Source of the DNA: an uncultured Clostridia bacterium
GTDB taxonomy: Bacteria > Bacillota > Clostridia > Oscillospirales > Oscillospiraceae
Reading direction: 5' to 3'
Assembly (NCBI GenBank): GCA_945836055.1
Contig: CAMAKJ010000002.1
Coordinates: 1-39,160, forward strand
Length of the DNA stretch: 39,160 nt
The position numbers were made by a program, and so were the translations under genes. The notes under the pieces were generated by a model. The model saw only the letters and a program-made list of their open reading frames with translations, did not search any database and was not told the origin of the DNA. This document shows, one piece after another, positions 1-39,160 of this stretch. Within the stretch, counting starts at the first letter, position 1. Every line of letters begins with the position of its first letter.

Positions 1-22
1 CCGCACTGGCGCGGGAGCGCCC

Positions 23-50
23 ATACCTTCCCCCGGGGGAAGGTATTTTC
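23..50 (+). terminator. Rho-independent terminator of a gene left of the window
   Basis: Perfect 24-bp palindrome ATACCTTCCCCC/GGGGGAAGGTAT (23-46) followed by a T-rich run. Confidence 0.75.
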
Positions 51-254
51 TTTGTATGTGCTTTAAAGGTCCAAACTGTTTGGATTCAGCAGGAAATCAT
101 ACACACTGATTACAATAATCTTACATATCCGCAAAGTTCAGAAAGAATATTCCCTGCGCTGCCTGCATAGCCGCAAGAATTTGCGATAAGTGCCAACTGA
201 TCAACGGAAAGGCTTCAAAGTAACAATCCCTTTTCATTTTCAAAGTAATCCCAT

Positions 255-304
255 CTATTGAAAATTTCGTGCTTCTCTGCCAAAAATTTTCAATAGTGTT
301 TTTT
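255..304 (+). terminator. AT-rich hairpin, terminator-like
   Basis: Perfect 13-bp inverted repeat CTATTGAAAATTT (255-267) / AAATTTTCAATAG (284-296), then TGTTTTTTG. Confidence 0.5.
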
Positions 305-327
305 GTACCTCGATCTTATAGACGAAT

Positions 328-370
328 AAAGCAAGCGGGCGGCAGAAATCTTCTGCTGCCCGCTTACTTT
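328..370 (-). terminator. Terminator for the minus-strand operon
   Basis: AAAGCAAGCGGGCGGCAGAA / TTCTGCTGCCCGCTTACTTT, near-perfect 20-bp arms with a 3-nt loop, located downstream of the CDS ending at 455. Confidence 0.65.
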
Positions 371-454
371 TAATCAGTCTGTTTTTCAGATCGCATGGAT
401 GCGGGAATGACCGGGAGATAGATACGCACCGGATGCCGGCGTCCCGGCAAAGGG

Positions 455-1894
455 TCAGTAAGTATATATCCGGTCAAGACAGGCAGTCCATGGATTGACC
501 GCGCAGCCGTAGCCATCCCGGTAAAGGGAATAGGCCTCCTGGGGAACAAAAACGCGGAGATCAGCCGCTCCGGCGAAGGTGTCCCCGGAGATGCCGCAGG
601 GGCGATCCGTATGCTTCAGGACCAGGCGGGTCAGGTTGGGGCACCGGGCAAACAGGCGATCCGGCAGGTTTTCCACGCTGGCAGGTACCGTCAGTTCCTC
701 CAGGACCTCACTTTCCAGCATTGCCCCGGAAAAACCGACTACCGGGACACCATCGATGCTGCCTGGTATGGTGAGGACCTTCTCCTGCCTGCCGGCTTCG
801 CTGAGGCCGGACACCAGATAGACACCGTTTTCTTCATCCAACGCAAAAGTGAAGCTGTCGGTGTCACCATTTTCCGTTTCCGCGGTGGCACGAACGGGTT
901 CCGGCATGGCGGGAAGCTCCCCGGTGTTAAGGGGCGCATAACACCCAAGCTGGGAAAGAATATCCTCCGCCAGAAGAAAGCTTCGCAGCCTGGCCCCTGC
1001 TGTATTCAGGTGGAAATTGTTGTCGTAAAACCATCCGCTGTCCATGACATATCGGTTGGGGGCGCTGATGACGGTGCAGTCAAAGGCGGTACGGCACTGC
1101 TCAAAAAACACCCCGATGCTCTCCATGTCGCTTACCGCAGAGCGGTTGACCGGGCTGAAGCTCAAATAGACACTGGCGCCTTTGGCCCGTGCACTTTGGC
1201 AATAGTCATTGACGAGGGCTGCAAATTCGCCGCTAATCTCCACGGAGCCAAAGTCCACGGGGGTACTGGTATCATAGCCCAGAGCAAGGATATTGCCGGG
1301 ACGGTCATAGACCATGCTGCAGTTTTCGTCAAAGGACGCCTTGCTGTAAACATCCGTGGGGTGGGGAATCTCATCGGAGCGAACCAGCTTTATGCGGTCC
1401 TGCAGATATTGCAGGTAACTGCCTGCCATAGCGCTTTTCCGATCTGCTTGCAGCGAGAAAAGCATCCGCGGGTCTTCCTCGGCGCATTTCCAGAACGCGG
1501 TAGCGCCAAAATAGGCGGACATGGTTTCGCTGGTAGGCTCCATGGCCAGGATTACCACATCCCCCTCTGACAGGGTTTCAAGGGACAAATCCAGCATGGG
1601 GGGCATTCCCACCGCGGCATAGAGTCCAAAGGAGCAGACGGTATACCCGAATCCCTGCTCTGCCAGAAGCTGCTCCAGGTACGTTACGTCCAGGCCAAAG
1701 GCCACATTGCTGCCGCCCACGATCACCAGCTTCCGCCCTTGGGTCTGCCGCAAACGCCGGTACATAGCAGGAAGCTCCGCATAGTAGGTATCCGCGAAGC
1801 AGGTGGGCAAGGACAGACCCACAGCAAGGAGGGACAGGGGAATGATTGCCGCGAGAAGCAGGGCAATGATCCACCGGAAGGCGTATTTTTTCAT
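455..1894 (-). CDS. Membrane-anchored SGNH-hydrolase-like protein with C-terminal BspA-type (LRR_5) repeats
   Basis: N-terminal TM (MKKYAFRWIIALLLAAIIPLSLLAVG); block I-like VIVGGSNVAFG; block V-like DNNFHLNTAG; C-terminal LRR_5-like VLTIPGSIDGVPVVGFSGAML..LEELTVPASVENLPDRLFARCPNLTRLVL. Start reset to 1894 (GGAGGGG RBS). Confidence 0.7.
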   Translation of the reverse strand: MKKYAFRWIIALLLAAIIPLSLLAVGLSLPTCFADTYYAELPAMYRRLRQTQGRKLVIVGGSNVAFGLDVTYLEQLLAEQGFGYTVCSFGLYAAVGMPPMLDLSLETLSEGDVVILAMEPTSETMSAYFGATAFWKCAEEDPRMLFSLQADRKSAMAGSYLQYLQDRIKLVRSDEIPHPTDVYSKASFDENCSMVYDRPGNILALGYDTSTPVDFGSVEISGEFAALVNDYCQSARAKGASVYLSFSPVNRSAVSDMESIGVFFEQCRTAFDCTVISAPNRYVMDSGWFYDNNFHLNTAGARLRSFLLAEDILSQLGCYAPLNTGELPAMPEPVRATAETENGDTDSFTFALDEENGVYLVSGLSEAGRQEKVLTIPGSIDGVPVVGFSGAMLESEVLEELTVPASVENLPDRLFARCPNLTRLVLKHTDRPCGISGDTFAGAADLRVFVPQEAYSLYRDGYGCAVNPWTACLDRIYTY

Positions 1895-3666
1895 TGGGAA
1901 TTCCCCTCCATCCAGGCGCGCAGATCCCGGAGCCACCGCTGGGTATTTTCCTGGGCCGGGATGGTCAGCAGGTGGTAATTGGTATCATAGAAATCTTCAT
2001 TGTGGTACAGGTAGTCAACCAGGGAGGACACCAGATAAACACCATCCATCTCTTCGATGGCCTCCCGGAACAGGGTGTCCATCATTTCTACGTTGTTTTC
2101 CTGACCCGCGGGCAGTGCGTCCATATTGACGCAGGCGTAGGACAGGCACACCGCCGCGCCCCGGGCCTGAATCGCCTGGTAGCACGCTTCCAGCCGCTCC
2201 ATAGCAGTGGGGGAAATAAAGCGGTCGCTGAGAAAAACACGGTCTGTTTTACTCAGATCGGCCACGGTTTTTCCCCGGAAGAAAGGAATACAGCCCCGGG
2301 CATCCATGTATTCCAGCTCTTTATCATCGGTAAAGCGTTGGGTATAGCTGCTGCGCCCGGATTTCTTTTCCAGATAGCTGCAAAGGCTGTCCAGGGCTCC
2401 GTGGACGGTTTTCAGGTCCACGGAGGCAAAAAGATCGTAGTTGTTTTCCAGCCCGCACCAAAGGGTGGGATCCTCCGGCCCCATATCGGTGTCGATAAGA
2501 AGCTGGGCGCGGCTGCTCAGCTCCGGTGTGTGGAAGAACAGGTCCCCCTGCTCCAAGTAGGGCGTGAGGATCTGGAGCTGCACCAGGCTGCTCACCGTCC
2601 CGTTAAGTCCCAGATTGATGAGGGTATATTCCTCCCCCAGCTCCCGTACTGCCGTGGGGCCGTCCATGTTGAACCACATGGAGCAGCCACCGTAGCACAC
2701 CATCTTTTTCTTCCCCTGGGCCAGAATCAGCAGATCGATTTTATCTGCGTAACAGCTCTCCCGGCGGTAGATGTAGCCGTAGGGATATTCCAAAGCGTTA
2801 ATGTGCAGGGTCGTAAAATCCGGGCAGCCGGAAATCGCATCGTCCCTGATGGACCGGATGTTGTCGAAAAGGGTCAGGGTGTGAAGTGAGCAGTTATCGA
2901 TTGCCCCCGGTTCAACATTCTGCATGGTGGCGGGCAGAACCAGGGATTCCACCGGAAGACCGGAGAAAGAACCGGTGGACAGCGTCACCACAGGCGTTCC
3001 ATCGATCATGCCGGGAATGACGATCTGCTTGGCATCACTCGTGCAGCCGGTAATGCGGATCCCGCCGTCGCAGGGTTCATAGGAAAACAGCTCCGCACTG
3101 GTCCAGGGCAGCCACTGGGCATAAAGGGTCAGACTGCCGCTGCTGTCCGGGGTAATCCGGCTGCCCAGTCCAACCTGCACCCCGGAACCATCCGGCTGCG
3201 TGTTCCAGGCTATGAGGGTATAGCCATCCCGGGAAAACCGGTCGGTCCCTAATTCCGTGTTGGGCCGCCGGTGGTAGGACAGGTCATAGTTTTTACTGTA
3301 CCGCACACCATCCGTGGTTACGGCAGTTCCGCCGTTTGCATCGTAGGTGATGGAGCAGTATTTGGAAGAAAGGGTCAATTGAATCCGGGAGGGATACTGC
3401 ACCCCATGGACCGTGACCACCGCATCCCGCCCGCTGCTCTGGATGGAATATTCCCCATCAAAGCTGGTATCCGTAATGGAGAAACCCGATTCTAAGCGGA
3501 GGTGAAAACTGACATCCTCCCCGGGACTTACCCGCTGACCGTTGTCCAGGACCGTAAACCCCGGTCCTTCCAAAATGGAAATGAGGATATCCCCGGAAGA
3601 CGTTCGCTTCTGTGCGCAGCCGCACAGGAGCAGAGCGCAGATCAGAATGGAAAGCAATCGTTTCAT
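1891..3666 (-). CDS. Lipoprotein with InlB B-repeat-like and BspA-type LRR domains followed by an SGNH-like domain
   Basis: Lipobox LLLCGC; ITYDANGGT...GYTLIAWNTQPDGSG...LTLYAQW (Listeria-Bacteroides repeat); LRR_5-like IVIPGMIDGTPVVTLSTGSFSGL; SGNH-like YGGCSMWFNM and DTNYHL. ATGA overlap with the downstream gene. Confidence 0.7.
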   Translation of the reverse strand: MKRLLSILICALLLCGCAQKRTSSGDILISILEGPGFTVLDNGQRVSPGEDVSFHLRLESGFSITDTSFDGEYSIQSSGRDAVVTVHGVQYPSRIQLTLSSKYCSITYDANGGTAVTTDGVRYSKNYDLSYHRRPNTELGTDRFSRDGYTLIAWNTQPDGSGVQVGLGSRITPDSSGSLTLYAQWLPWTSAELFSYEPCDGGIRITGCTSDAKQIVIPGMIDGTPVVTLSTGSFSGLPVESLVLPATMQNVEPGAIDNCSLHTLTLFDNIRSIRDDAISGCPDFTTLHINALEYPYGYIYRRESCYADKIDLLILAQGKKKMVCYGGCSMWFNMDGPTAVRELGEEYTLINLGLNGTVSSLVQLQILTPYLEQGDLFFHTPELSSRAQLLIDTDMGPEDPTLWCGLENNYDLFASVDLKTVHGALDSLCSYLEKKSGRSSYTQRFTDDKELEYMDARGCIPFFRGKTVADLSKTDRVFLSDRFISPTAMERLEACYQAIQARGAAVCLSYACVNMDALPAGQENNVEMMDTLFREAIEEMDGVYLVSSLVDYLYHNEDFYDTNYHLLTIPAQENTQRWLRDLRAWMEGNSQ

Positions 3667-3678
3667 CCCGGTCTCCTC

Positions 3679-5139
3679 CTAGAACTGAAAATAGGCAAAG
3701 CCCGCCGCGTCCTGGGTCGCCAGCAGTGACAGCCAGCACAGGGCAACAATCAGGACAAGATACACCGCCGCCATCAGCTTCCGGGCAGAGCCATAGGCGG
3801 TTTTCGAGGAGGGCAGATCGTATTGCCCCCAGTCATAGAGCTTCGCCATGGCGACAATGCACAGTGCCAGCCGGATAAAGCCCATGGCATCCAGTCCCAT
3901 CGTGTCAAAGGCTGCCTGGAAGTAAGCGCCTCCGAAACCGATCTGAGTGAACAGTCGGGGAAAAATAACGCCGAGCTGTGCTACACTCTCCGCCCGGAAA
4001 AGCAGCGCCGCCGGAATAAAGAGCAGAAAGGAATAGCTTCTGCGGATCAGCTTTCCTAAGGGACAATTCCACCATGGGCCGAACCGGTGCCGAATGTCCA
4101 GGGCGCTTTCCACACACATCCAGAACGCGGCGTACAGGCCCCACAGCACATAGGTCCACCGGGCTCCATGCCAGAGGCCGCACAGGGCAAAGACGATCAC
4201 CGTGTTCAGCATCTTTCGGGCAGTTCCTTTTCGGTTGCCTCCCAGAGGAATATAGACATAGCTGGTAAACCACCGGTTCAGGCTGATATGCCACCGGCGG
4301 AAAAACTCAGTATAGCTTTGGGACAGGTAGGGCCGGTCAAAGTTTTTCATCAGGCGAACGCCCATGAGCCGGGCGCTTCCCGCCGCGATCTCCGAGTACC
4401 CGGCAAAGTCACAGTACATCTGAATGCAGAACAGCCCGCCGCCGCAGAAAATTGCAAAGGAATTGGCGGTGTTCAGGTTCCCAAAGATTTGGTTTACATA
4501 AATCCCGAAAAAATCCGCCACCACGCATTTGCGGAAGAAGCCGCACAGCAGCAGTCGAATGCCCGCGGTAAAATCACCCCACTGAAATTGCTGCTCTTTT
4601 TTCAGCTGGGGCAGCAGGTTCCCGGGGCTTTCGATGGGCCCTGCAACCAGCTGGGGGAAATAGGTCACATACAGGGCAAAGGTGATGGGGTCCTTTTCCG
4701 CGGGAAAATCCCCCCGGTATACATCGATTGAGTAGCTCATGGTCTGAAAGGTGTAAAACGAGATACCTACAGGCAGGATGAGATTCAGGGCAGGCACCCG
4801 GTAAGGGACGGAAAGGGCCGCGCAGACGCTGTTCACAGTTTCGGCGAAGAAGTCCCAATATTTGAAGAAAAACAGCAGCCCCAGATTGACGCAGATGCTG
4901 GTCAGCAGCAGCGCCTTTCGGATTCCGGCCCGCCCCCGGAATTCCTCCATGCCCCTGCCGCAGCAGTAGTCCACCGCCGTGGAAAACAGCAGCAGGAAGA
5001 TCAGCAGGGGGTTCCAGTACATATAGAAGAAGTAGGACGCCGCCAAAAGCCAGAATTTCCGCCCTGTATGGGGAAGCAGCCAGTACACCGTAACCACCAC
5101 AGGCAGAAAGATCAGAAAGGCCAGAGAGTTGAAATTCAC
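3679..5139 (-). CDS. MBOAT family O-acyltransferase (AlgI/DltB-like)
   Basis: Polytopic; SYTEFFRRWHISLNRWFTSYVYIPLGGNRKG and FALCGLWHGARWTYVLWG (MBOAT His). GTG start at 5139 overlaps the upstream stop (GTGA). Confidence 0.9.
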   Translation of the reverse strand: MNFNSLAFLIFLPVVVTVYWLLPHTGRKFWLLAASYFFYMYWNPLLIFLLLFSTAVDYCCGRGMEEFRGRAGIRKALLLTSICVNLGLLFFFKYWDFFAETVNSVCAALSVPYRVPALNLILPVGISFYTFQTMSYSIDVYRGDFPAEKDPITFALYVTYFPQLVAGPIESPGNLLPQLKKEQQFQWGDFTAGIRLLLCGFFRKCVVADFFGIYVNQIFGNLNTANSFAIFCGGGLFCIQMYCDFAGYSEIAAGSARLMGVRLMKNFDRPYLSQSYTEFFRRWHISLNRWFTSYVYIPLGGNRKGTARKMLNTVIVFALCGLWHGARWTYVLWGLYAAFWMCVESALDIRHRFGPWWNCPLGKLIRRSYSFLLFIPAALLFRAESVAQLGVIFPRLFTQIGFGGAYFQAAFDTMGLDAMGFIRLALCIVAMAKLYDWGQYDLPSSKTAYGSARKLMAAVYLVLIVALCWLSLLATQDAAGFAYFQF

Positions 5140-5366
5140 TTCTCCACCCCCATGTTCAGCAACAGAAAGACCAGAAGCACGGTGGCGGTTTCCCACAGGG
5201 AAGCCCCCAGAATGAGGCTGTAGGCGGAAGCTGCAATGGCCAGCACCGCCGAGAGAACCGTAAACCACCAGCCGGTTGCCTTATAAACCCGGTCATACAG
5301 GCAGAAAAACAGGGCGGCGCCGTAGGCAAGCAGCGCCAGAGGGGAGCGCAGAATCACGCTTTCCAT
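5136..5366 (-). CDS. Small (76 aa) membrane protein
   Basis: Several hydrophobic helices; overlaps the genes on both sides (4 bp and 13 bp), indicating operon membership. Confidence 0.65.
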   Translation of the reverse strand: MESVILRSPLALLAYGAALFFCLYDRVYKATGWWFTVLSAVLAIAASAYSLILGASLWETATVLLVFLLLNMGVEK

Positions 5367-6766
5367 TGTCCCAGGACCTCCCGGATGCGTTGCTTGTCCG
5401 GCTTGCCGGAGGCGGTACGAGGGAGTTCCTCCACCATCCGGATGCCCATGGGCAGCTCATTTTTCGCAAGCAGTTCAGACAGGCGGGCAAGAATTACCGG
5501 CTCCGTCAGGCTTCCCGCGGCCATGGCCCAGGGGGCTTCTCCCTGGGTTTCGTGGGGCAGGCCCACAACTGCCGCGTCCTGAATCCCGGGTATGGACAAA
5601 ATTGCTTCTTCAATCCTTCTGGCAGAGAGGTTGTTGCCATTGCGGATGATGATATCCTTTTTCCGCCCGCTGATGTGGACGAATCCGTCCTCGTCCACAT
5701 AGCCCAGATCTCCGGTAGCCAGCAGAGGCTCGGTGGAGCTGGGCTCCCCATAGTAGCCCAGCATCCGGGAGGGGCTGTCCACGCAGATCTCGCCCTCCAC
5801 CCCCACCGGCGCTTCCGAACCGTCCTCCAGCAGGATTTTTCCTGTGTTGCGGGGATAGAATCTGCCAACGGTGGTTGCCCGCTTTTCCTGAGAGTCCAGA
5901 TAGGAAGTCGTAGTGATGCTGACGCACTCGCTCATGCCGTAGGCGGAAACCAGCGTTATATCCAGTTCTTTTTCAATATACCAGAACTGCTCCGGGGTGC
6001 AGGGACCGCCGCCGATGAAGCCCGCCCGGAGGGAGGACAGGTCGTAGCCCTCCTTTTGGGCGGCCATGCCCAGATACAGGGAGGGGACGCCGTTCATACG
6101 AGTGAGGTGCTCTTTCTGAATCGCTTCCAGAATGGACGGAATATCCATCTTATCCGGCAGATACAGAGCGTAACCGATTACAAAAACACCGGCCAGCAGA
6201 ACCAGCCCGAACACATGATCCAGCGGCAGAACTCCCAGCGCCAGATCCCCATCCAGATAGTAGCCGAAGGGGTCGGCATCCACCGGGCTGCTGATCACGT
6301 TGTCCTGGCTGAGGACCACTGCCTTACAGCTTCCCGTGGAGCCGGAGGTGAAGATAATGAAGCCGGGGGCCTTGGGGTCGATTTCCCGCTTGGGAAAGGA
6401 CCGGGAGGGCAGGCTGAAAATGTTCAGCTGCCCGGCATCCAGACTGTGCTCCACAGGAATCTCCAGTCCCCGGTTTTTAAGAAAAGCCATCGGCTCTTCA
6501 CGGGCGTCGGTAAGCACCGCTACCGCGCCGATGGCCTGCAGGGCGAGCATGGTAATCACCGTTTCCACGGTACGGGTAGTGCGCAGGGCAACGAAGCTAC
6601 CGGAATCAATTCTCTGGGAACACAGGCAGCACGCCGCGGATTCTACCCGTTCCAGAACGGTTTGGGCATCCAGCCACCAGGACGGGTTTCCCAGCATCTT
6701 TTTATGCGGTTCCCGCAGGGCAAGCTCTTTCAGATAGGTATGAAGCGTAATGTTTCTGGGAGTCAT
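5354..6766 (-). CDS. AMP-dependent acyl-CoA synthetase/ligase
   Basis: FIIFTSGSTGSCKAVVLS (A3), YGMSE (A5), TGDLGYVDEDGFVHISGRKKDIIIRNGNN (A7-A8), LPRTASGKPDKQRI (A10); GGAG RBS. Confidence 0.9.
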   Translation of the reverse strand: MTPRNITLHTYLKELALREPHKKMLGNPSWWLDAQTVLERVESAACCLCSQRIDSGSFVALRTTRTVETVITMLALQAIGAVAVLTDAREEPMAFLKNRGLEIPVEHSLDAGQLNIFSLPSRSFPKREIDPKAPGFIIFTSGSTGSCKAVVLSQDNVISSPVDADPFGYYLDGDLALGVLPLDHVFGLVLLAGVFVIGYALYLPDKMDIPSILEAIQKEHLTRMNGVPSLYLGMAAQKEGYDLSSLRAGFIGGGPCTPEQFWYIEKELDITLVSAYGMSECVSITTTSYLDSQEKRATTVGRFYPRNTGKILLEDGSEAPVGVEGEICVDSPSRMLGYYGEPSSTEPLLATGDLGYVDEDGFVHISGRKKDIIIRNGNNLSARRIEEAILSIPGIQDAAVVGLPHETQGEAPWAMAAGSLTEPVILARLSELLAKNELPMGIRMVEELPRTASGKPDKQRIREVLGQWKA

Positions 6767-7011
6767 GGCGGTATCTCCTTTTCTTTGCTGTTACCCGCAC
6801 TTTAGCATATCCCCGAAAAGCGGGCAAGCGCTCAGCGACAAACAGCGGGTATTTTAGCAATACCGCGTTTCGTCCATTACAAACGGCGCAAAAGGAGGAT
6901 GAACGGCAGCCCCGGTTTGGACAGGTGCCCAAAAAAAACGGCAGACAGGGATTGAAAATTGTTGAAAACCCTGATATGATAGGATAAATTCCTTTTGGAG
7001 GGCATTGCGGC

Positions 7012-8361
7012 ATGACCTGGCAGATCTTCTTTTCCGAAATTTTGGATACGGCCTGGGTTGCCAGCGTTTTTCTTCCGGCTCTGGCTTGGGTTCTGCTGTG
7101 CCGGGGTCTGTCTACAAAGCGGCTGAATATCCTGTACAGCCTGGCGGAGCTGGCCGTTCTGACGGCCTTGTTTTCCCTGGGAAGCGCTGTTTCCATGGTG
7201 TATTCCGGGAATATGCGCCAGGTAGTATGGGCTCTGATCCGGGGCAGCATCGCCTTTGCCTATCTGTCCATACAGGCACCCTACGGAAAGCAGACCAGCT
7301 TTGTGCTGTGGACGGCGCTTTTCGGCACCGAATGTGCTCTCACTGCCCTGGGCGGACAGCTCAGCTATCTGACAGGCGCCTTTATCGTTAAGGGCGCCCT
7401 GGAGGGGGCCGTCCGGGTGTTCTTCTTCCTTATGGAGCTCCCCGTCGCTCTGATGCTGCGCCGGATGAATTTTGACGAGTTCGGCGCGATTCCCAAAAGC
7501 GGCATGTATATGCTGCTGGCTGGGGATGTGGGCATTCTGCTGCTGCACATTGTGGAGAGCCAGTGGTTCTGCAGCGGGGTGGAGATTGTCACCACCCTGG
7601 CCATCGCCTACCTGTGCATGGTGTGCATGGAGCTGATGGCCGGAAATGCCATGTACCACATGTGCCGGGAGCAGACCGCAATTCTGACCCTGCAGGCAGA
7701 GCAGCAGCGGCTGCTCAGCGAGAAGGAGACCATGCTTGCCGCCCAAACCCGGATTGATGAGCTGCGGAGCATCCGCCACGATCTGAAAAATCAGTACGCC
7801 TATATGCAGATTCTGCTGGAAGAAGGGCGATATGCGGAATTGGGCAGCTATTTCCGCCAGGTGTCAGAGGCAATGCCGAAGCCTCTCAACTATGTGGACT
7901 GCGGCAACAATGTGATCAACAGTATTTTGAATATGGAGATCAACAAGGCTAAGCGGGAGAATATTCCGGTTGTCCACCAGCTTGTGGTGCCTCCGGTCCT
8001 GCCCTTTACCGAGGGGGATCTGTGCGCGATTCTCGTTAATCTTCTGGACAATTCCATTGAGGAGTGCCGCCGGCTGCGGGACACCACCGGAGGGGAGCCG
8101 GAAATCCGGCTGGAAATCTACCCCCAGAGGAGCTATCTTCTGATCGTATGCAGCAATCCCACCAACCGGGAGAAGCTGGAACGGAGCCCCCATGGCATCC
8201 GTACCACCAAGGGCGACGACAACCTCCACGGCTTCGGCACCCGAATCATTTCCAAGACTGCGGAACGGAACAACGGCTGCGCAGACTTTCGGCTGGAAAA
8301 CGGCCGGTTTATCAGTAAGGTCATGCTGGACCTGATGGAAGGAGAGCATCATGCAGATTAA
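7012..8361 (+). CDS. Sensor histidine kinase, GHKL/AgrC-like
   Basis: N-terminal multi-TM region, ELRSIRHDLKNQYAYMQ H-box, LCAILVNLLDNSIEECRRL N-box; overlaps a LytTR regulator. Confidence 0.88.
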   Translation: MTWQIFFSEILDTAWVASVFLPALAWVLLCRGLSTKRLNILYSLAELAVLTALFSLGSAVSMVYSGNMRQVVWALIRGSIAFAYLSIQAPYGKQTSFVLWTALFGTECALTALGGQLSYLTGAFIVKGALEGAVRVFFFLMELPVALMLRRMNFDEFGAIPKSGMYMLLAGDVGILLLHIVESQWFCSGVEIVTTLAIAYLCMVCMELMAGNAMYHMCREQTAILTLQAEQQRLLSEKETMLAAQTRIDELRSIRHDLKNQYAYMQILLEEGRYAELGSYFRQVSEAMPKPLNYVDCGNNVINSILNMEINKAKRENIPVVHQLVVPPVLPFTEGDLCAILVNLLDNSIEECRRLRDTTGGEPEIRLEIYPQRSYLLIVCSNPTNREKLERSPHGIRTTKGDDNLHGFGTRIISKTAERNNGCADFRLENGRFISKVMLDLMEGEHHAD

Positions 8362-9070
8362 GGTTGCTATGCTGGATGACGATGTAAACGCCCTGCCGAT
8401 CATTGCCGGGGCGGCCAACTCCGCTTTCCGGGCAAAGGGCATGTTGCCAGAGATTACCTGCTTCCGCTCCGGGAAAGCCCTGCTCAAAGCCCTGGAAACC
8501 ACCGCGTTTCAGCTGGTGATGCTGGACATTGAGATGCCGGACATGGACGGTATTGCCGTTGGAAAGGCCATCCGGGAACGGGGCATGGAGGTGCCCATCG
8601 TCTATGTATCCGAGTGCGAAAACCGGGTCTTTGATTCTTTTCAGGTCCGGCCTCTGGGCTTTGTGCGGAAAAGTAATTTCTTAAACGACATCGCGGCGGT
8701 TACGGAGCTGTACCTCAAGACCTGTGCCCAGGAGAGCACGGGGGAGTATCTGGAATTTCAGACCCGGAGCGGGCTGCTGACCCTGAAAAGCAAGCAGATT
8801 CGATACATTGAGGGAAACCGGAACTATCAGCTGCTCTACACCGTCTCCGGTAAGGAGCCCATTGAGGTAAAAATGACCATGGACAAGCTGGAAGCCATGA
8901 CGGAGCCCTACGGATTTCTCAGAATCCACAAAGGCTATCTCGTTAACTACCAGAGTATCCAGCGCATTTCCTCTACCACCGTCATATTGCAGGACGGCAC
9001 CGAGCTGCCGGTAGGAAGAAGCAAGGCAGCGGACATCAAAAGCAAGTTTCTTTCTTTGCTCGGAAAATAA
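8351..9070 (+). CDS. LytTR-family response regulator (AgrA-like)
   Basis: Receiver domain (VAMLDDD, LVMLDIEMPDMDG) plus LytTR domain (IRYIEGNRNYQLL...FLRIHKGYLVNYQSIQRI). Confidence 0.9.
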   Translation: MQIKVAMLDDDVNALPIIAGAANSAFRAKGMLPEITCFRSGKALLKALETTAFQLVMLDIEMPDMDGIAVGKAIRERGMEVPIVYVSECENRVFDSFQVRPLGFVRKSNFLNDIAAVTELYLKTCAQESTGEYLEFQTRSGLLTLKSKQIRYIEGNRNYQLLYTVSGKEPIEVKMTMDKLEAMTEPYGFLRIHKGYLVNYQSIQRISSTTVILQDGTELPVGRSKAADIKSKFLSLLGK

Positions 9071-9086
9071 AAATGAAATATGCTAT

Positions 9087-9119
9087 GACAGACCCTGGGT
9101 TTCCCGGGGCCTGTCTTTT
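9087..9119 (+). terminator. Terminator after the two-component system
   Basis: GACAGACCCTGGG-TTT-CCCGGGGCCTGTC followed by TTTT. Confidence 0.75.
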
Positions 9120-9161
9120 GCTGTTCGTCCATGGACGAACGGCAGACTGTCCAGTATACAA

Positions 9162-9191
9162 GCAGTTCGGCACAGAGAAAAAGCCGTTCTT
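9162..9191 (+). promoter_or_regulatory. Candidate LytTR-type direct-repeat binding site
   Basis: gcaGTTCgg and gccGTTCtt with GTTC at 9165 and 9186 (21-bp period), matching the spacing expected for AgrA/ComE-type repeats. Confidence 0.3.
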
Positions 9192-9221
9192 CCCGGGACA
9201 ATGACGAATATACAGGGGGAC

Positions 9222-9250
9222 TTGATTATTTTTTTGGGCAGAATTACGAT
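9222..9250 (+). promoter_or_regulatory. Candidate sigma-A-type promoter for the GH3 lipoprotein gene
   Basis: TTGATT-N17-TACGAT upstream of the CDS at 9315. Confidence 0.45.
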
Positions 9251-9314
9251 GTTGCCAGCAAGCGGCGGAGGAATCCACCGAATGTGAATAAAAAATGAAG
9301 GAGAACGAAAAAGC

Positions 9315-11804
9315 ATGAACATCAGCAAGAGAATCATTGCCGCACTGCTGGCGCTGGTTATGGTGTTCGGTCTGGCTGCCTGCGGCGGAGAAACCGTACA
9401 GGAAACCACTGCCAGGACCGAAGCGCCTACCGAAGCCCCGGCAGAGGCCGGCGCTGACATCACCCCCGAAGAACTGGGCTCCGGCACCGTTAAGTGGTCC
9501 GAAGAGCGCACCCCCGACGGCTACGCCATCGTTACCAACGAAGGCGGTACCACCCTGGGCTACTCCCACTCCTCCGGCATCTCCCTGATTCAGGTTGACG
9601 GCTACGCATTCAAGGACCTGAACAAGGACGGAATGCTGAACCCCTACGAGGACTGGAGAAATTCCGCTGAGGTCCGCGCCGCTGACCTGGCTGCCCGGAT
9701 GGACATTGACTCCATCACCGGCCTGTTCACCCACGGCGGCTGGAGCGTCAGCACCACGGTGGACGAGACCAGCTCCGACTGGGATTACATCGTTCACGGC
9801 GGCCGGGGCGGCGTGACCCGGGGCTCCATCAGCGAAGGCTCCACCACCACCGCCGCTACCTGGAACAACGCCCTCCAGGCGGCCTGCGAGGGTCTGGATT
9901 ACGGCATCCCCGCTCTGATCTCCGTTGACCCCGACCATGTTTCCGGCACCCTGGACAACATCTCGGTTTCTGTCACCTTTGATACCGATTTTGCCTTTGA
10001 GCTGGGCAAGATGCAGAGCCAGATGTACCGGGCCGTGGGCATCTCCATGCTGCTGGGTCCCCAGGTTGACCTGTGCTCCACTCCCCTGTTCCAGCGCACC
10101 TCCGGCGCTTACGCCGATGACCCCGCGCTGAGCCGGGACATCGCCAAGGCTTACATCTCCGGCCTGCAGTCCACCTGGGCTGAGGACGGCACCGACGAGG
10201 GCTGGGGCTCCGACTCCGTCTACGCTGTGGTCAAGCACTTTGCTGGCGCCGGCGCCGGTGAGGGTGGCCGTAACGACCACTTTGCCAACGGTAAGTACGA
10301 TGTGTTCCCCGGCGACAACTTCGAGGCCCACCTGATCGCTTACTTTGACGGCGCTTTCCAGCTGGATTCCACCACAAAGTCCGCCGGTATTATGACCAAC
10401 TACTCCGCCGCCTACTCCCGGGACGGCTCCCTGGGCGACGTGGTTGCGGGCGCTTACTCCAACTATAAGACCGATCTGCTGAAAGCCGGCGGCTTTGACG
10501 GCTTCATCATCACCGACTGGGGCATTGTCGGCGAGGGCCAGAAGTGCTGGGGCGTTGAGGAATACACCGACGCCGAGCAGTGGGCTTTGCTGATGCAGAA
10601 CGGCATCAACCAGGTCGGCGGAAGCGCTGACTACGCCACCGCTCGCGAGGGCTATGACGTTCTGTGCGACTGGATGGGCGAAGCGGAAGCCGAAGCCCTG
10701 ATGCGGAGCACCACCACGGGCACCCTGAAGCTGTACTTCAACCTGGGTCTGTTCGACAACGCCTATGTCAGTCTGGACTACGCGCAGAATACCCTGTGGA
10801 CTGCCGAGACGGATGCCATTGCGCTTGCTCAGCAGGAAAAGAGCATTGCCATGCTGAAGAACAACGGCTTTGTTAAGGAAGCCACCGATTCCGACGAGAA
10901 GCTCACCGCTTACGTTCCCTACGTCTTCACCGCCGCTACCGAAGGAAACTCCTCCGCCGAAGGTTCCCCCGCTTCCTGGGGTCCCGCTATGAACCTGGAT
11001 TCCGTTGCGAAATACTATAACGTTGTGACCGACTCCGTCGGCGAGCCCACCGGCGAGCCCGACGCTGACGGCAATCCCACCTACACAGAGAACGACATCG
11101 TCCGTGCCTCCGCCGCGGACCTGGCCAAGTGCGACCTGGCTATTGTTCCCATCAACGATCCCTTCACCGGTGCCGATCAGGACGAGGAAGGCAACTACCT
11201 GCCCGGCTCCCTGCAGTTTGAAGCCTACACTGCCGACACCGCCCGCCGTGAGTCCATCGCCGGCGACACCGTCTCCGAGATCATCAACGACGGCTACGGC
11301 ACCAAGACTCAGGTGACTCAGGAGAACCGTTCCTACTACGGCAGATCTGTCGGCAGAGCCAGCAACTACGCCGAGTATGAGATGCTGCAGTACGTTGCCA
11401 GCGCTGTTCCCGAAAGCTGCACCGTGGCCCTGCTGGTCTGCGCGGACAACGCCATGATCTGGAACGAGGTCGAGCCTCTGTCCGATGTCATCCTGTACTA
11501 CTTCGGCTCCGCGTTCATGAACGGCAGCTGGTTCAAGGACGAGGCAATTCTGAATGTCCTCTCCGGTAAGGCTGAGCCTTACGCCCTGCTGACCCTGCAG
11601 CAGCCCGCCAGCATGGAAGCCGTCGAGGCCCAGCTGGAGGATGTATGCCGTGACTGCGAGTGCTATGTGGATTCCAACGGCAACACCTACGACTTCGCTT
11701 TCGGCCTGAACTGGTCCGGCGTTATCAACGACGCGCGTGTGCAGAAGTACTCCGCCGCGCCTCTGACCGAGTGCGAGAACCTGGACTTCTTCTACGCCAA
11801 CTAA
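9315..11804 (+). CDS. GH3 beta-glucosidase-like lipoprotein
   Basis: Lipobox LAAC; GH3 barrel motifs VVKHFAGAGAGEGG and GGFDGFIITDWG (nucleophile Asp context). Confidence 0.85.
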   Translation: MNISKRIIAALLALVMVFGLAACGGETVQETTARTEAPTEAPAEAGADITPEELGSGTVKWSEERTPDGYAIVTNEGGTTLGYSHSSGISLIQVDGYAFKDLNKDGMLNPYEDWRNSAEVRAADLAARMDIDSITGLFTHGGWSVSTTVDETSSDWDYIVHGGRGGVTRGSISEGSTTTAATWNNALQAACEGLDYGIPALISVDPDHVSGTLDNISVSVTFDTDFAFELGKMQSQMYRAVGISMLLGPQVDLCSTPLFQRTSGAYADDPALSRDIAKAYISGLQSTWAEDGTDEGWGSDSVYAVVKHFAGAGAGEGGRNDHFANGKYDVFPGDNFEAHLIAYFDGAFQLDSTTKSAGIMTNYSAAYSRDGSLGDVVAGAYSNYKTDLLKAGGFDGFIITDWGIVGEGQKCWGVEEYTDAEQWALLMQNGINQVGGSADYATAREGYDVLCDWMGEAEAEALMRSTTTGTLKLYFNLGLFDNAYVSLDYAQNTLWTAETDAIALAQQEKSIAMLKNNGFVKEATDSDEKLTAYVPYVFTAATEGNSSAEGSPASWGPAMNLDSVAKYYNVVTDSVGEPTGEPDADGNPTYTENDIVRASAADLAKCDLAIVPINDPFTGADQDEEGNYLPGSLQFEAYTADTARRESIAGDTVSEIINDGYGTKTQVTQENRSYYGRSVGRASNYAEYEMLQYVASAVPESCTVALLVCADNAMIWNEVEPLSDVILYYFGSAFMNGSWFKDEAILNVLSGKAEPYALLTLQQPASMEAVEAQLEDVCRDCECYVDSNGNTYDFAFGLNWSGVINDARVQKYSAAPLTECENLDFFYAN

Positions 11805-11836
11805 ACCTGTCCCGATTCCCTTCGTAATCTGACCCA

Positions 11837-11877
11837 CCGCGCAGAGCAGAGCGCGCTCTGCTCTGCGCGGCTTTTTC
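11837..11877 (+). terminator. Strong Rho-independent terminator
   Basis: Perfect 34-bp palindrome CCGCGCAGAGCAGAGCG/CGCTCTGCTCTGCGCGG then CTTTTTC. Confidence 0.85.
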
Positions 11878-11883
11878 TTCTCC

Positions 11884-12049
11884 AGGGAAACTCTGAATCA
11901 TTCGTCTGCGGCTTAAGCAGCGAATCTTTTACCCCAGTCGTGCAGTTTGAAAAGTGGGAAAGACATCCAGTATTCCCTCACTTTTCAAACTTTCGCCTGT
12001 GGCAAAATCTTCTGCTGCCAGCTCTTGCCTCTTTATTCAGAGCTTCCCC
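11884..12049. repeat. MITE-like long imperfect palindrome (~166 bp)
   Basis: Terminal inverted repeats GGGAAaCTCTGAATcA / TtATTCAGAGcTTCCC; central perfect AGTTTGAAAAGTG (11944-11956) / CACTTTTCAAACT (11979-11991); related to the short copy at 29281-29338. Confidence 0.65.
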
Positions 12050-12077
12050 AGTTTTCAAAACCAAGGGAGGTAACTTC

Positions 12078-15000
12078 GTGATAGACATTCTCATTAACCT
12101 GCTTACGCCCATGTTTGAGGCTATGGGCGCCAGCGCCGCCGATGTTTCCAACTACATCCAGGGACTGTCTGGCTATATCTACGCCATTTTCGGCCTGCTG
12201 GCCGTTATGATAGCGGTCATGGTGGCCGCCCACTTCGTTGTAAAAAAGGGTACCCGGCATGTGGTGCGCTGGTCCGCCGTCCTGGCCTTTGTGATGGCGG
12301 TGGTGCTGATCGTCAATCTGATCTGCTACGGCCCCATGTACGCCACCGTTTCCGGCGTGCTGAACGCCTCCCGGGCGGAGATCTCCGATGATGTTTCCGG
12401 TAACTCCCGGGCCGTTATCCAGAGAACCGGCGAGGAGGGCATGGTCCTGCTGAAAAACACCGGACTGCTGCCCCTGAAGAGCGATGTCAGCAGCCTGAAT
12501 GTGTTTGGCTGGTCCTCTGCATATCCTGTGCTGGGCGGCACTGGCTCCGCTGCCAGCGGCACCGTCAAGGGAGAGATGGTGGGTATCCTGGATTCTCTGC
12601 AGAATGCGGGCTATGCCACCAATGAAGAGCTGACAAAACTTTACACCGACTATGCCGCTTACTGGAACGGTGAACGTCCCTCCATCACCATGAATACCCA
12701 GGAATGGACCTGCCCCGAGCCCGCGATGGAAAACTATACCGACGCGGTCATGAAGAACGCCAAGAGCTTCTCCGACACCGCCGTGATCGTCATTGCCCGC
12801 AGTGGCGGTGAAAACGCCGACCTGCCCACAGACATGGGTGCGGTGCTGAAAGGCACCTACGATGTGGCCAAGACCGGCATTGTCCAGGAAGCTGTCAGCG
12901 CCAACTACAGCTATACCGCAGGCTACGCCTATTCCAACACCCCCGGTGTGGATGACTGGCAGGCTGGAGAACACTACCTGGAACTGAGTTATACCGAAAA
13001 GGAACTGGTGAAGCTGGTCACCTCCAATTTCAGTAGCGTCATCGTAGTTATCAACGCCAACAACCCCATGGAGCTGGGCTGGGTTGAGGATTACAGCAAT
13101 ATCGGCGCCGTGATCCTGGCCCCCGGTACCGGAGCCACCGGTATGACCGCTCTGGGCGAGATCCTGAGCGGCACCGTGAACCCCTCCGGCAAGACCGTGG
13201 ACACCTATGTCTATGACCTGACCGCCGTTCCCAATTTTCATAACTCCACCAACTCCGGCAACCATCTGTATCAGAATGTGGGTGACATCACCAAGGTCCT
13301 TGCCCGTGAGGACACCACCTCCCAGGGCGTGATTTCCTTTACCGATTACGTTGAGGGCGTCTACATGGGCTACAAGTTCTATGAAACCGCTTCTGATGAC
13401 GGCGTAATCGACTACGATGCCGCGGTTCAGTATCCCTTCGGCTACGGCCTGAGCTATACCACCTTCACCCAGGAGATTACGGACTTCTCCGAAAGCAAGG
13501 ATTCGGTATCCCTGAAAGTAACCGTCACCAATACCGGCAGCGTTGCCGGACGGGATGTGGTGGAGCTGTATTATACGCCTCCCTATACCGATGGCGGCAT
13601 CGAGAAAGCCTCTGTGAATCTCATCGACTTTGAAAAGACCGAGCTTCTGGAGCCTGGCGCTTCCCAGACTGTGGGCTTCACCATCGCGAAGGAAGATATG
13701 GCTTCCTACGATTCGGCCTGCATCAAGACCGCTTCCGGCGGCTATATTCTGGAAGCCGGAGAATATGTCCTCTCCATCCGTTCCGACTCTCACACCGTAC
13801 TGGATTCCAAGAGCTTCACGGTATCGTCCGACATCGATTACAGCAAAAACGGACGTTCCAGCGACAAGGTCACTGCCACTAACCAGTTTGATTACATCGA
13901 GGGCCACGGGGAAACCCTGTCCCGTAAGGGCGGCTTTGCCAACTACGACAAGGCAACCGCCGCGCCTGCTGACGATGCTTTCCAGATGTCCAAAGAGCAG
14001 CAGAACGAGATTAAGGCCATTACCACCCGCTACAAATCCGAGGATTACGACAATCCCGACGATGTGATGCCCACCACCGGTGCTAAGGGAAACATGACCC
14101 TGTCCCAGCTTACCGGAAAGAGCTATGAGGACTCCGATTGGGAGAAGCTTCTGAACCAGATGAGCGTGGATGACATGGTGACTCTGGTCAATACCGGCGG
14201 CTGGCAGACTGCGGAGATTTCCTCCATCGGTAAAATCGCCACCTCCGACTGTGACGGCCCCAACGGTTTGAGCAATTATGTTACCGGCTCTAACGGCACC
14301 CGGTTCACCACCTCCGTCATGCTGGCTCAGACCTGGAGCAAGGAAGTGGCAGCAGCTTATGGCGATGCCATGGGGCAGGAATTTGCCAATGCCAATAACT
14401 ACGGCTGGTACGGCCCCGCTATGAACCTCCACCGCTCCGCGTTCTCCGGCCGGAACTTCGAGTACTTCTCTGAGGACGCTGTCCTGTCCGGTCTCATGGC
14501 CTCCCAGGAGGTAAACGCCGCTGCCAAGTACGGTGTCTACGCCTACCTGAAGCATTTCGCGGCCAACGACCAGGAAACCAACCGCTGCGCGTTCCTGCTG
14601 ACCTACATGACCGAGCAGACCCTCCGGGAAGACTGCCTCAAGCCCTTTGAAATCGTTGTCAAGAACTTCGACTTTGACAGCGGTGTGCTGGGCATGATGA
14701 CCGCCTACAACTGGCTGGGCACCCATCCTGTTATCAGCAATTCCGAGCTGCTCCAAACCGTTCTGCGGGATGAGTGGGGCTTCCGGGGCGTGGTCATTTC
14801 CGACTACAACGGCTCCTACGGTTATCAGAAGACCGACTCCGCTATCCGCAACGGCAACGACCTGATGCTGGGCTACGGCATGTCAGAGAGTAATAAGCTG
14901 GAAAATTTGGAGTCCCCCACTCTGGTAAAGGCTCTGCGCCAGGCCTGCAAGAACATTCTCTACACTGTTGCCAACAGCGGTTACTATGCAGACGGTTCCG

Positions 15001-15170
15001 CCGGCAACGGCGGCATGAGCAACATGAATAAAATCTTCATGGCTGTTGATGTGTGCACGGTCCTGCTGGTCTGCGGTATGGAAACCCTGGTGATCCTGCG
15101 CTGGCTGAAAAAGAAAAAGGCTGTGGTGATCGTTACCGAAACCGCTTCGGAGGATCCCGCAAATTCCTGA
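12078..15170 (+). CDS. Membrane-anchored, domain-permuted GH3 glycoside hydrolase
   Basis: GTG start with GGGAGGT RBS; two N-terminal TMs; GH3 C-domain/FnIII motifs (GMVLLKNTGLLPL, YPFGYGLSYTTF, VTNTGSVAGRDVVELY) precede the GH3 barrel (GPAMNLHRSAFSGRNFEYFSEDA, YLKHFAANDQE, WGFRGVVISDYNG); C-terminal TM plus KKKK. Confidence 0.88.
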   Translation: MIDILINLLTPMFEAMGASAADVSNYIQGLSGYIYAIFGLLAVMIAVMVAAHFVVKKGTRHVVRWSAVLAFVMAVVLIVNLICYGPMYATVSGVLNASRAEISDDVSGNSRAVIQRTGEEGMVLLKNTGLLPLKSDVSSLNVFGWSSAYPVLGGTGSAASGTVKGEMVGILDSLQNAGYATNEELTKLYTDYAAYWNGERPSITMNTQEWTCPEPAMENYTDAVMKNAKSFSDTAVIVIARSGGENADLPTDMGAVLKGTYDVAKTGIVQEAVSANYSYTAGYAYSNTPGVDDWQAGEHYLELSYTEKELVKLVTSNFSSVIVVINANNPMELGWVEDYSNIGAVILAPGTGATGMTALGEILSGTVNPSGKTVDTYVYDLTAVPNFHNSTNSGNHLYQNVGDITKVLAREDTTSQGVISFTDYVEGVYMGYKFYETASDDGVIDYDAAVQYPFGYGLSYTTFTQEITDFSESKDSVSLKVTVTNTGSVAGRDVVELYYTPPYTDGGIEKASVNLIDFEKTELLEPGASQTVGFTIAKEDMASYDSACIKTASGGYILEAGEYVLSIRSDSHTVLDSKSFTVSSDIDYSKNGRSSDKVTATNQFDYIEGHGETLSRKGGFANYDKATAAPADDAFQMSKEQQNEIKAITTRYKSEDYDNPDDVMPTTGAKGNMTLSQLTGKSYEDSDWEKLLNQMSVDDMVTLVNTGGWQTAEISSIGKIATSDCDGPNGLSNYVTGSNGTRFTTSVMLAQTWSKEVAAAYGDAMGQEFANANNYGWYGPAMNLHRSAFSGRNFEYFSEDAVLSGLMASQEVNAAAKYGVYAYLKHFAANDQETNRCAFLLTYMTEQTLREDCLKPFEIVVKNFDFDSGVLGMMTAYNWLGTHPVISNSELLQTVLRDEWGFRGVVISDYNGSYGYQKTDSAIRNGNDLMLGYGMSESNKLENLESPTLVKALRQACKNILYTVANSGYYADGSAGNGGMSNMNKIFMAVDVCTVLLVCGMETLVILRWLKKKKAVVIVTETASEDPANS

Positions 15171-15182
15171 TTGCCTGTTTCC

Positions 15183-15230
15183 TTCTTCTCTCACACCCGG
15201 CCCTCTTCGGAGGGCTGGGCCTGAGAAGAA
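15183..15230 (+). other. Intergenic hairpin with TTCG tetraloop, no T-tract
   Basis: TTCTTCTC/GAGAAGAA outer arms and GCCCTC-TTCG-GAGGGC inner stem between two GH3 genes. Confidence 0.45.
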
Positions 15231-15300
15231 CACAGATCCGAGAGCCGGGGGATCCGGCTTTGGGATTTGTGCGGTTGACTTGATTTGAGGAGTGAGCATT

Positions 15301-17739
15301 ATGAAATTACATGAAATCATCGGGAAACTGACCCTGGAAGAAAAGGCGGCGCTACTCCAGGGCTGGAGCACCTGGACTACCCGGGAAGTACAGCGCCTGG
15401 GGATCCCTGCCATTTTCCTGTCCGACGGGCCTCACGGCCTGCGCAAGCAGGCGGGAGCGGGGGACCATCTGGGCCTGAACGCTTCCGTTCCCGCTACCTG
15501 CTTCCCCACCGCCGCCACCATGGCAAACTCCTGGGATGTGGAACTGGGCGAGGAGCTGGGCCGTGCCTTGGGCGAAGAAGCCGCCGCGAACGATGTGCAC
15601 ATGGTGCTGGGCCCGGGCCTTAACATGAAGCGCTCCCCCCTGTGCGGACGGAACTTCGAGTATTTTTCCGAGGATCCGTACCTGGCAGGAAAGATGGGCG
15701 CTGCTTACATCCGGGGCATCCAGGCAAACGGCGTTGCCGCCTGCCCCAAGCACTTCGCCGCCAACTCCCAGGAGCTGCGGCGGATGTGCATGGACTCCGT
15801 GGTGGATGAGCGGACACTGCGGGAAATCTACTTAACCGCCTTTGAAATGGCCGTCACCGAGGGCAAGGCCAAAACCATCATGTCCAGCTACAACATGGTC
15901 AACGGCACCTATGCCAACGAAAACGCCCACCTTCTTACGGAAATCCTCCGGGGTGAGTGGGGCTTTGACGGCTTTGTGGTCACCGACTGGGGCGGAGACA
16001 ACGACCACGCGGCAGGCGTAAAGGCAGGCTCCAACCTGGTAATGCCAGCTCCCGGCCCGGACTGCGCCATCGGCCTCGTTCAGGCTGCCAAAGCGGGCCG
16101 GGTTTCCGAAAAGGAGCTGGACAAGCGGGTAGAAGAGCTTCTGAATGTGGTGTTTTCCACCAGTGAGGCGGTTTCCAAGGCGCCCAAGACCTTTGACAAG
16201 GAAGCCCACCACGCCATTGCCCGGAAATGTGCCGAAGGCTCCATCGTCCTGCTGGACAACGACGGCATTCTGCCCTTGGACAAAAGCTGCACGGCGGCGA
16301 TCATCGGCGACTTTGCCGAGGCACCCCGGTACCAGGGAGCAGGCTCCAGTCAGGTTAACCCAACAAAGCTGGATGATTTGAAAAGTGCGCTGGAAAATTC
16401 CGGTCTGGAAATCACCGGATTTGCCCAGGGCTTCTCCCGCACCGATCCCAAACCGGATAACAGCCTGATCGCTCCGGCAATTCTGCTGGCGAAAATGTCG
16501 GATGTGGTGATCCTCTGTGTGGGTCTGGATGAAATCGCGGAATCCGAGGGCTTGGACCGGGTATCCATGGAGCTGAGCCAGGGACAGAGAATGCTTCTCG
16601 ATGAGATTTATAAGGTTAACCGTAATATCATTTTGGTGCTCTCCGGCGGCGCGCCTTTTGTTATGCCGGAACGGCATAAATATAAAGCAGCCATCCATGG
16701 CTACCTGGGCGGTCAGGCGGGTGCGGGTGCCATGGCGGACGCCCTGCTGGGTAAGGTCAATCCCTCCGGCAAGCTGAACGAGACTTGGCCGGAGAAGCTT
16801 TCGGACAACCCCTCCTATCCTTATTTCCCCAGCAAAGAGCGCACCGCCGAATACCGGGAGGGCTTGTACATCGGCTACCGTTACTACGATACCGCCGGTG
16901 TGCAGGTGAGATATCCCTTCGGCTATGGACTCAGCTACACCAGCTTTGCCTATTCCGATATTTCCGCTTCGAAAGATTCCGTCACCTTTACCATCACCAA
17001 TACCGGCAAAGTTGACGGCGCAGAGGTGGCCCAGGTGTACGTCTCCTGCAAGGACGGGAAGGTGTTCCGGCCCAATAAAGAGCTCAAAGGCTTTGCAAAG
17101 GTGTTCCTGAAAGCGGGGGAGCGCAAAACCGTCACCGTTGCGCTGGATGACAAGGCCTTCCGCTACTTCAATGTAAAGACTGACCGCTGGGAAGTGGAAC
17201 CAGGGAACTATGTGATCTGTGTGGCCTCCAATGTAAATGATGTCCATCTGACGGAAACCCTCTGGGTGGAGGGCACAGAAGCGCCCACGCCCTACGGCGA
17301 GCTGCTCAGTTACGAAAGCGGAAAAATCCAGCAAGTAAGCGATGCCGAGTTTGAGACGCTGTTGGGGCATCCCATTCCCGACGGCCACTGGAGCGGCGAG
17401 CTGACCAGGAACGACGCCATCTGCCAGCTGTACTACGCGAAATCTGCCCCGGCAAGACTGGTGTACAGGATTCTGACCAGTCTGAAAAACAAGGCCGAAG
17501 CCAAGGGAAAACCGGACCTGAATATCCTGTTCATTTACAACATGCCCTTCCGTGCACTGGGCAAGATGGCGGGCGGCATGGTCAGTGACAAGATGGTGGA
17601 CGACATTGTGTTCCTGGTCAACGGCCACTTCTGGCGGGGACTGGGACGGGTCATCGCGGACTTCTTCCGTAATATGAGTCGCAACAAGGCATTTATGAAG
17701 AAATTGGAAGCAGAACCGGCTAAGGAGGCTAATGTATGA
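15301..17739 (+). CDS. Cytoplasmic GH3 beta-glucosidase, canonical domain order
   Basis: SDGPHGLRKQ, GPGLNMKRSPLCGRNFEYFSEDP, CPKHFAANSQELRRM, WGFDGFVVTDWG, SIVLLDNDGILPL, YPFGYGLSYTSF, ITNTGKVDGAEVAQVYV; no signal peptide; ATG at 15301 with GGAG RBS. Confidence 0.92.
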   Translation: MKLHEIIGKLTLEEKAALLQGWSTWTTREVQRLGIPAIFLSDGPHGLRKQAGAGDHLGLNASVPATCFPTAATMANSWDVELGEELGRALGEEAAANDVHMVLGPGLNMKRSPLCGRNFEYFSEDPYLAGKMGAAYIRGIQANGVAACPKHFAANSQELRRMCMDSVVDERTLREIYLTAFEMAVTEGKAKTIMSSYNMVNGTYANENAHLLTEILRGEWGFDGFVVTDWGGDNDHAAGVKAGSNLVMPAPGPDCAIGLVQAAKAGRVSEKELDKRVEELLNVVFSTSEAVSKAPKTFDKEAHHAIARKCAEGSIVLLDNDGILPLDKSCTAAIIGDFAEAPRYQGAGSSQVNPTKLDDLKSALENSGLEITGFAQGFSRTDPKPDNSLIAPAILLAKMSDVVILCVGLDEIAESEGLDRVSMELSQGQRMLLDEIYKVNRNIILVLSGGAPFVMPERHKYKAAIHGYLGGQAGAGAMADALLGKVNPSGKLNETWPEKLSDNPSYPYFPSKERTAEYREGLYIGYRYYDTAGVQVRYPFGYGLSYTSFAYSDISASKDSVTFTITNTGKVDGAEVAQVYVSCKDGKVFRPNKELKGFAKVFLKAGERKTVTVALDDKAFRYFNVKTDRWEVEPGNYVICVASNVNDVHLTETLWVEGTEAPTPYGELLSYESGKIQQVSDAEFETLLGHPIPDGHWSGELTRNDAICQLYYAKSAPARLVYRILTSLKNKAEAKGKPDLNILFIYNMPFRALGKMAGGMVSDKMVDDIVFLVNGHFWRGLGRVIADFFRNMSRNKAFMKKLEAEPAKEANV

Positions 17740-18311
17740 ACGCAATCAAAAACTGGTGGGGTTCCTTCGCCCAGAAACATCCCGAACTGTCCAAATGGGT
17801 CCGGGAGGGCGGCCTGTTCGTCATCGTCAGCAACCTGATCACGGTATTCAAGTATTTCCTGCTGACCTTCCTGCCCGCGGCCTTTGCATTCCTAGGCTCC
17901 CGGGACTTTGGTTTCCCCGGCATTGACCTGACGCTGTTCGGCATTGACTTCAAGTGGTACATCATCGGCTACGGCGCGGATCAGGGGGGCATTGCCTACT
18001 TCACCGCCTACATGATTGCCATGGTCATTGGCGAGGTCATCAACTTCTTCATCCAGCGGGGCTGGGTGTTCCGGAGTAAGGGAAACATCGCCTGGCAGGG
18101 CATGTGGTACGTCATCGCGTTCTGCATCGTCACCTGTGTGGTTAACTCCATCAACTGCATCTGGGTGGCCGTGGCCGGGTACTTCGTTCCCGCGTGGCTG
18201 TATAACATCGGCACCACGGTCCTGAATGGCGGCGTTTCCATGGTTGTCTTCTTCTTCGTCAACAAGATCATCTTCCCCGAGGGGGAGCCCCAGAAGAAAG
18301 AGATTCGCTAA
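17736..18311 (+). CDS. GtrA-like family membrane protein
   Basis: Four hydrophobic segments; GEVINFFIQRGWVFRSK typical of GtrA-like proteins; ATGA overlap with upstream gene. Confidence 0.7.
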   Translation: MNAIKNWWGSFAQKHPELSKWVREGGLFVIVSNLITVFKYFLLTFLPAAFAFLGSRDFGFPGIDLTLFGIDFKWYIIGYGADQGGIAYFTAYMIAMVIGEVINFFIQRGWVFRSKGNIAWQGMWYVIAFCIVTCVVNSINCIWVAVAGYFVPAWLYNIGTTVLNGGVSMVVFFFVNKIIFPEGEPQKKEIR

Positions 18312-18350
18312 GTCAGGCCCGGGCGTCTTCCTCCATACCCGGGGCATTGA

Positions 18351-18393
18351 AAATCCCACATTCCCCTCTTTGAGGCGAAATGTGGGATTTTTG
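18351..18393 (+). terminator. Terminator of the GH3-gtrA operon
   Basis: AAATCCCACATT (18351-18362) / AATGTGGGATTT (18379-18390) followed by TT. Confidence 0.7.
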
Positions 18394-18430
18394 TAATTTC
18401 TCCAAGCGGCGTTTCTCCCCTTGACGAAAA

Positions 18431-18751
18431 TTATGCATCCGTCTGCTGCAGTAATTCCAGTATTAACTGTGCACCAAGCTGGAGTCCTGCCAGGAAAGCG
18501 ATACGCTCGTGTTCCGCGCAGAGAGCTCCCACAAGGAAAAACACCCGATCATTATCCTTTAAGGACAATTCCTCCAGGCAAGCGTTCAAATTGGCGCTTG
18601 CCTGTTTTGTTTTCTCATTGCTCATATTATGACATTCCGAATAATGCCAGTACAGGGAGTCCAGAGCTGGGAAATCGCAGTCGTCATCAAACTGGATCGG
18701 GTGGATTTCCACATAGGCTTTCAGCTTTTCAAGATAGGCTTTCATGTACAT
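18431..18751 (-). CDS. Small hypothetical protein (DUF6809-like)
   Basis: DSLYWHYSECHNMSNE...LVGALCAEHERIAFLAGLQLGAQLILEL; start uncertain (ORF extends to 18763). Confidence 0.55.
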   Translation of the reverse strand: MYMKAYLEKLKAYVEIHPIQFDDDCDFPALDSLYWHYSECHNMSNEKTKQASANLNACLEELSLKDNDRVFFLVGALCAEHERIAFLAGLQLGAQLILELLQQTDA

Positions 18752-18873
18752 CACCGCTTTCAAAAGATTTGTGTGATGTTACCTTGGAATGTGCAGTTTT
18801 GCAACTGTCTATTATGCCGATTTTTTTGCTCAAAATTCACCCCAGCGAACATCAAGGCGGGCAGCACAGTTTT

Positions 18874-19656
18874 TTATACCTGGGAGAAAGAGTTGCCCTG
18901 TGCCACTTGACGGAGGAGACGGGATACGCACCGCCAGATTGGAATTGCGCTATCTCTGCATAATTTCCGAAGCCGCTCCAACGCGGCTTCTTTTGCTTTG
19001 TATACCCCGTCCGGGGTGAGCATCTCTTCAAAAGACAGGTCATCCACAGATTTTTGTTCAAAACCAAAGACACCATAGCAGCTTCCAAGGATATACTGCT
19101 CCTTCGCAGACAATTTACGGAATTGTTGCTCCAGCAGTTCTATCTGAATCTTTTTCAGAACGGAATGTTCAACGGATTCGGTGATCGGGCAGTTCTGTTC
19201 TTCCTCATACAGTGCATCAAAGGAAACGGCGTGGGTGTTGTGATTGATAAGCAGTGCAGCACGAGCCGGTGTGATTCCAAGTTCTTTTGCCACGGCATCT
19301 ACAGCCAGATTCGCCTCGTTGTATAGCCGCTGCGCTTTGCGGACAAGTTCCATCTGGTGTTTACTGAGCGGAATACTCCCCGTGTTCTTTTCAAGGTAAC
19401 GGTACATGGCTCCCTGAAGATGGGGGTACAGGTATGTAGTCAGGCGTGATTTTTCCGGATCATAAGTTCGGCTGCGGAGTAATTCCAGGAAGGCCAGCAT
19501 ACCCACACTGCACAGTTCTTCAATATCAGAATAGTTGAAAGTATCTGCCGCTCTGACTGCGACAGATCGAATGAAATCTCTATTATTCCGGCACAGTTGT
19601 TCCAGCGCTTGGCTGCTGCCCTGGTAGTACGCCCGCACCAATTCCTCATTGGTCAT
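18874..19656 (-). CDS. Sigma-70-like RNA polymerase sigma factor, element-borne
   Basis: Region-2-like SDIEELCSVGMLAFLELLRSRTYDPEKSRLTTYLYPHLQGAMYRYL; region-4-like C-terminus LSAKEQYILGSCYG. Confidence 0.75.
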   Translation of the reverse strand: MTNEELVRAYYQGSSQALEQLCRNNRDFIRSVAVRAADTFNYSDIEELCSVGMLAFLELLRSRTYDPEKSRLTTYLYPHLQGAMYRYLEKNTGSIPLSKHQMELVRKAQRLYNEANLAVDAVAKELGITPARAALLINHNTHAVSFDALYEEEQNCPITESVEHSVLKKIQIELLEQQFRKLSAKEQYILGSCYGVFGFEQKSVDDLSFEEMLTPDGVYKAKEAALERLRKLCRDSAIPIWRCVSRLLRQVAQGNSFSQV

Positions 19657-19660
19657 AGGA

Positions 19661-20743
19661 TCATCTCCTGACTGGTTCTTTCTTTGGATGCCCTACAGGG
19701 TTGGATTTCCTTTTCACACCGCAGAGGGGATACAGGTTTTTGGATTCCAGGGATTTCTCAAAATCTGCGTATGTAATTCCGGAATGAATTTTTGCCGCAT
19801 GGTATAGCTCTTCCGCCTTTGCTTTCAGTGATAGCTTTTCCTTTTCTGTGATGATCCCCCTGGAACAGTCCTTGGTGATCCGCTGCAGGCAGCGCCGCAG
19901 GGCATCCATCTTGGGATCATCTTCAGGTGTTTCCTTTCTGCGGGTAAGCCGGTAGCCCATTTGTGCGCAGGTGTATTTTGGATTATCCGGAGCCGGGTTG
20001 TCGCAGTATTTTGTGTGGAGCCGTTTTGTCAGCAGGAAAAACCGTCCGCAGTATTCACACTGCCGAATGAGATGCCCGGCTTCCAGTGCTTTGTAGAAAT
20101 CAATCTTCAAAAGCATCAGCAAATCGTCCGAGGTGTACGTCTCCACAATTTGAAAATCACCAGATGCAGAAGCCGCATTTCCGGATTCAAAGTCCAGCGT
20201 GATTGGCTTGTTGCGGTGGTACGCATACAGATACCCTTTCTTTTCATCCCGCAGGTAGATGGGATAGTAATTATCCGTCAGTCGTTTTACTGCTTCAGAA
20301 ATGCTGCCGGAATTCAGTTCTTGTATTGGCATAACACCGTTCCGGATGAAATGACCGATAACGGTATGAAAAAACGAGATATCCGTCACAATCCCCTTGA
20401 AATAGCTGAAGTACTCCCGGTACGCGGGCCAATCCTTGTATGTGAGGACCGTTGTTTCCCAGAAAACAGACCAGTCCCTTTGCAGCAGGTCAAGCAGCGG
20501 ATATTCACGCAGGAGTGTCTCCAGTTTCAGATAAGCATCATTCGCCTGAAACCAGAGAGCATAATCTCCGATGTCTTCATACTGCTGGGCAAGTGCCCTG
20601 CCCTTTCTCAGAAGATCATACATTTCCTGGATCCTACAGCTGGGGGTGTTCAAAATCTGCACAGAGAGTTCTCCTAAAGTAAATTCCTGTCCATAGATGC
20701 GGATGAGCTTTCTGTCAACGCTGAAGGTAATACGATCTATCAT
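19661..20743 (-). CDS. DUF6076-like protein with zinc-binding motif
   Basis: CEYCGRFFLLTKRLHTKYCDN...YTC cysteine cluster; start reset to 20743 (GGGAGAGG RBS). Confidence 0.6.
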   Translation of the reverse strand: MIDRITFSVDRKLIRIYGQEFTLGELSVQILNTPSCRIQEMYDLLRKGRALAQQYEDIGDYALWFQANDAYLKLETLLREYPLLDLLQRDWSVFWETTVLTYKDWPAYREYFSYFKGIVTDISFFHTVIGHFIRNGVMPIQELNSGSISEAVKRLTDNYYPIYLRDEKKGYLYAYHRNKPITLDFESGNAASASGDFQIVETYTSDDLLMLLKIDFYKALEAGHLIRQCEYCGRFFLLTKRLHTKYCDNPAPDNPKYTCAQMGYRLTRRKETPEDDPKMDALRRCLQRITKDCSRGIITEKEKLSLKAKAEELYHAAKIHSGITYADFEKSLESKNLYPLCGVKRKSNPVGHPKKEPVRR

Positions 20744-20897
20744 TTGTAACCTCTCCCAATTTGTCAGGACAAACGGAAATAACCTGTCCCGGAATACTAT
20801 GAGTTTAGCAAAAAATGTCCACAATGTATGTAGAAGAATGTCGAGGCCAATGTGTTTGGTTCGACGTTCTTACTTTTTTGTGGGAGGAGGTGAGATA

Positions 20898-21917
20898 ATG
20901 GAAAAGGAACTGATGGCTGTGGATGGAGAAACACTATGGGATCTGGAATTCGGTGCCCAGCGGTTTTGCATTCGCGGTCTGCTGCCGCAAGGGCTGTGTA
21001 TCCTGGGCGGCGCGCCGAAGATCGGGAAATCCTGGCTGGTGCTGGACTGGTGTATCCGAATCGCAAAGGGTGAACCAATCTGGGACATGGATACTACCCA
21101 GGGCACAACGCTGTACCTGTGTCTGGAGGACACCCTCCAACGGGTGCAGCACCGGGTGTACTGTATGTCGGAGGAAGCAACGCCCAATGCCTACTTCGCA
21201 ACTGCGGTAGGTACGCTGGCGGATGATCTGGAGGAGCAGATTTCTTCCTTTCTGCTGTCACACCCGGATACGGTTCTGGTGGTGGTCGATACCTTTCAGA
21301 TGGTGCGTGGAAATACAAATGATCCGTCCTATGGTAGTGACTATCAGGATATGCAGCGGCTGAAGCGCATTGCCGACAAGTATGGGATCACCATTCTGCT
21401 GGTACACCATCTGCGAAAGCAGGGTGACCGGGATCCTGTGAACCGGCTCTCCGGGACAACGGGCATCAGCGGTGCGGTGGACGCGGTGTTCGTTCTGGAC
21501 AAAAAAGAGCGGTCGCAGAACACAGCACTGCTGGTGTGCACCGGGCGGGACATTGAGTACCGGGAGCTGGAACTGAGGTTCTCCAAGGAACGGTGCGTGT
21601 GGGATCTGGTATCCGACAGTGCAGAGCATCCGGAGCAGTTACTGCCGCCGGAGCTGAATGCCTTTCTGGGGTACATGAAGGAAGTGCGGTTCTACTCTGG
21701 TGGAAACACGGAACTGTCTGAGACGTTCAATATGTTCTCCGGCAGTAACATTGAACCCAAACGGCTCAAGCAGCTGATGAACTGTTCCAAGGAAGCGCTG
21801 CGGGAGCTGGGGCTGACTTTTCGCAGCTACCGGAGCAACGGTCAGCGGCTGGTGGAGGTGCGGTACGTCGAGCCAGTGACGCAAGTGCCGCAAGTGACGC
21901 AGAAAACCGGCCCCTAG
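20898..21917 (+). CDS. RecA-like AAA ATPase (RepA/AAA_25 helicase-like)
   Basis: Walker A LGGAPKIGKSWL, Walker B VLVVVDTF, ILLVHHLRKQGD; GGGAGGAGG RBS before 20898. Confidence 0.82.
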   Translation: MEKELMAVDGETLWDLEFGAQRFCIRGLLPQGLCILGGAPKIGKSWLVLDWCIRIAKGEPIWDMDTTQGTTLYLCLEDTLQRVQHRVYCMSEEATPNAYFATAVGTLADDLEEQISSFLLSHPDTVLVVVDTFQMVRGNTNDPSYGSDYQDMQRLKRIADKYGITILLVHHLRKQGDRDPVNRLSGTTGISGAVDAVFVLDKKERSQNTALLVCTGRDIEYRELELRFSKERCVWDLVSDSAEHPEQLLPPELNAFLGYMKEVRFYSGGNTELSETFNMFSGSNIEPKRLKQLMNCSKEALRELGLTFRSYRSNGQRLVEVRYVEPVTQVPQVTQKTGP

Positions 21918-22073
21918 ATTTTGTGTCCCTTGCGTTCCTTGCGGCACTGCTCTGCCAGAAAAGCCCCTGTGCGCCGGATTTGGAGCCGTAGCGAGCGGTT
22001 TCCGGACTTTTCCGAGCCGCGGAGGGTAGTAACCCCACCGGAGGTGGACAGCCGGAATAACCCCAGTTTTCAA

Positions 22074-22349
22074 CCCACTTTGGCCCGACCCTCAAATTCG
22101 GTGCCGTAGACAACGAAAAGCCGCCTGCAGGCGGCGGGATTTCCCAGACCATCCCGGGGGCCCCATAAAGTCGAATGGACTTTATGGGGAGAGGAGGAGC
22201 ACGGATACAGGCGGAGCTTTCCGTAAGGAAAGCGGAGCGGTGTACCCGTCGCTCCGACGACGGGGCAAGCAGAGCGTCCGGCTGTCCGCCTGACGCACCC
22301 CCAGCCCCTTAAGGGGAGAACCGGGCGGAAGCCCGGACCCACTTTGACC
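22074..22349. other. Non-coding structured region, candidate oriT
   Basis: Hairpins CCCCATAAAGTC-gaatg-GACTTTATGGGG (22161-22189), GCTTTCC-gtaa-GGAAAGC, CCCGTCG-ctccga-CGACGGG, CCCCTTAAGGGG, CCGGGC-ggaa-GCCCGG; flanked by direct repeats CCCACTTTGGCC / CCCACTTTGACC; immediately upstream of mobC. Confidence 0.5.
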
Positions 22350-22372
22350 ATATCACGAAATGGAGGAATTCA

Positions 22373-22699
22373 ATGCCAGAAAATCGAAAACGAAGTATGA
22401 CCCTGACCATCCGGGTTACTCCCGGAGAAAAAGCTGCCATTCTGAGGAAGGCAGAACAGGCGGGTTTAAGCCTGACGGACTACCTTGTGACGGCCGCGCA
22501 GAGTACCCAGATTTTTGTAGCGGAGGACATAAAACCGATGCTGACGGAACTGAAGCGCATCGGCAATAACCTGAACCAGATCACCGCCAAAATCAATGTG
22601 GGAGCCTTCAAGTCCTACAATTTCAGCGAAGTTATTGCGTGGCAGAGTAAACTCTATGAGGAGCTTGTCCGTATCGGAGGTAAGGGTTGGCAACTGTAA
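22373..22699 (+). CDS. mobC: MobC-like relaxosome accessory protein
   Basis: Ribbon-helix-helix-like N-terminus (RSMTLTIRVTPGEKAAILRKAEQAGLSLTDYLV) and LTELKRIGNNLNQITAKIN; overlaps relaxase start. Confidence 0.82.
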   Translation: MPENRKRSMTLTIRVTPGEKAAILRKAEQAGLSLTDYLVTAAQSTQIFVAEDIKPMLTELKRIGNNLNQITAKINVGAFKSYNFSEVIAWQSKLYEELVRIGGKGWQL

Positions 22700-24177
22700 C
22701 CTACATTAAGGAATCCAAGCAGCACATCAGCGCCATGAAGGCTGTCATGTGCTACTGTCAGCGGGAGGACAAGACCACCGATCCGCAGACAGGGCACCGC
22801 TATGTCAGCGGGGTTGACTGCAATGGAGCCAGTTCTTTCACGGAATTTCTCGCCACCAAAACCGCCTACGGCAAGCTGGATGGAATCAATTTCTACCAGT
22901 ATGTGCAATCCTTCTCTCCCAGAGAGAACGTCACCTATGAGCAGGCCCACGCCATCGGATTGGAGTTTGCCCAGCGGGCGTGGCCGGGGCATGAGGTACA
23001 GGTGACCACCCACTGCGATGCCCAGCATATCCATACCCACTTTGTGATCAACTCCGTCAGCTTTGAAACCGGGCTGAAGCTGCACCAGACCCCGAAAACC
23101 CTGCGGCAGCTCCGGCAGATCAGTGACGAAATCTGTAAGTCCCACAACCTCTCCGTTCTGCCCCAATATAAGAGCGGCGGACGGAAGATGACTCCCCGGG
23201 AATACCGGGCAGCCCGAAAGGGGCAAAGCTGGAAATTCCGGCTGATGTACAATATTGGGGAAGCTATGAAAACCAGCGCCAGCCGGGAGGATTTCATACG
23301 GCAGATGCAGCGCCGGGGGTATGAGGTTTTGTGGAGCGACAAGCGAAAATCCATCACCTACACCTGCCCCAACGGAATGAAGTGCCGGTGTGAAAAACTG
23401 CATGATGACAAGTATTTAAAGGAGCGGATGGAACATGAATTTGAACAACGAAAGCAGCTCTTTGAAGGAGTTCTCCTTAGAAGAGCTGGTGAAAATGAAT
23501 GGGGACGCAATGGCAGTTATGGACGAGGTGCCATACCAGCCCATCGTCTACGCGGTACCCGTGGAATGGTTGGAGAGCTGGAAGAAGCTTCTGGACAATG
23601 CAGTGCGGTTCCAGCCAACCTTGTACGGGCATCTTGCCCCTCTGGCAACGCAGGAGCAGCTGCAGAAACAGGAGATGCAGCTGAAGGCGGAACTGGGGAT
23701 TGCCAAGCGCGAGATTCTGAAACGCATAGAGATAATGGAGAAACAGGGTGGGAGTTCGAGAGAGAAATTTTTCTCCGAACTGTCCAAGCTTCACTCCGGT
23801 ACACTCAGGGAAATGCGGGAGGAATCCGCCAGACAGGGCAGGAAGCAAACGCGGTTTCTCTGGGCGACGACATTGGCATCGGCGGTGCTGTCGGCATTGG
23901 TCTGCGGGGGATTTCTGCTCTTAGCCGCCTGACGGACAACGATTCTGACGACCCGGAGGAGCAGAAGCGAAAGCAGGAAGCGGTCCAAGCGGCAAACAAT
24001 GTGGGCGCTGTTCTGGGACTGGCAATCGGTGCATTTTCAACATTTACAAAAGATAATCAATCCCTCACTCGGACACCTGATGAGAACATAAGTATCGAGG
24101 AGGAAGAAGATTTCAACGAGTTCCTTGCTCGGCTGGACGAGGAATATGGGTACGAAGAACAGCAGCAGATGATGTGA
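22687..24177 (+). CDS. Relaxase/mobilization nuclease (MobA/VirD2 family)
   Basis: TTG start with GGAGGTAAGG RBS; NFYQYVQSFSPRENVTYEQAHAIGLEFA, HCDAQHIHTHFVINSVSFETG (HxHxH-like). Confidence 0.88.
   Translation: MATVTYIKESKQHISAMKAVMCYCQREDKTTDPQTGHRYVSGVDCNGASSFTEFLATKTAYGKLDGINFYQYVQSFSPRENVTYEQAHAIGLEFAQRAWPGHEVQVTTHCDAQHIHTHFVINSVSFETGLKLHQTPKTLRQLRQISDEICKSHNLSVLPQYKSGGRKMTPREYRAARKGQSWKFRLMYNIGEAMKTSASREDFIRQMQRRGYEVLWSDKRKSITYTCPNGMKCRCEKLHDDKYLKERMEHEFEQRKQLFEGVLLRRAGENEWGRNGSYGRGAIPAHRLRGTRGMVGELEEASGQCSAVPANLVRASCPSGNAGAAAETGDAAEGGTGDCQARDSETHRDNGETGWEFEREIFLRTVQASLRYTQGNAGGIRQTGQEANAVSLGDDIGIGGAVGIGLRGISALSRLTDNDSDDPEEQKRKQEAVQAANNVGAVLGLAIGAFSTFTKDNQSLTRTPDENISIEEEEDFNEFLARLDEEYGYEEQQQMM
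23435..23932 (+). CDS. Coiled-coil protein with C-terminal TM (MobB-like), nested in the relaxase ORF in another frame
   Basis: AAGGAG upstream; coding-like composition; LQKQEMQLKAELGIAKREILKRIEIMEKQ coiled-coil; FLWATTLASAVLSALVCGGFLLLAA TM tail. Confidence 0.7.
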   Translation: MNLNNESSSLKEFSLEELVKMNGDAMAVMDEVPYQPIVYAVPVEWLESWKKLLDNAVRFQPTLYGHLAPLATQEQLQKQEMQLKAELGIAKREILKRIEIMEKQGGSSREKFFSELSKLHSGTLREMREESARQGRKQTRFLWATTLASAVLSALVCGGFLLLAA

Positions 24178-24210
24178 TCTGCTGCCGGCACGAAGGAGGG
24201 AATGCCTATA

Positions 24211-24396
24211 ATGAATGATCCCGTTTGGGAGAGAAAGAGAAATACAAATAATTTAGTGGATAGTATTACAAGTTTCGATGCCGAAAATATGTTGCGTTTG
24301 TCAATAGCTTTCCAAAGCGCTTTCGGGTATTGTGTGTGCTGCCAAAATACAGTTGCCGTGTCCTTTATGGGCGGACAATCCAGAGGGGTGCGGTGA
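24211..24396 (+). CDS. Small hypothetical protein (61 aa)
   Basis: GGAGGG RBS; stop lies 2 bp before the next small ORF start. Confidence 0.35.
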   Translation: MNDPVWERKRNTNNLVDSITSFDAENMLRLSIAFQSAFGYCVCCQNTVAVSFMGGQSRGVR

Positions 24397-24398
24397 CA

Positions 24399-24548
24399 AT
24401 GGAGCAAGACATTTTCGTTCACGATGACTACTGTGCCGGAGCACGCAGCGAAGATGTTCGGAAGATCCTGTCTGAAATCACCACACTGATCACAGAAGCA
24501 ATCCTCCGAAGCGCATCTGAGACGAAAAAACGTGACACGGTTGCGTAA
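24399..24548 (+). CDS. Small hypothetical protein (49 aa)
   Basis: GAGGGG RBS-like sequence; MEQDIFVHDDYCAGARSEDVRKILSEITTLITEAILRS. Confidence 0.4.
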   Translation: MEQDIFVHDDYCAGARSEDVRKILSEITTLITEAILRSASETKKRDTVA

Positions 24549-24574
24549 CTGCTTGGCGGAGGGGAAGTGCGAAA

Positions 24575-26092
24575 TTGGCACGATACTTGATGTACTTAAG
24601 AAAGTCCAGAATGGACACGGATTATGAGGAAGTCTCTGTGGAGGAAACCCTGTCCCGTCACCGGCAGATCCTGGAGAAATTCTGCAAGGATAAGAAGCTG
24701 AATGTGGTGGAGGTTCTGGAGGAAGTGGTGTCCGGCGAATCTCTGGCAGCCCGTCCTCAGATGATGCGCTTGCTGGAGCTGGTCAGTACAGGTTCCTATG
24801 CAGGAGTGGTCTGCATGGATATCGAGCGACTGTCCAGAGGTTCCTCCATGGAATCCGGCTATATCATGCAGGTTTTTCAGACCAACTGCTGTAAGATCAT
24901 TACCCCCGGAAAAACCTACGATCTGCAAAATGAATCCGATGAGCAGTTCACGGACATGAAGTTCATGTTCAGCCGCTACGAGCTGAAAACCATCAATAAG
25001 CGCTTGGTTCGTGGCCGGAATCAGTCCGCATCCGAGGGGAAGTTCATGGGGTCCATGGCTCCCTATGGATACCGGGCGTACAAGCTTCCCGGTGTAAAAG
25101 GAAACAGTCTGTGCATTGAACCGGAGGAAGCCAAGGTGGTGCAGATGATTTTTGATATGTACGGTCAGCAGGGCATGGGCTACAATGCGATAGCCTATGC
25201 CCTAAATGATATGCGCATCCCCGCTAGGAAGGGTGCGTGGAGCCAGACCTCGGTAGCAAACATCCTGACCAATGAGGTCTATCTGGGGAAAATCCGTTGG
25301 CGCAGGGAGCCTGTCAAGCGGGTCATTAAGGATGGGATGTTAGCTAAGAAGCGTATTCAAAATGACGATTACGAGCTTTACGACGGCTTACATGAACCAA
25401 TTATCACAGAAGAACAGTGGGAGCGGGTGAAAGCGGCGCAGATTCAGAGGAATCACACCTCTAACCATACCGAAAGGCAGTTAAAAAATCCCTTTGCAGG
25501 CGTTCTGTTCTGTGAAAAATGCGGAGGGATTATGAAACGGTATATTCCCCATGCCAAGAAAAATCCGACACCGTGGTACAGGTGCACCACCCGGAACTGT
25601 GATTGCAAAATGGTGAAGTGCGAGGTGGCGGAGACAGAAATTCGCCATGCCATGCAGGAATGGCTGGAAGAATACAGAATCCGGATTGAGGCGGGTCAGC
25701 CGTCGGCAATCGATCCCATTGATACAGCATTGGAAACGGTTCGCGGACAGCTTGCCAGTTTGCAGCTCCAGCAGGAGAACATCTGTGAGTATCTGGAAAA
25801 GGGGATATATACTGTGGAGATGTTTACAAAACGGAGTAACGCACTGTCAAAAGAAATCAAGCAGCTTCAATCTTCTGAGGCCGATCTTCTTCGCCAGAGA
25901 GGGGAAGGCAATCAAAAAAGGCAGGCTGCCGCCGAGATCATCCCCACCACCCAGCATATTCTGGACAGCTATTCGATGCTGTCAACGGAAGAGAAAAACA
26001 GGCTATGGAAACTGGTCATGAAAAAGGCGACGGTATACCGGACACCGGAGGGAGAAATGACGATTCATATATACCCGAATCTTCCAAAGTAA
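24575..26092 (+). CDS. Large serine recombinase (site-specific integrase)
   Basis: Resolvase-like YLRKSRMD, VCMDIERLSRGS; recombinase domain AYALNDMRIPARKGAWSQTSVANILTNEVYLGKIRW; zinc ribbon CEKCGGIMKRY...CTTRNCDC; C-terminal coiled-coil. Confidence 0.93.
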   Translation: MARYLMYLRKSRMDTDYEEVSVEETLSRHRQILEKFCKDKKLNVVEVLEEVVSGESLAARPQMMRLLELVSTGSYAGVVCMDIERLSRGSSMESGYIMQVFQTNCCKIITPGKTYDLQNESDEQFTDMKFMFSRYELKTINKRLVRGRNQSASEGKFMGSMAPYGYRAYKLPGVKGNSLCIEPEEAKVVQMIFDMYGQQGMGYNAIAYALNDMRIPARKGAWSQTSVANILTNEVYLGKIRWRREPVKRVIKDGMLAKKRIQNDDYELYDGLHEPIITEEQWERVKAAQIQRNHTSNHTERQLKNPFAGVLFCEKCGGIMKRYIPHAKKNPTPWYRCTTRNCDCKMVKCEVAETEIRHAMQEWLEEYRIRIEAGQPSAIDPIDTALETVRGQLASLQLQQENICEYLEKGIYTVEMFTKRSNALSKEIKQLQSSEADLLRQRGEGNQKRQAAAEIIPTTQHILDSYSMLSTEEKNRLWKLVMKKATVYRTPEGEMTIHIYPNLPK

Positions 26093-26171
26093 AACCCTAT
26101 CTATAGGCGGGCAATACTACATTTTTTGAAAAATCACCCTGACTCTATCGACTTTCAGCCCCCAGCCATGA

Positions 26172-26177
26172 TATAAT
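26172..26177 (+). promoter_or_regulatory. -10 element of the GTPase gene promoter
   Basis: TATAAT, 31 bp upstream of ATG 26209; overlaps the ORF-track start (26176), supporting the downstream start. Confidence 0.5.
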
Positions 26178-26208
26178 GGAAAAAATTTCATGGAAGGGGG
26201 CTGACATC

Positions 26209-28743
26209 ATGCCTGAGCAGACGAAAAAGGCACCGTGTGGTATTGGTGTGCTGGCCCATGTGGACGCGGGGAAGACCACGCTCAGCGAGGCGATGCTGTA
26301 CGTCAGCGGCGCAAAGCGAACCCTTGGGCGGGTGGATCATCAGGACGCCTTCCTGGATACCCACGCCCTGGAACGGGCGCGGGGGATTACAATTTTCTCC
26401 AAACAGGCGCGGCTGGAAACCCCTCACCGGGCCGTTACCCTGGTGGATACCCCGGGCCATGTGGACTTTTCCGCCGAAGCGGAGCGCACCATGCAGATTC
26501 TGGACTGCGCCGTGCTGGTGGTGAGCGGCACCGACGGGGTGCAGGCCCATACGCTGACATTGTGGCGGCTGCTTCAGCGGTATCAGGTGCCCACCTTCCT
26601 GTTCATTAACAAAATGGACCTGCCGGGCATGGAAAAAGGGACGCTTCTGAAGCAGCTCCGGGAGCAGCTCAGCCCCGGCTGCGTGGATTTTTCCGCCCCC
26701 AAAGCGGAAATCGCGGAAAACGCCGCCCTGTGCGACGAGGCGCTGCTGGAAAGCTATCTGGAAACCGGCGCCGTCACCGATGGCAGCCTCAGGGGGCTGA
26801 TTGAAAACCGGAAGCTGTTTCCCTGCTGCTTCGGCTCCGCCCTGAAGCTGGAGGGCGTGACGGAATTGCTGGAAATTCTGGATAAATGCGCACCGGAACC
26901 GGCATACGGCACGGAATTCGGTGCGAAAGTCTACAAAATCTCCCGGGATGCCCAGGGTGCCCGCCTGACCTGGCTGAAGGTCACCGGCGGCAGTCTGCGG
27001 GTGCGCTCGCCAATGCGTTATGTAAATCAAAAGGGGGAAGCCCGGGAGGAAAAGGCTGTCCAGCTTCGGCTGTACTCCGGGGAGAAGTTCACCGCTCCGG
27101 AGGAGGTATCCGCCGGACAGCTGGCTGCGGTGACGGGGCTTTCCGAGACCTGGGCGGGGCAGTCCCTCGGGGCGGAAGCACCGGGACAGCCCTATGTTCT
27201 GGAGCCGGTGATGACCTACCGGGTGAACCTCCCCGCCGGCGCCGATCCGGCCCAGGTGCTGCCGAAGCTCCGCCAGCTGGAGGAGGAAGATCCTCAACTC
27301 CATCTGCTCTGGGAAAACGGGCAGATCCATGTGCAGATCATGGGCAGAGTGCAGCTGGAAGTCTTCCGGAGCCTGGTGCAGGAGCGCTTCGGGCTGGAGG
27401 TGACCCTAAGCGACCGGCGGATTTTTTACAAGGAAACCATTGAAAATACGGTAGAAGGCGTCGGGCATTTTGAACCTCTGCGCCACTATGCCGAGGTGCA
27501 TCTGCTGCTTCAGCCCCTGCCCCGGGGCAGCGGGCTGGCATTCGCCACACAGTGCCCCACGGACGTGCTGGACGGCAATTACCAGCGGTTGATTCTGACC
27601 CATCTGGAAGAGAAGGTGCACCGGGGCGTACTCACCGGCGCGCCCATTACGGACATGCGCATCACCCTGCTGGTGGGCAAGGCCCACTTAAAGCACACCG
27701 AGGGCGGCGATTTCCGGCAGGCCACCTACCGGGCCGTCCGCCAGGGGCTGATGCAGGCGAAGTCCGTTCTGCTGGAGCCGTGGTACGCCTTTACCCTTAC
27801 CATGCCCTCGGAACAGATCGGACGGGCCATCACGGACATCCGGGCCATGGGCGGCGAGTTTGAAGCGCCGGAGGCCAGGGGGGCGCTGTCCACCCTGAAA
27901 GGGCTGGTTCCCGCCTCGGAGGTGAAGGACTACGCCGACACCCTGGCGGCCTACACCCAGGGCCGGGGCCGCCTGCAGCTGACCCTCCACGGCTACGCCC
28001 CCTGCCACAACGCCGACGCGGTCATCGCGGAAACCGGCTACGACCCGGAGGCCGATCTGGAAAACACCCCGGACTCCGTGTTCTGTGCCCACGGGGCGGG
28101 GTTCAACGTCAAATGGAATCAAGTGCCGGAATACATGCATCTGGCAAGCGGCCTGAAGGAGGAAAAAGCCCCCGAGATCATCACCCGCAACCTCCGGGTG
28201 GATGATAAAGAGCTGGAAAAGATTATGGAGCGGGAGTTCGGCCCCATCCGCCGGCCTCAGTACGGCGCCGCAGCCAACCGTCCCGCCACGGAGGAGATTA
28301 CCATCCGCACCCCCCGGCAGAAATACATCATCGTGGACGGCTACAACATCATTTTCGCCTGGGAGAAGCTGGCGGCTCAGGCCAGGGACGATCTGGACGC
28401 CGCCCGGCGGCAGCTGTGCGACACCCTGTCCAGCTACGCAGGATTCACCAGGTGCCGCCTGGTGGTGGTGTTCGACGGCTATAAGCAGAAGGGAAATCCC
28501 GGGGAAAAGCGGCAGTTTCACAACATTCAGGTGGTCTACACCAAAGAGGGTGAAACGGCCGACGCCTACATTGAAGCCCTGGCCCACGAAATCGGCCGGG
28601 ACTACGCCGTTCGGGTCGCGTCCTCCGACGGTCTGGTGCAGCTGTCCTCCTTCGGAAGCGGCGTACTGCGCCTTTCCGCCCGGGAGCTGTGGGAGGAAGT
28701 GGAGAATGCCCGGGAAGCCATGAAGAAGCATTATCAAAAATAG
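26209..28743 (+). CDS. TetM/EF-G-like ribosomal GTPase fused to C-terminal NYN (YacP/Rae1-like) nuclease domain
   Basis: G motifs AHVDAGKTT, RGIT, DTPGHVDF, NKMD; EF-G-type domains; C-terminal IVDGYNIIFAW...LVVVFDGYKQKG...GETADAYIEAL...VASSDGLVQ; GGAAGGGGG RBS before 26209. Confidence 0.9.
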   Translation: MPEQTKKAPCGIGVLAHVDAGKTTLSEAMLYVSGAKRTLGRVDHQDAFLDTHALERARGITIFSKQARLETPHRAVTLVDTPGHVDFSAEAERTMQILDCAVLVVSGTDGVQAHTLTLWRLLQRYQVPTFLFINKMDLPGMEKGTLLKQLREQLSPGCVDFSAPKAEIAENAALCDEALLESYLETGAVTDGSLRGLIENRKLFPCCFGSALKLEGVTELLEILDKCAPEPAYGTEFGAKVYKISRDAQGARLTWLKVTGGSLRVRSPMRYVNQKGEAREEKAVQLRLYSGEKFTAPEEVSAGQLAAVTGLSETWAGQSLGAEAPGQPYVLEPVMTYRVNLPAGADPAQVLPKLRQLEEEDPQLHLLWENGQIHVQIMGRVQLEVFRSLVQERFGLEVTLSDRRIFYKETIENTVEGVGHFEPLRHYAEVHLLLQPLPRGSGLAFATQCPTDVLDGNYQRLILTHLEEKVHRGVLTGAPITDMRITLLVGKAHLKHTEGGDFRQATYRAVRQGLMQAKSVLLEPWYAFTLTMPSEQIGRAITDIRAMGGEFEAPEARGALSTLKGLVPASEVKDYADTLAAYTQGRGRLQLTLHGYAPCHNADAVIAETGYDPEADLENTPDSVFCAHGAGFNVKWNQVPEYMHLASGLKEEKAPEIITRNLRVDDKELEKIMEREFGPIRRPQYGAAANRPATEEITIRTPRQKYIIVDGYNIIFAWEKLAAQARDDLDAARRQLCDTLSSYAGFTRCRLVVVFDGYKQKGNPGEKRQFHNIQVVYTKEGETADAYIEALAHEIGRDYAVRVASSDGLVQLSSFGSGVLRLSARELWEEVENAREAMKKHYQK

Positions 28744-28822
28744 ACAAATTCCAGAAGAATTCCCTTCCATTTTTGCGGAATTCGTGTATAATGGAGTTAC
28801 AACATCGCCGGGAGGGTTTTTC

Positions 28823-29281
28823 ATGAATCAAACATCCGACACCACCGACCTCAAAACCCAGGAAAAAATCAAAAAAATCATCAAGCACGACCGCCGGACG
28901 GAGCATGTTTTCCGCCTGGTGCTCCATGTCATGGAGCAGATCATCGCCGCCATTACCATAGCGGCGCTGCTGGGCGCTTTGGGGCTGGAGGTATACCACA
29001 TGTTCACTGCCGGATCCGAATACTTCTCCGACGTCAGCCATATGCTGCACAATCTGCTGACCATTGTGGTGGGGCTGGAATTTGTGCGAATGCTCATTGA
29101 TACCACCCCGGCGAACATCCTGGAGGTGCTCACCGTCGCTATCACCCGGCATGTGATTCTGAGCCACGACGATCCCTGGAGCAACGTGGCCTGCATCGCC
29201 TGCATCGCCGGTCTGTTTGCCATCCGCCGCTTCCTGGTCCGCCGCAGCGAGCTGAAGGAAGAAATGGTTGAGCAGGACTAG
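28823..29281 (+). CDS. PsiE-like (phosphate-starvation-inducible E family) membrane protein
   Basis: Multiple TMs, LLTIVVGLEFVRMLIDTTPANILEVLTVAITRHVIL; RBS GGGAGGG before 28823. Confidence 0.7.
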   Translation: MNQTSDTTDLKTQEKIKKIIKHDRRTEHVFRLVLHVMEQIIAAITIAALLGALGLEVYHMFTAGSEYFSDVSHMLHNLLTIVVGLEFVRMLIDTTPANILEVLTVAITRHVILSHDDPWSNVACIACIAGLFAIRRFLVRRSELKEEMVEQD

Positions 29282-29338
29282 GGAAGCTCTGAACAAATCG
29301 TCTGCCGTCAGCTCTTGCCGATTTCATCAGAGGTTCCC
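29281..29338. repeat. Short palindromic MITE-like repeat (second family member)
   Basis: GGGAAGCTCTGA...AAATCG / CGATTT...TCAGAGGTTCCC; shares GGGAARCTCTGAA, TCGTCTGC and CAGCTCTTGCC with 11884-12049. Confidence 0.6.
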
Positions 29339-29394
29339 TGAGCAATCACAGATTTTCCGATTTGCCGTAGAGCACTGCGGCAAATTCCTCAATG

Positions 29395-29432
29395 GCAAAA
29401 AAAGCGCGTCCCGGAGTCGGGGCGCGCTGTCG
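29395..29432 (-). terminator. Terminator of the fumarase operon
   Basis: On minus strand AGCGCG-CCCC-GACTCC-GGGA-CGCGCT followed by a T run. Confidence 0.6.
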
Positions 29433-29579
29433 TCTGTATATTATGTATTCGGGTCTGTGTCCGGTGCGTCCGACATACGGAAAAGCGCCGCCCTGCCGGC
29501 GGCACAGGAATCCCCAGGCCTCTCCTGCATTCGGAGGGGCTGGGGATTTTCCATACCCTTCGCGCGGGGACAACCCGGC

Positions 29580-30146
29580 TCAGGTCAATTCGTCTCGTTT
29601 CCGCAGATACTCCGCCCGGCCGGATTCGTACAGGTTGTTCCCCTGGCTGTCGATGATGACGAACAGGGGCATATCCTCCACATAGAGCTTGCGCAGGGCC
29701 TCCGCCCCCAGATCCTCATAGGCGATCAGCTCGCAGCGCTTGATGCATTTGGCCAGAAGCGCGCCCGCGCCGCCGATGGCGCCAAAGTAGACGCCGGAAT
29801 ACTGCTTCATGGCCTCCACCACCTCGGGCAGCCGCGCCCCCTTGCCAATCATGCCTCTTGCGCCCACGGACATCATGGTGGGGGCGTAGGCGTCCATGCG
29901 GCCGGAGGTGGTAGGCCCGGCGGAGCCGATAACCTGTCCGGGCTTGGCAGGGGTGGGGCCGACATAATAGATGGTGGCGTCTTTGGGATCGAAGGGTAGT
30001 TTTTCCCCCCGGGCCAGGGCCTCACACATCCGTTTATGACCGGCATCCCGGGAGGTATAGATGGTTCCCGTAAGGTAGACCCGGTCTCCGGCATGCAGGG
30101 TTTGGGCCAACTCCTCGGTCAGAGGAAGGGTGATATGCTTTTCCAT
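29580..30146 (-). CDS. Class I (Fe-S) fumarate hydratase / L-tartrate dehydratase beta subunit
   Basis: ITLPLTEELAQTLHAGDRVYLTGTIYTSRDAGHKRM, YYVGPTPAKPGQVIGSAGPTTSGRMDAY. Confidence 0.9.
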   Translation of the reverse strand: MEKHITLPLTEELAQTLHAGDRVYLTGTIYTSRDAGHKRMCEALARGEKLPFDPKDATIYYVGPTPAKPGQVIGSAGPTTSGRMDAYAPTMMSVGARGMIGKGARLPEVVEAMKQYSGVYFGAIGGAGALLAKCIKRCELIAYEDLGAEALRKLYVEDMPLFVIIDSQGNNLYESGRAEYLRKRDELT

Positions 30147-30989
30147 TTACAGCACCTCCGTCTTATGCCGGGTCACATGGCAGCTTATGTTAATGGCGCA
30201 GGGCATGCCCGCGATATGGGTGGGCAGGGTCTCGATGTTCAGGCCGATGGCGGTGGTTCTGCCGCCGAAGCCCTGGGGGCCGATGCCCAGAGCGTTGATT
30301 TTCTCCAGCATTTCGTCCTCCAGCGCCGCGTAAAAGGGATCGGGATGATGGGTGCCCAGGGGACGCATGATGGCCTTTTTCGCCAGCAGGGCAGCTTTGT
30401 CAAAGGTGCCGCCGATGCCCACGCCCACCACCATGGGCGGGCAGGGATTGGGGCCGGCCGTTTCCACCGTCTCCAGAATAAAATCCTTGATGCCCTGGAG
30501 TCCCGCGGAGGGCTTGAACATCCGGATGGCGCTCATGTTCTCGCTGCCGAAGCCCTTGGGGCCCACGGTGATTTTCACCTGCTCCCCGGGGACAATCTCA
30601 GTGTAGAGCATGGCTGGGGTGTTGTCCCCGGTGTTGCCCCGGCGGATGGGGTCGCGCACTACGGACTTGCGAAGATACCCCTTGTCATAGCCCCGGCGGA
30701 CGCCCTCGTCCACCGCTGTACGCAGGTCGCCGCCAACCAGATGCACGTCCTGTCCGATTTCCAAAAACACGCAGGCCATGCCGGTGTCCTGGCAGATGGG
30801 AACATTTTCCGCGTCCGCGATTTGATAGTTTTCGATGATGTTATCCAGCACGCCCCGGGCAATCTCCCCGTCCTCCCGGCCACGGCAGGCCTCGATGGCG
30901 CATTTCACATCCCCGGGCAGACGGGTGTTGGCTTCGATGCACAGCCGTTCCACCACATCGGTGATTTGGCTGACGTTGATTTCTCTCAT
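30147..30989 (-). CDS. Class I (Fe-S) fumarate hydratase / L-tartrate dehydratase alpha subunit
   Basis: ENVPICQDTGMACVFLEIGQDVHLVGG, RRGNTGDNTPAMLYTEIVPGEQVKITV, GPNPCPPMVVGVGIGGTFDKAALLAKKA. Confidence 0.92.
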   Translation of the reverse strand: MREINVSQITDVVERLCIEANTRLPGDVKCAIEACRGREDGEIARGVLDNIIENYQIADAENVPICQDTGMACVFLEIGQDVHLVGGDLRTAVDEGVRRGYDKGYLRKSVVRDPIRRGNTGDNTPAMLYTEIVPGEQVKITVGPKGFGSENMSAIRMFKPSAGLQGIKDFILETVETAGPNPCPPMVVGVGIGGTFDKAALLAKKAIMRPLGTHHPDPFYAALEDEMLEKINALGIGPQGFGGRTTAIGLNIETLPTHIAGMPCAINISCHVTRHKTEVL

Positions 30990-31088
30990 AGCGTAATCTC
31001 CTTACCGTTTTTGACAGGCTGTACCCATCCGTAACTGCCATTATAGAGGAAAAAGGCGGGAAACGCAAGCCCTCCCGGCTCCGAAACG

Positions 31089-31131
31089 GAAACGTCCCAC
31101 AGCCTCCGCAAAGCTGCGGTCTGTGAGACGT
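31089..31131 (-). terminator. Hairpin downstream of the His-rich gene
   Basis: ACGTCcCACAG..CCGCA / TGCGG..CTGTGaGACGT. Confidence 0.4.
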
Positions 31132-31139
31132 GCCGCGTG

Positions 31140-31535
31140 TTATTCCGCGCCCAGCTTCTGCAAAACAGAGGCCAGGGTTTCGTTGCCCTTGTCAAAATCC
31201 GCCACGGCGGACATAACCTTGGCATAGGCCTCCTCGCCGGCGGCGTCCTTCAGCTGCGCGGCCAGCTCCGCCAGCTCTCTGGCATGGGCGGCGTTATGGC
31301 CGACCATGTACTTCATCAGCGCCAGCAGCTCGTCCATGGGGGTGTGGGCATGGTCGTGGGCGGCGCCGTCCCCGTGGAGGTGGTCGTGGTCATGGGGATG
31401 CTCGTGGGTGTGGGCGTGTTCGTGGGTGTGGGCATGGGTGTGGGTCACGCCGTCGTGGGTATGCTCGTGGGTGTGTTCATGGGTGTGGGGGTGGCTGTGT
31501 TCGCCGCCCGCAACATGATCGTGGTCAATATGCAT
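31140..31535 (-). CDS. Histidine-rich metal-binding protein
   Basis: MHIDHDHVAGGEHSHPHTHEHTHEHTHDGVTHTHAHTHEHAHTHEHPHDHDHLHGDGAAHDHAHT (about 26 His in about 65 residues) plus helical C-terminus; RBS AAAGGAG before 31535. Confidence 0.75.
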   Translation of the reverse strand: MHIDHDHVAGGEHSHPHTHEHTHEHTHDGVTHTHAHTHEHAHTHEHPHDHDHLHGDGAAHDHAHTPMDELLALMKYMVGHNAAHARELAELAAQLKDAAGEEAYAKVMSAVADFDKGNETLASVLQKLGAE

Positions 31536-31794
31536 GGTGATTTCTCCTTTATTCGTGTACTGCTTCCGTGTCGGCAATCCGCTATCATACTAACACGGAT
31601 TTCCTCCCGGCGCAAGCCCGGCGGGGGATATTTTCCGGTTTCGCCGCCCCCGGGGGGCTGCAAGGCGGCGAAGCGCAAATTTTTGCGTGTTCTGCGGGGA
31701 TTTCATCTTGTGAAAATGCCGCCCATATTGTATTATAGAATCAGAACGCCTTTACCGCATGGAACAGGGACAGAATTGAAAGGAGAAACCGACT

Positions 31795-33204
31795 ATGGGA
31801 CTTATCAAAGCAGCATTGGGCTCCGCCGGGGGCGTACTGGCCGACCAGTGGAAGGAATATTTTTACTGTGACGCACTGGATGCCAACGTTCTGGCCGTCA
31901 AGGGCAAGAAGCGCACCGGCAGCCGCTCCAGCAACACCAAGGGCAGCGACAACATCATCACCAGCGGCTCCGTCGTTGCCGTGGCCGACGGTCAGTGCAT
32001 GATGATCGTGGATCAGGGGCGCATCGCGGAATTCTGCGCCGAGCCGGGCGAATTTACTTACGACGCTTCCACCGAGCCCAGCGTTTTCGCGGGCAAGCTG
32101 GGGGACAGCATCAAAAAGACCTTTGCCGCCATGGGCCGACGCTTTACCTTCGGCGGCGAGCCGCCCAAGGATCAGCGGGTGTACTATTTCAACACCAAGG
32201 AGCTCATCGGCAACAAATACGGCACCCCCGGCCCCGTGCCCTTCCGGGTGGTGGACAACAACATCGGTCTGGATATGGACATTTCCATCCGCTGCTTCGG
32301 CGAGTATTCCTACCGGATCTGCGACCCCATGCTCTTCTATAAAAACGTCTGCGGCAACGTAACGGAAAGCTATACCCGGGAGAGCATCGACGGCCAGCTG
32401 AAAACCGAGCTGATGACCGCCCTGCAGCCCGCCTTCGCCCGGATCTCCGAAATGGGCATCCGCTACTCCGCCCTGCCCGGCCACACCATGGAGCTGGCCC
32501 AGGCGCTGAACGAGGTGCTGTCCGCCAAGTGGCGGGAGCTGCGGGGTCTGGAAATCGTCTCTTTCGGTGTGTCCAGCGTGAAGGCCTCCGAGGAAGACGA
32601 GGCCATGATCAAGGAACTGCAGCGCAACGCCGCCTTCCGCAATCCCACCATGGCGGCGGCCCATATGGTGGGTGCCCAGGCCGCGGCCATGCAGTCCGCC
32701 GCCAAAAACGAAAACGGCGCCATGATGGGCTTTATGGGCATGGGCATGGCCGGCCAGATGGGCGGACTGAACGCCCAGAGCCTGTACGCCATGGGCCAGC
32801 AGCAGCCCCAGGCGGCTCCCGCACCTGCCGCTCCCGCCGCCGGCAGCTGGAAATGCGCCTGCGGCGCCACGGTTACCGGGAAATTCTGCCCCGAATGCGG
32901 CGCGAAGAAGCCGGAGCCGAAGCCCGCGAACAGCTGGGTCTGCCCGACCTGCGGCGCGCAGGTGACCGGCAAATTCTGCCCGGAGTGCGGCGCCAAAAAG
33001 CCGGAGCCCAAGGCAGACGGCTGGGTGTGCAGCTGCGGCGCGGTAAACAAGGGCAAGTTCTGCTCCGAGTGCGGCGCGAAGAAGCCCGCCGGCGTGCCCC
33101 AGTACAAGTGCGACAAGTGCGGCTGGGAGCCTGCCGACCCGGCCCATCCCCCCAAATTCTGCCCCGAGTGCGGCGACCCCTTTGACGACGGGGACACTCG
33201 GTAA
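31795..33204 (+). CDS. SPFH/virion-core-like protein with C-terminal zinc ribbons (YdjI-like)
   Basis: LGSAGGVLADQWKEYFYCDAL, SPFH-like body, three CxC/CxxC...FCxECGAKKP ribbons plus YKCDKCGWEP...FCPECGDPF; RBS AAAGGAG. Confidence 0.85.
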   Translation: MGLIKAALGSAGGVLADQWKEYFYCDALDANVLAVKGKKRTGSRSSNTKGSDNIITSGSVVAVADGQCMMIVDQGRIAEFCAEPGEFTYDASTEPSVFAGKLGDSIKKTFAAMGRRFTFGGEPPKDQRVYYFNTKELIGNKYGTPGPVPFRVVDNNIGLDMDISIRCFGEYSYRICDPMLFYKNVCGNVTESYTRESIDGQLKTELMTALQPAFARISEMGIRYSALPGHTMELAQALNEVLSAKWRELRGLEIVSFGVSSVKASEEDEAMIKELQRNAAFRNPTMAAAHMVGAQAAAMQSAAKNENGAMMGFMGMGMAGQMGGLNAQSLYAMGQQQPQAAPAPAAPAAGSWKCACGATVTGKFCPECGAKKPEPKPANSWVCPTCGAQVTGKFCPECGAKKPEPKADGWVCSCGAVNKGKFCSECGAKKPAGVPQYKCDKCGWEPADPAHPPKFCPECGDPFDDGDTR

Positions 33205-33252
33205 GCACTGCCGGAAACGGAACGGCAGGAAAGCATCGGAAGGAGGCAGAAC

Positions 33253-34425
33253 ATGGCATCCAAGATAACCAACTACCAATGCCCCGCCTGCACGGGACCC
33301 CTCCACTACAGCGCCGGCTCCGGCAGGCTGGAGTGCGAATACTGCGGCAGCGCCTTCGACGTAGCCGAGATTGAGGCGCTCTACGCCAAAAAGGAGGCAG
33401 CCGCCGCCGAGGCTTTGGAAAAGGAATCGGCGAAAGCGCCGGCAGAGCAGGCCGTCACCGAGGCCGACCAGGCGGACAGCGGGGACGATGTGCCGGAAGC
33501 GGGGGATTTCAGCACGGACTGGGGCGAGGATACGTCCAAAATGCGCTCCTACCTCTGCCCCTCCTGCGGCGCGGAGCTGATCTGCGAGGAAACCACCGCC
33601 GCGACGGCGTGCCCTTACTGCGGCAATCCCACCGTGGTGCCCGGCAAGTTTGCGGGCGTACTGCGCCCGGACTACGTCATCCCCTTCAAATTCGACAAGG
33701 CGGCTGCGGAAAAGGCGCTGAAAGCCCACTACGGCCGGAATCCCTTCCTGCCCCGGGCCTTTACCGCCGACAACCACATTGCCGAAATCAAGGGCGTGTA
33801 CGTGCCCTTCTGGCTCTTCGATGTCACGGCGACCGGGGATGCGTTCTACCACGCGACCCGGATCGCCACCCATATCAGCGGCGATTACGAGGTAACCACC
33901 ACCAGCCACTACGACGTCTCCCGGGGCGGCACGGCGTCCTTTACCCGGGTCCCGGCGGACGGCTCCCAGAAAATGCCCGACGACTATATGGACAGCCTGG
34001 AGCCCTTCGATTACAGCGAGCTGAAGCCCTTCTCCACGGCGTACCTGCCGGGGTATCTGGCGGATCAATACGACGTAGATGCCAAAAGCTGCGCCCAGCG
34101 GGTTGACCGGCGCTGCAAACAGTCCGTTTCCGACCTGCTGCGGCAGGATGTGATGGGCTATGCCACGGTGGTCCAGCGCAGTATGCGCGCAAAGATACAG
34201 CACGGAGACGTACGTTACGCCCTGCTTCCGGTGTGGCTGCTGAACACCCGGTGGAACGGAAAAAACTACCTGTACGCCATGAACGGACAGACGGGCAAAT
34301 TTGTGGGCGAGCTGCCGGTTTCCCGGAAGCGCTTCTGGGCGCTGACGGGACTGTTCACTGCGGTGCTCACGGCGCTGTTCTACTTCAGCGGCATTGCCCG
34401 GGCGCTGGTTTCGCTCTTTGTGTAA
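33253..34425 (+). CDS. Zinc-ribbon protein with C-terminal TM (YdjG-like)
   Basis: YQCPACTGPLHY...CEYCGSAF and YLCPSCGAELI...CPYCGNP; VLRPDYVIPFKFDKAAAEKAL; C-terminal TM. Confidence 0.75.
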   Translation: MASKITNYQCPACTGPLHYSAGSGRLECEYCGSAFDVAEIEALYAKKEAAAAEALEKESAKAPAEQAVTEADQADSGDDVPEAGDFSTDWGEDTSKMRSYLCPSCGAELICEETTAATACPYCGNPTVVPGKFAGVLRPDYVIPFKFDKAAAEKALKAHYGRNPFLPRAFTADNHIAEIKGVYVPFWLFDVTATGDAFYHATRIATHISGDYEVTTTSHYDVSRGGTASFTRVPADGSQKMPDDYMDSLEPFDYSELKPFSTAYLPGYLADQYDVDAKSCAQRVDRRCKQSVSDLLRQDVMGYATVVQRSMRAKIQHGDVRYALLPVWLLNTRWNGKNYLYAMNGQTGKFVGELPVSRKRFWALTGLFTAVLTALFYFSGIARALVSLFV

Positions 34426-34436
34426 GGGGGGACGGT

Positions 34437-35231
34437 ATGAAACGAATTAGCCTGATTGTCTGCACGCTGGCGCTTCTCGCCTGCTTCTGCATCCCGGCAC
34501 AGGCGGCGCAGGAGGACACCGTCCCCTATGTGTGCGATACCGCGCTGCTCCTGACGGACGAGGAATGGGCTTCCCTGGAGGCGCAGGCGGAGGAAATTTC
34601 CCAAAAATACCAGTGCGGTGTGTACTTTATCACCGTGGACGACTTTACCGACTATTACGACGGCAGCGTCTACGAAGCCGCCAAGGCCATCTACACCGCC
34701 AACAGCCTTGGCTGGGGCGGGGAAAAAAGCGGCGTCATGCTCCTGCTGTCCATGGCGGAGCGGGACTACAGCCTCATCGCCTACGGCTACGGCAACACCG
34801 CCTTCACCGACTACGGCAAGGATTACCTGGCCGACCGGTTTCTGGACGACTTCGCCGACGACGACTGGGCGGAGGGCTGCCGGGACTATCTGAACACCTG
34901 CTCCAAAATGCTGGAGCAGGCGCGCTCCGGCAATCCCCTTGACCGGGGCTCCCGGGTTTCGCCCCTGGCGGTGCTGCTGGTCAGCCTGGCTCTGGGCTTC
35001 GCCGTCGCCCTGCTGATCTGCGGAATCTGGCGGGCCGCGGCGAAAAAGCGGGTGTCCGAGAGCACCCAGGCCCAGGACTATCTGCCCGCCGGCGGAATGC
35101 AGATCACCAGCCGGCAGGATCGCTTTACCCACATCACCCAGACCCGCCGGAAGATTGAAAAGTCCAGTTCTTCCTCCGGCGGCACCACCGTTGACAGCAG
35201 CGGTTTTTCCGGCAAAAGCGGAAAGTTCTGA
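34437..35231 (+). CDS. TPM-domain secreted/membrane protein (YdjH/YgcG-like)
   Basis: Signal peptide; DTALLLTDEEWASLEAQAEEISQKYQCGVYFITVDDF...SGVMLLLSMAERDYSLIAYG; TM and Ser/Gly-rich tail. Confidence 0.8.
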   Translation: MKRISLIVCTLALLACFCIPAQAAQEDTVPYVCDTALLLTDEEWASLEAQAEEISQKYQCGVYFITVDDFTDYYDGSVYEAAKAIYTANSLGWGGEKSGVMLLLSMAERDYSLIAYGYGNTAFTDYGKDYLADRFLDDFADDDWAEGCRDYLNTCSKMLEQARSGNPLDRGSRVSPLAVLLVSLALGFAVALLICGIWRAAAKKRVSESTQAQDYLPAGGMQITSRQDRFTHITQTRRKIEKSSSSSGGTTVDSSGFSGKSGKF

Positions 35232-35320
35232 GGCGGGATGCAAGGGAGAAGCGGCGGAGAGCACCACCGGCTGTATCCCTTTGCGGCAGCGCGGGTACCC
35301 GGGAGCCGGGCATCGGCGGC

Positions 35321-35632
35321 ATGTGGCAGATTCACTTCATGCTGTGGAATGAGGTTCGTCCGGACTGCTGGTACCCGGTCATCCGCTACAGGGACGAAAC
35401 GGGGAAGGAACGCTCCAACACCTTCGATTACGGCGGCTTCCGCCACAGCTGGAACGTCGGTGAAACGGTGGAAATCGCCTGGAACCCCGGCTATCCCGGA
35501 TACATCTACCCCCTGGGCGGAAAATGGCTGAAGCAGAAAGCGGTGCTGTATGGTCTTGCGGGGCTTGCGCTTGTGATTGCCGGCGTAACGCTGATCCTGC
35601 TGGCCAGCCCGGCAGAGGCTTCCTGGGGCTGA
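35321..35632 (+). CDS. DUF3592-like small membrane protein
   Basis: CWYPVIRYRDETGKERSNTFDYGG...WNVGETVEIAWNPGYPGYIYP plus C-terminal TM; start uncertain. Confidence 0.55.
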   Translation: MWQIHFMLWNEVRPDCWYPVIRYRDETGKERSNTFDYGGFRHSWNVGETVEIAWNPGYPGYIYPLGGKWLKQKAVLYGLAGLALVIAGVTLILLASPAEASWG

Positions 35633-35647
35633 TTCCTCCGAAAACGG

Positions 35648-35678
35648 AACCGGCGGAGAATGATCTCCGCCGGTTTCT
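35648..35678 (+). terminator. Rho-independent terminator
   Basis: AACCGGCGGAGA-atga-TCTCCGCCGGTT followed by TCTT. Confidence 0.75.
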
Positions 35679-35742
35679 TATACTATTTCTTGATAAAAAT
35701 GTTACATCCAGATCGATGAAACATTTTAAAAGAGAATCAGTA

Positions 35743-36519
35743 TTACAGCTCGTACACCCGCACCACTTCCGTGGGGCCTTCCTGCAGCAGAGAGGTCACG
35801 GTTCCGTTCTCCCCGCCCACGGTAACCTTCAGCGTACCGCCCCGGTTGTGGGCGACGAGTGTGTCTCCGGGCAGCTGCCCCTTTGCCCACAGGACGGAGG
35901 CCACGGAGCCGCAGCCGGTGCCGCAGGCCAGGGTGAAGTCCTCCACGCCCCGCTCAAAGGTCAGCACTCTGACCTCGCCGGGGCGCAGCACCTGATAGTA
36001 GTTGACGTTGGCGCCCTTGGGGAACGCCGGGTCGAAGCGCAGAGCGCGCATGGTTTCCCGGAGGCTGTCCGCGTCAGCCCACAGGTCGCCCGGGTACTCC
36101 ACCACAGCGTGGGGCAGCCCGGGATTTCCCAGTTCCACATAGGCAGCCTTGTCCTTGCGGTTCAGATCCAGCGTGGTGGGGCTGTTCAGCCTGACCCGGT
36201 ATTGGTTCTCGTCCAGCCGCCAGCCGTACACCAGCCCTGTGTCGGTTTCCACGGTCATCGCGTCCCCCGCAATGCCCAGGCTGTGGGCAAAGCGGCAGAT
36301 GCACCGGGCGCCGTTGCCGCACATTCCCGCCCGGGTGCCGTCGGAATTGTAGAAATGCAGCCGGAAATCCGCCTTGTCGGAATCATCCACTGCCATGAAG
36401 CCGTCCGCGCCGGTAACGGCGCAGTATTTTTTTGCCAGCGCCGAAAAATCCAGGCGCTGTCCCCGGGCGTCGATGACCATGAAGTCATTGCCCGCGCCGT
36501 TCATGTAAGTAACCTTCAT
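35743..36519 (-). CDS. dapF: Diaminopimelate epimerase
   Basis: MNGAGNDFMVID, AGMCGNGARCICRFA, FTLACGTGCGSVA catalytic Cys motifs. Confidence 0.95.
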   Translation of the reverse strand: MKVTYMNGAGNDFMVIDARGQRLDFSALAKKYCAVTGADGFMAVDDSDKADFRLHFYNSDGTRAGMCGNGARCICRFAHSLGIAGDAMTVETDTGLVYGWRLDENQYRVRLNSPTTLDLNRKDKAAYVELGNPGLPHAVVEYPGDLWADADSLRETMRALRFDPAFPKGANVNYYQVLRPGEVRVLTFERGVEDFTLACGTGCGSVASVLWAKGQLPGDTLVAHNRGGTLKVTVGGENGTVTSLLQEGPTEVVRVYEL

Positions 36520-36530
36520 AGAATTCCATC

Positions 36531-37178
36531 TCACACCTTGAATCGATTAAAGTATTCATACAGCGGTGTCAGCGCCGCAAAGAAGCCGGCGGCCTCGTCC
36601 TGTAGATTCGGCCCGAACATCTCCGGCCCCGCGTCCCGGTGGCGGATGCAGCCGATGTCGCCCTTCCAGGCAAAATAGGGCATAAGGGCCGGGTTGTCCG
36701 TTGGCTTTGGGCGCTTGTACAGCTGGGCCGTGACACTCTGCCCCGCCGCCCGTTCCGTCTCCCGCATCAGGCGCACAAACGCCTCCGGACGGGCGGAAAT
36801 CTCCCGCCGGAAATCCTCCATGGCCGCCGTCCGGGGGTGCCAGAGGGAGAAGCCGTAGTCCACGCCCTCGGGGTTGACCTCAAGAAACAGGCAGGGATTT
36901 TCCGCCCACCATTCCACATCCTGGCGGATGCAGAGCCACAGGCTCTCCTTGTACGGCTCTGGGGGGTGCAGCCTGGCGTCCCGGTAGATGCGGCTGACCT
37001 TCAGAATGTTGCCGGGCCTGTCCTGGAACGGCTGAAACAGCGCCTGCCCCAGGGCTTTCATCGGCTCGTACAGGGTTTCCACATACTGCTTTTTATGTGC
37101 CTGAAACCATTCCCGGTTGTTATTCATGCGGATGCCCCAGAGAAAATCGATGGTCTCCGGGGTGAAGCCGGTAAACAT
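36531..37178 (-). CDS. DUF2461 domain-containing protein
   Basis: FTPETIDFLWGIRMNNNREWFQAHKKQYVETLYEPMKAL, ISRIYRDARLHPPEPYKES-like family motif (VSRIYRDARL). Confidence 0.8.
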   Translation of the reverse strand: MFTGFTPETIDFLWGIRMNNNREWFQAHKKQYVETLYEPMKALGQALFQPFQDRPGNILKVSRIYRDARLHPPEPYKESLWLCIRQDVEWWAENPCLFLEVNPEGVDYGFSLWHPRTAAMEDFRREISARPEAFVRLMRETERAAGQSVTAQLYKRPKPTDNPALMPYFAWKGDIGCIRHRDAGPEMFGPNLQDEAAGFFAALTPLYEYFNRFKV

Positions 37179-37260
37179 GGAATCGCCTCCAAATGATACG
37201 ATGTCTCCATCGGGTTATGACGGCAGAGAAATGCGCTGCAGCTTGTCTGGCAGACGTCAG

Positions 37261-37346
37261 AATGCTGAATGTTAAATGCAGAATTGAGGTATTTCCTTCG
37301 GAAATCATTTCAATTGTCCGCGGAGCGGACACCTTCATTCAGCATT
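37261..37346. repeat. Complex intergenic inverted repeat
   Basis: AATGCTGAATG (37261-37271) / CATTCAGCATT (37336-37346), containing AATTGA/TCAATT, hairpin ATTTCC-ttc-GGAAAT and hairpin TGTCCGC-gga-GCGGACA. Confidence 0.6.
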
Positions 37347-37404
37347 TCGCATTTCTCCCGACTAACCGCAATTTGTCTTCCTGCCGGAAATATCGGCAGG
37401 CATG

Positions 37405-37477
37405 CTAGGGCAGCACCGCATAATGGGGCAAAAGATCCGCCGAAGCCCGCGGCTCCCATTATGCGGTGTTGCCTTAG
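37405..37477. repeat. 73-bp palindromic MITE-like element
   Basis: CTAGGGCAGCACCGCATAATGGG / CCCATTATGCGGTGTTGCCTTAG, 23-bp arms with two non-Watson-Crick positions; includes the stop codon of the neighbouring gene. Confidence 0.65.
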
Positions 37478-38142
37478 AGATAGGCTGTCTCTTCCCGCTT
37501 CTGATGGGTTTTGTAGATGACCTGGCCGAATTCCCCCGGCTTCACGTTGGGGTCGGGGATGTCCAGAACGTAACGCTCCGTGGCGTTGATGAGGGTCGTG
37601 CCGTTGTAAGGGCGCACCCGATCCCCAACGCCGTAGCGCATATGGACGTGACCATGAACAAGATACGTCGGGTGATACTTGTCCAGCAGCTTCCGCAGGG
37701 CCTCAAAGCCCCAGTGGGCCGGGTCGTCTCCGTCCCCCAGGCCGTAAGGCGGCGCATGGGTCACCACAATGTCCACGCCGCCCATTCTCTTCAGCTTCCA
37801 GCTCAGCCGTGCGATCCGGCGGTGCATCTCCCCGTCGGTGTACTGGTGGGGGCCGGGGTGATACCGCCGGCAGCCCCCCAGTCCCAGAATCCGCAGGCCG
37901 TTATAGGTCACGATGTGGCCGTCAATGCAGTCGCAGCCCTCCGGGGGTGTCTGATTGTAGTTCGTGTCATGGTTGCCGTGGACGTAGAGCAGGGGGCACC
38001 GGGCCATGGTCACAAGGAAGCTCAGGTATTTGGCGTTCAGGTCGCCGCAGGAGAGAATCAGGTCATATTCCTTCAGCCGTCCGGGGGTGTAGTTTTCCCA
38101 GAGTCCCGGGCATTCCTCATCGGATACGATCAAAATCTTCAC
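37474..38142 (-). CDS. Calcineurin-like metallophosphoesterase
   Basis: LSCGDLNAKY, YVHGNHD, VTHAPP, LVHGHVH motifs. Confidence 0.9.
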   Translation of the reverse strand: MKILIVSDEECPGLWENYTPGRLKEYDLILSCGDLNAKYLSFLVTMARCPLLYVHGNHDTNYNQTPPEGCDCIDGHIVTYNGLRILGLGGCRRYHPGPHQYTDGEMHRRIARLSWKLKRMGGVDIVVTHAPPYGLGDGDDPAHWGFEALRKLLDKYHPTYLVHGHVHMRYGVGDRVRPYNGTTLINATERYVLDIPDPNVKPGEFGQVIYKTHQKREETAYL

Positions 38143-39160
38143 GGGGCTTGCCCTCCTCCTGCGCGGGAATTCTGTCTCGGTAAATACCCAGCTCCCGAAC
38201 CATGTTCTGGGATACGGGAAGAATCTCCTGGAACGACGGAATGCTGCCCATAATGTTGCCGCACAGCCAGTCCATGTGCAGCAGCTCCTCGGGAGAGAAG
38301 ACGTGGGTTCCGTCGGATTTGACGGTGCCGTCCTGGGTGACGATACGGCGGCGGAAGGGATCCAGGGTGCCGTCCTTCAGCCCCTGCTCCAGAATCTTCG
38401 CCATCTGCCGGACGCCCTCCGGAAGCTTTTCGGACAGGCGGATGCCGATGACCCCGCTGTCCATACCCAGCCAGTAGTTGACTGCCGTAGATTCACCCTT
38501 CTCCCGCTTCCAGCCTCCGGCAAAAATGCTCCGGATAACGAATTCGTAAAACTGTCCCCACAGCCAGATGGGCGTGCCCAGAGGGATCATGTCGCCCCGG
38601 TCGTTCATCAGGTAGGTGCCGTAGTTGCAGAAGTCCAGGAACATCTTCGCCGGCGTGGGGGCGTCCCGGTTGGACACCACCCGGATGCCGTCCGCCAGCA
38701 GATCGGCCTGTGGCGTGCCGCTGATGCAGGACCACCGCAGCTCAATCTGGGCCCGGGGGTTGGTCATCAGAGCGCCCAGGGCAAAGGCGTTGATGGAGGC
38801 GGGCACGCCGAAGATGGGATACGACGCGATATAGCCGATGCGGTCGTTCTGGGCCATGGCGCCGGCAATGGCGCCGGTGATAAACTTGCCCTCGTAGATC
38901 CGCCCGTAATAGGTGCGGATGCTGGAATAGGCCTGGTCCACGGAGCAGTTGAGAAAGCGCACCTTGGGATACTTCACCGCCGCCTTCAGGGTAGCGCGGC
39001 TCAGGGGGGGTGCGGTGGTGAACACCACCTGGGCGCCGTCGGATACCGCCTGCTCGATAATCGGCTCCGCAAGCTCCGAGTTGGCAGCGTCAAAATAGCT
39101 GCGGACGGTAATCCGGTCGCCGAACACCCGCTGCAGGTGCTCCCGGCCCTCCTCGTGACC
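38117..39160 (-). CDS. BMP family (PnrA-like) substrate-binding protein, N-terminus beyond the window
   Basis: EQAVSDGAQVVFTTAPPLSRATLKAAVKYPKVRFLNCSVD, GRIYEGKFITGAIAGAMAQNDRIGYIASYPI; frame stays open to the window end (GHEEGREHLQRVFGDR). Confidence 0.82.
   Translation of the reverse strand, partial: GHEEGREHLQRVFGDRITVRSYFDAANSELAEPIIEQAVSDGAQVVFTTAPPLSRATLKAAVKYPKVRFLNCSVDQAYSSIRTYYGRIYEGKFITGAIAGAMAQNDRIGYIASYPIFGVPASINAFALGALMTNPRAQIELRWSCISGTPQADLLADGIRVVSNRDAPTPAKMFLDFCNYGTYLMNDRGDMIPLGTPIWLWGQFYEFVIRSIFAGGWKREKGESTAVNYWLGMDSGVIGIRLSEKLPEGVRQMAKILEQGLKDGTLDPFRRRIVTQDGTVKSDGTHVFSPEELLHMDWLCGNIMGSIPSFQEILPVSQNMVRELGIYRDRIPAQEEGKPREDFDRIR

Follow-up and report, generated by a model that had tools for sequence, protein, structure and literature searches.

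Five adjacent minus-strand genes in the window, by which we mean the whole 39,160-nucleotide stretch analysed here (contig CAMAKJ010000002.1 of an uncultured Clostridia bacterium), quite probably encode a CoA-fed envelope acyltransferase of the MBOAT-SGNH kind, to which an acyl-CoA ligase of its own has been added. Judging from sequence comparison, the cytoplasmic ligase would use ATP to activate a free carboxylic acid and load it onto CoA. The MBOAT, together with a small membrane protein, would then pass the acyl group from CoA to its own Tyr483 at the outer face. Finally, the SGNH proteins would accept the group from the tyrosine, at Cys328 of SGNH1 and/or Ser62 of SGNH2, and hand it to a surface polymer. 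ORF calls in the window give the cluster as ligase, 76-aa membrane protein, MBOAT, SGNH1 and SGNH2, and the features referred to below are as follows.

5354–6766, minus strand: AMP-forming ligase of the ANL type, acyl-CoA-ligase-like, 470 aa (Pfam, NCBIfam, motifs)
5136–5366, minus strand: membrane protein of 76 aa, three hydrophobic stretches (small membrane ORF upstream of the MBOAT)
3679–5139, minus strand: MBOAT, 486 aa (Pfam MBOAT, 3.1e-31; best PDB match DltB, 5e-21)
3682–3699, minus strand: FAYFQF (an FXYXXF motif) at the MBOAT C-terminus, predicted acyl-tyrosine shuttle (Tyr483, codon 3691–3693)
1891–3666, minus strand: SGNH1, lipoprotein, with Cys328 at codon 2683–2685 (hhalign, fold match)
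455–1894, minus strand: SGNH2, membrane-anchored, 479 aa, with Ser62 at codon 1709–1711 (Foldseek)
7012–9070, plus strand: GHKL histidine kinase (7012–8361) and LytTR response regulator (8351–9070), divergent from the operon (Pfam)

The genes are tightly packed. The ligase and 76-aa ORFs share 13 nt, the 76-aa ORF overlaps the MBOAT in the GTGA at 5136–5139 (the MBOAT has a GTG start at 5139 and its stop at 3679–3681), a gap of 12 nt precedes SGNH1, and SGNH1 and SGNH2 overlap in an ATGA, with SGNH2 running from 1894 to 455. The ORF check bears out the five genes and the overlaps listed in the first-pass annotation, and no carrier-like ORF was found within the cluster. Neighbourhood conservation, which that annotation had proposed as a check, was also evident: 13 loci contain all five genes.

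The MBOAT has the features of PatA/AlgI-type enzymes, namely the WHG histidine (H324), a C-terminal FXYXXF and an adjacent SGNH gene. Both RRWH (H284) and WHG are invariant, the latter among 13 sequences, and FXYXXF stands exactly at the C-terminus of all 45 module MBOATs, reading FAYFQF in the window. The hexapeptide was absent from the C-terminus in each of four DltB proteins checked, from genomes of the same order. In Dlt systems the motif is on DltX and DltB is without it, whereas in the PatA/AlgI type it is fused to the MBOAT, acyl-CoA is the donor, and neither a carrier nor DltX is needed (PMC12148441). PatA auto-acetylates the motif tyrosine from acetyl-CoA (PMC12148441), and Tyr483 is the predicted acyl shuttle of the window MBOAT, by the chemistry demonstrated for PatA. 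Two more MBOATs of the window genome, on other contigs, end in FLYFNF and FLYFRF (L143 and L144; G000:C33 and C18). We saw no ligase on these two contigs, and an exported-protein ORF (7294–8370) adjoins the MBOAT in L143.

We rejected the 76-aa protein as a candidate DltX, because FXYXXF was not found in it or its homologues and is present at the end of the MBOAT itself. A carrier-protein serine motif was not found in the 76-aa protein either. Nearly all modules, including all 13 with a ligase, have a small membrane ORF immediately 5′ of the MBOAT, and a 4-nt overlap joins the two genes in 24 of the 29 loci from the wider family. In some ligase-less loci the profile misses the small gene, which is too diverged and shows up only as a membrane ORF in the expected gap. 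The overlap and the 13 loci place the five-gene grouping beyond chance. The fixed position and the overlap suggest a stoichiometric accessory subunit, and the 76-aa protein is probably a translationally coupled partner of the MBOAT. It is rare in the window genus (5 of 136 genomes).

The ligase has AMP-binding (1.8e-49) and AMP-binding_C domains in Pfam, and its best NCBIfam match is the long-chain-fatty-acid--CoA ligase model PRK06187, at 259 bits and under the cut-off of 476. It contains FTSGSTG, LPLDHVFGL (H184, codon 6215–6217) and the catalytic lysine K455. Across 15 ligase sequences the P-loop FTSGSTG, YGxSE, TGD and the C-terminal catalytic Lys are invariant or near-invariant. At the site where DltA-like proteins have F-D-x-S, the ligase has H-x-F-G-L, as does a FadD-type enzyme from the window genome. 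The Asp of F-D-x-S in DltA-type ligases is expected to bind the amino group of the substrate. The H-x-F-G-L motif suggests that the free carboxylic acid used as substrate is probably not an amino acid. The ligase motifs, together with the lack of a carrier, point to loading of this acid on CoA. We abandoned predicting the substrate from residues of the ligase pocket: these vary among subclades, and the ligase shares little identity with solved enzymes.

In two loci, L132 (6409–7059) and L133 (12178–12828), of genomes G315 and G437, an ORF of the chloramphenicol acetyltransferase (CAT) family lies immediately upstream of the ligase and overlaps its start. CAT enzymes are acyl-CoA users, and this neighbour fits a CoA product of the ligase. 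Ligase homologues were also found in other settings. Matches in G096 and G094 (L037, L038) were rejected as module members because they have other gene contexts. In L039 (G053:C70) a ligase homologue at 984–1629 is broken by in-frame stops. L036 (G036:C5, 6225–9046) appears to be a module remnant in which SGNH1 is frameshifted, the MBOAT and the small gene are gone, and a truncated ligase is fused to the C-terminal portion of SGNH2.

The first-pass annotation had inferred that no dedicated carrier protein is encoded and that CoA or a carrier in trans would be used. The first point holds beyond the cluster: the PF00550 profile showed no carrier protein next to the module in any of 28 module-bearing genomes. 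All 28 have an ACP, none of them on a contig known to hold a module, although for five loci the ACP contig numbers differ from the module record numbers and separation was judged by numbers alone. The profile was used instead of single-sequence phmmer, which gave only chance-like matches in DltA control loci. In the window genome one ACP exceeded the PF00550 cut-off, a clear AcpP on another contig (C98:6316–6537); this genome is 84% complete, so an ACP may have been missed. One ACP each was likewise found in G031, G081, G804 and the genomes of L052 and L053.

This AcpP could in principle serve in trans in a Dlt-like carrier route, with the ligase loading AcpP and the MBOAT drawing the acyl group from it. 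Some ANL ligases do load ACP, and motifs are no proof of CoA use over AcpP. We consider this route quite unlikely, given that the ligase motif is of the acyl-CoA-ligase type, that a carrier was seen near no module, that the core genes also exist without ligase or carrier, and that FXYXXF-bearing MBOATs are of the CoA-using type (PMC12148441). The MBOAT type and the lack of a nearby carrier support CoA as the substitute for a carrier.

Of the 13 loci with all five genes, one is the window itself, four are from genomes of its genus and three from its family; the remainder come from Blautia schinkii, Protoclostridium (two) and Clostridia MAGs (two). The 13 loci were found by a ligase search (genus and GTDB genomes) and a small-protein profile search, and five of the ligase-bearing loci came from searching with the ligase itself, which biases the sample. 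Several gene orders occur, including lig-small-mboat-sgnh1-sgnh2, lig-sgnh1-small-mboat-sgnh2 and sgnh2-sgnh1-small-mboat-lig. When order, class and family samples were searched with an SGNH1 profile and the loci inspected, about 30 further loci emerged in which the SGNH1-small-MBOAT-SGNH2 core has neither a ligase nor a carrier beside it; some of these are incomplete at contig ends. These ligase-less Clostridia modules share the four core genes, the domains and the FXYXXF motif with the window operon, but differ in that the ligase is missing and Ser is kept in SGNH1. In the open-licence papers searched we found no description of a ligase, MBOAT and SGNH operon or of the ligase-less modules.

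The existence of so many core loci without ligase or carrier suggests that the core runs on CoA and that the ligase was added later. The core probably works on housekeeping acyl-CoA, and the sister modules would follow the same route with, for example, acetyl-CoA; the added ligase presumably supplies another acyl-CoA. The MBOAT tree groups the ligase-bearing modules in a single clade (SH-aLRT 100, and 100/100 in a smaller careful tree). Ligase presence requires one change on this tree, and whether that change is a gain depends on the rooting. Three genomes (G315, G437 and G480) contain a module of each type, which suggests that the two types differ in acyl group or polymer.

The same distribution bears on another reading, that the ligase supplies another pathway while the MBOAT uses acetyl-CoA for ordinary O-acetylation of a polymer. 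The sister modules do keep every other part without a ligase, and in G081 (L035) a solitary ligase homologue lies directly downstream of a similar CAT-like ORF (1039–1680) with no MBOAT module. However, the ligase occurs across its whole clade, in several arrangements of the genes, and often overlaps the adjacent one; it accompanies a Cys in SGNH1, and both module types coexist in the three genomes named above. We therefore regard ordinary O-acetylation as fairly unlikely.

Like DltXABCD, the window operon combines an AMP-forming ligase, an MBOAT, an SGNH protein and a small membrane protein. Unlike Dlt, it has no carrier, its small protein is without the DltX motif, the shuttle motif is fused to the MBOAT, the ligase is not of the DltA type, and there are two SGNH proteins. 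The first-pass annotation had described a Dlt-like acyl-transfer operon; acyl activation, transmembrane transfer and the lack of a carrier are supported, but kinship with dlt in particular is not. The small protein without the DltX motif, the MBOAT score against the DltB model TIGR04091 (127 bits vs a cut-off of 375), the ligase without F-D-x-S and the sister modules without any ligase all speak against it. A true Dlt variant that transfers D-alanine to teichoic acid is highly improbable, even though the parts list fits and DltD is the best acyltransferase match of the SGNH folds: besides these mismatches, DltC is missing, and no DltA exceeded the cut-off in the window genome.

Neither SGNH1 nor SGNH2 matched the SGNH models of Pfam, but the description of both as SGNH-like was upheld by their predicted folds, which match DltD, PatB and GDSL esterases. 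The AlphaFold models have moderate mean pLDDT (75 and 82). The best Foldseek match of SGNH2 is DltD (7dxm, 3.5e-4), and PatB was also matched; SGNH1 matches DltD and GDSL esterases. The DltD matches of the two proteins (E-values of 3.5e-4 and 8.9e-4) have low query-normalised TM scores of 0.23–0.33. The two proteins are homologous to each other (hhalign probability 99.8%), with C328 aligned to S62. SGNH1 has a lipobox (LLLCGC), a Listeria-Bacteroides repeat and a BspA-type LRR stretch, and SGNH2 has an uncleaved-looking N-terminal membrane segment and an LRR-like tail at its C-terminus. SGNH1 is present as three tandem copies in L197 (G827, 5209–11385) and is duplicated inside one long ORF in L202 (G876, 6926–10594).

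In SGNH2, the block I catalytic Ser (S62), D291 and H295 are invariant in the 13 ligase modules. In SGNH1, H565 is invariant in the same modules and the His of the DxxxH motif is retained in nearly all copies, but the block I Ser is replaced by Cys328 in the window. Among the 13 ligase modules, 11 have Cys at this position and two (L051 and L061) have Ser; all 37 readable ligase-less sequences have Ser. No sequence read has Ala or Gly there. The Cys requires two changes on the MBOAT tree, both inside the ligase clade, so the link between Cys and ligase reflects a handful of events and does not count as statistically independent evidence.

Two readings of the Cys may be considered, a working nucleophile in a thioester relay or an altered or lost catalysis. 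Under the latter, one SGNH protein would act as the transferase, its partner being an esterase or a scaffold without catalytic activity. A Ser to Cys swap often lowers hydrolase activity, and SGNH1 has the additional LRR and repeat domains. PatB and Ape1 are a known transferase/esterase pair and provide a precedent (PMC12148441). Against this, His565 and the nearby motif are conserved, and only Cys or Ser is found at the position. We give this division of labour an appreciable but less than even chance; it covers one step only and is compatible with the CoA-fed acyltransferase that we favour. As a more tentative proposal, which we hold to be rather doubtful, the ligase may have been recruited first and the Ser of SGNH1 then changed to Cys, so that the acyl group would be held as a thioester in a relay from Tyr to Cys to Ser (or directly to the polymer). 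If true, this would be a Cys-nucleophile SGNH acyltransferase that is tuned to an unusual acyl group and holds it in activated form on the outside of the cell. No description of Cys-nucleophile SGNH enzymes was found in the open-licence papers searched.

The window operon is flanked by the divergent GHKL/LytTR pair and by GH3 glycosidases. A kinase/regulator pair is also near 6 of the 12 other ligase modules (L051, L053, L054, L131, L132 and L133), and GH3-like ORFs are near most of the 12. Three GH3-type genes lie in a row at 9315–17739 of the window. The middle one (11940–15170) is domain-permuted, with GH3_C and Fn3 followed by GH3_N, and has hydrophobic segments near both ends. ORFs similar to these GH3 genes adjoin the acylation module in other Clostridia. 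The pair are candidate regulators outside the enzymatic core. The recurring neighbours hint at a glycan acceptor, perhaps one handled by the GH3 enzymes, and at signal-controlled expression.

In combination, the operon is best read as a variant of the CoA-fed MBOAT-SGNH acyltransferases that has Dlt-like parts and fails the defining features of Dlt. It resembles PatA/PatB and AlgI/AlgJ/AlgX in the C-terminal FXYXXF on the MBOAT, the extracytoplasmic SGNH partners, and the lack of a carrier and of DltX. It differs from them in having a dedicated acyl-CoA-ligase-like enzyme and a small coupled membrane protein, in the LRR and Listeria-Bacteroides repeats of its SGNH proteins, and in the Cys at the SGNH1 nucleophile position. 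The ligase-bearing form also occurs in a named sequenced strain, Blautia schinkii DSM 10518, with Ser in SGNH1. The Ser/Cys difference points to a natural swap in an SGNH acyltransferase, one that is directly testable. The comparison suggests that the addition of one ligase may give a CoA-fed MBOAT-SGNH machine a new acyl group.
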